NCBI GenBank assembly: GCA_017446685.1
Contig: JAFSQI010000083.1
Span: 16,590 to 80,589 of the forward strand
From: Butyrivibrio sp.
Lineage (GTDB): Bacteria; Bacillota; Clostridia; Lachnospirales; Lachnospiraceae
Length of the DNA: 64,000 nucleotides
Reading direction: 5' to 3'
The notes under the pieces were generated by a model. That model worked only from the letters and a program-made list of their open reading frames with translations. It had not been told where the DNA came from and searched no databases. This document shows, piece after piece, positions 1-64,000 of this stretch. Each line of letters opens with the position of its first letter. Positions within the stretch are counted from its first letter, which is position 1. Both the position numbers and the translations under genes were made by a program.

Positions 1-68
1 TTAAGATAACCCTTCTGCTCGTAATCCGCATAAGAAAGAGTTGAATCAAAATTATTTAAATTATCCAT
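1..68 (-). CDS. 5' end of an unidentified gene (partial)
   Basis: The reading frame opens with an ATG three bases after the stop of the GH25 gene and stays open to the window edge. It encodes 22 residues beginning MDNLNNFDSTLSYADYEQ. The Shine-Dalgarno sequence is weak. The close spacing suggests it is the last visible member of the ilvA-yitT-GH25 transcription unit. Too little is present to name a family, and a chance open frame is not excluded. Confidence 0.4.
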   Translation of the reverse strand, partial: MDNLNNFDSTLSYADYEQKGYL

Positions 69-71
69 CAA

Positions 72-1157
72 TTAATAATCCGTTATACAAATATCAAGGT
101 CAACATTACCGTCTATGCCATCTATAGTTCCCGTTGAACTAAACTGCCACACATCAAAATGATATGGATAATAAAGTGGATTTCCATAATATGCAATCCA
201 AATTCCATATTCATCAACATCCACAGCATCAAGCAAAAGAGTGAAAGATTTAACATTTCCATAAATCATCGGTTTATAGCCGGCACTGGAAACCATATCA
301 CAAAAAGTTTTGGCAACAGCTTCATAGGAATCAGATGTAAGCTGAGCTGTTCTTGCATTATCAGAATCTGCCGATTCAATATCGATAACTACCGGATAGG
401 TAATGTTATAAGGCTCAATCGCATCAAGAACAACCTGAACCTCCTCAGCAGCTTCTACTTCATCAACCGCCTGAGAATAAAAATATACACCTACTTCTAT
501 GCCATTCTCTATTGCACCCTTGATATTGGTTTCAAAGTAATCATCTAAAAGTATCTTTCCTTCTGTAGTTCCTCTTAAACCAACTCTGACAAAAGCAAAT
601 TCAACTCCTGCTGAAGCAACTTTTTCCCAGTCAATCTTTCCCTGAAATCTTGAAACGTCAATTCCCTTTCTAACACTAACAGAAGAATCCTCACCTACAT
701 ATTCAAGGAAACCATCCTCACCAACAGTAAAATCCGATTCAACAAAACCATGCTTTTGAACCATATCCGTAATAGGAAAGAAATAGTATCTTCCACTACT
801 TGCCACAACAATCTGATCCGAGAAAAGAGATCTTATAGCTGCAGTTGTTCCCTCACCGGCTTCAAGTTTCGACTGAATCAGATTTCTAATTGAATTTGTT
901 GTTTCAATTTCAGCTTGTTTTTTTGCCTCTTCAACAAGTTCTTGAGCTTCTGTAGTCGTGTAATAACCTTCGCTATTAAGTGCGTCAAGTTCATTTCTGA
1001 CACTTTCTTCTTCCTTTTGAAGTGTTGCATTTCTGACAAGCAATAAAATACAAAACGAAAGAGCCACAAGCGCAACTATGCTTAGGAAAATAATAGAAAG
1101 AATATTATGATTATTTTTTATGCCTATATGGCCACGGTTATCAGATGAATTATTCAT
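72..1157 (-). CDS. membrane-anchored GH25 muramidase (lysozyme-like)
   Basis: This 361-residue protein has an N-terminal membrane segment (about residues 19-40) and a charged, probably coiled-coil stretch (45-90). The C-terminal half (about 165-361) is a glycoside hydrolase family 25 domain. The family hallmarks are visible: GIDVSRFQGKIDW near residue 166 and the acidic pair in VVIDIES near 259-261. GH25 enzymes cleave the MurNAc-GlcNAc bond of peptidoglycan. The anchor places the domain outside the membrane, which suggests a cell-wall remodelling role. An in-frame GTG at 1163 overlaps the stop of the upstream yitT-like gene. The ATG at 1157 is better spaced from a GAGAG sequence and is preferred. 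Specificity is inferred. Confidence 0.85.
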   Translation of the reverse strand: MNNSSDNRGHIGIKNNHNILSIIFLSIVALVALSFCILLLVRNATLQKEEESVRNELDALNSEGYYTTTEAQELVEEAKKQAEIETTNSIRNLIQSKLEAGEGTTAAIRSLFSDQIVVASSGRYYFFPITDMVQKHGFVESDFTVGEDGFLEYVGEDSSVSVRKGIDVSRFQGKIDWEKVASAGVEFAFVRVGLRGTTEGKILLDDYFETNIKGAIENGIEVGVYFYSQAVDEVEAAEEVQVVLDAIEPYNITYPVVIDIESADSDNARTAQLTSDSYEAVAKTFCDMVSSAGYKPMIYGNVKSFTLLLDAVDVDEYGIWIAYYGNPLYYPYHFDVWQFSSTGTIDGIDGNVDLDICITDY

Positions 1158-1159
1158 GC

Positions 1160-2041
1160 TCACATTCTCTCGTCAAAATAACTTTTATAGCCTTCACCAA
1201 AAATCTCACTGGCACTGGAAACTATCATAAATGCGTTAGGATCCTCATCTCTTACAATATCTTCAGCAAGTGGTGATAATCTTTTCTTAATAGCGCACAT
1301 TATAACTTTTTTCTTTTCACCGCTGTAAGCTCCCTGCGCAAATACATGAGTTACACCGATGTCAAGTTCTTCCAGTAATCTAGCAGTAATAATATCCGGT
1401 TTATCGGAAATAATATAAAGAAGCTTTGCTCCATCTCTTCCGTACAAAACAAAATCAAGAACCGAAGATGTAACCATAACGGAAATAAAGGAGTATAAAG
1501 CTGCAGTAATATCATTAAATACAATACCGGCAATTATAAGTACAACCACATCAGTTAAAAGATACAGCATTCCTGTTTTTATGTGGGGATACTTAATTCT
1601 TAATATTTTGATTATAACATCCGTTCCACCACTCGTAGCATGATTTTTAAATACTATTCCCATAGCTACGGCAGACATTGCACTACCAATTGTAACGCCC
1701 AAAATAATGTCATGAATAACATAGTCAGCCAAATATGTTCCTACAAGATCTGTAACCCAGGAAATTACAGATGTTGCATAAATAGTTGAAATAGTGAATC
1801 TAATCCCAAATTTCCATATTGCCAATATAAGAATTGGAATATTCATTATCAAAAACCACATACCTGTTCCGATATTGACAAGTCTGTTCATTACAATTGC
1901 AAGTCCGGTTATTCCACCGGGGGCAATGTTATTGGGGTCAATCAAAATTGCTGTTGCAAATCCATAAATAGTTGCACCAAGAGTAATAAAAAGATATTCC
2001 TGAACTCTTTTTTTTAAGCTGATTGAATTCTTGCTGTTCAT
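1160..2041 (-). CDS. YitT family membrane protein (DUF161/DUF2179)
   Basis: This 293-residue protein has about five or six hydrophobic segments in its first 200 residues and a soluble C-terminal domain. It includes the family-typical stretches IDPNNIAPGGITGLA near residue 35 and NHATSGGTDVI near residue 133. The C-terminal part (about 215-290) matches the DUF2179 pattern, with THVFAQGAYSGEKKKVIMC. YitT-type proteins are widespread in Firmicutes and their biochemical role is not settled. The start lies 2 bases after the ilvA stop and the end overlaps the possible GTG start of the GH25 gene, so it is probably translated from the same mRNA as both. Confidence 0.88.
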   Translation of the reverse strand: MNSKNSISLKKRVQEYLFITLGATIYGFATAILIDPNNIAPGGITGLAIVMNRLVNIGTGMWFLIMNIPILILAIWKFGIRFTISTIYATSVISWVTDLVGTYLADYVIHDIILGVTIGSAMSAVAMGIVFKNHATSGGTDVIIKILRIKYPHIKTGMLYLLTDVVVLIIAGIVFNDITAALYSFISVMVTSSVLDFVLYGRDGAKLLYIISDKPDIITARLLEELDIGVTHVFAQGAYSGEKKKVIMCAIKKRLSPLAEDIVRDEDPNAFMIVSSASEIFGEGYKSYFDERM

Positions 2042-2043
2042 GT

Positions 2044-3270
2044 TTAAATATTTGTCCTTACAATTCTAGGTTTATAACCGTTTTCATTGAGTGCATCAAT
2101 TATCTGCTGTTTATGATCACTGCCAAAAGCTTCAAGTGTTATTCTAAGCTCAACAGCAGCATTTCGATTAATTGAAACAAACTGGTTATGCTCAAGCTTG
2201 ATAACATTTCCGTTAACCGCAGCAATTATACCGGAAACGCGAGACAATTCACCCGGCTTATCAGGCAGAAGCACTGAAACGGTAAATATTCTGTCTCTCA
2301 TGATAAGTCCCTGCTGAACCACGGAAGACATAGTAATAATATCCATATTTCCACCTGAAAGAACACAGGCAATCTTCTTATCTTTGCAATTAAGCTGTTT
2401 AAGTGCAGCAACAGATAATAGACCGGAATTTTCAACTACCATTTTATGATTTTCTACCATGTCAAGGAAAGATACAACAAGATCCTCATCGGGAACGGTT
2501 ATTATATCATCGATATTCTTGGTCAAATATGGGAATATATGCTCACCCGGAGTCTTTACTGCAGTTCCATCAGCGATAGTATTTACGGAAGGAAGCGTAA
2601 CTACATGGCCGACTTTCAAAGATTCCTGCATGCAATTAGCACCTGCCGGCTCAACACCAATTACTTTAATGTTAGGATTTAAAAGCTTGGCAAGTGTAGA
2701 AACACCTGTAGCCAGTCCGCCGCCACCTATAGGAACAAGAATATAATCTACAGTCGGAAGTTCCTTAAAAATTTCCATGGCAATAGTACCCTGACCTGTT
2801 GCAACGTCAAGATCGTCAAAAGGATGTACCATTGTATATCCATGCTCATTTGCCAGTTCCAGAGCTTTTTCATATGCTTCATCATATACATTGCCATGAA
2901 GAACAACTTCAGCCCCCAATGCCTTGGTTCTGTTAACTTTTATAAGCGGAGTAGATGTAGGCATTACAATAGTAGCCTTTACACCATAACATTTAGCTGC
3001 ATAAGCAACACCTTGAGCATGATTTCCTGCAGATGCGGTAATCAGGCCTTTTTTTCTTTCTTCTTCAGAAAGAGTTGTTATCTTATAATACGCACCTCTA
3101 ACCTTGTAAGCGCCGGTTCTCTGAAGATTTTCAGGTTTTAAGTAAACCTTATTTCCTGTAGAGCCGCTCCAGTAATCACTGTAAATAAGTTTTGTTTCAA
3201 GAGTTACTTTCTTGACATCTTCATAGGCTTGTTCAAATTTCTCAAGGGTCATCTTATTATCTTCCGCCAT
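2044..3270 (-). CDS. ilvA: threonine ammonia-lyase (PLP-dependent) with ACT domain
   Basis: This cytoplasmic 408-residue enzyme deaminates L-threonine to 2-oxobutanoate. The PLP lysine lies in RTGAYKVRGA (K56). The phosphate-binding glycine loop is PIGGGGLATG near residue 180. A single C-terminal ACT domain follows a linker (about 328-404). One ACT domain and this length fit the short catabolic/clostridial type better than the long biosynthetic IlvA. Whether it feeds isoleucine synthesis or threonine catabolism cannot be told from the sequence. The start is set by GGAGGAGC ten bases upstream. Another ATG seven bases upstream gives only a six-residue peptide. It heads the cluster ilvA, yitT-like, GH25. 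Confidence 0.92.
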   Translation of the reverse strand: MAEDNKMTLEKFEQAYEDVKKVTLETKLIYSDYWSGSTGNKVYLKPENLQRTGAYKVRGAYYKITTLSEEERKKGLITASAGNHAQGVAYAAKCYGVKATIVMPTSTPLIKVNRTKALGAEVVLHGNVYDEAYEKALELANEHGYTMVHPFDDLDVATGQGTIAMEIFKELPTVDYILVPIGGGGLATGVSTLAKLLNPNIKVIGVEPAGANCMQESLKVGHVVTLPSVNTIADGTAVKTPGEHIFPYLTKNIDDIITVPDEDLVVSFLDMVENHKMVVENSGLLSVAALKQLNCKDKKIACVLSGGNMDIITMSSVVQQGLIMRDRIFTVSVLLPDKPGELSRVSGIIAAVNGNVIKLEHNQFVSINRNAAVELRITLEAFGSDHKQQIIDALNENGYKPRIVRTNI

Positions 3271-3293
3271 TTTTCATGCTCCTCCAATTCTTA

Positions 3294-3311
3294 TGTCAGT
3301 AAAGACTGACA
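3294..3311 (-). other. small hairpin in the ilvA leader
   Basis: TGTCAGT and ACTGACA form a perfect 7-bp stem with an AAAG loop in the 107-base gap between ftsY and ilvA. No U-tract follows in the ilvA direction, so it is not a standard terminator. I saw no T-box or riboswitch core here. Confidence 0.4.
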
Positions 3312-3377
3312 CTCATTTCATATATTTCTCCCCAGGTAAAACACTGTCATATATTCAAGAATACAAAAATACAGTTA

Positions 3378-4292
3378 TTATGTAAATAAAGCATTAACAA
3401 ATTCATCCGAATCAAATCTTTGAAGATCATCAATTCCTTCTCCGACTCCAATATATTTAACCGGAATATTAAGTTCGGAAACTATTGCTACAGCAATACC
3501 ACCCTTAGCTGTTCCATCAAGTTTGGTAAGAATAATACCTGTTAGATTGGCTGCCTCCCCAAACTCTCTTGCCTGATTTAGGGCATTCTGCCCGGTTGTA
3601 CCATCAAGGACGATGAAATTCTCTCTCCAAATGCCCTCAAGCTCTTTATCGATAATTCTGTTCATCTTGGCAAGTTCTTCCATCAGGTTCTTCTTGTTAT
3701 GCAGTCTTCCGGCGGTGTCCACGATGAGAATATCGCAATTTCTCGCCTTAAAAGCACCTACAGCATCATATATTACGCTGGCCGGATCAGCACCTTCTCT
3801 TCCTGTAATTATAGGCGTTTCAGCTCTATTAGCCCATTCAGTGAGCTGTTCGGTTGCTGCAGCTCTATAAGTATCTGCAGCAGCAATCAAAACTTTTTTA
3901 CCCATTTGTTTATAAATGGCTGCCAACTTTCCAACAGATGTTGTTTTGCCCACACCATTTACTCCAATAATAAAAATTACAGTCTTTTTATTCTCAAAGT
4001 CGTAAGCATTTTCGTCATTTTTCATTTGCTCACGAATATTTTCTATCAAAAGGGCCTTGCACTCAGCAGGTTCTTTTATATGTTGACTTTTCACCTGATC
4101 ACGAAGCTTGTCCATAATCTTACTGGTAGCATTAATTCCAATATCTCCCATAATGAGAGTTTCCTCGAGTTCTTCATAAAACTCTTCATCGATATGTGAA
4201 TAGCCATAAAACACATTGTCTATACCTTTAGCAATGCTATCCCTTGTTTTAGCTAATCCCTGTTGTAATTTAGCGAAAAAACTGTTTGCCAT
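3378..4292 (-). CDS. ftsY: signal recognition particle receptor FtsY
   Basis: This 304-residue SRP-family GTPase docks ribosome-SRP complexes at the membrane for co-translational insertion. The short N domain (about 1-95) lacks the long acidic A domain of proteobacterial FtsY, as usual in Firmicutes. The G domain shows GVNGVGKTTS (110-119), DTAGR, and TKLDGTAKGG near residue 256. Its first base overlaps the last base of the smc stop codon. This is the conserved rnc-smc-ftsY arrangement and implies coupled translation. Confidence 0.97.
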   Translation of the reverse strand: MANSFFAKLQQGLAKTRDSIAKGIDNVFYGYSHIDEEFYEELEETLIMGDIGINATSKIMDKLRDQVKSQHIKEPAECKALLIENIREQMKNDENAYDFENKKTVIFIIGVNGVGKTTSVGKLAAIYKQMGKKVLIAAADTYRAAATEQLTEWANRAETPIITGREGADPASVIYDAVGAFKARNCDILIVDTAGRLHNKKNLMEELAKMNRIIDKELEGIWRENFIVLDGTTGQNALNQAREFGEAANLTGIILTKLDGTAKGGIAVAIVSELNIPVKYIGVGEGIDDLQRFDSDEFVNALFT

Positions 4293-7200
4293 TAGTTAGT
4301 AAGCTCCTTATCAATAAGGTTGACACTGACAAGAGTAGATACACCCTTTTCCTGCATAGTAATACCATACAATCTGTCAGCACTTTCCATTGTACCACGA
4401 CGGTGAGTAATTACAATAAACTGCGTGCTTGAAAGTTTGTGCAAATATCTCGCAAAACGAACAACATTGTTTTCATCAAGAGCCGCCTCAATCTCATCAA
4501 GAAGACAGAATGGTGATGGCTTCAAATTCTGAATAGCAAACAAAAGCGCTATTGCTGTAAGAGCCTTCTCTCCTCCAGACATCTGCATCATATTAACAAG
4601 CTTTTTGCCCGGTGGCTGAGCATTAATACGAATTCCTGCCTCAAGAACATCCTCTTCCTCGTTAAGTTCAAGTGTGCCCTTTCCTCCGCCGAACATTTCT
4701 TTAAATACTTTGTCAAATTCAGTATTAATCTTGTGAAACTGTTCTATAAACTGCTTACGCATTGATTCATCAAGATCTTTTATTATACCTTTTAACTGCT
4801 CCTCTGCCTCTATAAGATCATCATGTTGAGTTTTCATAAATGTATATCTCTCCATTAGGTTCTTATAGTCTTCAATAGCATTTACATTAACATCGCCAAG
4901 TTTTCTGATTGAGTCTTTGAGCTTAGCAGTTTCTTTTCTCATTGCAGGAACATCTGTCATTTCTTCATCACGAAGGTTGGCAGCGTCTGTCAATGTAATT
5001 TCATACTCATTCCACATGTAATTTATCTGACTCTCAATTGCTTCCTGGCACTTCTCTCGTTTTGAAGAAAGTCTGGTAACTTCTTTATCAAAACCTGACA
5101 TTTGGTTATTTAATTCTTCAGTTTTGGTAAAGAACTCTTTTTGAGAAACTGTTAAATTATTTTTCTGCTCCTTTTTTTCTTCCAGTTCTTTACTGGTCTC
5201 ATCATGTACATTGGCTGAAGCCTCTATCGTCAATCTGACTTCTTCAATATCTTTTTTGCACTGTTCAAGCGTCTTTTCATTTTCAGTCAAAGAATTAACT
5301 ATTTCCTCTAATGCTTTTTCTTCTTCACTGATTTCATCTGTAATACGCTTGATATTCATTTGCTGGAATTCCTGTTTCTGGGAAATCTTTTCAAACTGAA
5401 TATCCCATTTGGAAACCTTTTCGTTCTCAGTTTCCTCAATTTCATGAAGGCCTTCAAGTTCTTTTTGGAATTTTTCGACCTTTACAGTGCATTCGTTCTC
5501 AATATCCTGAGATTCCTTAAGCTGAGCTTCTGCTTTTTCTCTTGAAGATGCTATCTCAGCCATCTTGGATTCTATTTCATCATTTTCTATTTTCAGATCT
5601 TCAAAGCTGCCTCTTTGCTCTTCCTGTCGTCTTATCTCATTGTCTACATTGAGTCTGGCTGTGTTCTGAGCGATAAACTTCCCCTGTAACTGCGTTCTTA
5701 ATTCTTCGGCAACAGTTCTAAGTTCATTACGCTTAGTCTTAGACTTATCTATATCCTCCTGAATTTCCTCTATCTGCTCTTTATACTTTTGAACATTTTT
5801 TTCGAGGTCTTCCATTTCACGACGTCTGCCCAGCAGGTTGCTGTTATTTTTAAATGCACCACCACTAATAGCACCGCCCGGTACAAGAAGTTCACCTTCA
5901 AGTGTAACCATACGAATAGTATAATTATACTTACGCGCTATTTTTACAGCATTATCTACATTGTCTACAGCAATGATTCTTCCAAGCATTGCCTTGGCAA
6001 CATTTACATACTTTGGATCAGTTTCTACAAGTTCATCAGCCATGCCAAGAACACCAGGTTCATTAAGAGCCTCTTTTGCCTTAAGCTCCTGAGGGTTATC
6101 CAGCGATGTCAATGGTAAGAATGTAGCTCTTCCTGCTCGGGTATCCTTAAGGTATTTAATCATTTTCTTGGCTGTTTCTTCATCATCTGTAACAATATTT
6201 TGAATATTACCACCAAGTGCAACTTCAATTGCAGTTTCGTATTTGGGCTGAGTCTTTATAATATCGGCAACAACACCTATAATTCCTTTGACTTCATCCT
6301 TTTTCTCCATTACCTTCTTGACACTGCCGCCATATCCTTCATAGCGTTCTGTCAGATTAGCAAGTGCTTCCAGTTTAGATTTTTCCTGTTGGTAGAGTCC
6401 CTGAGTTTTTCGTAAAAGAGTATCCTGCTCACTCATGTGCTCTCTAATCGAAACAACTTGCTTTTCAGCTTCCTTCTGCCTGGTATTCATCTCAGATATT
6501 TCAGCCGTGATCTTATCAAACTCGTCACGAAGTTTTTTTATTGTTTCTTCCTGCTTGGACTCATCAGAACGAGCTCGTACCAATTTACCTGTAAGCTCAG
6601 CCTTTCTGATATTAACCTGCTCTTTCATAGTCTCAAGACTACTAAGACGCGATTTAATTGTAGCCCTCTCATTTAAGGTCTCGATTATTCTATTCTTACA
6701 TTCTTCGATTTCATCATTAATATTGGAAATCTTTAAAATAACGGAATCAAGTTCTTTTCTTGCAGCATTCCTATCCTCAGAAAGAGCTTTTACCTGTTTA
6801 TCTACTTCTTCTTTTTCAGAAAGATATTTTTCTTTTTCTTTATTTTTTTCAGCAATCTTAGCCTGCTCGTCATTCATTCTGTTTCTAAAATGAGTGTCAT
6901 TGGCAGTTGCTGATTTTATCTTTTCATTTAAGACACCAATCTGTCCCTCAAGTTTTTCCCTTTTTACTGAGGAATCGGTAATTTTTGCTCTTGCCTCTTC
7001 AATAGCTTTATCAAGTTCCTCAATAGTCTTCTGAATACTCTCATATTCCTCTTTAGTCCGCTCATAAGCACCTTTAGCTTCTGAAAGAGAGTTCTGGGCA
7101 ATTTCAAGATTCTTTTCTGCATCTTCAAGTTGCTGTTTCTGATTCTTGTTTTCTACAAGAAACATATTTACGTCAAGAGTCTTTAATCTTTCTCTGAATT

Positions 7201-7849
7201 TCAGGTACTCTTTGGCAACCTCAGATTGCTTTTCCAAAGGACCGATCTGCTTTTCAAGCTCGGAAAGAATATCACTAAGTCTTGTAAGATTTATTTTTTC
7301 CTCTTCAAGCTTTTTTATCGCTGTTTCTTTACGCGATTTAAACTTAACTATACCTGCAGCTTCATCAAAAAGATTTCGCCTGTCCTCGGGCTTACTTGAA
7401 AGAATCTGATCAATCTGACCCTGTCCAATAATAGAATATCCCTCTTTTCCGATACCGGTATCCATAAAGAGCTCATTCACATCCTTGAGACGACAAGTTG
7501 ACCCATTAATCATATATTCACTCTCTCCAGACCTGTATAAACGTCTGGAGACAGTTACTTCATCATAATCTATAGAAAGAGAATGATCGGAATTATCCAA
7601 AGTGATGGCAACAAAAGCGTAGCCTAATGGCTTACGCAATTCTGTGCCGGAGAAAATTACATCCTGCATGGAGCCTCCACGCAGCTGCTTGATACGTTGC
7701 TCACCAAGTACCCATCGTACCGCATCGGCGACATTACTCTTACCAGAGCCGTTAGGTCCTACAATACCAGTGATTCCGTTGTGAAAATCAAACTTTATTT
7801 TATTGGCGAACGACTTAAAGCCATGAATTTCTATACTTTTTAAATACAT
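4292..7849 (-). CDS. smc: chromosome segregation ATPase SMC
   Basis: This 1185-residue condensin subunit compacts and segregates the chromosome with ScpA/ScpB, which are not in this window. Walker A is GPNGSGKS near residues 32-39. Two long coiled-coil arms flank a hinge at about 500-680 that contains VPGGAISGGAF. The C-terminal head has the ABC signature QMSGGEKALTA and Walker B CLLDEIEAALD. The length is normal for a bacterial SMC. The gene starts 6 bases after the rnc stop. Antisense open frames here come from the repetitive Glu/Lys codon pattern. Confidence 0.98.
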   Translation of the reverse strand: MYLKSIEIHGFKSFANKIKFDFHNGITGIVGPNGSGKSNVADAVRWVLGEQRIKQLRGGSMQDVIFSGTELRKPLGYAFVAITLDNSDHSLSIDYDEVTVSRRLYRSGESEYMINGSTCRLKDVNELFMDTGIGKEGYSIIGQGQIDQILSSKPEDRRNLFDEAAGIVKFKSRKETAIKKLEEEKINLTRLSDILSELEKQIGPLEKQSEVAKEYLKFRERLKTLDVNMFLVENKNQKQQLEDAEKNLEIAQNSLSEAKGAYERTKEEYESIQKTIEELDKAIEEARAKITDSSVKREKLEGQIGVLNEKIKSATANDTHFRNRMNDEQAKIAEKNKEKEKYLSEKEEVDKQVKALSEDRNAARKELDSVILKISNINDEIEECKNRIIETLNERATIKSRLSSLETMKEQVNIRKAELTGKLVRARSDESKQEETIKKLRDEFDKITAEISEMNTRQKEAEKQVVSIREHMSEQDTLLRKTQGLYQQEKSKLEALANLTERYEGYGGSVKKVMEKKDEVKGIIGVVADIIKTQPKYETAIEVALGGNIQNIVTDDEETAKKMIKYLKDTRAGRATFLPLTSLDNPQELKAKEALNEPGVLGMADELVETDPKYVNVAKAMLGRIIAVDNVDNAVKIARKYNYTIRMVTLEGELLVPGGAISGGAFKNNSNLLGRRREMEDLEKNVQKYKEQIEEIQEDIDKSKTKRNELRTVAEELRTQLQGKFIAQNTARLNVDNEIRRQEEQRGSFEDLKIENDEIESKMAEIASSREKAEAQLKESQDIENECTVKVEKFQKELEGLHEIEETENEKVSKWDIQFEKISQKQEFQQMNIKRITDEISEEEKALEEIVNSLTENEKTLEQCKKDIEEVRLTIEASANVHDETSKELEEKKEQKNNLTVSQKEFFTKTEELNNQMSGFDKEVTRLSSKREKCQEAIESQINYMWNEYEITLTDAANLRDEEMTDVPAMRKETAKLKDSIRKLGDVNVNAIEDYKNLMERYTFMKTQHDDLIEAEEQLKGIIKDLDESMRKQFIEQFHKINTEFDKVFKEMFGGGKGTLELNEEEDVLEAGIRINAQPPGKKLVNMMQMSGGEKALTAIALLFAIQNLKPSPFCLLDEIEAALDENNVVRFARYLHKLSSTQFIVITHRRGTMESADRLYGITMQEKGVSTLVSVNLIDKELTN

Positions 7850-7855
7850 GTCTGA

Positions 7856-8545
7856 TTAATTTTTCAATACAAGAAGTGCCTGATAAGCCGCCTTCTGTTC
7901 AGCAGCTTTTTTGGTTTTTCCTGTTCCCTCTCCCATATTCTTGTCGCCTACATAAACGCGAACCTCAAATATTTTATCATGTTCAGGACCACTTTCGCCA
8001 CAAATTTCATATCTGATTTCTCCAAGTGACTCACCCTGAACAAGTTCCTGCAGTATAGATTTACTGTCACTGAACATTTGCATACTGTCAGCATTTGTCA
8101 GTACGTAATTATCGATAAACTTCTTGGCTTCATCTATTCCACCATCCAGGAAAAGAGCTCCTATAACAGCTTCCATAACATCAGATATAATTGAATCTTT
8201 GTTTCTTCCGCCTGTTGCTTCTTCGCCTTTTCCAAGCTGGATATAATTTTTTAATTCAAGCTGTTCAGAGTCAAATGCAAGTGCAGGCTCGCAAACTAAA
8301 GATGCCCTAATCTTGGACATCTCACCTTCTTTTTTGTCCGGATACTTTTTGAACAAAAAAGCACTTGAAATCATCTCAAGCACAGCATCGCCCAAAAACT
8401 CAAGTCTCTCATAATCAGGCTTTTTATTTATTTTCTGTTCATTCACAAAAGAACTATGAGTAAACGCCTGAATAATTAAGTCTTTATTTTTAAATGTATA
8501 TCCGATCAGTTGTTCAAATTTGGAAATATCCTGCTCATTTAACAT
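7856..8545 (-). CDS. rnc: ribonuclease III
   Basis: This 229-residue double-strand-specific endoribonuclease acts in rRNA processing and mRNA decay. The catalytic domain carries the signature ERLEFLGDAVLE (about 46-57) and the second acidic motif DVMEAVIGALFLDGG near residue 120. A C-terminal double-stranded-RNA-binding domain (about 158-227) ends in TGKTKKAAEQKAA. GGGAG precedes the ATG. It lies between acpP and smc in the usual clostridial order. Confidence 0.97.
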   Translation of the reverse strand: MLNEQDISKFEQLIGYTFKNKDLIIQAFTHSSFVNEQKINKKPDYERLEFLGDAVLEMISSAFLFKKYPDKKEGEMSKIRASLVCEPALAFDSEQLELKNYIQLGKGEEATGGRNKDSIISDVMEAVIGALFLDGGIDEAKKFIDNYVLTNADSMQMFSDSKSILQELVQGESLGEIRYEICGESGPEHDKIFEVRVYVGDKNMGEGTGKTKKAAEQKAAYQALLVLKN

Positions 8546-8570
8546 AATAAACTCCCTGTGTTACAAATAA

Positions 8571-8594
8571 TGAGGCAGTGCATCCACTGCCTCA
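8571..8594 (-). other. hairpin between acpP and rnc
   Basis: TGAGGCAGTG and CACTGCCTCA form a perfect 10-bp stem with a four-base loop. In the acpP-to-rnc direction it is followed only by ATTATTTG, a poor U-tract. It looks like a leaky terminator or an mRNA-stabilising structure that lets abundant acpP mRNA be separated from rnc-smc-ftsY. Confidence 0.55.
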
Positions 8595-8644
8595 TATAAT
8601 CTTAATAAGCATTTGTATAAATGTCATTATAATAATCAGTATAA

Positions 8645-8881
8645 TTATTTGCCTGAAATTGCTGTCTTTAAGAGTTCAACGGCCTCTCCGACTGTAGTGA
8701 TGCTCTCAGCCTTCTCTGGTTCAATCTGAACATCAAATTCATCTTCAAGTCCCATAATGATCTGGAAAAGATCAAGTGAATCTGCACCGAGATCCTCAGT
8801 AAAAGTTGTATCCATTGTAATCTCTTCAGGATCAACATTGAGCACGTTTGCAATTACTTCTTTCATCTTTTCAAATTCCAT
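8645..8881 (-). CDS. acpP: acyl carrier protein
   Basis: This 78-residue acidic protein carries the phosphopantetheine attachment serine in LGADSLDLFQ (Ser35). It shuttles acyl chains in type II fatty acid synthesis. The length and helix pattern match the family. It sits between plsX and rnc, as in many Firmicutes, with AAGG upstream of the ATG. A second frame inside the gene is an overlap artefact. Confidence 0.96.
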   Translation of the reverse strand: MEFEKMKEVIANVLNVDPEEITMDTTFTEDLGADSLDLFQIIMGLEDEFDVQIEPEKAESITTVGEAVELLKTAISGK

Positions 8882-8932
8882 AATAAACCTTCTTTCAAAT
8901 TACTATTATTTTCAATTATATATAATCAGTAC

Positions 8933-9940
8933 TTATTGATCAGATATTTTTGCACTGATTTTTTCACTAATCTTCTGCTGTGTAAATGTTACACACTGTA
9001 AAATTGAGTTTTTAACCTCTATATCGTTGGCGCTTCCATGAGTCTTAACTACAAGGCCTTTTAGTCCCAGCATAGGTGCGCCACCGTATTTATCCATATT
9101 ATAATCTTCAAGAGACTTCTTAAGATCATTTTTGATAAGAAGAGCTCCGATTTTTGTCTTCAAATTGCTCATAAGTCCTTTTTTGATAATATGCATCATG
9201 GACTTGGCAACACCTTCATACATCTTAAGAATGACGTTTCCTGTAAATGCCTCACAGACAATAATATCCGCATTACCGGCCGGAATATCTCTAGCTTCGA
9301 TACTTCCGATAAAATTGATATCAGGACAGTTCTTAAGAAGTGGAAATGTCTCTTTAACAAGTGCATTTCCCTTTTCCTCTTCTGCACCAATATTCACGAT
9401 AGCAACAGTAGGATTCTTAATTCCCATTATATTCTCCATATAAACTGTTCCCATCTTGGCAAATTGAACCAAATGATTTGATCTGGCATCAACATTTGCG
9501 CCACAGTCAATTAATAGAGAATTTCCTTTTTCAGTAGGAATAAGCGGAGCCAAAGGTGCTCTGTCAACGCCCTTCAGTCTGCCAACAATTACCTGACCGC
9601 CAACCAAAGTAGCACCGGTACTGCCTGCAGAAACGTAAGCATCTGCCTCTCCATGATTGACCATATACATAGCCTTTACAATTGAAGAATCTTTCTTTTT
9701 CCTGATAGCCATAACAGGTGGTTCAGCCATCTCAATTACTTCTGTAGCATTAACAACTTCTATTTTGGCTGCGTCATAATTATATTTAGACAATTCAGCC
9801 CTGACAACATCTTCCTGGCCCACAAGAAAAACCTTGAGGTTGTCTGACTCTTTTACTGCATCAACAGCACCTTTAACCGTAACGAAAGGCGCATTATCTC
9901 CTCCCATTGCATCTACAGCAACTCTTACAAGTTCTGACAT
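8933..9940 (-). CDS. plsX: phosphate acyltransferase PlsX
   Basis: This 335-residue enzyme converts acyl-ACP to acyl-phosphate, the first step of the PlsX/PlsY route to phosphatidic acid. The start VAVDAMGGDNAP is the family N-terminal signature. Conserved segments ASAGSTGA-type (VSAGSTGATL) and DCGANVD follow. GGGGGA precedes the ATG. The partner gene acpP follows after 51 bases. The rpmF terminator lies upstream, so plsX probably also has its own promoter near 9950-10010. Confidence 0.96.
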   Translation of the reverse strand: MSELVRVAVDAMGGDNAPFVTVKGAVDAVKESDNLKVFLVGQEDVVRAELSKYNYDAAKIEVVNATEVIEMAEPPVMAIRKKKDSSIVKAMYMVNHGEADAYVSAGSTGATLVGGQVIVGRLKGVDRAPLAPLIPTEKGNSLLIDCGANVDARSNHLVQFAKMGTVYMENIMGIKNPTVAIVNIGAEEEKGNALVKETFPLLKNCPDINFIGSIEARDIPAGNADIIVCEAFTGNVILKMYEGVAKSMMHIIKKGLMSNLKTKIGALLIKNDLKKSLEDYNMDKYGGAPMLGLKGLVVKTHGSANDIEVKNSILQCVTFTQQKISEKISAKISDQ

Positions 9941-10015
9941 GAATAAATCCCCCTGTCCGATTTTTGACTTATTCTAATATACTAAAGTAAGTAGTAAAAA
10001 TCAATAGATGTAAAA

Positions 10016-10050
10016 GCAAAAAAGAAGGCTTTCCGTTAAACGGAAAGCCT
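10016..10050 (-). terminator. intrinsic terminator after rpmF
   Basis: AGGCTTTCCG and CGGAAAGCCT form a perfect 10-bp stem with loop TTAAA. On the minus strand it is followed by TTCTTTTTTG. It lies 33 bases past the rpmF stop and separates rpmF from plsX. Confidence 0.88.
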
Positions 10051-10083
10051 GCATCAGCGAACATATTCGGTTAAGTAAAAGCA

Positions 10084-10266
10084 TTAAGCCTCAACTTCAA
10101 CAATGCTCTTCTTGTTGTAATAGCCGCACTTCTTGCATGCCATGTGTGGCTGCATAAGAGCTCCACAATGACTGCACTTAACAAGAGTTGGAGCTGTCAT
10201 TTTCCAGTTAGCTCTTCTCTGGTCTCTGTGGCCTTTTGATGACTTGTTCTTTGGGCAGATTGACAT
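10084..10266 (-). CDS. rpmF: 50S ribosomal protein L32
   Basis: This 60-residue basic protein has a four-cysteine zinc ribbon (C31, C34, C44, C47), so it is the zinc-binding form of L32. It is part of the large ribosomal subunit. AAGGAGGTG precedes the ATG. L32 genes in Firmicutes usually follow a DUF177 (YceD) gene. Here the upstream neighbour is a divergent AraC gene and no DUF177 frame fits in the 263-base gap. Confidence 0.96.
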   Translation of the reverse strand: MSICPKNKSSKGHRDQRRANWKMTAPTLVKCSHCGALMQPHMACKKCGYYNKKSIVEVEA

Positions 10267-10353
10267 TTCAGTAACACCTCCTTACAGTAACCGTATAAGA
10301 AACTGCCTATGTTCAAGGCAATTGTTTACGTTTATTCATTAGCATACCTAAGT

Positions 10354-10382
10354 AGTATACCTACCCTGCTTATATTTGTCAA
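10354..10382 (-). promoter_or_regulatory. sigma-A promoter of rpmF
   Basis: A perfect TTGACA (10382-10377) is followed after 17 bases by TATACT (10359-10354), about 88 bases upstream of rpmF. The gap 10267-10529 otherwise holds the AT-rich control region of the divergent AraC gene; nothing else was recognised in it. Confidence 0.75.
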
Positions 10383-10529
10383 TATTTTTTTAATAAATTT
10401 AGTTACAAATTACAGTATCAAAATTTTCTAAATAATGCACAATAGTGCAAAAAAACTTGAATATTTTGAAGTATTATTGTATTATTTCATTGTTGCAATT
10501 TCAATTGGGGTTAATAAAGAGGGTACAGT

Positions 10530-11390
10530 ATGAAAGAATTAAATTCCTGCAAAGATGCAATGGCAAATAGTATTGAAAAAAAATATTTCAGTATTGCTCA
10601 TTTATATAAAGATGAAAAAGCAATGGAAATGCATATCCATGATTGCTACGAAGTATATTTCTCTATATCCGGTGGCAAACAGTTTCTAATTGATAATAAG
10701 GTATATGATATTGCTCCCGGAGATTTATTTCTAATAAATCAGTATGATTCTCACTATCTCACTCAGATAGACAAGGAATTACATGAAAGAATTGTTATTA
10801 TGATTGATCCGGAGTTTATGCAAAGCATTTCCTCTAAAGAAACCGATCTGGATGCCTGTTTCCAGAAAAGAAGTGAAAAATTTTCACATAAAATAAGTCT
10901 CACATCAGAACAGCAAGGTCGTTTTTTATATTTTGTAAACAAGATCCTTACCAGCAACAGTTATGGTCACGATCTCCTGGAAAAAGCAATCTTCACAGAA
11001 TTGTTTGTGATGATCAACCAGATTATTTATGATAAAATGAGCAATCGTGCAGAAGAAAAGCCTGCAACCTATAACGAACAGGTTGATGCTATTCTTTCAT
11101 ATTTAAATAATAATATTCAATATCCTATCAGTATAGGTGATTTATCAAAACATTTTTATATAAGCGAATCCTATATCTGCAGAATATTTAAATCAGCAAC
11201 AGGTACTACCATTAACAAGTATATGACTGCACGAAGGATTTCAATTGCAAAATCACTTTTAGCTGAAGGAATAGGAGTAAGCGAAGTATGTGACAGATGC
11301 GGCTTTTCAGACTACAGCAATTTTCTAAAAGCATTCACTAAATCTGTCGGTATTTCCCCAAAAAAATATTCGCAGTATTGCAACCGCTAA
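10530..11390 (+). CDS. AraC family transcriptional regulator
   Basis: This 286-residue regulator has an N-terminal cupin-like sensor domain (about 20-100), with HIHDCYEVYFSISGGKQ and IAPGDLFLINQYDSHY. The C-terminal DNA-binding domain (about 185-283) has two helix-turn-helix units and ends with CGFSDYSNFLKAFTKSVGISPKKY. Such regulators usually sense a sugar. No metabolic gene is directly adjacent, so its target is unknown. AGAGGG precedes the ATG. It is transcribed against rpmF and ackA, and its stop codon lies in the loop of the terminator it shares with ackA. Confidence 0.92.
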   Translation: MKELNSCKDAMANSIEKKYFSIAHLYKDEKAMEMHIHDCYEVYFSISGGKQFLIDNKVYDIAPGDLFLINQYDSHYLTQIDKELHERIVIMIDPEFMQSISSKETDLDACFQKRSEKFSHKISLTSEQQGRFLYFVNKILTSNSYGHDLLEKAIFTELFVMINQIIYDKMSNRAEEKPATYNEQVDAILSYLNNNIQYPISIGDLSKHFYISESYICRIFKSATGTTINKYMTARRISIAKSLLAEGIGVSEVCDRCGFSDYSNFLKAFTKSVGISPKKYSQYCNR

Positions 11391-11410
11391 GTCGGCTGTA
11401 ATACTGCGAA
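11369..11410. terminator. bidirectional terminator between the AraC gene and ackA
   Basis: TTCGCAGTATT pairs perfectly with AATACTGCGAA, and an inner stem continues with one mismatch to loop CTAAGT. A run of T follows on the plus strand, and a run of A precedes it, giving U's for ackA mRNA. The 5' arm is coding sequence of the AraC gene. Confidence 0.9.
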
Positions 11411-11429
11411 TTTTTATATACAATATTTA

Positions 11430-12623
11430 TTATTTGCAAAGAGCATAAGTATCACGTGCAATAGCAAGCTCTTCATTTGTAGGAACAACCATAAGTGTTA
11501 CCTTACTGTCTGAAGTAGAAATAATCTTCTCTTCTCCACGAACCTTATTTGCCTCAACATCAAGTGATGCGCCAACAAATCCAAGCTTATCGCAAATAAG
11601 TTTACGAACAAAGCCACTGTTTTCGCCAACTCCTGCTGTAAAACAAATAGCATCAACGCTGCCCATAGCTGCTGTATAAGCACCAATATACTTAACAACT
11701 CTATAAACAAATGCATCAACGGCACGTTTTGCTCCGGCATGACCATTGTTATATCCCTGCTCAAGATCTCTAAAATCAGATGATAATTCATCAGAAAGTC
11801 CAAATACACCGGACTTCTTGTTGAGAATATTTGTAACATCTGAAACTGAAAGATTTTCTTTCTTCATAATGAACTCTACAACAGATGGATCAATATCACC
11901 TGTTCTTGTTCCCATGATAAGACCTTCCAAAGGAGTAAGTCCCATGGATGTATCTACGCACTTTCCACCATCTACAGCACTGATACTGGCACCATTTCCA
12001 AGGTGACAAACAATCATCTTAAGATCCTTACCGTCTTTTCCAAGAATTTCTGCTGCTCTCTTACTTACATAAGAATGGCTTGTTCCATGGAAGCCATATC
12101 TTCTGATTCCATATTTCTCATAATATGAATAATGAAGTCCGTAAAGGTAAGCATTTTCAGGCATTGTCTGATGGAAAGCAGTATCAAAAACTGCAACCAT
12201 AGGAACGCCTGGCATTGCCTTCTGGCAGGCTCTGATTCCGATAAGGTTTGCAGGATTGTGAAGAGGTGCAAGATCGCTGACATCTTCAATAGCCTTGATA
12301 ACTTCATCAGTTATGATAACAGACTTTGTAAACTTCTCTCCTCCATGAACAATTCTGTGACCAACAGCGCCAATTTCCTCAAGAGAAACAACACCGTTTT
12401 CTTTATTGGTAAGAGCTTCAATAACTAGCTCAATTGCCCTGTTGTGGTCAGGCATTGGAGTTACGTTTGTAATCTTATCCTTTCCGGCAGGAGTATAAAC
12501 TATCTGGCTGCCATCAATACCTATTCTTTCGCAAAGTCCCTTACAAATAACCTGTTCTGACTCTGAATCGATAAGCTGGAATTTAAGTGATGAGCTTCCG
12601 CAATTGATTACTAAAATTTTCAT
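11430..12623 (-). CDS. ackA: acetate kinase
   Basis: This 397-residue cytoplasmic enzyme interconverts acetyl phosphate plus ADP and acetate plus ATP, the main substrate-level ATP step of acetate fermentation. It opens with the ASKHA motif VINCGSSSLKFQL. FDTAFHQTMP and the HGTSH stretch near residue 180 are family markers. An ATG at 12626 is also in frame, but 12623 is better spaced (6 bases) from AGAGG. No pta gene is adjacent. A cre box lies upstream of its promoter. Confidence 0.97.
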   Translation of the reverse strand: MKILVINCGSSSLKFQLIDSESEQVICKGLCERIGIDGSQIVYTPAGKDKITNVTPMPDHNRAIELVIEALTNKENGVVSLEEIGAVGHRIVHGGEKFTKSVIITDEVIKAIEDVSDLAPLHNPANLIGIRACQKAMPGVPMVAVFDTAFHQTMPENAYLYGLHYSYYEKYGIRRYGFHGTSHSYVSKRAAEILGKDGKDLKMIVCHLGNGASISAVDGGKCVDTSMGLTPLEGLIMGTRTGDIDPSVVEFIMKKENLSVSDVTNILNKKSGVFGLSDELSSDFRDLEQGYNNGHAGAKRAVDAFVYRVVKYIGAYTAAMGSVDAICFTAGVGENSGFVRKLICDKLGFVGASLDVEANKVRGEEKIISTSDSKVTLMVVPTNEELAIARDTYALCK

Positions 12624-12689
12624 CATTAACCTCTTTCTATTGTTGTTTTAATCTTATAAAATGATGGTTGTGATATTCACTACATAATA

Positions 12690-12717
12690 ATTGTAGCAGT
12701 GAATATTTTAATAGCAA
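12690..12717 (-). promoter_or_regulatory. predicted ackA promoter
   Basis: TTGCTA (12717-12712) and TACAAT (12695-12690) have a 16-base spacer. An imperfect inverted repeat, ATATTCACT (12673-12681) with AGTGAATAT (12698-12706), overlaps the -10 region and may be an operator. No known regulator is assigned to it. Confidence 0.55.
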
Positions 12718-12746
12718 GGTAAAAGTTGTACAAATTTGTGATTTTC

Positions 12747-12761
12747 TTGAAAGCGCTTACA
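12747..12761. promoter_or_regulatory. CcpA-type cre box between ackA and tmcAL
   Basis: TTGAAAGCGCTTACA matches the Bacillus cre consensus WTGNAANCGNWNNCW at every fixed position. It lies about 70 bases upstream of the predicted ackA transcription start. That is an activating position like that known for B. subtilis ackA. It also lies six bases before the tmcAL start codon. CcpA itself is not in the window. Confidence 0.7.
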
Positions 12762-12766
12762 TCCAC

Positions 12767-14041
12767 ATGAAAACTATAGCAGTAATAGCAGAATTTAATC
12801 CATTTCATAATGGTCATTTACATTTAATAGAACAGTGCAAAAAAGATTTGGAGGCAGACCGATGCGTCATTATCATGAGCGGAGATTTTGTTCAAAGAGG
12901 CGCTCCTGCCCTTATAGATAAATTTACCAGAACAAAAACAGCTCTATTGTCAGGAGCTGATGTTTGTATTGAACTTCCTATCTACTACGCTCTTGGAAGT
13001 GCCGAATATTTTGCCGCCGGAGCTGTTTCAATTCTTGATAAACTTGGATGCATAGACTATTTGTGCTTTGGAAGCGAATGCGGCGAAATCAAATATTTAG
13101 AAAAAACAGCTGAAATATTGAACAAAGAACCTGAATTATTTAAATCAACACTTTCTGCTTGTCTTAAATCAGGCCAAAGTTTTGCTTCTTCAAGAGAAAA
13201 AGCTGTTTTAACATTTATTACTAATGAGGATCCATCAATTTCTGATGAAAAACTAAAAGAATTCAAAAATATTCTATCTGAACCTAATAATACTCTGGCA
13301 CTTGAATATATCAAGGCACTAAAAAAAAGAAACAGCAAAATCGTTCCCTATACAATAAAAAGAAAGGGCGAACATTATAAATCTGAGACACTAAATGAAT
13401 TTTCAAGCGCCACAGCAATAAGAGAAGCTATTTTAAATTCACCCAAAAATAATATTGTTTTTTCTATAAAAAATACAATGCCACCCGTATGTGCTGATCT
13501 TTTACAATCCTATGACAGCGAATTTGCTTTCACTACAAAAGAAAAATCGGAAAAGCTAGATGTCTTACTTCAATACAAACTAATATTATGCAATAATAGA
13601 ACTTTTTCAGAATATCTGGATGTTTCTGAAGATATAAGTAATAAAATCAGTTCATATCTCGATTATTACAATGGATTTGATGACTTTTGCACACATCTTA
13701 AATCCAAAAATCTGGCATATTCAAGACTTAGCAGAATATGTATGCATATTTTATTAGACATAAAAACTCAAAATATGCAGGAATACAAAAATGATGATTA
13801 TACATCCTATGCCCGCATTCTAGGAATGAAATCCTCAGCTTCTGATGTACTCAAATTAGCTAAAAAGACTTCTTCCATACCTATAATCAACAGATTAAAG
13901 GATGCTGACAACAAAAGCTGTAATCTTTCATATCTTCAAAAAAGACTTTTAAGCGAGACCTTAAACTCAAGTAAAATCTATAACCTCCTTTACAAAAAAG
14001 ATCAAGTAAATGAGTATAGAATTAAGCAGATAATCTTTTAA
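12767..14041 (+). CDS. tmcAL: tRNA(Met) cytidine acetate ligase (TmcAL, YlbM/DUF795)
   Basis: This 424-residue member of the nucleotidyltransferase superfamily begins with VIAEFNPFHNGHLHL, which holds the HxGH motif (H14-H17) that binds ATP. TmcAL makes N4-acetylcytidine at the wobble position of elongator tRNA-Met, using acetate and ATP. FVQRGAPALIDKFTR and GSAEYFAAGAV are further family stretches. It is divergent from ackA, so the two acetate-using genes share a control region. No Shine-Dalgarno sequence precedes the ATG, because the cre box fills that space. The transcript may be leaderless or poorly translated. Confidence 0.9.
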   Translation: MKTIAVIAEFNPFHNGHLHLIEQCKKDLEADRCVIIMSGDFVQRGAPALIDKFTRTKTALLSGADVCIELPIYYALGSAEYFAAGAVSILDKLGCIDYLCFGSECGEIKYLEKTAEILNKEPELFKSTLSACLKSGQSFASSREKAVLTFITNEDPSISDEKLKEFKNILSEPNNTLALEYIKALKKRNSKIVPYTIKRKGEHYKSETLNEFSSATAIREAILNSPKNNIVFSIKNTMPPVCADLLQSYDSEFAFTTKEKSEKLDVLLQYKLILCNNRTFSEYLDVSEDISNKISSYLDYYNGFDDFCTHLKSKNLAYSRLSRICMHILLDIKTQNMQEYKNDDYTSYARILGMKSSASDVLKLAKKTSSIPIINRLKDADNKSCNLSYLQKRLLSETLNSSKIYNLLYKKDQVNEYRIKQIIF

Positions 14042-14134
14042 CCAAATTTTAAGATTTCTCTCTTTTGCACGGATTGAAGATGTTTTTTTATCGTGATAAC
14101 ATATATATAGTGCTATATCCTTGGAGGAAATCTT

Positions 14135-16246
14135 ATGGGTCTTGTAAAATTAGAAAAAGGTCAGATACTTCACAGAGCTGCAAAAGACATCGTATCAACC
14201 ATAGAAATTGTTGTAAAGGGAACTATTGGGATTTCCAACCAGTTCACTTCTATTTCTCTTGGTGTCGGCGGTCTTCTCGGAATCGTTGAAATTCCTGGAA
14301 ACACATATATTTATACTTACGAAGCACTTGAAGAATGTGCTATTTACTCATATTCTTTTAATTCAGAAGAAGATATTCCTAAAGTAATCAAAGCTAACCC
14401 AAAGATTACTCCTATTCTTGCTGCGCAATGTGTTGAAACTGCAGCAAAATGCTGCGATGTATATGACAAAGAATATAATGAAGCTTTGTCGGAATACAAT
14501 CAGATAATGCAGGATTATTCTGATTACCCTCAGCTTTGCATTAAGGTAGGTGAAGCAGCAAAAACTTTTCCGGAAATTGATCAGCTCATTTCGCCAGAGC
14601 GAAATAATGACATTCCCGAATGGTCATTTTCATTTATTCGCGGATTAAAAGATCATGATGCTGTTCTTAGAAAAAATGTCTATCCTTTAAGTCTGGATAT
14701 AGCCATTGGTATAATTATGATGAACTATACCGTTTTTTCCAAGATTTCAAATGCTTCTCAGCTTCTTATTGAATATCGAAAAGTATTAAAAACAAAAGCT
14801 TCTGCTTTCATTTCCACAATGAAGGTAATTAGAGCCAAGTTAAATGATATAGAAAAGTCCGAAGAAAATGGCGAAAGCGTTGTAACTATTGTTAACGCTT
14901 TAAATACTATTTTACTTTATTCCGAACTTCCCCAGGATGTTACAACTAAATTTGAAGAAGAAATAAACGAATTTAAGAAAAATGAAAACCGTTATGATTC
15001 TTCCGACGAAGCACGTGCACTTAGACGTAGTATCGGGAATTCTTTTTATGATATATACTCCCATGCCTTTTTAAAGAGTCTAACGGATGAAGCTCTTCCA
15101 ATGGAGCTTAAAATGTTCTTCATGTTTGGTTTTGTTGATGAAGAACTTGCAGGTGAAAAAAATACAGCGATTTTATACAACATGGCAAAAGCCTACACTC
15201 CTGATCCGGATGGAAAGGTTCTGACAGTATATGAATGGCTAAAAAAGATATTTAACCTTGAAGTTGATCCTTCCAGAAACGAGTTTGATCAGGACTGGCC
15301 AACTTATTTAAGAGAACAAAAAACAAGCGGAAACATAACTCAGGAACAGCTTGATCGCATGACTAATTCGCCAACAAGCAGATTAAATTTTGAAATACAC
15401 AATCTTTTTGCACTTGGAAACAAAATGACTTTTGGAAGAATCTCCTCTTTTGTTCCTGTATTTGATGTACAAAATGTGCTAAGGCCATTAGATTCAGCAT
15501 ATCTTACTGCCGCCAGAATAAATGACTACTACAAAATGATTCGAAGTGTTGACTATGGTGTATTTTGCAGACAAGCAGTATATTCAAACACCGAGATTGG
15601 AATCACACAGCTTTACTACGCTGATGATATAACGCCTTACATGATTCTGATGCCCAACATAGGTTCAAGAGCCTCTCTATGGCAGGAAATTGAGGGCAAA
15701 AAAAGAAGCACACCTGCTCGTTTGGTTGTCTCCATATTTAACACAGAGAATACCGACGAATGTATGATAAAACTCTTTGGTGAATTCCGTTGGGAAATGT
15801 GTAAAACAGAGCAAGGCGTTCACTGGAATGATGTAACTGATCCTTCACTTACTTCAATGTACTGCGACTATCTTCAGTTTTATAAAAAGAATCCTGCACT
15901 CTCTGCAGATAATAAGGAAAAGCTCAAAACAGATTTAAAGAAATACAGCAACAACTTCAAAAATATGTTTATAGCTGATTATCTTGCCTATGTTAAATTT
16001 GAAGCAGCAGGTTCTTTAAGGCTAAACAAAATTGCAAGAGAAATCTTATTTACTTTCTGTCCGTTTGCAAAAGAATTGCGTGAAAAGGTTGCAGAGAATC
16101 CTCAATACGGTGAACTAATAAATCACTACAACAACAGGATCAACAATCTTGCCAAGCCTGTAATAAATGCAATTCACAAATTAAATAAGGACGGTGTCGA
16201 AATTCCGCCTCAAATCAGTGGTCAACTTGAATATCTGAAAAAATAA
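14135..16246 (+). CDS. unidentified large protein with cyclic-nucleotide-binding-like N-terminus
   Basis: The first ~110 residues of this 703-residue protein look like a Crp-type double-psi beta barrel: KLEKGQILHRA, VVKGTIGIS, LGVGGLLGIVEI, and a Tyr-rich YIYTYEALEECAIYSY. The remaining ~590 residues are mostly helical, with no motif I recognise, no signal peptide and no clear membrane span. There is no helix-turn-helix after the barrel, so it is not a Crp-type transcription factor. GGAGG lies eight bases before the ATG. It follows tmcAL in the same direction after 93 bases. A signalling or scaffold role is possible but not shown. Confidence 0.7.
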   Translation: MGLVKLEKGQILHRAAKDIVSTIEIVVKGTIGISNQFTSISLGVGGLLGIVEIPGNTYIYTYEALEECAIYSYSFNSEEDIPKVIKANPKITPILAAQCVETAAKCCDVYDKEYNEALSEYNQIMQDYSDYPQLCIKVGEAAKTFPEIDQLISPERNNDIPEWSFSFIRGLKDHDAVLRKNVYPLSLDIAIGIIMMNYTVFSKISNASQLLIEYRKVLKTKASAFISTMKVIRAKLNDIEKSEENGESVVTIVNALNTILLYSELPQDVTTKFEEEINEFKKNENRYDSSDEARALRRSIGNSFYDIYSHAFLKSLTDEALPMELKMFFMFGFVDEELAGEKNTAILYNMAKAYTPDPDGKVLTVYEWLKKIFNLEVDPSRNEFDQDWPTYLREQKTSGNITQEQLDRMTNSPTSRLNFEIHNLFALGNKMTFGRISSFVPVFDVQNVLRPLDSAYLTAARINDYYKMIRSVDYGVFCRQAVYSNTEIGITQLYYADDITPYMILMPNIGSRASLWQEIEGKKRSTPARLVVSIFNTENTDECMIKLFGEFRWEMCKTEQGVHWNDVTDPSLTSMYCDYLQFYKKNPALSADNKEKLKTDLKKYSNNFKNMFIADYLAYVKFEAAGSLRLNKIAREILFTFCPFAKELREKVAENPQYGELINHYNNRINNLAKPVINAIHKLNKDGVEIPPQISGQLEYLKK

Positions 16247-16251
16247 ATAGC

Positions 16252-16276
16252 CCCGCGCCAGTTAATCTGACGCGGG
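16252..16276. terminator. intrinsic terminator, usable from both sides
   Basis: CCCGCG and CGCGGG, with an inner CAG/CTG stem and one C-A mismatch, form a strong hairpin with loop TTAAT. TTTATTTTA follows on the plus strand, and an A-rich stretch lies on the other side. It ends the 703-residue protein gene and the minus-strand sugar operon. Confidence 0.85.
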
Positions 16277-16282
16277 TTTATT

Positions 16283-17128
16283 TTAGGCATTAATATATTT
16301 TTTCTCAATATTCTGTATAAACTCTCTGGCTGCAACAGCGTTGTCAGGCTTGGTATCTTCTAAAGTAGCATGGATAAATGGTTTCTTTTCTACGGCGAAT
16401 TTAATTACACTATCATAGTTGATTTCTCCAAGTCCGCAAGCCATACTCTTGACTGAATCACCTTCAACAACTGCATCCTTAAGATGGATCATACAAATAT
16501 CTTTTGCAAGAATATCTATTGCTTCCTCAAAAACCTCCTGTCTCTGATCAAAGTTATCAGTCCAAAGAAGATTAACAGGATCAAAAATAATCTGAAGATT
16601 AGGTGATTCTATTCTATCAAGAACCTCTCTTGCTCTCTTCGGATTCCATACAATATGTCTGTAAACAGGCTCAATAGCTACAATTACGCCCATCTTTTCA
16701 GCATAATTTACAACAGGCTTAAGATTAGTTATAAATGTTTCAAGCGCCTCTTTAGAATGACACGCCTCTTTGTCATAAGTATATCCTGTATTTGGAGCAC
16801 CTGTCTCAGTACCTACCATACCCGCTCCCATCAGTGAAGCAAATCTGATATGAGCCATATACTTATTCTGAGTTGCCTTCAATTGCTCAGCATCAGGTGT
16901 TGCAAGATTGAGATAACATCCAAGTACAGCCACATCAAGGTCAGCTCTTCTAAATGCATCCCTCATATACATCGCATATCCGGGAGTAAGTGCTGTTGGA
17001 TCTGCAGTAAAACCGGGAACCTTTGAAAGAGCTATATGCGTACATGTAAATCCCTGTTTCTTAATCTCCTGTAATCTTTCCTCGAAAGGCAGTTCTTTAG
17101 TGTCATGAAATCTGATTCCTATCTGCAT
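16283..17128 (-). CDS. sugar phosphate isomerase/epimerase-like TIM barrel protein
   Basis: This 281-residue cytoplasmic protein belongs to the xylose isomerase-like TIM barrel superfamily. IAIEPVYRHIVWNP, IIFDPVNLLW and MIHLKDAVV hold the acidic and histidine residues expected to bind a divalent metal. GGAG precedes the ATG. It is the last gene of a unit with two GH43 enzymes and an acetylesterase. A role in isomerising a sugar released by those enzymes is likely. The substrate cannot be read from the sequence. Confidence 0.82.
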   Translation of the reverse strand: MQIGIRFHDTKELPFEERLQEIKKQGFTCTHIALSKVPGFTADPTALTPGYAMYMRDAFRRADLDVAVLGCYLNLATPDAEQLKATQNKYMAHIRFASLMGAGMVGTETGAPNTGYTYDKEACHSKEALETFITNLKPVVNYAEKMGVIVAIEPVYRHIVWNPKRAREVLDRIESPNLQIIFDPVNLLWTDNFDQRQEVFEEAIDILAKDICMIHLKDAVVEGDSVKSMACGLGEINYDSVIKFAVEKKPFIHATLEDTKPDNAVAAREFIQNIEKKYINA

Positions 17129-17154
17129 AAAAAATACTCTCCTCTGTAAAAATT

Positions 17155-19092
17155 TTAAGTTTGAACATTTATATCTTCATAAAAACTATTTGAAAAATCG
17201 ACCAATAAATCATCAAAAGCCCCTGAAAAAGCATACATTCCCACAAGTGCTCCTGTAAATCTTTTTCCCTTTTTAAGCCCTTCGTCACATAAATAATATA
17301 CATTATCAAGTACATTAAAAGGTATTATTTCTGATTTTTTTCCACTGGTTTCCAAAAAATTATAATACAATTTTCTTGTAAGATAAGATGTTTCCATCTT
17401 AAAACTTATACCGCAAAACTTATCTTCTATTTTTTTCGAAAACTGCCATTTGTCATCATCACCAATGTGTTCTCTAGTGTAAACAAAAGTATCAGGCCCT
17501 TTTTTTATTATACCAAATTCAAAAAAAGTATTTTCATCATAATATCCGGTTATACCAGCTCTTTGAGAATCTTTAAGCTCATGCTCTGATATATTCAAAT
17601 CAGCGCTATAGTTAAAAGAAAAAGATGTCTGTCTTCTAAGAACAATGTTTCTGCTATTTACATCAGATAAATCATATTTGCTTCCTTTAATCACAAAATG
17701 CTTTCCATTTTTATCTTCTTTATATGAAATATCTCCGTTTTTGAATGTTCTTGGAGTCATATAATCCATTGGAAGTCCGCAATTTGATACCATAGTTTTA
17801 TTATATTCAGTCTTTTTCATCTCAGGAAAAGGATTTATCTGCATACATGAAGGTCCCTTTAAATTATTGACAACAGGCCATCCATCAGCTGTCCACGTAA
17901 CCGGATCAATTGCAGTTTCCCGCCCAAGAATGCTATATTCATCATTCATTTTTCTTCCACAAAGATAGACCATGTACCATCGTCCGTCCGGTGTGTCGAC
18001 AAGATCTCCATGCCCGCATCGTTGAATAAGCGCATCCTCATCCTCCTGACGCATTATTGGATTGTAGGGACAAGGCTCATAATTGCCGAATAACTCTTTC
18101 GACCTTGAAACAGTCACGCGATGCCCTGGACCTGTTCCTCCCTCTGCTTCAAGAAGATAATAATATCCATCTTTTTTATAAAGATGTGGTCCTTCAGGCG
18201 CTCTCTTATGATCTCCATAAAACAAAAGCCTTGCATCTGATATCTGCCTGGTTGCTGTTTCATCCAGTTCGAATATTCTGGCTCCTCGATTTAAAAGCAT
18301 GTATCTTTTGCCATCATCATCATTAAAAATACTTGGATCAATTCCATCTTCGTCAATAAATGCCGGCTCAGAATAAGGGCCTTCAGGTTTATCCGAAGAA
18401 ACGACAATCTGTCTGCGATAAACAGGTGGTACATCATTTAATCTATAAGTGGCAGTTATGTAAAATCTACCTTTGTAAAAAGATATATCCGGTGCCCAAA
18501 AACCTCTTCCACCTTCAAGTTTGTCAATTCCTGCCCATTCAGGATTAGTAATTGCATACCCAATAATTTCCCAGTTAATGAGGTCTTTTGAATGAGAAAC
18601 CGGAATACATGGGAAAAAGATAAACGAAGAATTGACCATATAGTAATCATCTCCGACTCTGCAAATAGACGGATCAGGAAAAAAGCCACATCTTATGGGA
18701 TTACGATAAAAATCCTCATAAGGATGTTCATATTTGTCAGCAAGATAATCGTCAATTTCTTTAGAATAATAATCTTTATTTCTCACAATATCCCATGGTG
18801 TACATAGATTCTTGTCGCCTTTAAGCGGGTCCATTCCACATTTTTCTACAAGATATTTAAAAAGCTTGTAATTTCCTGATTCTGCAGCATAATGAAGAAC
18901 ATTTCTATGATTATCATCATATTCATTAAGACTTATCCTTGAATATTCAACACGCCACTTAACTATTCCAAAATCACCTATTCTTGCAGCCTCAAAGAAA
19001 CATTCTTTATTTATTAACGTTGGTTCATTTATCAATATTTCGCGAACTTTTTCAAAATGGTTTTGCCGTATTTCATCAATTAAATTACTCAT
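17155..19092 (-). CDS. ankyrin-repeat/GH43 glycosidase fusion protein
   Basis: This 645-residue protein has no signal peptide. Residues 1-115 look like two to three ankyrin repeats (NVLHYAAESGNYKLFKYLVEK at 64-84 is the clearest). A five-bladed GH43 domain starts at about 130. The GH43 catalytic residues are present: base D140 in FFPDPSI, D252 in GIDPSIF, and acid E300 in APEGPHL. A C-terminal sandwich-like module (about 460-645) follows. GH43 enzymes of this shape cleave beta-xylosyl or alpha-L-arabinosyl ends of oligosaccharides. The GGTGGTGAA before the ATG supports this start, so the ankyrin part is translated. The fusion is unusual for a sugar hydrolase. Confidence 0.88.
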   Translation of the reverse strand: MSNLIDEIRQNHFEKVREILINEPTLINKECFFEAARIGDFGIVKWRVEYSRISLNEYDDNHRNVLHYAAESGNYKLFKYLVEKCGMDPLKGDKNLCTPWDIVRNKDYYSKEIDDYLADKYEHPYEDFYRNPIRCGFFPDPSICRVGDDYYMVNSSFIFFPCIPVSHSKDLINWEIIGYAITNPEWAGIDKLEGGRGFWAPDISFYKGRFYITATYRLNDVPPVYRRQIVVSSDKPEGPYSEPAFIDEDGIDPSIFNDDDGKRYMLLNRGARIFELDETATRQISDARLLFYGDHKRAPEGPHLYKKDGYYYLLEAEGGTGPGHRVTVSRSKELFGNYEPCPYNPIMRQEDEDALIQRCGHGDLVDTPDGRWYMVYLCGRKMNDEYSILGRETAIDPVTWTADGWPVVNNLKGPSCMQINPFPEMKKTEYNKTMVSNCGLPMDYMTPRTFKNGDISYKEDKNGKHFVIKGSKYDLSDVNSRNIVLRRQTSFSFNYSADLNISEHELKDSQRAGITGYYDENTFFEFGIIKKGPDTFVYTREHIGDDDKWQFSKKIEDKFCGISFKMETSYLTRKLYYNFLETSGKKSEIIPFNVLDNVYYLCDEGLKKGKRFTGALVGMYAFSGAFDDLLVDFSNSFYEDINVQT

Positions 19093-19113
19093 TTCACCAC
19101 CGCTTATCAGAAG

Positions 19114-20775
19114 TTATATTTCTGTTGTATGTACATAAAGAAAATCTGCATATCCTTTGCTGTCAACATTATCCGAAAGAGAATAAATTCCTACTTTTGC
19201 ACCAACCCAGGTATGATCTGAAGGAGTATATGAAACTCCCAAATCCATCAGATTAGAAGAATCCTTACCAATCTGCAAGCATATTTTCAAAACAGGATTT
19301 TTTCCACCTAAAGGCTTGAATACGTTTTGAAAATACATATCATCTGATGATAATGTCTTATCTTCATGAGAAAATTCCATTTTCCACAATATATTTTTTA
19401 TTGCACTATCTAAAGAAATACCTTTTTCCTCGCAATACTGTGACAAAGAAAACTTGCTTTCTATAATTTCTTCTTTGTTATCATCCTGTCCTTCAGAATT
19501 AATTACCACTACAAAATATTCATCATTTTCTTTTTCAAGAAAAGCTGAAAGGTATTGTCCTCCTGTCATACAAACGCCTGCTCTGTCTCCTGATAAAAGA
19601 CCGGACGCATCCATAAGAATTTCCGTCTTAAACATTGGATAAATAAGCTTTTGAGTAAGAACATTTGAGCTTTTCCAGATGATAGGCTCTTTTTCTCCGG
19701 ATGGATTTACTGCAAATAATCTTAAACCATTTTTTCCATCATTTACTTTACCGCAAAAAGAATCGTAATGGTTTCCAAGCCATTGCCACAAAAGTCCATA
19801 ACATCCGTTTTCAAAATCATCTGATGATTCCAAATAGCAAGGTTCATCAATTACACCAGTATTTGGCTTATTCATCTCATAAACAGGTTCTCCGCAATTT
19901 TCACTATCAGGATTTCCCCCGATTATAGGCCATCCGGCTTTCCATACTACAGGCTGCAAATGACATATTCTTCCATAAAGTCCTCTATCCTGAAAATGAA
20001 TAAACCACTCATCACCATTTACAGTATCAATAAGTGCTCCTTGATGAGGTCCATTAATTACGGTATTACCTGTATGCATTACCTCTTTAATTTCATAAGG
20101 GCCATAAATATTTTTACTTCTAAGAGCTACCTGATATCCCTCTTTAACGCCTCCGGCAGGAGCAAATATATAATAATAACCGTCTCTTTTATAGACTTTT
20201 GGCCCTTCTATTGTTACAGCAGGATGCTCAGGATCATTGCCATTAAAAATAAAATGATCCTCAGTCAATGCTTTTGTTCCATCAGGAGATATTTCGAAAA
20301 TGCCTAGAATACTCTTAAATCCGATTCTACTTTTTGCATAGCCATGGATAACATACGCTTTTCCGTCATCATCCCAGAAAGGACAAGAATCGATAAGCCC
20401 CTTTCCAGGCAAAATACAAATAGGCTTATCCCACTCTCCTAAAGGATCTTTTGTTTTCACAACATAGAATCCTTCATCAGGCATGCCGTAAAAAATAAAG
20501 AAATATCCATCATGATATCTTATTGCCGGAGCCCAGATTCCTTCAGAATGTCTCGGAATATCAAAACGTTTTTCTTCAATATTTTTTACCGCATAATTAA
20601 CCAGCTTCCAATTAACCATATCTTTAGAAATAAGTATCGGAAGTCCGGGAGTATAGTTAAAGCTGGAGGCAGTCATATAATATGTATCGTCAACTCTTAT
20701 TACATCAGGATCACTGTAATCCGCAAACAAAATCGGATTTCTGAAATTTGTTCCAAGGTCTGCATAATTTCCCAT
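19114..20775 (-). CDS. GH43 family beta-xylosidase/alpha-L-arabinofuranosidase
   Basis: This 553-residue cytoplasmic enzyme has an N-terminal GH43 propeller with D22 (YSDPDVIRV), D129 (GLIDSCPFWDDDGK) and E190 (TIEGPKVY). A C-terminal beta-sandwich (about 320-553) of the kind seen in exo-acting GH43 enzymes follows. It probably trims xylose or arabinose from imported oligosaccharides. The start at 20775 sits six bases after GAGG. The in-frame ATG at 20796 has no ribosome site and would overlap the esterase gene. It lies 13 bases after the esterase and 21 bases before the ankyrin-GH43 gene. Confidence 0.9.
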   Translation of the reverse strand: MGNYADLGTNFRNPILFADYSDPDVIRVDDTYYMTASSFNYTPGLPILISKDMVNWKLVNYAVKNIEEKRFDIPRHSEGIWAPAIRYHDGYFFIFYGMPDEGFYVVKTKDPLGEWDKPICILPGKGLIDSCPFWDDDGKAYVIHGYAKSRIGFKSILGIFEISPDGTKALTEDHFIFNGNDPEHPAVTIEGPKVYKRDGYYYIFAPAGGVKEGYQVALRSKNIYGPYEIKEVMHTGNTVINGPHQGALIDTVNGDEWFIHFQDRGLYGRICHLQPVVWKAGWPIIGGNPDSENCGEPVYEMNKPNTGVIDEPCYLESSDDFENGCYGLLWQWLGNHYDSFCGKVNDGKNGLRLFAVNPSGEKEPIIWKSSNVLTQKLIYPMFKTEILMDASGLLSGDRAGVCMTGGQYLSAFLEKENDEYFVVVINSEGQDDNKEEIIESKFSLSQYCEEKGISLDSAIKNILWKMEFSHEDKTLSSDDMYFQNVFKPLGGKNPVLKICLQIGKDSSNLMDLGVSYTPSDHTWVGAKVGIYSLSDNVDSKGYADFLYVHTTEI

Positions 20776-20788
20776 GTTTTTCCTCTTT

Positions 20789-21511
20789 TCATCCATTTAT
20801 TTCAATATCAGAATTAGCTTCAAGAAGCTCCTTTGCTGCAATTAAAGAAGCATACGGATTCCCAAGCTCCAATAAGCCTTTAGCTATCATTCCGGAATAA
20901 AGGCATGCTCCTTCATATTTTAAGTGTGAATTGTCTTTTTTGCCTTCAGGTGCCCATGAAGCCTCCCCCGGTGCAAGATTCATATAATATTTTTTTGAAG
21001 CTTCATCACCTGTCTTTTCAAGAAATTCTCTGCTCATCGAAAAAAGATCAACAATCGGAACGTCAAACTTTTCAGCAGCTTCTTTCATCCCTTTCACATA
21101 TTCTGTATGCTCGGAATCCTTCAATTTACCATTCTCATCAAATAGTCGTCTCTCAACCGATGTAATAAAAACAGGATAAGCCCCCTTATTTCTTGCCACA
21201 TTAACAAACTTACCCAAATTGACTATAAACTCTCCATGAGGGTCTGTATATCTTGTAGGATCTTTTATCTTTTCATCATTATGGCCAAATTGAATAAAAA
21301 GATAATCTCCCGACGTAATCTCATTGTAAATTGTTGCAAGTCTGCTTTCATCAATGAAGCTCTTTGTGCTTCTTCCATTTACAGCGTGATTATAAATGAC
21401 AACATCTTCTTTAGTATATCTGTCAAATGCTTGAGCTATACCGGTCTGCGGATATGTATTAAATTTGTTACAGGCAACTGTTGAATCTCCTGCCCAAAAT
21501 ATGTGTCTCAT
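20789..21511 (-). CDS. SGNH/GDSL acetylesterase (rhamnogalacturonan acetylesterase-like)
   Basis: This 240-residue protein has all SGNH blocks: GDSTV (nucleophile Ser), the Gly block in NGRSTKSF, FGHND, and the catalytic Asp-His in DNSHL. The order and spacing match RhgT/YesT-type enzymes that remove acetyl groups from rhamnogalacturonan or acetylated xylo-oligosaccharides. No signal peptide is visible, so it should act on imported oligomers. The true start is set by AAGGAG seven bases before the ATG at 21511. In-frame upstream ATGs would place the ribosome site inside the gene. It heads the unit esterase, GH43, ankyrin-GH43, TIM barrel. Confidence 0.87.
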   Translation of the reverse strand: MRHIFWAGDSTVACNKFNTYPQTGIAQAFDRYTKEDVVIYNHAVNGRSTKSFIDESRLATIYNEITSGDYLFIQFGHNDEKIKDPTRYTDPHGEFIVNLGKFVNVARNKGAYPVFITSVERRLFDENGKLKDSEHTEYVKGMKEAAEKFDVPIVDLFSMSREFLEKTGDEASKKYYMNLAPGEASWAPEGKKDNSHLKYEGACLYSGMIAKGLLELGNPYASLIAAKELLEANSDIEING

Positions 21512-21640
21512 AATCATTCTCCTTTTCAACAAATATATTGTAATTTTATAAATTTTAAAAAATTATTTATAGCGTCGACTTGACTAATATATTGCTTATT
21601 TTTCACAAATACATTTCATCAATCCTTACTCATTTTTAAA

Positions 21641-21688
21641 AAGAAAACTCCCGAAATCAAGCCAGTCAATAGCCTGATTTCGAGAGTT
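21641..21688 (-). terminator. terminator at the end of the first sugar ABC operon
   Basis: AACTC plus CGAAATCA on one arm pair with TGATTTCG plus GAGTT on the other, with one mismatch. On the minus strand the hairpin is followed by TTCTTTTTAAAAATG. It isolates the importer genes from the esterase operon. Confidence 0.8.
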
Positions 21689-21716
21689 AAATACTTTTTC
21701 AAAAAAGAAAAACAAA

Positions 21717-22592
21717 TTATTCTTTTACAGCTCCTACATTAACACCCTGTACAAAGTACTTCTGAAGGAAAGGATATGCAACCATGAAAGGAAGAATTGC
21801 ACAAACAATAGCTGCATAATACAAAGTATTCTGTGATACTTTGTAAGCTGTCGTCGGCGTATCACCGTCCATGATCATAACTCTCAGCTTGTACTGGAAG
21901 TTAACCTGATCAGGATTTGTAATATAAATCTGTACTGTGCTGTAGTCATTCCATACAGTTACCGCATACATAAGACCAATTGATGCAAGTGCTGCCTTGG
22001 AAAGAGGAAGTACAATTTTGAAGAAAATACCCATTGGAGAGCAACCATCAATTTCGGCTGCCTCAAAAAGTGAGCCTGGAATTCCTTCAAAGAAGTTCTT
22101 CATAAGTACAAGGTTATATACATTCATACCATGCTTTATAACCAGAATCCACATTGTATCAACCAAATGGAGCTGTTTCATAACAAGGTATTCAGGAATC
22201 ATACCGCCGGAGAATATCATAGTAAAAAGGAGGAAGAAAGACATTGCACTTCTGCCCGGCATTTCATTTTGTGTTAAAACATATCCACCAAGAGTTGATA
22301 AAACAAGACCAAGTAATGTTCCAAGTACAGTAGTGATAACTGAATTAAGGAAAGGTCTATAAAGTCTAACTGTTGTAAAAATAGTAAGGTATCCGTTAAC
22401 TGTAAAATCTTCAGGCCATAGTTTGAACTGGTAAACACCTACAGCATTAAAAGAATCTACTAAAACCTTCCAAATAGGAATGAGAACTATAAGAGCAACA
22501 ATAACGAATACAACATAGTTTACTACGTCAAATACATGTACTTTATTTTTATTAGCTTTTACACGTACCTGCTCCATCTTTGCCTGTGCCAT
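21717..22592 (-). CDS. carbohydrate ABC transporter permease (LplC/YtcP type)
   Basis: This 291-residue inner-membrane protein has six hydrophobic segments. The cytoplasmic EAA loop, EAAEIDGCSPMGIFFKIVLP, docks the ATPase. It pairs with the LplB-type permease 12 bases upstream. The LplC/YtcP subgroup typically imports oligosaccharides such as rhamnogalacturonan- or xylan-derived oligomers. No ATPase gene is nearby. AAGGAGG precedes the ATG. Confidence 0.9.
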   Translation of the reverse strand: MAQAKMEQVRVKANKNKVHVFDVVNYVVFVIVALIVLIPIWKVLVDSFNAVGVYQFKLWPEDFTVNGYLTIFTTVRLYRPFLNSVITTVLGTLLGLVLSTLGGYVLTQNEMPGRSAMSFFLLFTMIFSGGMIPEYLVMKQLHLVDTMWILVIKHGMNVYNLVLMKNFFEGIPGSLFEAAEIDGCSPMGIFFKIVLPLSKAALASIGLMYAVTVWNDYSTVQIYITNPDQVNFQYKLRVMIMDGDTPTTAYKVSQNTLYYAAIVCAILPFMVAYPFLQKYFVQGVNVGAVKE

Positions 22593-22604
22593 AATGTTCC
22601 CTCC

Positions 22605-23561
22605 TTAAATAATTCCGCGTCCACGAACTTTCTTACTAGCGTAATTACATACAAGAACAAGTACGCAACCTACAATTGATTTAAACAAACCAACCGCGGT
22701 CGTATAACCGTAATCTGGTATCGCAGTAAGGAAGGTCTGACGGTAAATATATGTTGAAATTACATCGGAAACATCGAAAACACGGTTATTATATAATACG
22801 AATACTGACTCAAAAAGATTGAGAACCTTAGCAAGGTTAAGAATCAGTACAATAATTACTGTGTTCATAAGTGCAGGAACTGTTACATACCAAATCTTCT
22901 GAAGTCTGGATGCACCATCGATATCTGCAGCTTCATAAAGCTCAGGATTGATACCTGAAAGTGTTGCCAGGAAAATAACTGTTCCCCAACCTGTCTCTTT
23001 CCAGATATTAATCAAGTAGAAAATTGGTCTCCACATTGACTGAGTATGAAGGAAATCAATACTCTGGCTCAAAATTCCCCATGACTTCAAAGTTTCATTT
23101 ACAAAACCTGTTGAAGATTTAGAGAGGAACAACTGGAAAATAGCAGCTACAACTGCCCAAGACATAAAGTGTGGTAAATAGATAATTGTCTGCAAAGATT
23201 TTTTTGCAAACATGTTATGCATCTCATTCAAGAAAACTGAAACAAGAACTGATGTAAGTGTTGTAATGATAAGTTTAGTAATTGAAATCTGTAAGGTGTT
23301 ACTAAAAGCTGTCCAGAACTCCTTTTTAGCGAACATAGTCTCGAAGTTCTTAAGTCCTACCCATGTAATATTCCTGAGTTTATACTCGTAAAAAGCATAA
23401 CGCACACCAAGCATTGGCCAGTAGTAAATTATAATTACAAATACAAGAACCGGCAAAAACATAAGATAATAACCGCGATTATTCCAAATACGAGTGCCTA
23501 GAGGTTTCTTGTTGATAGGAGCGCCTGTGGATGTAGTAGCAACATTCTGATTCTTACTCAT
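22605..23561 (-). CDS. carbohydrate ABC transporter permease (LplB/YteP type)
   Basis: This 318-residue six-span permease has the EAA loop EAADIDGASRLQKIWYVTVP near residue 205. It forms the channel with the LplC-type partner. AAAGGAAGAGG lies upstream of the ATG. It follows the binding-protein gene after a 169-base gap that holds a terminator-like hairpin, so it is probably expressed at a lower level than the binding protein. Confidence 0.9.
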   Translation of the reverse strand: MSKNQNVATTSTGAPINKKPLGTRIWNNRGYYLMFLPVLVFVIIIYYWPMLGVRYAFYEYKLRNITWVGLKNFETMFAKKEFWTAFSNTLQISITKLIITTLTSVLVSVFLNEMHNMFAKKSLQTIIYLPHFMSWAVVAAIFQLFLSKSSTGFVNETLKSWGILSQSIDFLHTQSMWRPIFYLINIWKETGWGTVIFLATLSGINPELYEAADIDGASRLQKIWYVTVPALMNTVIIVLILNLAKVLNLFESVFVLYNNRVFDVSDVISTYIYRQTFLTAIPDYGYTTAVGLFKSIVGCVLVLVCNYASKKVRGRGII

Positions 23562-23635
23562 AGCATCCTCTTCCTTTCACAAAATAGCGTTTACGAATCT
23601 ACTTATATTATATCAAAAATCGTAAACTTTTCCAT

Positions 23636-23682
23636 AAAAAACCCATCCCATTGAAGAATATATTACTCCCCAAGGGGATGGG
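23636..23682 (-). terminator. terminator/attenuator after the first solute-binding protein gene
   Basis: CCCATCCC (23642-23649) pairs with GGGATGGG (23675-23682). In the direction of the operon, TTTTTTATGG follows. It lies between the binding-protein gene and the permease genes and should reduce read-through. A second element, GCGTTTACGA near 23588 with ATCGTAAAC near 23619, forms an inverted repeat of unknown role. Confidence 0.78.
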
Positions 23683-23730
23683 AAAAATAATCATTACTGT
23701 CGTCTGAAAAGCAACAATAATTTCACTTAA

Positions 23731-25425
23731 TTACTGTGCATTAAGTTCAGAAACGATCTGCTCTGATACATCGCCATAAGCTTCTACGTACTGAGCTACT
23801 GCTTCTTCAGGTGTAATTTCACCTGCTACAGCCTGCTTCATAAGAGTAGTCTTAACTTCAACAAGCTCAGCCTCAACTTCTGTAAGAGTTTCGCAAGAAG
23901 CTGCTGCAGGAGCGTCTACACAGTTCTCTGTGAAGAACTTGTTACCTTCTGCAACGAGTTCATCATTATCAACGAATCCGTTTGTAAGAGGAGCAATTAC
24001 AAGTACAGCATCAAGGTGATTCTTCTTCCACAATGAGTTAGGGTCATTAGGAGACTGCTTAAGGTGGAACTCACCATCAGCATATTCGTATGATTTCTCA
24101 TTTTCTGTACCTTCGTTTGTCTTGAAGGACTCAGCCTTTGTTGACCAGTGAACGTCCTCAGCACCATATGTCCAAAGTGTCTGAACTCTGTCACCATCAA
24201 GCATTGTCTCAAGAAGTGCATCAAAGATAGCCTGCTCACGAGAATCATTGCCATCCTGATCGTCTGTAATTACCCATACAGGAGCTTCTCTGTTGAGGTA
24301 TCCGCCCCATGTATCCTTGATTTCCTGAATAGGAGCAAGCTGTACAAGTCTGTCATCACCAAGATCGTTGTCAACTTCCTGCTTCTCCATGTTTGTTGTA
24401 AGAGTTCTAAGCCATGTACCAGCCCAGTATGTGAATACACCTTCTGATGTTGACTGGTCATTTGAGAAGAACTTCTCACGAGCCTGCTTTGTTCCTGCAT
24501 CCTCAGTATCAGGATCGATTACGCCATCAGCATAACCCTGAGCAAGTCTTGCAAGAGCATCAATTGTAGCCTGCTCTGTGAATCCGTCTACCCAAACACC
24601 ATCCTTCTGATAGAATGAAGGATAAGCGCCCTGCCAGAACTCAGGCATGTAGTTGATATATGGAGCCTCATCAAGCTTACCATAACCTGCAGCGATTACG
24701 CCGTATGTTCCTGCTGAACCGTTTCCATCTGGATCATTTTCTGTAAATGCCTTAAGCATTGCATAGTAATCATCAAATGTCTTGATATCCTCTGCCTTCA
24801 TTCCTACAGCATCAAGCCATGACTGCTTAACATAAGTAACACATCCGTTACCATATGTAGGAGCGAAACCATAAAGAGCACCATCAGAAGTCTTCATGTT
24901 CTCGTTTACTGAAGGAAGTGTAACACGAGACTGGAATTCAGCATTTTCATAAGCATCAGCCATGTTCCAAAGAAGACCTGTTGTCTGATACTGTCTGAGC
25001 ATTGTTGCGCTCATGATAAGAGCATCAGGATATCCTTCATCACCAGGCTGACCTGTTGTAAGAAGACGTGATACTGTGCCTGAGTAATCTGAGTGATCAA
25101 GCTGGTTGATGTTGAGCTTGATAGGATGTCCAAGCTTCTCAGAAACAGCTTCTTCCCACTGCTGAACGAATTCAGCCTGTCCGCTCTCAACTGTTGCTGT
25201 TACAGTACCGTCAACAACGATGTTAAGAGTCTCAAGAACATAATCCTCAGCGGCTGCAGTATCTGTTGTTGATGTTGCTGTTGTAGAATCAGATGTCTGT
25301 GTCTCTGTTGTTGTGTTGTCACCAGTTGTAGTAGTTGTTGTTGTTCCTGCATCTGTGCTTCCGCATGCTGCAAGAGAAGCTACCATTGCTGTTGACAGAA
25401 GTAATGATAAAACTTTCTTTTTCAT
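23731..25425 (-). CDS. extracellular sugar-binding lipoprotein (LplA/YtcQ type)
   Basis: This 564-residue protein has a lipoprotein signal peptide with lipobox LAAC (Cys21), followed by a Thr-rich linker (about 25-60) and a large type I solute-binding domain. It captures oligosaccharides outside the cell for the two permeases that follow. The start at 25425 lies ten bases after GGAGG. An in-frame ATG at 25443 would put that ribosome site inside the gene. A cre box and promoter are upstream. The substrate is inferred to be a pectin or xylan oligomer from the adjacent hydrolases. Confidence 0.9.
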   Translation of the reverse strand: MKKKVLSLLLSTAMVASLAACGSTDAGTTTTTTTGDNTTTETQTSDSTTATSTTDTAAAEDYVLETLNIVVDGTVTATVESGQAEFVQQWEEAVSEKLGHPIKLNINQLDHSDYSGTVSRLLTTGQPGDEGYPDALIMSATMLRQYQTTGLLWNMADAYENAEFQSRVTLPSVNENMKTSDGALYGFAPTYGNGCVTYVKQSWLDAVGMKAEDIKTFDDYYAMLKAFTENDPDGNGSAGTYGVIAAGYGKLDEAPYINYMPEFWQGAYPSFYQKDGVWVDGFTEQATIDALARLAQGYADGVIDPDTEDAGTKQAREKFFSNDQSTSEGVFTYWAGTWLRTLTTNMEKQEVDNDLGDDRLVQLAPIQEIKDTWGGYLNREAPVWVITDDQDGNDSREQAIFDALLETMLDGDRVQTLWTYGAEDVHWSTKAESFKTNEGTENEKSYEYADGEFHLKQSPNDPNSLWKKNHLDAVLVIAPLTNGFVDNDELVAEGNKFFTENCVDAPAAASCETLTEVEAELVEVKTTLMKQAVAGEITPEEAVAQYVEAYGDVSEQIVSELNAQ

Positions 25426-25463
25426 TAAATTTGTTCCTCCCATATTTAATGTTTAAGTTAAAA

Positions 25464-25478
25464 ATGTAAGCGTTTTCA
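25464..25478 (-). promoter_or_regulatory. cre box downstream of the first importer promoter
   Basis: ATGTAAGCGTTTTCA matches the cre consensus WTGNAANCGNWNNCW fully. Its centre is about 16 bases downstream of the predicted start of transcription, a repressing position. It could instead be a LacI-type operator, since those share the core. Confidence 0.65.
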
Positions 25479-25493
25479 CTTGCTTATGTACGT

Positions 25494-25522
25494 ACTTTAT
25501 CATGTATTTGAAACCTTTGCAA
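25494..25522 (-). promoter_or_regulatory. predicted promoter of the first sugar importer operon
   Basis: TTGCAA (25522-25517) and TAAAGT (25499-25494) are separated by 17 bases. The whole gap 25426-25741 holds this promoter, the cre box, a degenerate cre-like CCGTAAGTGCTTTCATG near 25592, and a 7-bp hairpin (CTCTGAT/ATCAGAG, 25724-25747) at the end of uxaA. No gene is supported in it. Confidence 0.55.
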
Positions 25523-25741
25523 GCACGAATTTTGTAGGATTTGTAACAAACTTGTACATTTTTTTTGAGAAGTGCCATTTTTACTGCATTTCCGTAAGTG
25601 CTTTCATGTAAAAAATTTACAAATAAATTTTTAATAAACTTTGAACAAATAAAATGCTGTATGTATTTTTGCACAATTTTCATGCATGAATAAGTTGCTT
25701 CTATTGTGCATTTTTAAATTTGTCTCTGATCATTTTGTATA

Positions 25742-27244
25742 TCAGAGTGTAACTCCTCTCTTCCAAATTGCCATATCATGGAATCCTGCTTCTTCACTCT
25801 TTAATTTTTCTCCTGAAGCAGTTCTTAATATCTTGTCAAACAACTCATCTGTAAGCTCATCGAATGTTCTGCCCTCAAGAATCTGACCAGCTCTAAAATC
25901 AATCCAGTTTCCTTTTTTATCAGCGATTGTGTTGTTACTTGCAATCTTCATAGTAGGTACAGGACATGCAAAAGGTGTTCCTCTTCCTGTTGTAAACAGA
26001 ACAATCTGTGCGCCGGCACTTGCAAGCGCTGTTGCTGCACATAGATCATTTCCCGGTGCACACAAGAGATTTAGACCTCTTACATCCGTTCTATCACCAT
26101 ATTCCATAACATTCATAACAGGGTAGTCACCAGACTTCTGCGTACATCCAAGTGATTTATCTTCCAGTGTTGTGATTCCACCAGCTTTATTTCCAGGAGA
26201 AGGATTCTCATAAATAGGCTCACCCTGCTTTGTGAAATAATCCTTGAAACCGTTTATCATATTTACAGTATCATTAAATGTAGCCTCATCTTTACATCTG
26301 TTCATTAGGATAGTTTCAGCACCGAACATTTCAGGAACTTCTGTAAGAATAGATGTTCCGCCATATTCAATTATTCTGTCGGAAATTCGTCCAACAAGGG
26401 GATTTGCTGTGATTCCGGAGAATCCGTCACTTCCTCCGCACTTAAGACCGATTATAAGTTTGGAGCAATCAACTTCTTCTCTTTCATCTTTACTTACATT
26501 ATCAATTATCTCTTCCAAAAGTCTGAGTCCATCAGCCATTTCATCATCTGACTGCTGGCAGACAAGGAATTTAACTCTTGATTCGTCAACTTCACCAATA
26601 TAAGGCTTTAAAACATTAATATTGCTGTTTTCGCATCCAAGTCCTAAAACAAGAACACCTCCGGCATTTGGATGATTTATAAGATCAGATAGAATTGTTC
26701 TTGTATGCTCCTGATCATCACCTGTCTGAGAACAGCCATAATTATGGGTAAAAGCAATTACTTCTTCCACACTGCCCTTTACAAGCTTATTTGCTTTATT
26801 AGCAAGAGCTGTTGCTATATTATTAACACAGCCAACTGTTGGGATGATCCAAACTTCATTTCGTATTCCAACTTTGCCATTCGCTCTTACAAAGCCTTTA
26901 AATGTTCCTTTTTTGGTACCCATTTTGGCAATTTTCTTATCTATATCTTCTTTATCAGGTGTATATTTGTATTCGAGTATTCCCTCAAGATTAGTCTTAA
27001 TATCGTGAGTATGCACCCATCTGCCTATAGAGATGTCCTCTGTTGAATGTCCAATTGCATAGCCATATTTAACAACATTATCGCCATTTGAAATATTCTT
27101 GACAGCCATCTTATGTCCTGCAGGTACATCCTCCACTGCAGTAACTTCTCTGCCATCAGAAAGGGTTATTGTCTCACCCTTAGCCATGGGTTCGAGACAT
27201 ACAACTACGTTATCTTCAGGATGAATCTGTAAAAATCTGCTCAT
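25742..27244 (-). CDS. uxaA: altronate dehydratase
   Basis: This 500-residue cytoplasmic enzyme dehydrates D-altronate to 2-keto-3-deoxygluconate, the third step of galacturonate catabolism. The N-terminal SAF domain (about 1-90) and the large C-terminal domain are fused in one chain, as in E. coli UxaA. Conserved stretches include VGCVNNIATALANKANK and GLKCGGSDGFSGITANP. Cysteines near 143-180 and 285 could bind iron. AGGGG precedes the ATG. It is divergent from uxaC with shared operators. The intermediate enzyme, tagaturonate reductase (UxaB), is not in the window. Confidence 0.93.
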   Translation of the reverse strand: MSRFLQIHPEDNVVVCLEPMAKGETITLSDGREVTAVEDVPAGHKMAVKNISNGDNVVKYGYAIGHSTEDISIGRWVHTHDIKTNLEGILEYKYTPDKEDIDKKIAKMGTKKGTFKGFVRANGKVGIRNEVWIIPTVGCVNNIATALANKANKLVKGSVEEVIAFTHNYGCSQTGDDQEHTRTILSDLINHPNAGGVLVLGLGCENSNINVLKPYIGEVDESRVKFLVCQQSDDEMADGLRLLEEIIDNVSKDEREEVDCSKLIIGLKCGGSDGFSGITANPLVGRISDRIIEYGGTSILTEVPEMFGAETILMNRCKDEATFNDTVNMINGFKDYFTKQGEPIYENPSPGNKAGGITTLEDKSLGCTQKSGDYPVMNVMEYGDRTDVRGLNLLCAPGNDLCAATALASAGAQIVLFTTGRGTPFACPVPTMKIASNNTIADKKGNWIDFRAGQILEGRTFDELTDELFDKILRTASGEKLKSEEAGFHDMAIWKRGVTL

Positions 27245-27296
27245 ATAACCTACCCCTTAATTTTTAAAAAGTATTTTTTTAACATTGTTACATTTT

Positions 27297-27320
27297 GCTT
27301 ACATAATGTAAGCGATTACA
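27297..27320. promoter_or_regulatory. LacI/cre-type operators at the uxaA promoter
   Basis: ATGTAAGCGATTACA (27306-27320) matches the cre consensus and the general LacI-family operator TGTAANCGNTTACA. It overlaps the perfect palindrome GCTTACATAATGTAAGC (27297-27313). The cluster covers the predicted start of uxaA transcription, so a bound regulator would repress. Confidence 0.72.
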
Positions 27321-27325
27321 TTTAA

Positions 27326-27354
27326 ACTATATAATTATATAAGTTTTACGTCAA
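27326..27354 (-). promoter_or_regulatory. predicted uxaA promoter
   Basis: TTGACG (27354-27349) and TATAGT (27331-27326) have a 17-base spacer. The transcription start would fall at about 27319, inside the operator cluster. Confidence 0.6.
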
Positions 27355-27366
27355 CAAATTTTTCTA

Positions 27367-27395
27367 TTGTATTTGCTGATACTGTCTTGTATAAT
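27367..27395 (+). promoter_or_regulatory. predicted uxaC promoter
   Basis: TTGTAT (27367-27372) and TATAAT (27390-27395) have a 17-base spacer. The untranslated leader to the uxaC ATG would be about 147 bases. The gap 27245-27548 holds only the two promoters and their operators. Confidence 0.6.
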
Positions 27396-27412
27396 ACATT
27401 TGAAAAAATATA

Positions 27413-27427
27413 TGAAACTGCTTACAT
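27413..27427. promoter_or_regulatory. operator-like site downstream of the uxaC start of transcription
   Basis: TGAAACTGCTTACAT reads as ATGTAAGCAGTTTCA on the other strand, a one-mismatch relative of the uxaA operator. It lies about 10-25 bases after the predicted uxaC transcription start. The two divergent promoters are therefore placed to be repressed together. Confidence 0.5.
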
Positions 27428-27548
27428 TATTTTTATATCTTTTCATTTTTTTGAAAAAGATTATATTGTACTGATTTCATATTGTTTATTTTCACTTTTT
27501 AATATATTGAATAATAATATTTTTTTACTAAAAGGGAGGTTATTTGGG

Positions 27549-28967
27549 ATGAGAAAATTCATGGACAAAGATTTCCTGCTTCAGTCTGAAGCTGCCAGGA
27601 AACTTTATCACGATTATGCCGAGAACATGCCTATTCTCGACTACCACTGTCACATCAGTCCAAGAGAAATAGCTGAGGATCGTCATTTTGACAACATTAC
27701 ACAGGTTTGGCTTGGCGGTGATCATTATAAGTGGCGTCTCATGAGAGCATTTGGTGTAGACGAGAAATATATGACAGGAGATGCCTCTGACGAAGAAAAG
27801 TTCCTTATGTTTGCAAAATGTCTTGGAAAGGCTGTAGGCAACCCTCTTTATCATTGGGCTCACCTTGAACTTCGCAAGTATTTCGGATATGACGGTATTT
27901 TAAATGAAAAGACTGCAAAAGAAGTTTATGATCTTTGCAATAAAGTTCTTCAGTCTCCTGATATGAGTGTAAGAAAGCTCATAAAAATGTCAGGTGTTAC
28001 ACTTATCTGTACAACAGATGATCCTATCGACACACTTGAATGGCATGACAAGATCAAAGCTGATCCAACTTTTGATGTAAAGGTTCTTCCGGCTTGGCGT
28101 CCTGACAAAGCTAAAAATATCACTAAACCTGAATTTGTATCATACATTAATACTCTTTCCGAAATAAGCGGAGTAAAGATCGACTCCTTTAATTCATTGA
28201 AGGAAGCTCTGAGAGTAAGACTTGACTACTTTGCTTCAAAGGGCTGCAATGTTACAGACCATGCTCTTGAATATGTAATGTACCATCCTGCTACTGAGGA
28301 AGAAATCGAAGCCATCTTTGCTAAGAGACTTGCAGGCGGTGAGCTTACAAAAGAAGAAGACTTAAAGTACCAGACTGCTTTCATGCTCTTTGAGGGCGAA
28401 GAAATCTCTAAGAGAGATTGGGTTATGCAGCTTCACTTTGGTTGTAAGCGTGACAACAATACTCCTATGTATGAGAAGCTTGGTCCAGACACAGGTTTTG
28501 ATACAATAGATGCTTACTACCCTATGGCTGAGCTTGCTGATTTCCTTGATGCTCTTCATTCAAAGAAAATGCTTCCTAAGACCATACTTTACAGCTTAAA
28601 TCCTAATGATAACAAGATTATTAATACAACTCTCAATGCGTTCAATGAAGCTCCTGTTGTTGCAAAGATTCAACAGGGAAGCGCATGGTGGTTCAATGAT
28701 ACCAAGCTCGGAATGGAAGAACAGCTTGCTTCTGTTGCAGAATCCGGAAACCTTTCAGGTTTTGTAGGAATGCTTACAGATTCAAGAAGCTTCACATCTT
28801 ATACAAGACATGACTACTTCCGCCGTATTCTCTGCAACTACCTTGGTTCACTTATTGAAAATGGTGAATATCCTGAGGAAGAACTTGATACACTCGGTGA
28901 AATAGCTCGCGATATTTCTTACAACAATGCTGTAAGATACTTTAAATTTCCTTTAGAAACGAGATAA
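27549..28967 (+). CDS. uxaC: uronate isomerase
   Basis: This 472-residue amidohydrolase-superfamily enzyme converts D-glucuronate to fructuronate or D-galacturonate to tagaturonate. The metal-site motif LDYHCHISP lies near residue 31. GVTLICTTDDPIDTLEWH and AWRPDK are further family stretches. The open frame runs back to 27387, but those residues are hydrophobic and not family-like. GGGAGG nine bases before the ATG at 27549 fixes the start. The LacI regulator gene follows after 3 bases. Confidence 0.93.
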   Translation: MRKFMDKDFLLQSEAARKLYHDYAENMPILDYHCHISPREIAEDRHFDNITQVWLGGDHYKWRLMRAFGVDEKYMTGDASDEEKFLMFAKCLGKAVGNPLYHWAHLELRKYFGYDGILNEKTAKEVYDLCNKVLQSPDMSVRKLIKMSGVTLICTTDDPIDTLEWHDKIKADPTFDVKVLPAWRPDKAKNITKPEFVSYINTLSEISGVKIDSFNSLKEALRVRLDYFASKGCNVTDHALEYVMYHPATEEEIEAIFAKRLAGGELTKEEDLKYQTAFMLFEGEEISKRDWVMQLHFGCKRDNNTPMYEKLGPDTGFDTIDAYYPMAELADFLDALHSKKMLPKTILYSLNPNDNKIINTTLNAFNEAPVVAKIQQGSAWWFNDTKLGMEEQLASVAESGNLSGFVGMLTDSRSFTSYTRHDYFRRILCNYLGSLIENGEYPEEELDTLGEIARDISYNNAVRYFKFPLETR

Positions 28968-28970
28968 CAA

Positions 28971-29996
28971 ATGAGTAACCAGATGACAATATATGATATT
29001 TCCAAAAAAGCCGGAGTATCTATTGCTACAGTTTCAAGGGTATTGAATGGAAGCACTAATGTAAAGCCACGTACCCGTAAGAAGGTTATGGATATCATTG
29101 AGCAATATGGATATAAACCCAATGCATTTGCAAGAGGTTTAGGTCTTAACTCAATGAAAACAATCGGCATTCTTTGTGCCGATGCTTCCGATCTCTATCT
29201 GGCAAAAGCCATTTATTATATCGAGCAGAACCTTAGAGAAAACGGATATAATTCTGTTCTTTGTTGTACCGGTTATGAGATGGATGCTCGTAAGGATTCA
29301 CTTAACCTACTGCTCTCTCAGCACGTTGACAGTGTAATCATGATAGGTTCAAACTTTATTATGAATAATGCTGAAGATAACCAGTATGTCAAGGATGCAG
29401 CGGTTACAACTCCTATCATGCTTCTCAATGCAGATTTTGATTGTCAAAATGTGTATTGTACGCTCTGTGATGACTATAAGGCAACACAGGATGCTACTGA
29501 GAAAATGCTCAATGCAGGACTTAAGAATATTCTGTATCTCTACAACAGTAATTCTTATTCCGGTCTGAAAAAGCTTGCAGGATATCAAAATGCTCTTCTA
29601 TCACATGATATCCCTGTAAAAAAGGAATTAATGCAGTGTTTTAAAGGTTCTAACGAAGATATAGATGGTGTAAAAAATTTTGTTGAAAAAATTTACTCTA
29701 AAGGAGTAAGATTTGATGGAATTGTTTCCAGCGACGATTTTTTGGCAATTGGAGCCATGAATTTTGCAAGAGCAAATAAAATCAAGGTTCCTTCTGAGCT
29801 TCAAATAATCGGATACAATAATTCAATTCTTACTCACTGCTCAGAGCCTCCTATTTCTTCAATAGATAATAGACTTGAAGATATGTGTATTCAACTTGTA
29901 AAAACTCTTATTGGCACTCTTTCACAGAATGAGATGCCACAGAAAACTATTTTCTCTGGCGAATTGATTGAACGAGGTTCAACAAAATTAAAATAA
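28971..29996 (+). CDS. LacI family regulator of the uronate genes
   Basis: This 341-residue repressor has an N-terminal helix-turn-helix with hinge helix (MTIYDISKKAGVSIATVSRV, from residue 4) and a periplasmic-binding-protein-like effector domain (about 60-341). It is 3 bases after uxaC and very likely co-transcribed. Its natural targets are the operators at both uxa promoters. The effector is probably a hexuronate or a catabolic intermediate. This is inference from position and from the LacI-type shape of the sites. Confidence 0.9.
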   Translation: MSNQMTIYDISKKAGVSIATVSRVLNGSTNVKPRTRKKVMDIIEQYGYKPNAFARGLGLNSMKTIGILCADASDLYLAKAIYYIEQNLRENGYNSVLCCTGYEMDARKDSLNLLLSQHVDSVIMIGSNFIMNNAEDNQYVKDAAVTTPIMLLNADFDCQNVYCTLCDDYKATQDATEKMLNAGLKNILYLYNSNSYSGLKKLAGYQNALLSHDIPVKKELMQCFKGSNEDIDGVKNFVEKIYSKGVRFDGIVSSDDFLAIGAMNFARANKIKVPSELQIIGYNNSILTHCSEPPISSIDNRLEDMCIQLVKTLIGTLSQNEMPQKTIFSGELIERGSTKLK

Positions 29997-30014
29997 TTCA
30001 TCTGATATAAAATA

Positions 30015-30057
30015 AAGCCTATGTTATTACATTTATCAAGCGTAATAACATAGGCTT
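30015..30057. terminator. bidirectional terminator between the LacI gene and the ROK kinase
   Basis: A perfect 16-bp stem (30015-30030 with 30042-30057) has an 11-base loop. ATTTATTTTA follows on the plus strand and an A-rich stretch lies on the other side. It serves both converging units. Confidence 0.92.
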
Positions 30058-30068
30058 ATTTATTTTAC

Positions 30069-30935
30069 TTATTCAGCATCTATAGCAAGTTTTATTGCTC
30101 CCATAATTCCCTGGTCATCATTAAGGCTTGCAGGAACGATATACTCATCAAGATTTTCTAAAAGCTCCGTCTTAATATATCCATTCATTGCTTTCTTAAA
30201 ATACTCTCTTATCAGAGGGAACAGCTGCATCTGATGCATTACACCACCGCCAAGAATAATTTTCTGCGGACTAAGAATCATGCAGCAATTTACAAGTGCT
30301 GTTCCAATATACTCAGCTTCAAGTTTCCAGACTTCCATTGTATCAGCAAGGTCTTTTGCCTTCTTCCCCCATCTTGCCTCTATTGAAGGGCCTGCAGCAA
30401 GTCCTTCAAGACAACTGTCATGGAACGGACACAAAGAATTTCCTTTATCATTCTGACTCTTACTTATTATCATATGTCCAACTTCAGGATGCATCATTCC
30501 ATGCAAAAGTTTTCCATTTGACATTACTCCGCCACCTACTCCGGTTCCTATTGTAAGATAAATAGCATCTGTCAGCCCTTTTGCACATCCCCATGTAATT
30601 TCTCCAAGTAGGGAACCATTAACATCTGTGTCAAAACCAACCGGCACGTTAAGCGCATTCTTAATGCAGCCAACTATATCATAATTCATCCATGCAGTTT
30701 TGGGTGTGGATGTGATATACCCATAAGTCTTTGAATTCTTATCAAGATCAATAGGTCCAAAGCAAGCTACGCCAATTGACTTAATATCCTTATCCTTAAA
30801 ATACTCAATTATCTTGGGCATTGTCTCTTCAGGAGTAGTTGTTGGTATAGATACCTGTTCCAATATCTTGCCATTCTCATCCCCAAGTGCACATACCATT
30901 TTTGTTCCGCCTGCTTCTAATGCTCCGTATAACAT
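30069..30935 (-). CDS. ROK family fructokinase
   Basis: This 288-residue sugar kinase has the N-terminal phosphate loop GALEAGGTKMVCALG, GTGVGGG near residue 131, and a zinc-site pattern with HPEVGH and CPFHDSCLEG. These match the ROK fructokinase subgroup. It phosphorylates fructose released from sucrose or fructans by the nearby GH32 enzyme. It follows mnmA after 35 bases and is probably transcribed with it. Activity on glucose or mannose is possible. Confidence 0.85.
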   Translation of the reverse strand: MLYGALEAGGTKMVCALGDENGKILEQVSIPTTTPEETMPKIIEYFKDKDIKSIGVACFGPIDLDKNSKTYGYITSTPKTAWMNYDIVGCIKNALNVPVGFDTDVNGSLLGEITWGCAKGLTDAIYLTIGTGVGGGVMSNGKLLHGMMHPEVGHMIISKSQNDKGNSLCPFHDSCLEGLAAGPSIEARWGKKAKDLADTMEVWKLEAEYIGTALVNCCMILSPQKIILGGGVMHQMQLFPLIREYFKKAMNGYIKTELLENLDEYIVPASLNDDQGIMGAIKLAIDAE

Positions 30936-30970
30936 ATTCTCCCTCCAACGTTGTTTATCATTTAAATCTC

Positions 30971-32113
30971 TTAAAACTCACCGACATGATCGATTATGCC
31001 GCCTCCAAGTACATAATCACCATCATATAAAACTGCGGATTGTCCTGCTGTAATAGCTCTTTGCGGTTCATCAAAGACAATTCTTGCAAGTCTCCCATCT
31101 AAAGGCGTAACTACACAAGGCTGCTCTTTATGGCGATAACGTATCTTGGCACTGCATCTAAAATCATTTTCAGGTCTTTCACCTGTAATCCAATGAAAAT
31201 CTCTAATGTATAACTCCCTCTTAAAGAGATCTTCGTTATCAGCAAGAATAACCTTATTATTTTCTACATCCAGCTTTGTCACATAAAGTCTTCTGTCTGC
31301 CGGAATTCCAAGTCCACGGCGCTGACCGATAGTATAATTGATTATACCGTCATGCCTACCCAAAACGTTGCCATCCTTGTCAACAAAATCACCCTTAGGA
31401 TAATCCTTTCCTCTAAAGCGTTTTATCATGGAAACATAATCACCATCCGGAACAAAACAAATATCCTGGCTTTCACTTTTATGTGAAGTTACAAAATCAT
31501 TTTGTTCAGCAATTTCTCTTACATGGGTTTTATCATACTCTCCAAGCGGAAAAGCTGTATGTTTTAACTGTTCTTCTGTCAGATCATAGAGCACATAACT
31601 CTGATCCTTATTCAGATCTTTTGCCTTAGCCAGATAAAAATGACCATTCTTCTCAATTATTCTGGCATAATGCCCTGTTACAATTACATCGCATCCAAGT
31701 TCGCGTCCCTTGTTATACAGACTCTCAAACTTAAGATATCTGTTGCAACGGATGCATGGATTAGGTGTCTCTCCATGTTCATAACTACAAACAAACGGTT
31801 CGATAACTTTATCTTTAAATTCCGCTTCATAGTGAAAAATATGATACGGAATTCCAAGCTTGTCTGCCACCTGCCTTGCATCCTCTGTATCTTTTATGCT
31901 GCAACATGTACCTAATAAATCAGCACCAATCATATCATTTTCATAAAGGCGCATTGTACATCCCATACATTTATAGCCTTTATGAACCATTTCATAGGCT
32001 GCAACCGAACTGTCTACGCCTCCGCTCATTGCTATAAGTGCCGTTTTCTCATTTTCATTATTTCTTAATCTGATATCTTCCTGTCCGGGACTAAAAAATT
32101 CTATTTCGCTCAT
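30971..32113 (-). CDS. mnmA: tRNA-specific 2-thiouridylase MnmA
   Basis: This 380-residue enzyme puts the 2-thio group on U34 of tRNAs for Lys, Glu and Gln. The PP-loop is ALIAMSGGVDSSVAAYEM near residues 25-42. The catalytic cysteines are in NPCIRCNRYLKF and ESQDICFVPDG. It has about 20 extra N-terminal residues before the PP-loop strand. It is a housekeeping gene caught between two sucrose-utilisation genes, and its supply of persulfide must come from a cysteine desulfurase elsewhere. Confidence 0.95.
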   Translation of the reverse strand: MSEIEFFSPGQEDIRLRNNENEKTALIAMSGGVDSSVAAYEMVHKGYKCMGCTMRLYENDMIGADLLGTCCSIKDTEDARQVADKLGIPYHIFHYEAEFKDKVIEPFVCSYEHGETPNPCIRCNRYLKFESLYNKGRELGCDVIVTGHYARIIEKNGHFYLAKAKDLNKDQSYVLYDLTEEQLKHTAFPLGEYDKTHVREIAEQNDFVTSHKSESQDICFVPDGDYVSMIKRFRGKDYPKGDFVDKDGNVLGRHDGIINYTIGQRRGLGIPADRRLYVTKLDVENNKVILADNEDLFKRELYIRDFHWITGERPENDFRCSAKIRYRHKEQPCVVTPLDGRLARIVFDEPQRAITAGQSAVLYDGDYVLGGGIIDHVGEF

Positions 32114-32251
32114 ATAAACCTTACTATTCTTAAAAAAATTTTTATATTATAGAATGAAAAAATGTGTAATAATCATTCTCAATATTTCCTACAGTAAACA
32201 TTATATGGGGAAATAAGCAAAAGTCCAATAAATTCTACCTTATATTTATAT

Positions 32252-33733
32252 TTATTTTTCTACAAGTTCATGCATAGTTACATCAACGAGCGCATCTCCC
32301 AAAGCCTTGAAAGTAATTCCCTCAGCACGTATTGTAGTAAATATTCCCATTGACATAACCTGCTCACCATCATTAATGAACAGTTCCATGCTATATCTGT
32401 CCAAAATCAATCTGAGCTTTATTTTTCCATCCGGTGCCATGACCTTGCAACGTCTTTGATGAACTATCGCTCTTCTGCTTCCGGAATGCTTTCTGTCAAT
32501 TTTTACTATCTGATCCTTGGCATTAAATTCAATAGTAGAATAAAACTGACCATTATCAGCAAATCTTATTTCAAACTTCTCATAAGGATTATCCATATTA
32601 AGAGGTCTTAAATTCACTGTCATATCTATAGTTCTACCGGAAATACTTGAAAGTGCACAGCTATCGTTTATAAGTACATTCTGTCTGCAAATTTTCTTTC
32701 CGTAATAATTTTCTATTTCTCTTATAGGATTTTGTATCAGCTTTCCATTCTTTACAGAGAGCTCTCTCGGAATTGATAACTGACCAAACCATGGAAAATC
32801 ATCCCTTCTAATTCCGCATGTATCCCAGTTCTGAAGCCATCCCATCATAATAGTTCTGCCATCTGCTGTCTCTATTGTCTGAGTGGCATAAAAATCTATT
32901 CCATAATCAATTGCCTGGCAATTCTCCTCATTAAAATTACCATTTTCATCAACAGTACCAATAACGCAAAGAGTACCATTACCATTATGAAACTCAAGCT
33001 CTTCAGGAAGCATGTCCTGAGGACTTGTCAAAAGAACCTGCTTGTCGTCAAGTTTAAAATAGTCCGGACATTCCCACATTACGCCAAATCTGAAATTATT
33101 CTTGATTACCAGACCGTCATAGTCCCATTTAAGACCATCATCACTCTTAAATCTGAGAATCTGTCCGTCTCCGTCTATTGTCTTATTACCGACAACAATA
33201 TAATACTTTCCGTTTTCTTTCCAGATTTTTGGATCTCTGAAATCTCTTTTACCACAACCTTCCGGAAGACTGTCTCCGCAAATAACAGGATTAGTTCCAA
33301 GCTTTTCATAATTTACGCCGTCACCTATTGCAACACACTGATTCTGCTCCTCATGAAAAGATCCATCCTCATCTTCTACTTTTTTTACACCGGTATAAAT
33401 AAGAAGATGTTTGCCATCAGCAGTCTCAATTGCACCGCCCGAAAAGCAACCTGCACCATCATATTCAGTATCAGGAGCCATCGCACAAGGTCGATATTCC
33501 CACTTTAATAAATCCTTACTTACAGCATGTCCCCAATGCATAGGTCCCCAAACAGTCTGATATGGATAATACTGGTAGAAAATATGATACTGTCCGTCAA
33601 AATAGGAAAGTCCGTTTGGATCATTCATCCATCCTGTTCTTGGCGTTAGATGAAAAAGAGGTCTAAGTTCCTTTGCAATATTTTTTCCCTTATCCTCTTC
33701 ATATTTTCTTGCTTTATCTAATAATTCACTCAT
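32252..33733 (-). CDS. GH32 sucrose-6-phosphate hydrolase/fructanase
   Basis: This 493-residue cytoplasmic enzyme has the GH32 triad: nucleophile D38 in GWMNDPNG, RDPKIW, and the acid in WECPDYF. A C-terminal beta-sandwich (about 345-490) completes it. It releases fructose from sucrose, sucrose phosphate or short fructans. With an ABC importer upstream and no PTS genes, unphosphorylated substrate is more likely. The start at 33733 lies eight bases after AAGGA. An ATG three codons earlier overlaps that site. Confidence 0.9.
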   Translation of the reverse strand: MSELLDKARKYEEDKGKNIAKELRPLFHLTPRTGWMNDPNGLSYFDGQYHIFYQYYPYQTVWGPMHWGHAVSKDLLKWEYRPCAMAPDTEYDGAGCFSGGAIETADGKHLLIYTGVKKVEDEDGSFHEEQNQCVAIGDGVNYEKLGTNPVICGDSLPEGCGKRDFRDPKIWKENGKYYIVVGNKTIDGDGQILRFKSDDGLKWDYDGLVIKNNFRFGVMWECPDYFKLDDKQVLLTSPQDMLPEELEFHNGNGTLCVIGTVDENGNFNEENCQAIDYGIDFYATQTIETADGRTIMMGWLQNWDTCGIRRDDFPWFGQLSIPRELSVKNGKLIQNPIREIENYYGKKICRQNVLINDSCALSSISGRTIDMTVNLRPLNMDNPYEKFEIRFADNGQFYSTIEFNAKDQIVKIDRKHSGSRRAIVHQRRCKVMAPDGKIKLRLILDRYSMELFINDGEQVMSMGIFTTIRAEGITFKALGDALVDVTMHELVEK

Positions 33734-33748
33734 AAAACACATCCTTCT

Positions 33749-33777
33749 AAAAAACAGGGAGGAGTCATGCTCCTCCC
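33749..33777 (-). terminator. terminator/attenuator after the second solute-binding protein gene
   Basis: GGGAGGAG and CTCCTCCC form a perfect 8-bp stem with loop TCATG. TGTTTTTTAG follows in the minus direction. It lies between the binding-protein gene and GH32 and should lower GH32 expression. One arm resembles a Shine-Dalgarno sequence and the other its complement. Confidence 0.82.
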
Positions 33778-33804
33778 CATAATAAAATCAATTAATTTTC
33801 TACA

Positions 33805-35460
33805 TTAGTCTGCATAAAACGCATCAAAGTACTTCTGGTAAATTGAAAGATATTCATCAAGGCCATAAGCATTTACCTGTTTTACGTACTCATCCCAATC
33901 AGCATCTGTAAGTCCATTCATAACGAAATTACTTCTCTGTGAATTTACATAAGAAATAAGATCTGTCTGAATCTGTGTAAGCTTTTCTGTATCTTCCTGT
34001 GACATGAATACATTAGGATATACATATTTGCAGTTCATATCATCTGTATAATACTCTTTAATCCAGTCAAGACGATACTGCGCATCATCAGGACATGTTA
34101 CATATACACCATAGTACTCATCAAGGATTGCAAGAGGTCCACCTACACATTCAGCTTCACGAACTTCAACAGGAGAAGCATCGCCAAGTGCTGCATGCTT
34201 AAGCATCTTGTCGCCGTTAGCATTTGTTGAAAGCTCGAAGATATCGAATTCATCATCTTCGCCATATGTTCCCCAGTTGTTCTGTGGAGACTGGAATGGA
34301 TCATACATAAGATCAAGCCAAGCGCATACAAATGCAGGATTATCACATTTAGATGTAAGTACGCATCTACCACGGTCAAAACCTGATGTAAATGAAGCGT
34401 TCATAGGAGTTACATTCTTCACATCAGCTTTAAGTGCTGGAAGAGGAACATAATCTACGATGTTATCAATATTTGCAACGTCCCATGTAAAGCAAACACC
34501 ATATCTGTGTGACTTACCCTTTGCAACGTATGTTGACCAGTCTTGTGTAAAGCACTCAGGATCGATAAGGCCTTCATCATAGAGTTTGTGGAGCCACTGC
34601 ATACCTTTTTTAAAGCCTTCCTGTGTTGCAGTAAAAATAACTTTCTTGTCATCTGTAACTGCAATATGCTGTCCTATATCGTTGTCACCATATCCCTCAC
34701 CAAATCCATTTATAAGAAGGCTTGGATCGTTGTCATTCATTATGCATGACATAGGAATGATATCACCGTCAATTCCAAATTCAGCCTGAAGCTCAGATGC
34801 ATGCTCCTTGAATGCAAGAAGAACCTGCTCAAATTCATCTACAGTTGTAGGAATTTCAAGTCCAAGGAAATCAAGCCACTTTTTATTAATGTATGTGAAG
34901 TTATTTCCTACTGTCTGAATAGCTGTCTTATTTGATCCAAGCTGTTCAATCCATGGAAGTGCCCAGATATGACCATCAGCATCTTCACACATTGTTCTGT
35001 ATTCCGGATACTTATCAAATACAGCCTTAAGATTAGGCATATACTCATCAATATATGATTCAACAGGAATAATTACACCCTGATCTGCATATCTGAGAAG
35101 ATCGCTGTTAGAAAAACCAGCGTTAAATACAAAGTCAGTAAGTGTATTGGCATTAGCCATATTAAGAGTTATCTTGTCTCCCCACTGATCACTTGAAATA
35201 GCAGTCCAATCAACATGTACATTTGTTTCCTCTTCAAGTCTCTTGAAGATTGTTCTGTTGTTTGGCTCTTCCTCAGTTCCAACAGGATAACTGATCATAC
35301 CTGTGATAGTAACCTTCTCTGCAAGAGGAAAACTAATATCCTCAGTTTCAACTTTAGCAGCTTCACTGCTTGTTGAAGTGTTGCCACAGCCGGCAAGCAT
35401 TCCGACTGACATTGATGCTGTTGCAAGAACAGCAAGTGCCTTTGTAAATCCCTTTTTCAT
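33805..35460 (-). CDS. extracellular sugar-binding lipoprotein (LplA type)
   Basis: This 551-residue protein starts with a lipoprotein signal peptide, lipobox MLAGC (Cys25), followed by a type I solute-binding domain. It is the capture protein for the two permeases encoded just upstream. AAGGAGAGG precedes the ATG. GH32 follows, and fructokinase lies further along. The likely ligand is sucrose or a short fructan, by context only. Confidence 0.9.
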   Translation of the reverse strand: MKKGFTKALAVLATASMSVGMLAGCGNTSTSSEAAKVETEDISFPLAEKVTITGMISYPVGTEEEPNNRTIFKRLEEETNVHVDWTAISSDQWGDKITLNMANANTLTDFVFNAGFSNSDLLRYADQGVIIPVESYIDEYMPNLKAVFDKYPEYRTMCEDADGHIWALPWIEQLGSNKTAIQTVGNNFTYINKKWLDFLGLEIPTTVDEFEQVLLAFKEHASELQAEFGIDGDIIPMSCIMNDNDPSLLINGFGEGYGDNDIGQHIAVTDDKKVIFTATQEGFKKGMQWLHKLYDEGLIDPECFTQDWSTYVAKGKSHRYGVCFTWDVANIDNIVDYVPLPALKADVKNVTPMNASFTSGFDRGRCVLTSKCDNPAFVCAWLDLMYDPFQSPQNNWGTYGEDDEFDIFELSTNANGDKMLKHAALGDASPVEVREAECVGGPLAILDEYYGVYVTCPDDAQYRLDWIKEYYTDDMNCKYVYPNVFMSQEDTEKLTQIQTDLISYVNSQRSNFVMNGLTDADWDEYVKQVNAYGLDEYLSIYQKYFDAFYAD

Positions 35461-35552
35461 CTCAACCTCTCCTTTTTACACTTTATAATCTGTGGTAATT
35501 GTCTTCACTGCCTGAAAAAGCAACGTCAAATCACCTTATTACCTTAGAAAAA

Positions 35553-36467
35553 TTACCCCTTTACCGAACCAACCATTATTCCGGCATCAAAATACTTCTG
35601 GAAGAAAGGATACATAACAACAAGTGGTAAACTTGAAACAATAATTGTTGCATATTTTAAAAGCTCTGCAAGCTGAGCCCTCTGAGCAGTACTCTGCATA
35701 TCGGCAATCATTCCTGGATCAGGCTCATTCTGGATAAGAATGGATCTGAGAACAAGCTGCAGGGGCTGCTTGGCTGATGAATTAAGGTAAATCATCGCAT
35801 CAAAGTAACTGTTCCACATTCCTACAAACTGCCAAAGTACTAAAACTGCGATAAGCGGCATACAAACCGGAAGCAGTATTCTAAAGAAGAATACAAGCTC
35901 ATTGGCTCCATCAACTTCTGCTGCTTCCTGAAGTTCTGAAGGTATTCCCTTATAATATGTTCTTGCAATAATCATATTCCAAACGCTAAAGGAACCCGGA
36001 AGTATTACTGCCCACATGCTATCCAAAAGTCCAAGGGAACTTATGAGCAAATATGTAGGAATCAGTCCGCCGCCAAAAAACATCGTGATAACAAATATTG
36101 CATTAAAGAATTTTTTACCCTTAAAATCATCCCTTGACATTGGATAGGCACATAGCATTGTTATAAAAACTGATAAAAAACTAAACAGTACAGAATAAAT
36201 AACTGCATTTTTAAATCCAATCCAAATCTGTGAATTGGACATAACTCGTTCATAAGCTGTAAGTGTCCACTTCTCTAAATCAAATACTATACCTTTGTTC
36301 TGAAGTGTGATCGGGTCCATAAATGAAGCGATAATTATATAAATCATCGGAACAATGATTGCCAGAACAAATGCTCCAAGAAACACATACCCTACTATAA
36401 GAAATGTTTTATCTCCAAGCGAATATCTGGAAAAATGACTTTTCTGTTTAACTACTGTTTTTTCCAT
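35553..36467 (-). CDS. carbohydrate ABC transporter permease (LplC type)
   Basis: This 304-residue six-span permease has EAA loop EAAEVDGANELVFFFRILLP. It pairs with the LplB-type permease. The start at 36467 is five bases after AAGGAGG. An upstream in-frame ATG at 36497 would overlap the preceding gene and bury that site. The 92-base gap to the binding-protein gene holds no clear terminator. Confidence 0.9.
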   Translation of the reverse strand: MEKTVVKQKSHFSRYSLGDKTFLIVGYVFLGAFVLAIIVPMIYIIIASFMDPITLQNKGIVFDLEKWTLTAYERVMSNSQIWIGFKNAVIYSVLFSFLSVFITMLCAYPMSRDDFKGKKFFNAIFVITMFFGGGLIPTYLLISSLGLLDSMWAVILPGSFSVWNMIIARTYYKGIPSELQEAAEVDGANELVFFFRILLPVCMPLIAVLVLWQFVGMWNSYFDAMIYLNSSAKQPLQLVLRSILIQNEPDPGMIADMQSTAQRAQLAELLKYATIIVSSLPLVVMYPFFQKYFDAGIMVGSVKG

Positions 36468-36477
36468 ATCTTCCTCC

Positions 36478-37398
36478 TTATAGCCCCTGACCATCATTCA
36501 TCTTCTCAACAATCTTATTTACAAGAATAAGAAGAATAACATTGATAACTGTATTAAAAAGACCTACCGCTGTTGAATAGCTGTAATCGCCATTCAAAAG
36601 ACCTTTTTTGTAAACATATGTTGCAATGATTTCAGATGATGCCAGATTCATATCTGACTGAAGTGCATATGCCTTCTCAAAACCAACGCTCATGATATTA
36701 CCGGCCTGAAGAATAAACTGAATAACTACCATATCTTTAATAGCCGGCCACTCTACTGCTTTGATCTGCTGAAAAATATTAGCACCGTCAATCTGAGCTG
36801 CTTCCTTAAGCTCTGTGCTGGCATTTGAAAGAGCCGCTGTATACATGATTGAAGCCCAACCAGCCCCCTGCCAAATTCCGCTGATAATGTAGATAGGACG
36901 GAAAGCTGCAGGTATGGTCAAAAAGTTAATACTTGTCCCCAAAAACATATTCAAAGGGCCTGTAACTGAGAGAAGGATTCTGACCATACCGCACAGTACA
37001 ATAACCGATATAAAATTAGGCATATAAAGAACTAACTGAATTTTTTGTTTGATACTGCTACTTGCTACTCTGTTAAGCAAAAGCGCCAATATGATTGGCA
37101 TCGGAAATCCCCATAAAAGACCGAATATGCTCAGCTTAAGAGTATTTACAAGATATTGCATAAAATCCGGTGAAGATAGAAACTGCTTAAAATATTTAAG
37201 TCCTACCCACTCACTTCCCAAAATTCCCTTGAAAGGATTGTATTTCTGGAATGCTATCAGAATGCCTCCCATCGGAACATATCTGAAAAGAATGGTAAGA
37301 ACCAGAGCAGGCCCCAAAAAGAAAACATATAACTGCCAATGATGTTTGATATACATGAGAGTATTATGAAATTTACTCTCCCTGGCTACTTCATTCAT
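36478..37398 (-). CDS. carbohydrate ABC transporter permease (LplB type)
   Basis: This 306-residue six-span permease, with EAA loop EAAQIDGANIFQQIKAVEWP, is the first gene of the sucrose/fructan importer operon. GGGAGGG precedes the ATG. Order here is permease, permease, binding protein, GH32, the reverse of the first importer, where the binding protein comes first. No ATPase gene is present. Confidence 0.9.
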   Translation of the reverse strand: MNEVARESKFHNTLMYIKHHWQLYVFFLGPALVLTILFRYVPMGGILIAFQKYNPFKGILGSEWVGLKYFKQFLSSPDFMQYLVNTLKLSIFGLLWGFPMPIILALLLNRVASSSIKQKIQLVLYMPNFISVIVLCGMVRILLSVTGPLNMFLGTSINFLTIPAAFRPIYIISGIWQGAGWASIMYTAALSNASTELKEAAQIDGANIFQQIKAVEWPAIKDMVVIQFILQAGNIMSVGFEKAYALQSDMNLASSEIIATYVYKKGLLNGDYSYSTAVGLFNTVINVILLILVNKIVEKMNDGQGL

Positions 37399-37452
37399 TC
37401 AAAACCCTCCCTAAAAAAACTGTCTTATACAAATATTAAAAACAAAGTTTTG

Positions 37453-37502
37453 CAAATGTTATATTTGTAATTTGTAATTTGTAAATGTAATATTTTACAT
37501 TT
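37453..37502. promoter_or_regulatory. AT-rich operator array of the second LacI regulator
   Basis: The perfect inverted repeat AAATGTAATATTTTACATTT (37483-37502) lies just downstream of the importer's transcription start. Half-sites of the same word (CAAATGTTA at 37453, repeated TTTGTAA at 37464-37482) surround it. Further copies lie at 37557-37575 and 37585-37596. The 350-base gap 37399-37748 holds only these and two promoters. Confidence 0.6.
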
Positions 37503-37525
37503 GCACAACTCTTTTGCATGTGTAA

Positions 37526-37554
37526 AATATAACACTATATTTTTTTCATGTCAA
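37526..37554 (-). promoter_or_regulatory. promoter of the second sugar importer operon
   Basis: A perfect TTGACA (37554-37549) and TATATT (37531-37526) have a 17-base spacer. Transcription would start near 37519, right before the inverted-repeat operator. Confidence 0.72.
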
Positions 37555-37592
37555 CATATATTTTACATTTGTAACATTTTGCAGATTTACAT

Positions 37593-37621
37593 TTGACACT
37601 TTTGTTTGAACAACCTATAAT
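37593..37621 (+). promoter_or_regulatory. consensus promoter of the second LacI gene
   Basis: TTGACA (37593-37598) and TATAAT (37616-37621) have a 17-base spacer, a full sigma-A consensus. The operator word TTTACATTTGAC overlaps the -35 box, which suggests autoregulation. Confidence 0.75.
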
Positions 37622-37748
37622 AGATTCAGCAATAAAGCATATCTTCAATTTTTTTTCAGTTTTACATTCGTAAAAAGTCAAAACTGTGTCAGAATAAAAT
37701 AATCATTTTTACGTTATATTGGAAGTAATTATAGAAACGAGGTAAATA

Positions 37749-38807
37749 ATGGCTACAAGAGTAACTTTACAAGATATAGCAGACGCGCTTGGAGTATCAC
37801 GTAACACTGTTTCAAAAGCAATAAATAACACCGGAGTCCTTGCTGATTCAACCAGGGAAAAGGTTTTGCAAAAGGCAATAGAAATGGGTTACAAACAGTT
37901 TTCATACGCAAATTCTATTTCAGATATAAAGTCTCCTCAAATATCGCAGACAAAAGCCGCAGGCGACATTGCTCTTTTTACAGGAAGTTTTCTTAATAAT
38001 TCGCATTTTGCATCTACAATGCTTGATAAATTTCAGTACGAAATATCGCTGTTAGGATATTCTCTTACAATGCACAGAGTTGATTCTTCGAATATTTCGG
38101 AAATGTCTCTTCCCATATCATTTTCTACAGAAAATACCAAAGCTATCATGTGCATTGAAATGTTCGATCAGGCATATTGCGAAATGTTGTGCGAGCTTGG
38201 GCTTCCTGTACTAATGGTCGATGCTCCTGTTTCAAGTTATTGGAGGCCATTAAAAGCCGATACAATCCTGATGGATAATTTTTCAAATATTTATACTGTT
38301 GTGAATGATATGAAAAAACAGGGTATTTCCAAGATTGGTTATATCGGACAGGTAACTCACTGCCGTTCCTTTTACGAAAGATTTATAGCTTTTAGAGAAG
38401 CAATGTATATCAACAATCTTGAGGTAAATGAAAAATACTGCCTTACTGAAGTACATGCTCATGACACAAAATACAGAGAATACCTCTCAATTGAATTATC
38501 AAGACTAGATGATATGCCTGAGCTTTTTATCTGTGCGAATGATTTCGTTGCACTGGATGTTTTATATGGACTAAAAAAACTTGGAATCGAATGCCCAGAA
38601 GATATAAAACTATTTGGATTTGATGATTCTCCTGAATCAAAACTCACCACTCCTACCCTTTCAACCAGCCATATACACAGCCAGATTATAGGATATTCAG
38701 CCGCAAATATGATTATTTCAAGAATAGAGCAGCCTGACCTTAATTACAGAACCACCTATACAGAAACAGACCTGATCTACAGGGATTCTACAAGAATCAC
38801 AAAGTGA
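37749..38807 (+). CDS. LacI family regulator of the sucrose/fructan genes
   Basis: This 352-residue regulator has an N-terminal helix-turn-helix (VTLQDIADALGVSRNTVSKA, from residue 4) and a sugar-binding effector domain. The hinge residues NNTGVLADSTREKV depart from the usual VLNG type, which fits an unusual AT-rich operator. GAGG precedes the ATG. It is divergent from the importer operon and very likely controls it. Confidence 0.9.
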   Translation: MATRVTLQDIADALGVSRNTVSKAINNTGVLADSTREKVLQKAIEMGYKQFSYANSISDIKSPQISQTKAAGDIALFTGSFLNNSHFASTMLDKFQYEISLLGYSLTMHRVDSSNISEMSLPISFSTENTKAIMCIEMFDQAYCEMLCELGLPVLMVDAPVSSYWRPLKADTILMDNFSNIYTVVNDMKKQGISKIGYIGQVTHCRSFYERFIAFREAMYINNLEVNEKYCLTEVHAHDTKYREYLSIELSRLDDMPELFICANDFVALDVLYGLKKLGIECPEDIKLFGFDDSPESKLTTPTLSTSHIHSQIIGYSAANMIISRIEQPDLNYRTTYTETDLIYRDSTRITK

Positions 38808-38820
38808 TAAATACACAATA

Positions 38821-38884
38821 ATAAGCATAATAAAACGGCTTCGATTACAAGAAAATGTAACCAAAGCCGTTTTATTATGCTTAT
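38821..38884. terminator. long bidirectional terminator between the LacI gene and the exchanger
   Basis: A perfect 21-bp stem (38821-38841 with 38864-38884) encloses a further TACA/TGTA pairing. The arms contain AATAAAACGG/CCGTTTTATT, giving U-rich ends in both directions. Confidence 0.85.
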
Positions 38885-38900
38885 AAACCAATAATCTAAA

Positions 38901-39875
38901 TCATCTAACTATAGCAAATACAACCTGTGCCACATATATAAGTATCATAATAATACCCTCTGTCCTGTTTATCTCCTTTCTGGTCAGAATAAACAGATAT
39001 GTAACAACACTCATAAGGATAAGAATTCCCAAATCATAAAATGAAGCAAAATTTACTGAAATTGGGTTAAGTGCTGCTGAAGTTCCAAGAATGAGCATTA
39101 AATTAAAAATATTGGAGCCTACCGCATTTCCTACAGCAAGTGCTGTCTCTTTTTTTCTTGCAGCAACGATTGATGTAACAAGCTCAGGAAGTGATGTTCC
39201 CACAGCAACAATTGTAAGACCAATCAATGTCTCAGACATTCCAAAGGTTCTGGCAATTTCTTTTGCACTGTTTACAACAGCCTGTCCGCCGAAAACAATA
39301 AGAGCAATACCAACCACTATCAGAATAAGACATTTCCAAAGAGGTTTCAATTCCTCATCGGTCTCTTCTGTTTTGTTCTTTTTGGCATCCATTATAAGCC
39401 ATGCAATATATGCAACAAAAAGAACAACAAGGATTATGCCTTCAATTCTTCCGATCATACCTGCCTGTGATTCCATGTCTCTTCCAAAGATACCACCGGC
39501 AAATAAAGCTGAAGAAAAAGTAAAAATCAGAACAAGAACTGCATTTCCAATAGATATTGGAAAATCTCTTTTTAAAATGTCTTCTCCGGCAGGAACAACA
39601 GCAAACAATGAACATGCACCAAGTACAACCAAAAGGTTAAACATGTTAGAACCAACTACATTTGAAAGTGCAATTTCATTAGACCCCTGCAATGCAGCAG
39701 TTGTACTAACAGCAAGTTCAGGTGCACTGGTTCCAAGCGCAACTATTGTAAGACCTATTATCAAACTGGGAACACGAAAGACCTTGGCAAGCGACGCACT
39801 GCCATCAACGAAGAAATCTGCGCCTTTTATAAGGCACACAAAGCCAACAAGTAACAACAAAAGATTTAGTAACAT
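38901..39875 (-). CDS. CaCA-family cation exchanger (YrbG-like), probably Mn2+/Ca2+ export
   Basis: This 324-residue inner-membrane protein has about ten hydrophobic segments. It carries the two internal alpha-repeats, GLTIVALGTSAPELAVS near residue 40 and GLTIVAVGTSLPELVTS near 225. These GTS-PE motifs line the ion site of sodium/calcium exchangers. A Mn2+-sensing riboswitch controls it, so Mn2+ efflux is a reasonable role. The start at 39875 is five bases after AGGAGGG. An upstream in-frame ATG at 39920 lies inside the riboswitch terminator. A long antisense frame across the gene is an artefact. Confidence 0.88.
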   Translation of the reverse strand: MLLNLLLLLVGFVCLIKGADFFVDGSASLAKVFRVPSLIIGLTIVALGTSAPELAVSTTAALQGSNEIALSNVVGSNMFNLLVVLGACSLFAVVPAGEDILKRDFPISIGNAVLVLIFTFSSALFAGGIFGRDMESQAGMIGRIEGIILVVLFVAYIAWLIMDAKKNKTEETDEELKPLWKCLILIVVGIALIVFGGQAVVNSAKEIARTFGMSETLIGLTIVAVGTSLPELVTSIVAARKKETALAVGNAVGSNIFNLMLILGTSAALNPISVNFASFYDLGILILMSVVTYLFILTRKEINRTEGIIMILIYVAQVVFAIVR

Positions 39876-39899
39876 AATTTCCCTCCTATAAAATTGCAG

Positions 39900-40037
39900 A
39901 AAAAAAGAGACTTTTTCCACAACAAAAATTGTGGTAAAAGTCTCGCTTCTTACAACATAACCCGAGGAAAAAATTCCTGTGCTGACGAATATATGTTACA
40001 TGAAAAATTTTCTCATGCAAGCTACTCCCTAATACCG
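39900..40037 (-). ncRNA. yybP-ykoY (Mn2+) riboswitch with terminator
   Basis: The minus-strand leader carries the yybP-ykoY landmarks in order: GGGAGTAGC (40029-40021), CGTCAGCAC, CGGGTTATG and GCGAGACTTTT (near 39946-39936). The last element is also the 5' arm of an intrinsic terminator. GAGACTTTT (39944-39936) pairs with AAAAGTCTC (39915-39907), with an inner ACCACAA/TTGTGG stem, then seven T's. Metal binding by the aptamer should tie up the GCGAGAC segment and allow read-through into the exchanger. Class assignment is by eye. Confidence 0.85.
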
Positions 40038-40043
40038 TTCTAA

Positions 40044-40073
40044 ATTATAGCACAGAAAACAAACAAAAAACAA
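40044..40073 (-). promoter_or_regulatory. promoter of the riboswitch-exchanger unit
   Basis: TATAAT (40049-40044) with TTGTTT (40073-40068) and an 18-base spacer. Transcription would start near 40037, a few bases before the aptamer. Confidence 0.65.
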
Positions 40074-40096
40074 CACTACAAAATATAAAAAAATTA

Positions 40097-41251
40097 TCAC
40101 CAGATTCGATAGTTTCCAGATAATGCAAGAAATGCAAAAAGGTACAAACAATTATCATAATATCGTCTCACGCCTTTTCTAAGAGGCTGATTCCAAAACC
40201 ACTCAACCCATTTCTTTGCCTCGGCAAAGTCACTCTCTGCTTCCTCACTGTATTCTATCGCAAGTGCAGACTGCGCAATCGTAGCAAGAAGACCAACCGG
40301 ATGTAGAACAGGTCTGTCAAGCGCCGTTCCATCTACTTTATACGCGCATCTACAAGCCTCAAGATCGGTTCCAAAGAATCTCATCTGTTTAAGAGGAATT
40401 TCAAGTTGTCCTTCATCATTTCCAAACCATTCAGCGTCTAATCCTATATTTGCTGCAGTTCTGTATGCATCACTAAAGAAATCGCCAAAATTTCCCCAAG
40501 GAAGATCTTCAGAAACAGGCTTGCCATCAAAATGAGCATATTCACTGCAAAGACCGGTGTTTTTATCACAGGCAGTTACCAGGTATTTTCTACTTACTTC
40601 TGCAGCCTTTTTAAAGAAATCTCTATCTTCTTCGTAAGCCCATTCTGCAAAAAGCTCATAAAAATGAGGAAGGTGATAAGATGGATCTGTAAAAGTACTC
40701 CCAGGAACAAAAAGAATCTGATGATTTTCAAGATTCCACATCGTAGTTCCAACTCTTCCATCCTGTCCTTTATGAAGGCAGGCTTTAAGCAGTTCTTTTG
40801 CCTCTTTGCTGTACTCAAAAATTCCTTCTCTGTCTCCCCATCTGTGAGAAGCAAAGAAAAGTGCCATAGCAAAAAACTCTTCTCCATCAGGAGCAGGACC
40901 ATATGCATTCTTAGTTCCGTCTGTCTGACATGACCAGGCAAAATATCCTTCGTTTTCGCCCTCATCCATGAACATATATGTCTTTGCCCACTTCCAGATG
41001 CGATCAAATTCTTCCTGCTTATCCAGCTGAACGCACATCATCATTCCATAGGACATTCCCTCGGTTCTGGCATCATTATTTCCGGTGTCGGTAAGATAAC
41101 CTGTTCCGTTTTCAGCCTCATGATATATACGCTCATTTTCATCATAAAAAAATGTATTAACAATCTCTTCAAGACGTTTATTTATCTCTTCGTCTGTTTT
41201 GCCGATTTCTTTAAAAACATTTCTGTATTTTCCGGTCTTATACGCATTCAT
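40097..41251 (-). CDS. GH8 reducing-end xylose-releasing exo-oligoxylanase
   Basis: This 384-residue cytoplasmic enzyme fits the GH8 Rex subgroup. The general acid lies in DARTEGMSYGMMM (E64), followed by WKWAKTYM and FAWSCQTDGT. The acidic residue of FFSDAYRTAANIG is the candidate base. Rex enzymes remove one xylose from the reducing end of short xylo-oligosaccharides. Absence of a signal peptide fits intracellular processing after import. GAGGTG precedes the ATG. It stands alone between feoB and the exchanger and complements the GH43 enzymes 20 kb away. Confidence 0.9.
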   Translation of the reverse strand: MNAYKTGKYRNVFKEIGKTDEEINKRLEEIVNTFFYDENERIYHEAENGTGYLTDTGNNDARTEGMSYGMMMCVQLDKQEEFDRIWKWAKTYMFMDEGENEGYFAWSCQTDGTKNAYGPAPDGEEFFAMALFFASHRWGDREGIFEYSKEAKELLKACLHKGQDGRVGTTMWNLENHQILFVPGSTFTDPSYHLPHFYELFAEWAYEEDRDFFKKAAEVSRKYLVTACDKNTGLCSEYAHFDGKPVSEDLPWGNFGDFFSDAYRTAANIGLDAEWFGNDEGQLEIPLKQMRFFGTDLEACRCAYKVDGTALDRPVLHPVGLLATIAQSALAIEYSEEAESDFAEAKKWVEWFWNQPLRKGVRRYYDNCLYLFAFLALSGNYRIW

Positions 41252-41331
41252 AAAAACACCTCACGAAAATCTAAAGTATATAAATAAACTTACACAATTT
41301 CCGTGAGGGTGTCCTATTGTATTTAGCTAAA

Positions 41332-41347
41332 CATTATTCGAATAATG
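41332..41347. other. 16-base perfect palindrome between feoB and the GH8 gene
   Basis: CATTATTCGAATAATG is self-complementary, with flanking AGCTAAA and GCTAAAA. It lies 17 bases past the feoB stop and about 80 bases upstream of the GH8 start. It may be a weak terminator for feoB or an operator for the GH8 gene. Confidence 0.4.
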
Positions 41348-41363
41348 CTAAAAAACCAACTAT

Positions 41364-43706
41364 TTAAAACATTAAACCTATTATTCTTACACAAAAAGCT
41401 GCTATCCAAGCGACAACACACTGCCATATCACTACACCTACAGCCCATTTGCGTCCCATCTCCCTGCCAATAGATGCAACTGCAGCAACACAAGGTGTAT
41501 ATAACAAAGAAAAAACAATTAAGCAAAAAGCTGAAAGAGGTGAAATAGCTACCCCTACACCGCCTTCCTGAGCAAACAAAACTTCCAGAACGGAAACCAC
41601 ACTTTCTTTTGCCATAAATCCTGAGATAAGCGATGTACAAATTCTCCAGTCTCCAAGTCCAAGCGGTTTAAACAAAGGCACAAAGATTCCGGCTATAGCA
41701 GCAAGAATACTATTCTTCGGATCAGAAACCAGATTAAAATAAAAGTCAAAGCTCTGTAAAAACCATACAACAATTGTTGCCACCATAATGACTGAAAAAG
41801 CCTTCTTCATGAAATCCTTGGATTTTTCAATCGCAAGCTGCATTACACTTCTAAAGCTTGGCATACGATAATTGGGAAGTTCCATTACAAAAGGAACTGC
41901 TTCGCCCTTGAACAAGGTCTTTTTGTAAATAAGTGCAATCAAAATTCCAAGAATAATGCCAATAAAATAAAGAGAAGTTATTACTACCCAGCCGTTATTT
42001 GGGAAAAATACCGATACAAAAAAGGCGTAAATCGGAAGTTTGGCAGTACAACTCATAAAAGGTGTCAAAAGAATGGTCATACGCCTGTCTCTTTCACTTG
42101 GAAGTGTTCTTGTTGACATAACCGCCGGAACAGTACATCCAAAGCCAATCAAAAGCGGTACAATACTTCTTCCCGACAATCCTATTTTTCTAAGGAGCTT
42201 ATCCATAAAAAATGCAACTCTGGCAATATATCCACTGTCCTCAAGTAAAGACAGGAACAAGAACATCGTAACGATTATAGGCAAAAAGCTCAACACGCTT
42301 CCTACGCCCTCAAATATACCATCTATAATCAGGTCATGAATCGCGACATTAACGCCAGCTTCAACAAGGAACGAATCAACCATGGACGTTATTTCACCTA
42401 TGGCAAGTTCCAAAATATTTTGTAAAAAAGCACCTATAACATTAAAAGTAAGGAAAAACACCAGTGCCATTACGATAATAAATACAGGTATAGCAGTAAA
42501 TTTTCCTGTAAGAATATTATCAATTTTACGGCTTCTGATATGTTCTATACTCTCATGCGGTTTTACAACACATTCCGAACACACCTTGTTTATAAATGAA
42601 AAACGCATATCTGCAATTGCAGCAGCTCTGTCAAGTCCACGCTCAATTTCCATCTGTCTTGTTATATGTTCAAGCGTATCCTTTTCATTATTATCAAGAT
42701 GAAGTTTTTCAATAATCAGTTCATCACCTTCTATAGCTTTACCAGCAGCAAATCTAAGAGGTAATTCTGCCTCTTGTACATGATCTTGAATTAGATGCAT
42801 TACAGCATGGAAACATCTATGAACCGCACCACCATTGTCATTTTCATCACAAAAATCCTGTCTTCCGGGTTTTTCCTGATAATGTGCAATGTGCATTGCA
42901 TGTCTGACAAGCTCATCAATGCCTTCATTTTTGGCGGCAGAAATAGGAACCACAGGAACTCCAAGCATACTTTCCATGCGATTTATGTCCACCGTTCCAC
43001 CGTTTCCTCTAAGCTCATCCATCATGTTAAGAGCAATTACCATAGGAATATCCATCTCAAGAAGTTGCATGGTCAAATATAAATTTCTCTCGATGTTTGT
43101 AGCGTCAACAATGTTAATTATTGCCTCAGGTTCTTCAGTCAAAACAAAGTCTCTGCTGACCAGTTCCTCATTAGAATACGGAGACATTGAATAGATGCCG
43201 GGAAGATCTGTTATAACCGTATTCTTATGACCTCTTATAACACCATCCTTCTTGTCAACTGTAACACCCGGAAAATTACCAACATGCTGATTAGAACCAG
43301 TGAGCTGGTTAAATAAAGTAGTTTTTCCGCAGTTCTGATTTCCAACTAGGGCAAAAGATAAAATAGCATCATCGTCAAGTGGATTTCCGCTTCCTTTCGG
43401 ATGATACTTTCCTTCCTCACCGAGTCCTGGATGTTCTATTTCTTTCACTTTATTCTTCTTATTATTTTGGGCAGAAGAATTTTCTATGCCTGTTGCCTCA
43501 ATTTGTGAAGCCTCGGCAAGTCTTAATGTAAGCTCATACCCATGAATTCTAAATTCCATTGGATCCCCAAGAGGGGCAAGCTTCACAAGAGTAATTTCAG
43601 CACCGGGAATAACTCCCATATCAAGAAAATGCTGCCTTAGCGCTCCTGTACCTCCAACAACTTCAATCAGGGCACTTTCTCCCACTTCCATATCTTTTAA
43701 TGTCAT
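41364..43706 (-). CDS. feoB: FeoA-FeoB fusion, ferrous iron transporter
   Basis: In this 780-residue protein, residues 1-75 form a FeoA (SH3-like) domain (MTLKDMEVGESALIE, FLDMGVIPGAEI). A charged linker leads to the FeoB G domain, with G1 VGNQNCGKTTLFN, G3 DLPG and G4 NMMD. The rest is the membrane part with two gate repeats (GFGCTVPAVMSTRT, YTPCVAAVASIGREM). It imports Fe2+ and fits an anaerobe. The start at 43706 follows AAGGA. An earlier ATG at 43736 has no ribosome site. A Fur-type site lies upstream. Confidence 0.93.
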   Translation of the reverse strand: MTLKDMEVGESALIEVVGGTGALRQHFLDMGVIPGAEITLVKLAPLGDPMEFRIHGYELTLRLAEASQIEATGIENSSAQNNKKNKVKEIEHPGLGEEGKYHPKGSGNPLDDDAILSFALVGNQNCGKTTLFNQLTGSNQHVGNFPGVTVDKKDGVIRGHKNTVITDLPGIYSMSPYSNEELVSRDFVLTEEPEAIINIVDATNIERNLYLTMQLLEMDIPMVIALNMMDELRGNGGTVDINRMESMLGVPVVPISAAKNEGIDELVRHAMHIAHYQEKPGRQDFCDENDNGGAVHRCFHAVMHLIQDHVQEAELPLRFAAGKAIEGDELIIEKLHLDNNEKDTLEHITRQMEIERGLDRAAAIADMRFSFINKVCSECVVKPHESIEHIRSRKIDNILTGKFTAIPVFIIVMALVFFLTFNVIGAFLQNILELAIGEITSMVDSFLVEAGVNVAIHDLIIDGIFEGVGSVLSFLPIIVTMFLFLSLLEDSGYIARVAFFMDKLLRKIGLSGRSIVPLLIGFGCTVPAVMSTRTLPSERDRRMTILLTPFMSCTAKLPIYAFFVSVFFPNNGWVVITSLYFIGIILGILIALIYKKTLFKGEAVPFVMELPNYRMPSFRSVMQLAIEKSKDFMKKAFSVIMVATIVVWFLQSFDFYFNLVSDPKNSILAAIAGIFVPLFKPLGLGDWRICTSLISGFMAKESVVSVLEVLFAQEGGVGVAISPLSAFCLIVFSLLYTPCVAAVASIGREMGRKWAVGVVIWQCVVAWIAAFCVRIIGLMF

Positions 43707-43843
43707 AATCTTCCTTACGCCGGTGTACTGTCTCATTCTTAATAAATTACTTGTATGAATTTATTAAAAGATGATCGAGACTTACTACCAATCCTTTATC
43801 TTTTATCTTATTCTTAACATATTCTATCTTATTTGCAGCCAAA

Positions 43844-43858
43844 TGAAAATAATTATCA
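43844..43858. promoter_or_regulatory. Fur-box-like site upstream of feoB
   Basis: TGAAAATAATTATCA differs from the 7-1-7 Fur consensus TGATAATNATTATCA at one position. It overlaps a TTGATA that could serve as a -35 box for feoB. Iron repression of the transporter is the expected logic. Confidence 0.65.
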
Positions 43859-43890
43859 ATAAATACAGATTTTTTTAGCTACGATTCAAT

Positions 43891-43919
43891 AAAAAAGCAT
43901 CCACTTATGAATGGATGCT
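43891..43919 (-). terminator. second terminator downstream of mscL
   Basis: GCATCCA and TGGATGC form a 7-bp stem with an eight-base loop. On the minus strand it is followed by TTTTTTATTG. Confidence 0.8.
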
Positions 43920-43950
43920 CAGGTATTATATGTGATTTAAGCGCTAAAAA

Positions 43951-43998
43951 TGCTGACAGGATTGCTTCGCGCCCTGCACTTTAACAATCCTGTCAGCA
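43951..43998 (-). terminator. first terminator downstream of mscL, with an unusual loop
   Basis: A perfect 14-bp stem (TGCTGACAGGATTG, 43951-43964, with its complement at 43985-43998) encloses a 20-base GC-rich loop. TTTTTAG follows on the minus strand. The loop is much richer in GC than its surroundings. The gap 43707-44024 holds this, the next terminator and the feoB control region. Confidence 0.72.
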
Positions 43999-44024
43999 TA
44001 AATAATATTATGTTAATTTCAAAA

Positions 44025-44507
44025 TCAAAGATCCGAAGTACAGCATGGGCACTTTGTAGCTTCAATATTGATTTCACTCTTACATTTAGGGCAAATCTTA
44101 GTTGTTGCTGGAGCTTCAGCTTCATCCTTAGCAAACCTCTTGGCAACACTGTTCATAAACTTAACAAGACAGAATATTACAAGTGCCATAAGAAGGAAAT
44201 TAATTACTACAGTAATAAATGTACCGTAATTAAGTGTTGCTGCTCCTGCCTCTTTTGCAGCATCTAAGGTTGCATAGCTGCCGCCGTCAAGAACTATAAA
44301 TTTATTATTGAAATCAATACCACCAGTGAGAATACTAATTACAGGCATAATAATGTCATCTACCAAAGAAGAAATAATCTTCTGGAATGCACCACCGATG
44401 ATAACACCGACAGCCATATCCATAACATTGCCGCGCATAATAAACTCACGAAATTCACCTGCAAAGCCCTTTCCTTTGCTTGCAACATTTTTCATTTTTT
44501 CTGTCAT
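44025..44507 (-). CDS. mscL: large-conductance mechanosensitive channel MscL with C-terminal zinc ribbon
   Basis: This 160-residue channel opens under membrane tension to release solutes in osmotic downshock. FREFIMRGNVMDMAVGVIIG is the conserved first helix, and a second span lies at about 95-115. After the usual C-terminal helix it carries CPKCKSEINIEATKCPCC, a four-cysteine zinc ribbon not found in E. coli MscL. The start at 44507 follows GGGAG. Upstream in-frame codons run into the leader. Two terminators follow it. Confidence 0.92.
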   Translation of the reverse strand: MTEKMKNVASKGKGFAGEFREFIMRGNVMDMAVGVIIGGAFQKIISSLVDDIIMPVISILTGGIDFNNKFIVLDGGSYATLDAAKEAGAATLNYGTFITVVINFLLMALVIFCLVKFMNSVAKRFAKDEAEAPATTKICPKCKSEINIEATKCPCCTSDL

Positions 44508-44620
44508 CTCTTTTTCTCCCTGTTTTCCCCAAATACTTTTGTCCAACCTTTCATGAGTAAATAGATATAACAAGATTGAACTGTTACCAAAAATAAAATG
44601 CAAATGAAATAATATTTCTC

Positions 44621-44649
44621 TTGAAATTATAACACATATTGTATAAAAT
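44621..44649 (+). promoter_or_regulatory. promoter of the tRNA-Gly gene
   Basis: TTGAAA (44621-44626) and TAAAAT (44644-44649) have a 17-base spacer. The tRNA begins 13 bases downstream. The gap 44508-44828 contains only the tRNA and its signals. Confidence 0.6.
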
Positions 44650-44662
44650 AAAATAGTCGTTT

Positions 44663-44733
44663 GCAGGATTAGTACATCGGTAGTATATCAGCTTCCCAAG
44701 CTGAGGAGGCGGGTTCGATTCCCGTATCCTGCT
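44663..44733 (+). tRNA. tRNA-Gly (anticodon CCC)
   Basis: The acceptor stem GCAGGAT/ATCCTGC pairs fully. The anticodon stem TCAGC/GCTGA encloses loop TTCCCAA, giving anticodon CCC, which reads GGG. The T arm is CGGG-TTCGATT-CCCG. The discriminator base is T, as usual for bacterial tRNA-Gly, and CCA is not encoded. It is a single gene on the plus strand amid minus-strand genes. Confidence 0.92.
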
Positions 44734-44745
44734 TATATTATAAGA

Positions 44746-44778
44746 GCAGTTATTCCTTTTGGAGTGATTGCTTTTTTT
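44746..44778 (+). terminator. terminator after tRNA-Gly
   Basis: GCAGTTATTCC pairs with GGAGTGATTGC along 11 positions, using three G-U pairs, with a TTTT loop. Seven T's follow directly. Confidence 0.78.
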
Positions 44779-44787
44779 ATTATAAAA

Positions 44788-44821
44788 AACCGCCGATCAT
44801 ATTTTTTCATGACCGGCGGTT
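44788..44821 (-). terminator. terminator at the end of the eight-gene ABC operon
   Basis: AACCGCCG pairs with CGGCGGTT, with an inner TCAT/ATGA stem and one mismatch. TTTTTTATAAT follows on the minus strand. It lies 8 bases past the stop of the propeller/binding-protein gene. Confidence 0.9.
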
Positions 44822-44828
44822 AATTTAT

Positions 44829-47339
44829 TTAACTGTTTTCATTTACATAAATTGATAATCTACTCTGAATAATATCTGCAACTTCTTTTGCAGTCTTCTG
44901 ACCGCTGAAATATGCTGATGCTTCTTCAAATATGATATTATTCACGTTTTCATTGTAACTATTTACCAATTTAAGAGATTTAATGAAGTTTGTAACAAAC
45001 AAAACTTCCTCAGATGAAAGAGGGTCAACCTTTACTTCTACACCATCGATATAATAAGTCTGGTCATACTCTACTTTCTTGTCACCATCCATATAAAATG
45101 GCTTATGAGTTGCTGCTTCAGCTTTCTTGTCAAAGCTTGACTTTCTCACAGGGAAACCATAATCAATATTGTCCTGATAATCCTCTGAATAAAAACTCTT
45201 CAAAAATTCCCAGGCTACATCCTTATATTTACTGGAAGCACTGATAGCCATTCTCTTTGTTGGATAAATGATAGAATTATTTATTCCCATATCATTAGGG
45301 AAACCAACAAAGGAAATATCATCCCCAAATCTTGCTCTCTTTAAGAATGTATAATCAGTAAAATCTGAAAGCGAGTATAAAGAGAATAGCGCATCATCAG
45401 TCATATACAAAGAATCCTTGTAATTATCCCATACTCCGTCCTGATATTCAGAAGGCAATGTATTGGCAAATTCCAAAAACTCTATGAAAGAATCGCTGTT
45501 AAAATTACAAGACTTGCTGCTCCAGTCAATGTATGTATTTCCGGAATATCTAAGTCCTGATTCAACAAAATCATTCCTCGCAATGATGCCAAAGCTGCTA
45601 TCGGGTTTGACTCCCATTTTATTTATCAGGTCAGTGCAGTCTTTAAATGTAAGAGTATCTTTTCCATCAGTAAACTTTGTCTTAACAACCATTGTTGAAA
45701 CATAGAAGCTCGGAACAAGCTGATAAAGCTTATCACCTGTTTTGAAAGCATCCATTATATTTGTAATAAATTCAGTCTGTGAAAAATCCGAATCATTGCT
45801 AATATATGTAGTAAGATCAGCAAATAGTCCCTTGTTAATGTAACTATCAACCGGCATTGAATCATTTAAAAGGATAATATCAGGAACATTTCCGGAAATA
45901 ATATCCATATTCATCTGCTCAATTCCGCCATTTTCTTTTTCGTCAGAATCGTATGTTGAATAATCTACAAATTTAAATTTATAATCATTGCTCTGCTTGT
46001 TATACGCAAAAGCCTGTTTTCTTACATCATAATCAATATAATAACCGCCGATTGTAATAACCTGCTTATCCTTTACATCTTCGGGTGCTACTTTTGTAAG
46101 ACGTGCAAGATAATAGTTGTACTCAGAATCAGGGAATATGCCGACAAATTCTACATCACTAATAGCAGCAACCTGATTTGTTGATGAATTAAGTTCAAGA
46201 TCAGAATCAACATAATCCATAATCTTTGTCATACTGTCAGAAGCAAGATCGTATCCATAAAATCCTGCGCCATCACTTATGTAAAGATCATAACCATTTC
46301 CACCAAAGAAAGAATAATCGGTATATCCCGTAAGGGCTGTAGAAGGCTCTCCTATAGTTCCGTTTGTAATATCAAATGAACATAGTTCTATTCCTTTATC
46401 TCCATATGAAGAAACAAAATACTTATTGTCAAAGCCTTTATAAATCTGGTAATAACGATACTCTCCATTTGCAGAAATGTCATACAAAGTCTTGAAATCA
46501 GAGCCGTCGTACTTTACAATACCTTCTTCAAGACTAATGATAACTTCACCTTCATCAGTGACAACCATTCCATTTACTGAAGTGTAGTTATCATCTCCTG
46601 CAAACTTCTCTTTTAAATCGACTCTGTCAAGTTCGTTGCCTTCCGGATCAAATTTAATAAGATAAATTTCTTCTTCACTTCCATCCATTACGTCCTCAGA
46701 ATCATCCACAACTTCTTCATCAGAAGCTTCTTCACTACTTTCATCTGAAGCACTTTCATCCGGATTTTCTTTTTTATCATCAGTATGCGCTGTATCTTTT
46801 TCTTCTATAGCTTCCTCTGAACTTTCCAAAGCTGAACTATCTTCATCATCTCCTGCGGTTCCCATAGCTTTGTCGTCATCTATAGGCTCAGGCACACCAC
46901 CTTCATCATAAAGATGCATTTCACCATCTTCATCTTCAAAATCACAATTATATATATAGCTAATGGCATAAATATTCTCATCTTTGTCCACTACCAGATA
47001 CTGATAATTTTCATTATCTGAAAGCGGTAACTGAACATTTTTTACATTTGAACCGTCAGAATTAAAGGAATAAAGATTTATTTTTCCTCCATCACCATAC
47101 GTAGAAGCATAAACTCTGTCACCAGTTATCGACAATCTGCTAAAATCAATTTTCTGTCCATCCGCTATATCCAGAAGTTCTGTGGCAAAAACATAGTCCT
47201 TTGTACTGGAAACAGCCTGATCAACAATACTGTCGCCAGAACCAGTCTGTTTACCACAGCCTGTGAATAGCATGGTCACAGTACTGCCTGCAAGGATAAG
47301 CCCTGTAAAACGTTTAAATAATCCTCTTCTCATTTTCAT
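44829..47339 (-). CDS. lipoprotein fusing a beta-propeller-like region to a sugar-type solute-binding domain
   Basis: This 836-residue secreted lipoprotein has lipobox LFTGC (Cys28). Residues 45-400 contain repeated short strands of beta-propeller type (DRVYASTYGDGGKINLYSF, EIYLIKFDPEGNELDRVDL, YFVSSYGDKGIELCSFDI). An Asp/Glu/Ser-rich insert at about 150-225 interrupts them. From about 415 a type I solute-binding domain follows (NMDIISGNVPDIILLNDSMP, AISASSKYKDVAWEFLKSF). It closes the eight-gene operon. Its ligand is unknown. GAGG lies five bases before the ATG. Confidence 0.82.
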   Translation of the reverse strand: MKMRRGLFKRFTGLILAGSTVTMLFTGCGKQTGSGDSIVDQAVSSTKDYVFATELLDIADGQKIDFSRLSITGDRVYASTYGDGGKINLYSFNSDGSNVKNVQLPLSDNENYQYLVVDKDENIYAISYIYNCDFEDEDGEMHLYDEGGVPEPIDDDKAMGTAGDDEDSSALESSEEAIEEKDTAHTDDKKENPDESASDESSEEASDEEVVDDSEDVMDGSEEEIYLIKFDPEGNELDRVDLKEKFAGDDNYTSVNGMVVTDEGEVIISLEEGIVKYDGSDFKTLYDISANGEYRYYQIYKGFDNKYFVSSYGDKGIELCSFDITNGTIGEPSTALTGYTDYSFFGGNGYDLYISDGAGFYGYDLASDSMTKIMDYVDSDLELNSSTNQVAAISDVEFVGIFPDSEYNYYLARLTKVAPEDVKDKQVITIGGYYIDYDVRKQAFAYNKQSNDYKFKFVDYSTYDSDEKENGGIEQMNMDIISGNVPDIILLNDSMPVDSYINKGLFADLTTYISNDSDFSQTEFITNIMDAFKTGDKLYQLVPSFYVSTMVVKTKFTDGKDTLTFKDCTDLINKMGVKPDSSFGIIARNDFVESGLRYSGNTYIDWSSKSCNFNSDSFIEFLEFANTLPSEYQDGVWDNYKDSLYMTDDALFSLYSLSDFTDYTFLKRARFGDDISFVGFPNDMGINNSIIYPTKRMAISASSKYKDVAWEFLKSFYSEDYQDNIDYGFPVRKSSFDKKAEAATHKPFYMDGDKKVEYDQTYYIDGVEVKVDPLSSEEVLFVTNFIKSLKLVNSYNENVNNIIFEEASAYFSGQKTAKEVADIIQSRLSIYVNENS

Positions 47340-47369
47340 AATCTCCTCTCACAATAAAATTCTTTACAC

Positions 47370-48611
47370 TCATTTTCCACTAAGCTTTTTACGAGCTTCA
47401 TAATCATACTTCTTATCTGCAATAAACCGAACAATTCCGGCAACTGTCCAGGTCTTATGTCTATACGCAGATACTATAAGCACTGTCGCAATAACTGCTA
47501 CTACAACAATACAGATAATTCTGATAAGTAAAATAAAAGCCAGTATATCTTCCCATGCCTTGGCGACATTTTCCCAATAAGGATAATAAATTGGTTTTCC
47601 CCACATACTCCTTATTCCAAATTTTGAAATAACTTCAGCCAAAGCAAAAAAAGAATATCTATTTGTATTATCAACTGCCTCAACATACATGTCCTCAACG
47701 CCACTGCTTTCTTTGACCAGACGCTTTGCCAGTCCTTCAACAGGGTCAGGCATAACTATTTCATAGCAATTGATTCCACCATTATTTATTGTAGCACCAT
47801 CTTCAGATATTTCCTTAGACTCAGTTCTTCCACTAAAAATTGTTCCATATCTTGCAAGACTCTCATATGACATATATACGAAGCTCTTAGATAATCCGGC
47901 AGCTTCATTTAGTCTTCCGCCGTCTCTTTTTACAACTCCGGCAATGTAATGATTGATTCCACCAATTGTTACACACTTGCCAACTATGTCATCAGAGCCA
48001 AAAAGCTGCCAGGCAAGTTCTTCATCTACAACTATCCTGTCCTTCATAAGCTCATCAGGTGAAAAATAAGAACCATTTACAAGTTCCATAGGATGGAACA
48101 GGAAAAAATCACCTGAAACGCCTATAGTATCTATATTTTCTGCTGTCTTGCTTTCAAATTTAATTGTACTGATTCCCTGCGCACTGTAACAACTTGCATA
48201 AACTTTTACTTCTTCAGGAGTATCATCAGGTTCTGTTACTACATCTGAAGGCTTTTGAATATCAACTGTATCTACAATTTTTTTACCAGAAGGCTGTGTT
48301 TCTTCTTCCTCTTCTTCTTGGATAATACCAACTTCAGACATCTTTTTCTCAAGCATATATTCAAGTTTGTTTATATCATCAGGTGTAATCATTCTGCTTT
48401 CTGTAAAAAACAAACTCACCTGAGCTACTCTTGAATCCTGATCCCATCTTTCAGCAGCCTGCTGATCTACAATTGTTGAAATCAAAACACCTGATACAAT
48501 ATTGAGAATCAATTCGGTCAAAAAAAGTATTAGCGCAATTATCAGTATTTTATTTCTTTTCTTATTGGAAAAATAAAACTTAATATACCCACATATCTTT
48601 TTAAATATCAT
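47370..48611 (-). CDS. membrane protein with MacB-type periplasmic core, lacking the FtsX transmembrane domain
   Basis: This 413-residue protein has one N-terminal membrane span (about 22-46), a large external domain and one C-terminal span (about 362-386). The middle resembles the MacB periplasmic core domain, with VDEELAWQLFGSDDIVGKCV followed by HYIAGVVKRDGG. True MacB/FtsX permeases have three more spans at the C-terminus; these are absent. A Glu-rich stretch lies at about 100-107. Its ATG overlaps the HlyD-like stop (TAATG). It probably acts as an accessory subunit with that adaptor. Confidence 0.72.
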   Translation of the reverse strand: MIFKKICGYIKFYFSNKKRNKILIIALILFLTELILNIVSGVLISTIVDQQAAERWDQDSRVAQVSLFFTESRMITPDDINKLEYMLEKKMSEVGIIQEEEEEETQPSGKKIVDTVDIQKPSDVVTEPDDTPEEVKVYASCYSAQGISTIKFESKTAENIDTIGVSGDFFLFHPMELVNGSYFSPDELMKDRIVVDEELAWQLFGSDDIVGKCVTIGGINHYIAGVVKRDGGRLNEAAGLSKSFVYMSYESLARYGTIFSGRTESKEISEDGATINNGGINCYEIVMPDPVEGLAKRLVKESSGVEDMYVEAVDNTNRYSFFALAEVISKFGIRSMWGKPIYYPYWENVAKAWEDILAFILLIRIICIVVVAVIATVLIVSAYRHKTWTVAGIVRFIADKKYDYEARKKLSGK

Positions 48612-50167
48612 TATTCGCTTGCAAGCCTCACCTGTTCTCCTGCCTTAACAGGCTTAGTCGATGTTGTTATAACAAATTCATCTCCATTAAGAGCAGCAGA
48701 AATTGCTGTATAGTTATCATCAGAAGCAAGGACCTCTACTTCCACATTGGTTGCAATATATCTGTTGCCAAGTGGACTTGACTTGCTGTTAATAGCAAGA
48801 ACAAACTTTCCTGTGCTTCCTGTCTTAATTGCACTGTTTGGAACAACCATATCATATTCAATTGATCTTTCACCTATTGCAAGTGCAAGACTCTGACCAG
48901 GTGTAACCTCAGTACTTTCAATTTTAAATGTCAAAAGCTTCTTTCCTGATGGATCAGTCTTATCATTTTTTATTGAAGTAAGTGTAGCCTTGAATTCATC
49001 ACTGAACATCCATGCGTTCTGCGGTTTTGCCACATCTCCGACTTTAAGTTTCTGCGCCTGCGCATTAGTTACAGAAAAACTGGTAGTCATATCTTTACCG
49101 TCAATCTGAATAACTGCAAGGGTCTCATCTGCAGAAGCTGTCTCACCTGATGCTTTGTTAACTGATGAAATAGTTCCTGCAACCGGAGACTTAATTGAAG
49201 CACCTACTGATTCTTTTTCAAGTGCGGCAATTTTTTCCTTTAACTCTGCAATTTTATCCCTCTGTTCACAGAGAGAGATTTCCTTTTGTATTGCTGTTAT
49301 CCCCTCTGTCTTATCAGCTTCCGCTTTTTCATATTCGATAGTAACCTTCTGAAGCTGCCTGTTTACTATCTCTATTTTTTCATCATAGCTGTATCCGAGC
49401 TGGGAATTGGCAGCCTTAAGCTCAGTGTTGTTTTTAGTAAGCTCAGCAATTACCTTTTCAAGCTCTGCAGCTCTATCAGGATTTTCGCCAACCGTTTTCA
49501 AATACTCTTCTTCTGCCTTACTATATTCGATAGTCTGCTGATTATAAGAATTTTCAGTATCTGCAAGGGTCTTGAGATGAGTAAGATAATTTTTTGCATC
49601 CTCAAGATTGGTCTTCTCTTCTTTTAAAGCATCATATCTTTCATTCAGTTCCTTTAATTTTGCCTGATATGTATCATATGATGATGATCCGCCATTTCTT
49701 ACCCTTGTAATTACTTCATCCGGAACATCTCCTGCAAAGAGAGCCTGTTCATATGCAACCTCCTTGCTTTCAAGATCCTCTCTTGCAGTTTTCAGCTCAT
49801 CAGACTCCTTATCCTCAAGGTAAAAAAGGATATCTCCGATTTCAACGTGCGATCCCTCTTTTACAGCAACACCTGAAATCTTTCTGGTCTCTTTAATAGT
49901 CACATTATAAGGATCTTCTGCTGTTACAGTTCCTGTTCCCCTTATCTGAGGACTAATTGAACCATAGGTAATTTGCTGCGTTGCAACCTGTGGCAACGAG
50001 TAGTTCATAATAGTATTAGAAAAAAATGTAAGTATAAGCATAACAGACAAAAATGCTATTGCTACATTTTTTACCATATCCTTTTTGTTAATAGGCTTTT
50101 TACCATCTCCGGGTAATATCTCATGCCCATTAGAATCGATGATCTGTGTTTCCAAAACTTCTGACAT
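48611..50167 (-). CDS. HlyD/MacA-like membrane fusion (adaptor) protein
   Basis: In this 518-residue protein a single N-terminal span (about 32-52) anchors an external part with the split lipoyl-like hairpin: VKEGSHVEIGDILFYLEDKE near 118, and SVGASIKSPVAGTISSV near 318. About 180 residues of coiled coil lie between them. Beta-barrel and membrane-proximal domains follow. Such adaptors work with ABC exporters of the MacB type in Gram-positive bacteria. Here both an ABC exporter and a MacB-core-like protein are in the same operon. Confidence 0.88.
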   Translation of the reverse strand: MSEVLETQIIDSNGHEILPGDGKKPINKKDMVKNVAIAFLSVMLILTFFSNTIMNYSLPQVATQQITYGSISPQIRGTGTVTAEDPYNVTIKETRKISGVAVKEGSHVEIGDILFYLEDKESDELKTAREDLESKEVAYEQALFAGDVPDEVITRVRNGGSSSYDTYQAKLKELNERYDALKEEKTNLEDAKNYLTHLKTLADTENSYNQQTIEYSKAEEEYLKTVGENPDRAAELEKVIAELTKNNTELKAANSQLGYSYDEKIEIVNRQLQKVTIEYEKAEADKTEGITAIQKEISLCEQRDKIAELKEKIAALEKESVGASIKSPVAGTISSVNKASGETASADETLAVIQIDGKDMTTSFSVTNAQAQKLKVGDVAKPQNAWMFSDEFKATLTSIKNDKTDPSGKKLLTFKIESTEVTPGQSLALAIGERSIEYDMVVPNSAIKTGSTGKFVLAINSKSSPLGNRYIATNVEVEVLASDDNYTAISAALNGDEFVITTSTKPVKAGEQVRLASE

Positions 50168-50197
50168 TTCAAACTCTCCCTTAATCGTATTACAAAT

Positions 50198-51124
50198 TTA
50201 TCCCTTAATTCCTCCCTGGTAAGAAATTCCTTCCACCAGATAATCTTCCCCATATAAAAAAATAAGTAAAGGTGGTACTAAATATATAACTGCAACTGCA
50301 AATGCCAGGCTTATTTCACCTGCATTGATCTTGGATAGGAACACCGATAAAGGATGCATATCTGCATCAGGAAGTAAAATAAGCGGTTGTTCTACCATAT
50401 TCCAGTAATCGAAAAACACCAAAATAGCAATTGAGGCTATTCCCCCTTTGCATAGAGGAATGCAGACTCTTGAAAAAATGAACCATTCGTCCGCTCCATC
50501 TATCGAAGCAGCCTCCATAACTTCCGTAGGTATACGTCTCATAAATTTTGTCAAAAGATAAACTGCAAAAGGCGAAAACATTCCGGGAAGCCAGATTGCC
50601 CATTTTGTACCATATATGCCAATAGCCTTTGATACAAGAAAATTAGGAACTAATGTAACCTGATAGGGCATCAGCATCATAATTATATAAGCAAAAAATA
50701 TTACGTTTTTTATCATACCCGTATATCTGGCAAAGCCATAAGATGCAAGCGTCGCAACCGCAAGCTGAACAACCACTATAGGTACTACATAGATAATTGA
50801 ATTCCAAAACTTGATCAAATATTGCGGGCTCTTAAAAAGAACCGTGTAATACTGCGAAAAGGTCACCATATCAGGGATAAATTTCAGATTAACTGTCTTG
50901 GATATAAAAATCTTCCCACCTTTTTCAGTAGTAGCAAAAATAGTTCCATAGTTGGCATTAATTTCCGCCGATGACATAAATGAATTGGTAATAGTCAAAA
51001 TGGTCGGCATTAAAAACATAGCTGCAAATATGATAGCTGCACAAGTAACCAAAACTGTTTTTGCTGTATCTACTCTTCTTTTTCTGTTTTTTATTTTGTT
51101 TTTTACTTTAACCTGCATATCCAT
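50198..51124 (-). CDS. carbohydrate-type ABC importer permease (MalG/UgpE type)
   Basis: This 308-residue permease has six hydrophobic segments. A canonical EAA loop (EAASIDGADEWFIFSRVCIP) lies near residue 212. An external insert of about 35 residues follows the first span. It pairs with the permease encoded 7 bases upstream. No importer ATPase gene is in the operon. It could use a shared MsmX-type ATPase or, less likely, the exporter-type ATPase of this operon. Confidence 0.87.
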   Translation of the reverse strand: MDMQVKVKNKIKNRKRRVDTAKTVLVTCAAIIFAAMFLMPTILTITNSFMSSAEINANYGTIFATTEKGGKIFISKTVNLKFIPDMVTFSQYYTVLFKSPQYLIKFWNSIIYVVPIVVVQLAVATLASYGFARYTGMIKNVIFFAYIIMMLMPYQVTLVPNFLVSKAIGIYGTKWAIWLPGMFSPFAVYLLTKFMRRIPTEVMEAASIDGADEWFIFSRVCIPLCKGGIASIAILVFFDYWNMVEQPLILLPDADMHPLSVFLSKINAGEISLAFAVAVIYLVPPLLIFLYGEDYLVEGISYQGGIKG

Positions 51125-51131
51125 ATCAACA

Positions 51132-52058
51132 TTAACCCTCTACATCTTTTCCGTAATAATTCTCAATAGCATACATAATGTAGACCAGTATAGTAACTAC
51201 TATGAACATAATGATTGCAGCAGCGGACAATTTCTGGTAATCCAAGGAAGCAAATGTGTTGTTCATAAAATGCTGAAGAATATACAAAGTCTGGTAAGGA
51301 TAATCTCCTGTCATAAGGTACACTTCTCTGAAAACTTTAAAAGAGCTAATCAGAGACATTATGGCTACAAACAATATTGTTGAAGACATATATCTGACTT
51401 TTATCATCCAGAATACCTGCCATTTATTTGCCTTTTCCAGTGCACAGGCCTCCAAAAGATCTCTGGGAATACTGGCAAGGGCTGCCATAAAAAGAATCAT
51501 GTTATATCCGAGATTCTTCCACAAAAACAGTACTATGATAACCACAGCGGCATAATCAGATTTTAGCCAGTCAATCTTCTGCGCTCCAAAAAAAGTGCCT
51601 ACATTATTTACCAGGCCGTTCTGATGAAACATAACCTGCCATATAAGTACAACAGATGCAGTCGGCACCATTAAAGGACTTAGGAAAAATGTCCTGAAAT
51701 AACTTTTAAACGGAATTCTTGATTCCATTACAGCAGCAAGAAAAAGTGACAATATTACAGCAAGCGGAACCGCTAGAAATGAAAACATAAGCGTATTTTT
51801 GGCTGCCTGCTTAAATGCTGCATTATTCCAGACGTTGACATAATTGGCAAATCCGACAAACTCCTTCTGAATCGGGTTATTGATCATTGAATAATAAATA
51901 ACCACCATAAAAGGAGCCACAAAGAAAACAATAACTCCTATAAGTGAAGGTAGAAGAAAAAGCCATGAAATAAGCTTTTTCTTCTGAAGAGTTGTAAGCT
52001 TTCCATTGAAATGTATTCTATTTTCTTTTTTAACATGAGATAAACAAAACTTTTTCAC
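51132..52058 (-). CDS. carbohydrate-type ABC importer permease (MalF/UgpA type) with divergent EAA loop
   Basis: This 308-residue permease has six spans and begins with a basic leader. The expected EAA loop reads EACALEKANKWQVFWMIKVR. The conserved glycine and the final proline are missing, so ATPase docking may differ from ordinary sugar importers. It starts 9 bases after the ABC-2 protein gene and ends 7 bases before its partner permease. Confidence 0.86.
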   Translation of the reverse strand: MKKFCLSHVKKENRIHFNGKLTTLQKKKLISWLFLLPSLIGVIVFFVAPFMVVIYYSMINNPIQKEFVGFANYVNVWNNAAFKQAAKNTLMFSFLAVPLAVILSLFLAAVMESRIPFKSYFRTFFLSPLMVPTASVVLIWQVMFHQNGLVNNVGTFFGAQKIDWLKSDYAAVVIIVLFLWKNLGYNMILFMAALASIPRDLLEACALEKANKWQVFWMIKVRYMSSTILFVAIMSLISSFKVFREVYLMTGDYPYQTLYILQHFMNNTFASLDYQKLSAAAIIMFIVVTILVYIMYAIENYYGKDVEG

Positions 52059-52067
52059 TTTTAAAAA

Positions 52068-54254
52068 TCAATTGGTATCTGCTTTTACAAAATCAGGTAC
52101 CTTCCCCATTCTAAAACTGCAATAAGTATTTTTGGTACCAAAGTCATCCTTTGGATCTTTTAAAATAAACTCTATCATATACTGATTATCAGAATTATCT
52201 CTGTAATTGTACCACACATCATAGAATCCATTGTAAACAGCATTGTCACAAATTTCTTTAATAGAAGCTTCGTCCGTATATGTTTTTTCTATATTTTCAA
52301 AATCTTCACTGTACAGATAATTTAGTGGCTCAGTGTTGGCATCATGCCCCGGATATAGATTGGTAACAACAACACTATCAATATATTTTACATCTAAAGT
52401 ATTCTCAGAATAAATACCACATTTCTTTAAATATGAAATAGTATTGGTATAATTTTCATATACATTCAAATCAATAACAGCATATCCTATCGTAGTCGTT
52501 GTATTCATCAACCTTTGATAAGTGCTGCTTGCGTCAAACGTAATACTTCCTATAGGCAAAGAATTACTTACAAGTTCATATGAATAATTCTCTTCAATGT
52601 CCTTTCTGTAAGCATCGCTTAACATTGCATAATCAAATTCATTCACAGATTTAGAAACAATACTATTTGAATATGTAAGCTTTTTATCTTTTAAGTTGTC
52701 AATCTCTTTTCGCACTTTCTCATCATGAAAAACATTAAAAGCACCATGTTTGTACTCTTCTGAATCAACAACTCTGCTTATTAACGCACTATCTATATCA
52801 TAAGGTATACATATCGTGCGGTAAACCTTTTTTCCATTTTTTAATCTGTAAAGAACATGCATATATCTGCCGGAATCAGAATATTCACCATTTGCGGTGC
52901 GGATATGATTCTCTTTTAAAGTCTTCATTCCAATTTTACTGATTTCTATAATATCATTCACGTTAGTAAGATACATGTTGTCACCCTGCGTATTAATATA
53001 AGGATAACCGTTTTCATAATATACCTGAAATGTTGATGAATCATCTATAAGGGCACAGCTGCTGACTTTTTTTGCATCCGGAACATAGCTGTCATATCCT
53101 AAAAGATCGCCCCTGAAAATGACAAAAATAAGTGCAACCAAAGCCAGCGCCATCACTGTTTGTGCACCGCCTTTTGCAAATTTCCTGAAATTGTTTTCAA
53201 GAATAGCTTCAATTACAAAAGCAGCTAAAACTGTTGAGATAAGCATAGCCACAAGCATGCCCATATACATGTTATTATTCCACACGTAATCATAAATACT
53301 ATGGAAAAGAAGTCCGCCTGCCATACCTGCTATCACACAGCAAGTCACCTTAAGCAGCCATCTGAAAGGTAAATAACATACTGTCTTTCCCGCATGTTCA
53401 GCTTTTCTATATCTACTTGAAATATCTATAAGGATAAGTATAACAATAGCAACAACCAAAGTGTCTATTGTTCCCGGAAGGATCTCAACAATTGTATTTT
53501 TTACTCCTTCCATATCCAAAGACTTATTCATAGAATTAAAAACACTCAATCTGTCATATAACGGTGAAGCATATATTACTTCAGGAGTGTCATAATAATA
53601 TGTTGAAAAGAAAATTCTCTTAAATCCGATAAACTCATAACCAAGTACTGCAGTTACTCCCAAAAAGAAAACATTTAAAAGCATTGCAACAGGAAGTGTT
53701 CCGCTTAGCAAAATAGCCAGAACCGAAATATTATATATTGCAAAGAAGAATATCAGGCTTCGCAGCATTTCTATTAAACAGATCATTAATACATATTTAT
53801 TTAAAGCCCCGAAAGCTGCCGCAATTATAAAAGCCAATGCGCACACTAATACATGAATAAATACAAAAGTAGTTATTGCATTATAATAATTCTGTCTAAG
53901 ACGCTGTCCTCTTGTTGTTGGCTGACTTAAAAAGAAATCAATCTTTTTCTGGTCAAAAACATATGCAAAACCTTGAAACGCAAATGCGATAGCAATAAAC
54001 ATAATGATTGCAAAGCCAAGCTGATCTGTTCCCATTATCCGCACAACAGTTTTGTATTTTTCTGCCTGTAAAACCTCTGCAGTCTGGTTGTACATTTTTG
54101 CATAATTTATACTTCTTGAAAGCATCAGGACATTTCCAACAATATAATAAAATGCCATTAGTACAAAACCAATAATAGCGGTCCATAAAGTTCTGATAAT
54201 ATACTTTTTGTGATTTTTTATTTTTTCAGCCAAGGATAAATTTGCGGATGTCAT
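52068..54254 (-). CDS. ABC-2 type exporter membrane protein with large external C-terminal domain
   Basis: This 728-residue protein has an N-terminal part (about 1-400) of some nine or ten spans, beginning with KNHKKYIIRTLWTAIIGFVL. QPTTRGQRLRQNYYNAITTF is typical of the coupling region of YtrC/ABC-2 proteins. After the last span (about 345-365) some 360 residues lie outside with no motif I recognise. The start at 54254 follows GGAGGTGG and overlaps the ATPase gene by 29 bases. The open frame extends upstream to 54404, but that part is the ATPase gene in another frame. Its partner is the upstream ATPase. Confidence 0.82.
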   Translation of the reverse strand: MTSANLSLAEKIKNHKKYIIRTLWTAIIGFVLMAFYYIVGNVLMLSRSINYAKMYNQTAEVLQAEKYKTVVRIMGTDQLGFAIIMFIAIAFAFQGFAYVFDQKKIDFFLSQPTTRGQRLRQNYYNAITTFVFIHVLVCALAFIIAAAFGALNKYVLMICLIEMLRSLIFFFAIYNISVLAILLSGTLPVAMLLNVFFLGVTAVLGYEFIGFKRIFFSTYYYDTPEVIYASPLYDRLSVFNSMNKSLDMEGVKNTIVEILPGTIDTLVVAIVILILIDISSRYRKAEHAGKTVCYLPFRWLLKVTCCVIAGMAGGLLFHSIYDYVWNNNMYMGMLVAMLISTVLAAFVIEAILENNFRKFAKGGAQTVMALALVALIFVIFRGDLLGYDSYVPDAKKVSSCALIDDSSTFQVYYENGYPYINTQGDNMYLTNVNDIIEISKIGMKTLKENHIRTANGEYSDSGRYMHVLYRLKNGKKVYRTICIPYDIDSALISRVVDSEEYKHGAFNVFHDEKVRKEIDNLKDKKLTYSNSIVSKSVNEFDYAMLSDAYRKDIEENYSYELVSNSLPIGSITFDASSTYQRLMNTTTTIGYAVIDLNVYENYTNTISYLKKCGIYSENTLDVKYIDSVVVTNLYPGHDANTEPLNYLYSEDFENIEKTYTDEASIKEICDNAVYNGFYDVWYNYRDNSDNQYMIEFILKDPKDDFGTKNTYCSFRMGKVPDFVKADTN

Positions 54255-55131
54255 ACCCCACCACCTCCGTTTCACTGATAAATATTTCTTCCAGGGACAA
54301 CGGTAAAATCTCGAAGAAAATTGGATTGCCACGCTTAAATGCACTTTCAATTTCCGATCTTTCACCTCTGATAGTAATGGTATGAAGCCTTCCACGCTTA
54401 TCATGTACCATCACTTCTAGTCCCTCCAGAGCTTTCTTCTCATCATCATCTGAAGGAAATACGCACTGGACTTTCTGCATTCTAAGTTTCATATCTCCCA
54501 AATCTTCAGAAAGAATAACTCCGCCCTGATGTAAAAGTCCTATGTGATCACATATATCTTCAAGTTCTCTCAAATTGTGTGAAGAAATAATAGGCGTCAG
54601 TCCTCTATCTGTCATTTCTGCAGCAAGTATACTCTTAACCCCCTGTCTCACTACCGGATCCAGACCATCAAAAGTTTCATCACATATAAGATACTTAGTA
54701 CCTGCACATATTCCCAGAAGTATTGACACCTGTTTTTTCATTCCTTTTGAGAAGCTGCTTATTCTGCGCTCAGTGTCAAGTCCAAAGCCATTACAAAGTT
54801 TAAAAAATCTCAGTTTATCAAAAGAGCTGTAGATTTCTTCGTAATAATCTGCCATTTCACCCGGAGTACTATTAGGCAGAAAATACTGGTCATCTGAAAT
54901 AAAAAATATATCTTTTTTTACATCAGGATTATCATATACCGGTCTGTTATCAACACAAACAATTCCGCTATCAGGTCTGATTATTCCAACAACCATCCTA
55001 AGAAGTGTACTCTTGCCGGCTCCATTTGTTCCGACCAATCCAAAGACCTGACTATCAGCTACGTTCAATGAAACATGATTGACAGCAGTGATGTCATCAA
55101 ATCGTTTTATTATATCCAGTAATTCAATCAT
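54226..55131 (-). CDS. ABC exporter ATPase (YtrB/YhcH type)
   Basis: This 301-residue ATPase has Walker A GTNGAGKST (34-42) and Walker B YLICDETFDGLD. The signature is FSKGMKKQ instead of LSGGQ, as is common in the YtrB/BcrA exporter group. The last ~80 residues form an extra C-terminal domain. The gene follows the GntR-type regulator after 38 bases and overlaps the membrane subunit. In YtrA-controlled operons such ATPases drive export or cell-envelope stress functions. Confidence 0.92.
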   Translation of the reverse strand: MIELLDIIKRFDDITAVNHVSLNVADSQVFGLVGTNGAGKSTLLRMVVGIIRPDSGIVCVDNRPVYDNPDVKKDIFFISDDQYFLPNSTPGEMADYYEEIYSSFDKLRFFKLCNGFGLDTERRISSFSKGMKKQVSILLGICAGTKYLICDETFDGLDPVVRQGVKSILAAEMTDRGLTPIISSHNLRELEDICDHIGLLHQGGVILSEDLGDMKLRMQKVQCVFPSDDDEKKALEGLEVMVHDKRGRLHTITIRGERSEIESAFKRGNPIFFEILPLSLEEIFISETEVVGYDIRKFILG

Positions 55132-55169
55132 GTTACTCCTCCTTTACACTTTTCCATATATTCTCCACC

Positions 55170-55541
55170 TCAGTCATCAATGGGCTCAATCTTTTTCTTA
55201 ATCTCAATAATAAGTTCATTCACAGATATTCCAATATCCTGAGCTTCATGAAACAGTTCAACAACAGCAGTAATAATTTCTTCCTTTTTATTGTCCATCA
55301 TGGAAGCATTGTCTTTGACAAAATTCCCCCTGCCCTTGACAGTATAAATAAATCCCTGCCTTTCAAGCTCTGTGTAAGCTTTCTGCACTGTATTAGGATT
55401 GGTAGACAATTCCATTGCAAGGCTTCTGACAGAAGGCATCTGGTCTCCCGCCTGCAATATTCCCTTGTAAATCTGCAATTTAAAATTTTCTGCAATCTGC
55501 TCATAAATTGGTCTGCCATCTTGATAATCAATAAAATTCAT
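55170..55541 (-). CDS. YtrA-type GntR family regulator
   Basis: This 123-residue protein is a short GntR regulator. It has a winged helix-turn-helix (about 10-75, with AGDQMPSVRSLAMELSTNPN and VKGRGNFV) and only a short helical tail for dimerisation, so no large effector domain. This is the YtrA subfamily layout, which normally heads ABC exporter operons and represses them. The ATG at 55541 follows GGTGG. Another at 55553 has no ribosome site. A matching operator and promoter lie just upstream. Confidence 0.9.
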   Translation of the reverse strand: MNFIDYQDGRPIYEQIAENFKLQIYKGILQAGDQMPSVRSLAMELSTNPNTVQKAYTELERQGFIYTVKGRGNFVKDNASMMDNKKEEIITAVVELFHEAQDIGISVNELIIEIKKKIEPIDD

Positions 55542-55624
55542 ACCATCCACCATAAGAAAAAATGATTAAATTATGAGAAAGCTACAGTGTAAATAATGTG
55601 TTAAATCAAAGTAATACACTTAAC

Positions 55625-55653
55625 TAACTGTACTAACAATGATAGTACAGTTA
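55625..55653 (-). promoter_or_regulatory. operator of the YtrA-type regulator
   Basis: TAACTGTACTA and TAGTACAGTTA form a perfect 11-bp inverted repeat with a 7-base centre. The GTACTA...TAGTAC core is like known YtrA operators. It covers the predicted start of transcription. Confidence 0.75.
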
Positions 55654-55654
55654 C

Positions 55655-55682
55655 ATTATACATAATTCATATTTATTTGCAA
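55655..55682 (-). promoter_or_regulatory. promoter of the eight-gene ABC operon
   Basis: TATAAT (55660-55655) with TTGCAA (55682-55677) and a 16-base spacer. The operator begins two bases downstream of the -10 box. Confidence 0.68.
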
Positions 55683-55683
55683 T

Positions 55684-55720
55684 ATAAAACGCTGAAATCG
55701 ATTACTTTTTGATTTCAGCG
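55684..55720 (-). terminator. terminator after the UPF0210 gene
   Basis: CGCTGAAATC and GATTTCAGCG form a 10-bp stem. TTTTATATT follows on the minus strand. It overlaps the -35 side of the next promoter closely. Confidence 0.8.
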
Positions 55721-55746
55721 CTATAATTATTCAAAATATATTAAAA

Positions 55747-57111
55747 TCAATTTTTAAAGCTATGTACAGGAGCAGGTATTCTTCCGCCTCTATTTACAAA
55801 TTCATCGCAGGAAAAACTGTTTACAGGCATGATTGGAGCATAGCCCAAAAGTCCACCAAATTCAACAGTTTCACCAACACCCTTTCCGATAACCGGAATA
55901 AGTCTCACTGCAGTTGTCTTTTGATTGATCATTCCGATAGCCATCTCATCGGCAATAATTCCTGCAATAGTAGTATCTTTTGTGTCACCCGGAATTGCAA
56001 TCATATCAAGTCCGACTGAGCAAACGCAAGTCATTGCTTCAAGCTTTTCAAGAGTAAGAGCTCCTGCCTCAACCGCATTTATCATTCCCTGATCTTCACT
56101 TACAGGAATAAACGCGCCTGAAAGTCCTCCAACATAAGACGATGCCATTACGCCGCCTTTTTTGACCTGATCGTTTAAAAGTGCAAGCGCAGCAGTTGTT
56201 CCGGGTGCACCGGCATGTTCAACACCGATTTCGTGAAGAATGTCGGCAACACTGTCACCAATTGCAGGTGTAGGTGCAAGAGAAAGATCGATTATTCCAA
56301 AAGGTACGCCCAATCTTTCAGAAGCCTCTTTAGCAACAAGCTGACCAACTCTTGTTACTTTAAATGCAGTCTTTTTAATAGTTTCACAAAGAACCTCGAA
56401 GTTCTCACCTCTAACTTTTTCAAGAGCAGTCTTAACAACTCCCGGGCCACTGACACCAACATTAATAATCTTATCAGCTTCTGTGACTCCATGAAATGCA
56501 CCAGCCATAAACGGGTTATCATCCGGCGCATTGCAGAATATTACAAGCTTGGCACAGCCAAGAGAGTCATTTTCCTTTGTAGCTTCAGCAGTCTTTTTTA
56601 CAATAGTTCCCATAAGTCTGACTGCATCCATATTAATACCTGTTCTGGTAGAACCGACATTTATGCTTGAGCATACAACATCAGTTGTAGAAAGAGCAAG
56701 CGGAATAGATTCAATTAAAAGTCTGTCGGCAGAAGTCATACCTTTGCTGACAAGAGCAGAATAACCTCCGATAAAGTTTACTCCAACATCCTTGGCAACT
56801 TTATCAAGTGTCTGAGCTATAGAAGCAAAGTTCTCTTTTGTCTTGCAGGCAGCTCCTCCAACAAGTGCTATCGGGGTAACAGAAATTCTCTTATTAACAA
56901 TCGGAATACCGAATTCTCTTGATATCTGTTCTCCTGTTTTAACCAAATCCTTTGCAGCGTCATATATCTTGTTGTAAATATTTTTATTGAGTGTATCAAG
57001 GTCAGACGAAATACAATCCATAAGACTGATTCCCAAGGTGATGGTTCTGACATCAAGATTCTCTTTTTCAATCATTTCATTGGTCTCAATGACCTCTGTA
57101 ACGTTTATCAT
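55747..57111 (-). CDS. UPF0210 (PFL-like, DUF711) protein
   Basis: This 454-residue cytoplasmic protein of the UPF0210/DUF711 family is found in many anaerobes. Conserved stretches include [34 protein letters not shown], and [14 protein letters not shown]. The structure is described as related to pyruvate formate-lyase, but no glycyl-radical motif is visible. Its function is unknown. The ATG at 57111 follows GAGGTGA; an in-frame GTG at 57117 is also possible. It is paired with the ACT-domain protein, the constant partner of this family. Confidence 0.9.
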
Positions 57112-57122
57112 AGTCACTCACC

Positions 57123-57395
57123 TCATACCCTGTGCATTGAATCAAAGATTTCTTCTCTCTGACATTTGATAACAACGCCGATATCAGTTCCGAGCTTCTC
57201 AAGATCATCAGCTACGGTGTTAAATTCCTTGGAAGTGCCGGCCATGTCAACAATCATCATCATATTAAAATATCCGCTGACAATAGTCTGGGATATATCA
57301 AGAATATTGATGCCTGAATCCGCAAGATAAGTGCAAACCTTAGCTATGATACCAACAGTATCCTTACCAACAACAGTAATAATCGTCTTATTCAT
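57123..57395 (-). CDS. UPF0237 ACT-domain protein
   Basis: This 90-residue stand-alone ACT domain (TIITVVGKDTVGIIAKVCTYL at its start) belongs to the UPF0237 family, related to the glycine-cleavage repressor GcvR. ACT domains bind amino acids. It is 11 bases upstream of the UPF0210 gene and probably modulates that protein. AGGAGGG precedes the ATG. Confidence 0.92.
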   Translation of the reverse strand: MNKTIITVVGKDTVGIIAKVCTYLADSGINILDISQTIVSGYFNMMMIVDMAGTSKEFNTVADDLEKLGTDIGVVIKCQREEIFDSMHRV

Positions 57396-57414
57396 TATGC
57401 CCTCCTGGTATATG

Positions 57415-57457
57415 CCTTATGCGTTACTGATTTGTTTCTCAACAGTAACCCTTATGC
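57415..57457 (-). other. leader hairpin flanked by direct repeats
   Basis: In the ACT-UPF0210 leader, GTTACTG and CAGTAAC form a 7-bp stem with a 13-base loop. The word GCATAAGG stands directly on each side of the stem. No U-tract follows. The arrangement is not a riboswitch class I know. Confidence 0.5.
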
Positions 57458-57467
57458 AACTCTTTAA

Positions 57468-57496
57468 AAATTACCAACATATTAAAAAAATGTCAA
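57468..57496 (-). promoter_or_regulatory. promoter of the ACT-UPF0210 operon
   Basis: A perfect TTGACA (57496-57491) and TAATTT (57473-57468) have a 17-base spacer. The -35 box abuts the stop codon of the MBL hydrolase gene. Confidence 0.65.
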
Positions 57497-58294
57497 TCAA
57501 AATTCAAGCACCGGTGAAAGTTCTGTTCTTTTTGCCACCATAATTGGGAAATCATTTCCGTGGAAAGGATTATCTCCCATCTCAATTTCAACTCTTACAG
57601 TTTCATAGGCTAACTCCGGAAGATTATTTTCTTTTGATAAATGTCCCAAGAAGATTCCCTTAAGCTTATCATTTAAGAGTTTACACAAAAGCTCTCCGCT
57701 CTTTTCATTTGAAAGATGCCCTTTATCTCCGAGTATCCTGCTCTTTAGTATATATGGATAAGGTCCTGTCTGGAGCATCCTGACATCATGATTTGCCTCA
57801 AGTAAAAGTGCATCACAATCTGACAGGCAATCTACTGTATAATCTGTATAACATCCAAGGTCAGTTGCTACGCCGATTTTTTTATCACCAACATATACTC
57901 TGTAACCGCAAGGCTCCAATGCATCATGCGAGATCGTCATAGGACTGACAAACATATCTCCAATAGAAATATTTGTATCAACCTGTATCGGAATAAACTC
58001 CGAAGAAACCATTTCATTCTTTTTATCGCTATCTTTAATTCCTGTAATAGTGCCTTTTGTTGCATAAATAGGAATAGGATATTTTTTCAAAATAGTATGA
58101 AGTGCAGCAATATGGTCTGTATGTTCATGCGTAACAAAAATTGCATTTATATCTGACAACGACAGGTCAAGTGCCCTTAACCCTTCTTCAATTCTCTTTT
58201 TACTGGTTCCCGCATCAATTAGAATATGCGTATTATCAGAACCAATGTAGGTACAGTTTCCACTGCTACCACTGGCAATACTGGTAAATCTCAT
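57497..58294 (-). CDS. MBL-fold metallohydrolase (WalJ/YycJ-like)
   Basis: This 265-residue protein opens with MRFTSIASGSSGN, the hallmark of the YycJ/WalJ group. The metal-binding motif is THEHTDH near residue 57. WalJ-type proteins act on nucleic acids, and B. subtilis YycJ is reported as an exonuclease linked to DNA repair and wall homeostasis. No WalRK genes are adjacent here. GGGAG precedes the ATG at 58294; the frame extends seven codons further without a ribosome site. Confidence 0.9.
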   Translation of the reverse strand: MRFTSIASGSSGNCTYIGSDNTHILIDAGTSKKRIEEGLRALDLSLSDINAIFVTHEHTDHIAALHTILKKYPIPIYATKGTITGIKDSDKKNEMVSSEFIPIQVDTNISIGDMFVSPMTISHDALEPCGYRVYVGDKKIGVATDLGCYTDYTVDCLSDCDALLLEANHDVRMLQTGPYPYILKSRILGDKGHLSNEKSGELLCKLLNDKLKGIFLGHLSKENNLPELAYETVRVEIEMGDNPFHGNDFPIMVAKRTELSPVLEF

Positions 58295-58317
58295 TATTAT
58301 CTCCCGAATAAACAATC

Positions 58318-58383
58318 AATAGAGCTGATTATATCATACTTTTATACCTCGCAGTACTAAAATATGATATAATCAGCTCTATT
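58318..58383. other. 21-bp perfect inverted repeat containing TATAAT
   Basis: Positions 58318-58338 pair with 58363-58383 without a mismatch around a 24-base loop. T's follow on the plus strand, where no gene ends, while the minus-strand exit is poor in T. Each arm holds GATATAATC, so the repeat may carry the promoter of the MBL gene as well as ending the FtsA-like transcript. Confidence 0.6.
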
Positions 58384-58390
58384 TTTTATA

Positions 58391-60571
58391 TCATTTATTA
58401 TCTTTCCAATAAACTTCTATCTTATCCCCATCCTTTATGGGCTGCATATAATCAGGAGTAGCTCCGTTAAGTATTGTCACTATGCTCCTGCCGTTTGGTC
58501 TTGAAAGATCAAAGTCAATGGCATCAAATATATCAACAAATATATATTCTGCTTTGCCATGAAGAGTAATTTCTTCATTATTGACAAAAACATGAAGGTC
58601 TCTGGCGAGAATGTTTCTTACAGGCTCTTGTTCCTGTTCATGTAACTTCTCAAGATCCTCCTCTGAAATATTTTCAAGAGTCAACCTGCCATCTTCTCCC
58701 TCCAGGATTCTGATACCATCATCGGAACTTGAATAGGACTCTTCATTTGCCTGACTGATAGCAATTTCATCCGCATCCGGTAAATCCGAATAATAATCAA
58801 GAAGCATCTCCTCCTGATCTTTAAACTCAATCTTAAAGTTCTCATAAACAGGAGTATTCAAATCGCCGCGCTCATTATTTACAATGATCACTGTGTTTTC
58901 TGTGATTGTAATATCCATAAGTTCTGCAATCTGAGCTGCTGTATTATAGTCAAGTACTTTGACTTCATCTCCCTGCTTAATGTCATAAAAACCGGTCTGA
59001 GCTTCGCCATTAACCGTAGCATACCTGGAAGCTTCTATATTTTTGCCGTTGACATTAACGTTAAACTTTGTCTTAAACTCAGGTATATTCTCAATAGTAG
59101 CCTTTCCGGGAGCACCTGCCGTAGACGGTTTTACATTTATAATGTCATTAGCATGAATTTTTGAATGAATATCAGCAGGCTTGCCATTTAATGAAATAAC
59201 AGCCGCATCGCCCGGTTCGCCTCTGGAAGATCTCTCTTTTCCATTCACCGTATATCGCAGTTCCTGACCTCTCTTTGGGAAAAGATCTTCATTTGGAAAA
59301 GCAACCTGCATGGCAGCATCCACAATCTGCAGCTTTCCATTATCATAGAGCTTTGTCTGTGTACCATTAAATGATACAAAAATAAAATTATTTGCCTCTT
59401 CATAGTAGCTCATACAAATACCAAGTGGAGTTACAAGAAGCGAATTTTTCTCAATTTCACTGTCACTAATGAAATTGATATTTTTCATAACTTCTTCTCC
59501 CCTAAGTGCTACACGCTCCTCAGGAAGCTGAAGTTCTCTGGCAATTGCCTCCGTATATCCCGGAACACATCCACCACCACCAACAACAAACACGGCGCTT
59601 ACAGGCTTGTCACCATTAAGACGCTTAATTTCATCAGATACTTTAGCTGCCATTTCTTCAACTTTTGGTCTGATTACTCTTGCAACTTCACCGGCTGTTA
59701 TGATCTTATCAAGTCCCATAATGTCAACATATTCCACTTTATCATTTTTGCTGGCAGCAATTTTGATTTCATCAGCGGAATTAAAGTCAACAAGACAATT
59801 TCTGGCGATAATCTCAGTAATATCATCACCGGCTATAGGAAGCATTCCATAAGCCACAATCGAACCATCATCAGTTATACAAATATCACTTGTACCTGCA
59901 CCGACATCAACAAGAGCAAGATTGAGCATTCTATATTTGTCAGGTATTGCAACCATCATAGCCGCAATAGGCTCAAGTGTCAGGTTTGCAACACGAAGTC
60001 CTGCTCTTTCGCAAGCCTTATAAAGACCGTCTACACAGTCATCTGGAAGGAAGGTTGCTATAAGCTCTACGCTAACTTTACCGGCACTATGTCCTTCAAG
60101 ATTTGAAATTTGATATCCGTCAAGATAATAATGCATTACCGAATATCCCACAAGATAAAATTTTAGTCCGGAATTATTTTCTTCAAGAAATTTTTCATAC
60201 GCTTTTCCAACAGCGGAAGAATCAAGATTATAAATATCCTCATCTGTTATGTCATGTCCATCGGGATACTCATGATCATAAGTAATCCTCACAGTTTTGA
60301 GCACACGACCTGCCGCAGCAATACAAACATCCGTCAGATGAATATCTGTCTGCTGTTCAAGATTTTCTTTTACCATTCTGATTGTCATTCCGACTTTGCC
60401 GATATCATGAATCTGTCCATCGAGCATAGCTCTTGTCTGGTGCATCTCGACACTCTGTGCAATGACATTGAACTGATTGTTTTCTAAATAGCCTACTGTT
60501 CCAACAACACTTCTGGTTCCAATATCAAGTCCAAAAACCACTTTCTGATCAGTCTGTTCCAAACTAGCCAT
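58391..60571 (-). CDS. FtsA-like actin-fold protein with long C-terminal extension
   Basis: This 726-residue protein has residues 1-390 as an actin-like ATPase of the FtsA/PilM type: VVFGLDIGTRSVVGTVGYL, LALVDVGAGTSDICI, and VVGGGGCVPGYTEAIAREL. The remaining ~335 residues hold repeated beta-grasp-like units (SLNGKPADIHSKIHANDIIN, NVNVNGKNIEA, ILNGATPDYMQPIKDGDKIE). There is no C-terminal amphipathic membrane helix as in FtsA. The role is probably envelope- or division-related but not proven. The ATG at 60571 follows GGAG and overlaps the coaE stop as TAATG. Confidence 0.82.
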   Translation of the reverse strand: MASLEQTDQKVVFGLDIGTRSVVGTVGYLENNQFNVIAQSVEMHQTRAMLDGQIHDIGKVGMTIRMVKENLEQQTDIHLTDVCIAAAGRVLKTVRITYDHEYPDGHDITDEDIYNLDSSAVGKAYEKFLEENNSGLKFYLVGYSVMHYYLDGYQISNLEGHSAGKVSVELIATFLPDDCVDGLYKACERAGLRVANLTLEPIAAMMVAIPDKYRMLNLALVDVGAGTSDICITDDGSIVAYGMLPIAGDDITEIIARNCLVDFNSADEIKIAASKNDKVEYVDIMGLDKIITAGEVARVIRPKVEEMAAKVSDEIKRLNGDKPVSAVFVVGGGGCVPGYTEAIARELQLPEERVALRGEEVMKNINFISDSEIEKNSLLVTPLGICMSYYEEANNFIFVSFNGTQTKLYDNGKLQIVDAAMQVAFPNEDLFPKRGQELRYTVNGKERSSRGEPGDAAVISLNGKPADIHSKIHANDIINVKPSTAGAPGKATIENIPEFKTKFNVNVNGKNIEASRYATVNGEAQTGFYDIKQGDEVKVLDYNTAAQIAELMDITITENTVIIVNNERGDLNTPVYENFKIEFKDQEEMLLDYYSDLPDADEIAISQANEESYSSSDDGIRILEGEDGRLTLENISEEDLEKLHEQEQEPVRNILARDLHVFVNNEEITLHGKAEYIFVDIFDAIDFDLSRPNGRSIVTILNGATPDYMQPIKDGDKIEVYWKDNK

Positions 60572-61194
60572 TATACTCTCCAATCCCCCAGTTTTTTGTC
60601 AATCTGAGCAAAGGCGCTTTTAAGGTCAGTGCTGTTATCAATAACAAAATCACACTTTTCCCTAAATGTGGCATCATCCAGTTGCTTTCCAAGGATATCC
60701 GTAATTTTATCATCTGAATATCCCCTTGAATCTTTTAATCTTTGTCTCCTGACCTCTTCAGAAGCAAATACATACCATAGTTCATCAACTATCTTGTCGT
60801 ATCCGTTCTCAATCAAAAGAGCTGCTTCGACAAAAACAAAATCAAGCTTACCGGATGCTCTTTCACTCTCTATAATATTAATAATAAATGTATTTACGGC
60901 AGGATGCAAAATATTATTAACATTTTTTAGCATATTTTTATTATTAAAAATAGCTGACGCCATTTTTGCCCTGTCAATCTCGCCATCTTCACCCAGAATT
61001 CCACTGCCCAGAAGAGCAACAAGCTCATCATAGGCAGGGTATCCCTTTTTCTTTATGTCATTGGCAACATCATCGGAAAATATAACTTTGCATTTATAAT
61101 TATCTGATAAATAACCAAGCACCGCACTTTTGCCGGCACCTATTCCTCCGGTAATACCGATAATATTAGTTTTACCTCTTTTTAGTTCCCCCAT
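60571..61194 (-). CDS. coaE: dephospho-CoA kinase
   Basis: This 207-residue P-loop kinase catalyses the last step of coenzyme A synthesis. The P-loop is GITGGIGAGKS near residue 13. FSDDVANDIKKKG and the lid arginines in RRQRLKDSRG are in place. It lies 27 bases after polA, a conserved pairing, and overlaps the FtsA-like gene. Confidence 0.95.
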   Translation of the reverse strand: MGELKRGKTNIIGITGGIGAGKSAVLGYLSDNYKCKVIFSDDVANDIKKKGYPAYDELVALLGSGILGEDGEIDRAKMASAIFNNKNMLKNVNNILHPAVNTFIINIIESERASGKLDFVFVEAALLIENGYDKIVDELWYVFASEEVRRQRLKDSRGYSDDKITDILGKQLDDATFREKCDFVIDNSTDLKSAFAQIDKKLGDWRV

Positions 61195-61221
61195 CTTATC
61201 AATACCTGCTTTTATAATTTA

Positions 61222-63414
61222 TCACTTAGCTTCATACCAATCACTGCCTGTATGGCATTCAGCTTCCATAGGAACAGAAAGCTTTACGGCTTTTTCCATC
61301 TCGCTTGTCAAAAGAGCTGTAACTACATCCACCTCATCAGGCGCAGTCTCAATAACAAGTTCATCATGAATCTGAAGTATAAGCTTTGATTTCAAGTTTT
61401 CTTTCTTTAATCTGAAAAAGACATTTATCATTGCTATCTTTATAATATCTGCTGCAGTTCCCTGAATCGGCGCATTCATCGCAACACGTTCTCCAAACTG
61501 TCTGAGATTATAATTTCCTGCCTTAAGCTCGGGTATCGGCCTTCTTCTTCCATACATCGTAATGCTAAAACCTTTTGCTTTAGCCTGCGCGATAACCCTG
61601 TCCTGATATTCTTTTACTCCGGGATATGTCTCAAAATACTTATCCATATATTCCTTCGCCTCATGGGCAGAAATATCCAAATCCTGAGAAAGACCATATG
61701 AGCTTATTCCGTATACAATTCCAAAATTAACCGCCTTGGCATTGCGCCTCTGAAGAGGAGTTACATCTTCAAACGGAACATGAAATACCTTGGAAGCAGT
61801 TATTCTATGAATATCATCGCCTTCATGATAAGCCTCAATAAGACCTTTATCCTGCGACATATGTGCAAGAATTCTAAGCTCGATCTGTGAGTAATCCGCA
61901 TCCGCAAATACATATCCTTCCTTTGGAACAAAGACTTTTCGGATAAGTCTACCCAGCTCTGTTCTCATAGGAATATTCTGAAGGTTCGGCTCTGTAGAGC
62001 TGATTCTTCCCGTCGCGGTAATAGTCTGATTAAAGCTCGTATGAATCCTTCCATCATCTTCTATAAAAGCAGTAAGTCCATCCGCATATGTTGATTTAAG
62101 CTTTGCAAGTCCTCTGTACTCCAAAATATCAGCAACTATCTTGTGCTGCGGAGCAAGCTTTTCAAGAACATCAGCTGCCGTAGAATAACCGGATTTAGTT
62201 TTCTTTTCAGCAGGAAGTCCCATTCTTTCAAAAAGAATTTCTCCAAGCTGCTTAGGAGAATTGATATTAAATTCACAGCCGGCATCTTCATAAATTATTT
62301 TTTCAAGCTCTTTTATACGAACGGCAAGCTTATCACCATAAGCTTTAAGCTCATCTCTCTTGGCAATAATTCCCTCTTTTTCCATATCAAACAAAATGTA
62401 AGAAAGAGGCATTTCGATATTGTAAAAGAGGTTCTCCATCCCCTCTTTTGACAGCTTCTTTCTGATAAGAGGAGCAGACATAAAACAAACATAAGCTATT
62501 TTGCACGCATACTCCCTTACTATCTTCTCATCAGCATTTAAAAGAGATTCTTTTCCGAATAAATCAGCTTTTTTCTCAAGATTGAGCTTGCAATACTCCT
62601 TGGCAACATCCCAGGGCTCGTAGTCATTTTTGAGCGGATTCAATAGATAAGCTCCCAAAAGAACATCAATCATCCTGGGAGATGTCTTATAAGCATTATC
62701 AGTGCTAAATATAACTTCATTTAATGCATCTTCCTCATTATAGTTGTACCCATGATCCCTGTCTGATATCTCATAAGGAGTAAAAAGTCTGTAACTATCC
62801 TTTATACCAAAAGTTACAAGAGATACCTCTTTGCTAAGAGCCTTAAGCTTTTTGCCGATATAATCCGGTGTGATAAAGTTTTCAAGAACTATATAAACAG
62901 CCTCTTCTCCATGGCAAAGAGCAACACCAATAATATCACGAGCCTTATTGTTGTCACAAAGAGGATAAAATGCCACAAAATTTTCAGGAGATGTTTTTCC
63001 GTATTTAAGTGCCTTGTCAAATAAAGCTTCTACCTCATTTAAATCTGAAGTAGAAGACATTTTAAGTGAAAAAACCGGAATATTTTTGTTTTCTCCAAAA
63101 GGAGACACCTTTACAAGCGCTGCTTCAAGAGCTGCGATAAGGTTCTCGGTACTTACTTTATCTAATTCATTCCATATTTCCTCAAACCTTGAAATCTGCC
63201 ATTTAACACTGTCATTGTTTTCGCTATCTGCGTCAAGATTTGTAGCGACCTCCGTATACGCACCGCTTTTTAAGTCAGTTATCAGCTTAAATACAGTACC
63301 ATAAATTCCGCCAAGATGATTACCTTCATCATCTGTAAAATCGGGAATACTGTAGAAAGCATCAAGAATATTTTGATTTGTAATAATATATTTATTATCA
63401 GACATATTTTTCAT
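61222..63414 (-). CDS. polA: DNA polymerase I with vestigial 5' nuclease and inactive 3'-5' exonuclease domains
   Basis: This 730-residue protein is about 150 residues shorter than normal PolA. The polymerase domain is complete: motif A FADADYSQIELR, motif B RRNAKAVNFGIVYG, motif C QIHDELV. Residues 8-55 (AFYSIPDFTDDEG, GIYGTVFKLI) align with the first strand-helix of the 5' nuclease domain, but the rest of that domain is gone and the usual DGNS aspartate is Asn (TNQN). The proofreading motif reads FVAFYPLCDNN where DTET is expected. It should polymerise but not cut. The ATG overlaps the upstream stop; 63405 is an alternative start. Confidence 0.92.
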   Translation of the reverse strand: MKNMSDNKYIITNQNILDAFYSIPDFTDDEGNHLGGIYGTVFKLITDLKSGAYTEVATNLDADSENNDSVKWQISRFEEIWNELDKVSTENLIAALEAALVKVSPFGENKNIPVFSLKMSSTSDLNEVEALFDKALKYGKTSPENFVAFYPLCDNNKARDIIGVALCHGEEAVYIVLENFITPDYIGKKLKALSKEVSLVTFGIKDSYRLFTPYEISDRDHGYNYNEEDALNEVIFSTDNAYKTSPRMIDVLLGAYLLNPLKNDYEPWDVAKEYCKLNLEKKADLFGKESLLNADEKIVREYACKIAYVCFMSAPLIRKKLSKEGMENLFYNIEMPLSYILFDMEKEGIIAKRDELKAYGDKLAVRIKELEKIIYEDAGCEFNINSPKQLGEILFERMGLPAEKKTKSGYSTAADVLEKLAPQHKIVADILEYRGLAKLKSTYADGLTAFIEDDGRIHTSFNQTITATGRISSTEPNLQNIPMRTELGRLIRKVFVPKEGYVFADADYSQIELRILAHMSQDKGLIEAYHEGDDIHRITASKVFHVPFEDVTPLQRRNAKAVNFGIVYGISSYGLSQDLDISAHEAKEYMDKYFETYPGVKEYQDRVIAQAKAKGFSITMYGRRRPIPELKAGNYNLRQFGERVAMNAPIQGTAADIIKIAMINVFFRLKKENLKSKLILQIHDELVIETAPDEVDVVTALLTSEMEKAVKLSVPMEAECHTGSDWYEAK

Positions 63415-63737
63415 CCCATTGTAAATGCTAAAATTACTGTAATCGTCCCCAGCGCCACTACGGCCAATTCCAGAAAACGACTAAATATTACGAGGCTATT
63501 TCTTGTTTTTAATCTTTTGCAGGCATCCTTAAGCAAAAAATCAAGCTCCTTCTTGAGATTAAAGGTATTGCCATCCTCAAGTCTTTGCATTCCGACTTTT
63601 ACAAGAAACTGTATCGTCAATTCCTCTTTGCACTCAGGACAACTCTCTATATGATTTAAAAAATCGGCCAATTCCCGATTGTCCAAGTCATCATCCAAAA
63701 ACTGCTGAATGCGCTTGTCTGCATCTTTACATGTCAT
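63411..63737 (-). CDS. zinc-finger (zf-HC2, anti-sigma-like) membrane protein
   Basis: This 108-residue protein has an N-terminal zf-HC2 pattern: C3, H29, C33, C36 (HIESCPEC). A charged middle and one C-terminal span (about 82-106) follow. This is the layout of small anti-sigma factors, but no sigma gene is adjacent. Its stop overlaps the polA start as ATGA, so it is translated with polA. A structural or regulatory zinc role other than sigma binding is possible. Confidence 0.82.
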   Translation of the reverse strand: MTCKDADKRIQQFLDDDLDNRELADFLNHIESCPECKEELTIQFLVKVGMQRLEDGNTFNLKKELDFLLKDACKRLKTRNSLVIFSRFLELAVVALGTITVILAFTMG

Positions 63738-63849
63738 ATCAAAATCCTTACAGATTATTTAATCCTATATATTGTATGCCAAAAAGTTAAATTTTAATAA
63801 ACCTCTACAAAATAAAGGATACACTAAAAAAGAAAAAAAGAAAAGCGCT

Positions 63850-64000
63850 TCACCATAGCTGACGGCGTAAATTTACTGTAGGATTTAATAGGTTAAAGGA
63901 ACCTTGATATGCCTCCATATGTTTGGCATCTATAGATACGGAAATTCTTTATCCGCTTTTATTAAGCTATCATTGAGAAATATGTATGTCAAGGACAAGC
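63850..64000 (-). other. unassigned tail, possible frameshifted 3' end of a gene
   Basis: The gap 63738-64000 holds no clear gene. On the minus strand one frame is open from the edge to 63934 and another from about 63954 to a stop at 63850, ending in NLLNPTVNLRRQLW. Both are short and could be two parts of a degraded reading frame entering from outside the window. TTTTCTTTTTTTC follows the stop, like a terminator tail. A small RNA is an alternative. Confidence 0.25.

Follow-up and report, generated by a model that had tools for sequence, protein, structure and literature searches.

Does an operon that encodes both importer and efflux-type proteins specify one machine or several? This question is raised by an eight-gene operon on the minus strand, from 55553 to 44829, of a 64,000-nucleotide stretch of Butyrivibrio DNA (the window); its nearest named relatives are from Butyrivibrio. 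The sequence-only reading had proposed a single regulated unit with small gaps or overlaps, whose products jointly form one envelope machine. All eight open reading frames (ORFs) were found in the claimed order, and the intergenic distances from gene 1 to gene 8, computed with 54254 as the start of the ABC-2 gene, were 38, -29, 9, 7, 30, -1, and 30 bases. The features are as follows:

55655..55682, minus strand: sigma-70-like promoter TTGCAA-16-TATAAT, 5' of gene 1 (consensus match only)
55627..55651, strand not applicable: YtrA-type operator (in this strain ACTGTA-N13-TACAGT), directly 3' of the -10 box
55170..55553, minus strand: gene 1, short GntR regulator of the YtrA/PmtR type, 127 aa (PmtR is the best NCBIfam match, under its cut-off)
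54226..55131, minus strand: gene 2, exporter-type ABC ATPase, 301 aa (nearest to PmtA, under the PmtA cut-off)
52068..54254, minus strand: gene 3, ABC-2-type membrane protein with DUF6449 and 8 hydrophobic segments, 728 aa (start in the ORF list, 54404)
51132..52058, minus strand: gene 4, MalF/UgpA-type permease with an altered EAA loop
50198..51124, minus strand: gene 5, MalG/UgpE-type permease with a canonical EAA loop
48611..50167, minus strand: gene 6, MacA/HlyD-like adaptor with one N-terminal membrane segment, 518 aa
47370..48611, minus strand: gene 7, MacB periplasmic-core protein, 413 aa (two membrane segments; ATPase and FtsX domains not recognized)
44829..47339, minus strand: gene 8, lipoprotein, 836 aa (solute-binding domain in the C-terminal part, about 432-834)
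44788..44821, minus strand: intrinsic terminator of 14 pairs, after gene 8

The Pfam domains identified from gene 1 to gene 8 were GntR, ABC_tran, DUF6449, BPD_transp_1 (in both permeases), HlyD_3, MacB_PCD, and SBP_bac_1, so that import and efflux-type parts do occur together in one operon. A TATAAT box and a perfect 11-base inverted repeat before gene 1, together with the terminator after gene 8, agree with a single regulated unit. The number of promoter-like sites on both strands of the region showed no excess over shuffles (55 versus 50.5 ± 9.4).

According to the reading that we favor, with a probability of about 0.6, genes 4 to 8 encode a MalK-powered complex of the ABC-importer type with a MacA/MacB-like attachment, which is tied here to regulation of the envelope-stress type. 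The complex would combine a channel of MalF and MalG with a binding lipoprotein and with proteins that match the adaptor MacA and the periplasmic core of MacB, and it would probably be driven by a UgpC/MalK-type ATPase, in Lachnospiraceae probably a shared subunit supplied from elsewhere. The MacB-core protein would lie in the membrane beside MalFG and bear HlyD-like adaptor subunits arranged as a ring that crosses the thick cell wall. A wall- or glycan-derived ligand would be caught by the lipoprotein at or close to the ring and delivered to MalFG, and the shared MalK would hydrolyze ATP to move the ligand inward.

As judged from gene neighborhoods, the conserved machine is MalF-MalG-HlyD-MacB_PCD plus a solute-binding lipoprotein, rather than the eight-gene set. 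Among 55 loci chosen by MalF score (L167-L221), 51 contained the HlyD-like adaptor, 46 contained MacB, and 46 all four genes. With the addition of L162-L166, chosen in the knowledge of a weak MacB match nearby, these numbers were 56, 51, and 51 of 60. The loci L182-L221 represent 40 of the 48 MalF places scoring 292 to 234 bits, of which five others were already among the loci and three were left out; for L162-L181, the MacB and HlyD profiles had been rebuilt with members of these same loci before being applied to them. In L256-L267, of which 11 were chosen by MalF and L266 by the binding protein, HlyD was present in 12/12 and MacB in 11/12, and the corresponding values for L236-L240 were 4/5 and 2/5. 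In the control, which comprised 14 regions of the source genome with other MalF genes (17 of its 19 other MalF-type matches), neither adaptor nor MacB core was present. The exceptions among the MalF-chosen loci were L183, L205, and L218, which had neither adaptor nor core, L171, which is cut by the contig end, and five loci with an adaptor in which MacB was not recognized. A MalF region of ordinary score (L241), kept outside these tallies, also had neither. These data suggest that the module is a widespread machine found in many families of one class.

Proteins of the HlyD and MacB types usually serve in efflux and are commonly taken as marks of export. Since exporter genes are present in the same operon, one could assume that the adaptor and the core form an efflux system with the ABC-2 exporter (genes 2 and 3) and that MalFG is a bystander importer. 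We consider this very improbable, because the adaptor and the core remain with MalFG in loci devoid of the exporter, and because MalG-HlyD and HlyD-MacB were each contiguous in 74 of the 75 loci from genome contigs. The presence of MacB in L021-L121 is circular, as these loci were chosen by gene 7 (with 11 places shared between L021-L040 and L042-L121). Given that adaptor and core accompany importer permeases in many families, their annotation as efflux components is probably incorrect, and a role of such adaptors in uptake or sensing becomes testable.

Sequence comparison with the PDB matched gene 6 to membrane-fusion proteins including MacA, and gene 7 to MacB (E 7e-11) as well as to the YknZ core, and a MacA-like adaptor beside a MacB periplasmic core is also found in MacAB and in the Gram-positive YknXYZ system. 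However, gene 7 has no recognizable counterpart of the ATPase and the four-segment FtsX membrane domain of MacB, and the gene order ties adaptor and core to importer permeases. In set A5, MacB_PCD was detected in all 57 members, whereas no FtsX or ABC_tran domain was found in these members at E up to 0.01; the Pfam domain was also present in the five distant relatives examined. The claim that the MacB-like protein lacks its transmembrane domain needs correction: an FtsX domain is not recognizable, but two membrane segments are predicted (22-40 and 356-374); of the 57 members, 42 have two segments and 15 have three.

The position of the exporter is different. All eight genes were kept in 16 of 20 congeneric loci, and the order is therefore not due to chance. 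The exporter gene adjoined MalF in 34 of the 56 MalF-positive Butyrivibrio genomes; in the other 22, of which at least 3 are cut at the contig start and 11 are at least 99% complete, MalFG-HlyD-MacB occurred with no adjoining exporter gene. Free separation of the two halves in relatives, which the sequence-only reading had named as evidence against it, is thus observed in part. Among 45 genome-contig loci not labelled Butyrivibrio, several of which are incomplete, the exporter protein was present in only two (L066 and L075), and in L075 a solute-binding protein (SBP) gene lies between the GntR-ATPase-ABC-2 trio and MalF. This distribution suggests that the trio is an add-on to an importer-type module in one lineage. 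That all eight products form one envelope machine is accordingly improbable: the common promoter, operator, and terminator and the gene order in Butyrivibrio would be in line with it, but it is at odds with the 22 genomes and most other loci, where no exporter adjoins, and with the SBP gene inserted in L075. The earlier claim of a single machine is not supported; the clearer division runs elsewhere, with HlyD and MacB accompanying the importer permeases and not the exporter.

The operon contains no importer ATPase gene, as had been noted, and a likely explanation is found in relatives. In all six loci that fall outside the class (L250-255; 405-444 bits to a MalK query), the module has a MalK-type ATPase gene next to it, and the same holds for five loci within the class (L172, L197, L204, L238, and L256). 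Of four module-side MalK proteins compared with NCBIfam, three scored above the UgpC cut-off and that of L238 below it, and the proteins of L172 and L254 were checked in Pfam. Such a gene was present in just 3 of the 60 loci L162-L221 and in none of the 75 loci from genome contigs. Because relatives encode the ATPase in the operon, its absence here is no defect in itself; the module is thus of the importer type, and in Lachnospiraceae it probably borrows a shared MalK from elsewhere. The PF17912 MalK domain was found in 34/34 good Butyrivibrio genomes and in 53/61 overall. The source genome has one PF17912 match away from the operon, at a contig edge, and another MalK-like ATPase that adjoins a different MalFG pair (L223).

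Two other candidates were considered. The candidate in L039 was dropped, since the neighbor there looks like PotA and precedes ORFs for a permease and a binding protein of the polyamine type (named by eye), and gene 2 is disfavored because loci without the trio do not have it next to the module.

The module resembles CUT1 type I importers (MalFGK, UgpABCE) in its two BPD_transp_1 permeases with EAA loops, its SBP_bac_1 lipoprotein, and the MalK-type ATPase beside it in distant relatives. It differs in the two additional extracytoplasmic subunits, HlyD-like and MacB core, in the long, possibly propeller-like N-terminal half of its SBP, and in its MalF EAA loop. For proteins of at least 250 aa, the MalG loop was canonical in 76/76 rows, whereas in MalF the Gly was lost in 69/73 and the Pro in 73/73; in the 19 other MalF-type proteins of the source genome, the Pro was kept in 19/19 and the Gly in 18/19. 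Ordinary MalK docking on the MalF side is therefore uncertain.

The ligand of this putative importer would be captured by gene 8, which had been described as a propeller/binding fusion. Its C-terminal SBP domain was confirmed, but a propeller-like fold of the N-terminal half, which carries an acidic insert, is only possible: this half of a 69-row profile matched propeller chains with E values of roughly 1e-5 to 1e-3, while the single gene 8 sequence gave no propeller match. The nearest solved relative in the PDB is CbpC (E 4e-35) from transporter C of Clostridium (Acetivibrio) thermocellum (Cthe_2125-2128), which also has permeases: the cbpC operon is described as four genes that include the permeases msdC1 and msdC2 and cbpC (PMC8303734). 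The legend of Fig. 1 in PMC9601137 lists an acrA gene among five transporter clusters, with the cluster unspecified. The same article reports that CbpC bound none of the sugars tested there, that its pocket is blocked, and that a transporter C mutant grew normally, whereas binding in an earlier study is mentioned in PMC11212667; expression and binding data on cbpC are given in PMC7471329 and PMC3492117. The module is a likely context for CbpC, an orphan solved protein with a disputed ligand.

The operator core, GTACTA-N7-TAGTAC, was present in 27 of the 31 distinct loci with a GntR gene and in 0 of the 56 loci without one, and it occurs once in the whole source genome. The B. subtilis YtrA site is AGTGTA-13bp-TACACT (PMC8060467); this exact motif was found in 18 of the 31 distinct GntR loci, and the copy in the window has one change per arm. 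As in a YtrA-type unit, the short GntR regulator adjoins an exporter ATPase and an ABC-2 protein (genes 1-3). The ytrGABCDEF operon likewise combines the GntR repressor YtrA, a similar operator, ABC genes, and YtrF with its MacB-like core (PMC8060467), and its induction by lipid II cycle inhibitors has been reported for B. subtilis (PMC12772383). The difference is that the MacB-core protein belongs here to the importer module. Furthermore, the Ytr system is not known to include a MalFG pair. Across most of the Butyrivibrio clade, the GntR repressor and the ABC-2 exporter precede the module under one YtrA-type operator, so that the two pumps are expected to be produced jointly, probably upon a cell-envelope signal. 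The proposed link to envelope regulation is borne out as a possibility. Other lineages often have an adjacent two-component system instead; such systems were near 26 of 40 and 8 of 20 module loci, with three pairs checked in Pfam.

The module could alternatively be a MalFGK-driven device for sensing or mechanotransmission, in which ATP-driven motion of MalFG is relayed to the MacB core and to the outside ring of HlyD so as to act on, or report the state of, the cell wall, and the lipoprotein serves as gate or receptor; we regard this as unlikely, yet worth weighing. MacB is a known mechanotransmitter, and the YtrA-type operator or adjacent two-component systems, together with the CbpC observations, would fit a sensor. 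In accordance, among 440 flanking ORFs in 80 loci, of which the 30 largest clusters were viewed, no cluster occurred in more than 17 loci, none regularly abutted the module, and no sugar-breakdown gene regularly adjoined it. This last result and the CbpC data also weigh against the favored importer reading. On the other hand, the canonical MalG EAA loop and the SBP genes, which are often duplicated and diverse in sequence and thus look like ligand recognition, argue against a sensor.

The combination of importer permeases, adaptor, and MacB core is apparently undescribed, as had been suspected: a literature search found no description of it, the papers returned being judged unrelated by title and the start of the abstract. 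A bolder and rather less probable reading is a new ABC-importer architecture of the MalFGK type, in which a MacA-like ring on a MacB core would form a wall-spanning funnel or gate and the lipoprotein would recognize a cell-wall or surface polymer and not a free sugar. It would be present in many families of one class and in at least three families beyond it; in Butyrivibrio, a YtrA-type switch would control it together with an exporter.

A search of viral contigs gave six pattern matches, none related to gene 7. Two of the flanking clusters, named by eye, were LacI-like regulators (12 loci) and uronate-isomerase-like proteins (11 loci) encoded on the opposite strand at a distance of about 7-8 kb.

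The eight-gene operon described in the sequence-only reading was borne out by the order of the open reading frames (ORFs), a Pfam match for each, tight gaps, a promoter box and a terminator.

Window 55553 to 44829, minus strand: eight ORFs, namely, GntR regulator, ABC ATPase, ABC-2-type protein (gene 3), MalF-type permease, MalG-type permease, HlyD-like adaptor, MacB-core protein (gene 7) and lipoprotein (gene 8)

Neighboring ORFs overlap or are at most 38 bases apart; upstream of gene 1 are a TATAAT box and an inverted repeat of 11 bases, and a 14-pair terminator follows gene 8. The closest named relatives are Butyrivibrio. A convergent tRNA-Gly (CCC) gene is located just beyond the terminator (window 44663-44733, plus strand). 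The window also contains a MalF-type permease frame with one in-frame TGA (about 36520-37404, minus strand; G000:C35:53109-53993 in the window's genome, G000) and another, stop-free MalF-type frame (about 22623-23468).

The conserved unit is MalF-MalG-HlyD-MacB plus at least one binding lipoprotein (here, the module). A scan of genome_contigs with the gene 7 alignment confirmed at least 437 relatives, and the labels of the 80 kept were nearly all Lachnospiraceae (35 Butyrivibrio; Acetatifactor, Lachnotalea, one Roseburia MAG and others; four other or vaguer labels). The MalF-MalG, MalG-HlyD and HlyD-MacB pairs were each contiguous in 74 of the 75 genome_contigs loci with a MalF gene in the DNA covered, a result that is circular for MacB since gene 7 had served to select the loci. 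A less circular test is provided by loci picked on MalF score: among 55 of them (L167-L221), HlyD was present in 51 and the MacB core in 46, and 46 contained the full set of four genes. Inclusion of L162-L166, five loci picked with prior knowledge of a nearby weak MacB match and each containing all four genes, gives 56/60, 51/60 and 51/60, respectively. Loci L256-L267 (eleven selected by MalF, L266 by binding protein) contained HlyD in 12/12 and MacB in 11/12 cases, and L236-L240 in 4/5 and 2/5 cases. The MalF-picked loci L183, L205 and L218 possess neither adaptor nor MacB core and are genuine exceptions. As a control, no adaptor and no core were found in 14 G000 regions covering 17 of the 19 MalF-type matches that this genome has besides the module's own. 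Pfam detected MacB_PCD in all 57 members of the alignment of gene 7 relatives and in 5/5 distant members tested, and no FtsX or ABC domain in the 57. Locus L178 (G618:C14:4000-23000) harbors a tandem pair of module copies, each with MalF, MalG, an HlyD-like ORF (72 aa in the second copy) and a MacB-core match. In L039 (5761-7224), the MacB-core protein has a long acidic C-terminal tail, no lipoprotein gene was seen, and polyamine-transporter-like ORFs follow.

The eight-gene order is kept across relatives yet divisible. Our congeneric sample comprised 20 loci, from 20 of the 36 other genomes of the same genus, and all eight genes were found in 16; a search for this order in Lachnospiraceae genomes had been proposed. 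The remaining four (L037-L040) contain MalF-MalG-HlyD-MacB and lack the first three genes; L039 also lacks the lipoprotein. Relatives with the two halves freely apart had been named as refuting the view of a single machine; that view is weakened, as the module is also found without the first three genes. The module's MalF was detected in 56 of 61 Butyrivibrio genomes (E up to 1e-60), including 34/34 of good quality. By visual comparison of coordinates, a gene 3 homologue directly adjoins this MalF in 34 of the 56 and does not in 22, of which at least three are cut at a contig start and 11 are ≥99% complete; the other 17 gene 3 matches were weaker and located elsewhere. On the MalF tree, 25 of the 72 rows are labelled as having the exporter protein, and three changes of this label are required. 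One depends on L057, whose contig begins at MalF, and L084, grouped with two label-bearing rows, is likewise on a contig beginning at MalF. The tree is thus compatible with two gains or with a single old gain followed by a loss. In the same tree, the contig L094, which bears the label Candidatus Gastranaerophilales, forms a pair with an Acetatifactor row and is probably mis-binned. Immediately upstream of the module in L040 (12488-15818) are ORFs resembling a beta-galactosidase and a LacI regulator, named by eye.

The operon lacks an importer ATPase, as the sequence-only reading stated, and relatives offer a likely explanation. In a phylum sample of 398 genomes, the module's MalF was present in eight (E up to 1e-75), five of them outside the window's class. 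All six loci from these five (L250-L255) carry a MalK-type ATPase gene at most 280 bases after MalF-MalG-HlyD-MacB, with a binding protein gene before or after. Five loci within the class also have a MalK-type neighbor of the module, namely, L172, L197, L204, L256 and L238; in L238, the adaptor is present as a short piece only and no MacB core was recognised; the NCBI UgpC subfamily cut-off was exceeded by the ATPases of L172, L197 and L204 and not by that of L238. Such neighbors are otherwise rare (3/60 loci of L162-L221, 0/75 genome_contigs loci). The only apparent case in L021-L040, the L039 ATPase, resembles polyamine PotA instead. The PF17912 MalK domain occurs in 34/34 good Butyrivibrio genomes and has one match in G000, at a contig edge; a second MalK-like ATPase of G000 adjoins a different MalFG pair (L223). 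Sections of PMC9601137 describe a stand-alone ATPase gene serving a cellodextrin transporter and cite others, and since ATPase sharing among sugar importers is known, we infer that the module uses a shared MalK-type ATPase encoded elsewhere.

The coupling (EAA) loop of MalF cautions against taking this for granted. Its conserved glycine is lost in 69/73 module rows and its proline in 73/73, as compared to 18/19 and 19/19 kept in the other G000 MalF-type proteins. Module MalFs of other lineages retain glycine in 63/63 and proline in 42/63 cases; where MalK adjoins the module, the proline is absent in L250-L256 and L172 and kept in L197, L204 and L238. The MalG loop is canonical (76/76 and 61/61). 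The main rival reading is a sensing or mechanotransmission device built from the same parts. Most likely, the module is an ABC complex of the importer type that borrows a MalK and bears a MacA/MacB-like attachment outside the cytoplasm. The eight-gene machine had been thought perhaps undescribed; for the combination of parts, we found no description in the literature searched, which is not proof of absence.

The proposed YtrA-type operator was supported. After nine places fetched twice were merged, the raw count of 36/40 GntR loci became 27 of 31 distinct loci with the inverted repeat core GTACTA-N7-TAGTAC, versus none of 56 loci without a GntR gene, 44 of which have >3.6 kb of sequence on the upstream side of MalF. 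The core occurs once in G000. The Bacillus subtilis YtrA site, reported as AGTGTA-N13-TACACT in a portion of PMC8060467, is exact in 18/31 distinct GntR loci, and the window's operator differs from it by one change per arm. According to an excerpt of PMC12772383, lipid II cycle inhibitors induce B. subtilis ytr. In the Butyrivibrio lineage, the module was most likely placed behind a YtrA-type switch, alongside an ABC-2 exporter. In other lineages, a response regulator and histidine kinase often lie near the module, in 26/40 second-group Lachnospiraceae loci and 8/20 others (three pairs checked in Pfam); inducible and possibly envelope-linked control would be the theme shared across lineages.

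Among solved structures, the closest to gene 8 is that of Clostridium thermocellum CbpC (7x0o; E 4e-35 by profile, 2e-12 as a single sequence). Passages of PMC9601137 report that CbpC showed no binding to any carbohydrate tested, that an extra loop blocks its pocket and that a transporter C mutant grew normally; its authors note a conflict with an earlier CbpC binding study, which an extract of PMC11212667 also reports. The legend of Fig. 1 in PMC9601137 lists an acrA gene among five transporter clusters without specifying which, and a passage of PMC8303734 gives the cbpC operon (Cthe_2125-2128) four genes, including msdC1 and msdC2. Transporter C is thus a likely candidate member of this kind. 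The propeller proposed for gene 8 was recovered, for its N-terminal half, as a weak profile match to propeller chains and not with the single sequence. At L023, L025, L034-L036, L052, L060 and L073, at least two tandem lipoprotein copies, about 26-41% identical to gene 8, follow the module, giving several receptors per permease pair.
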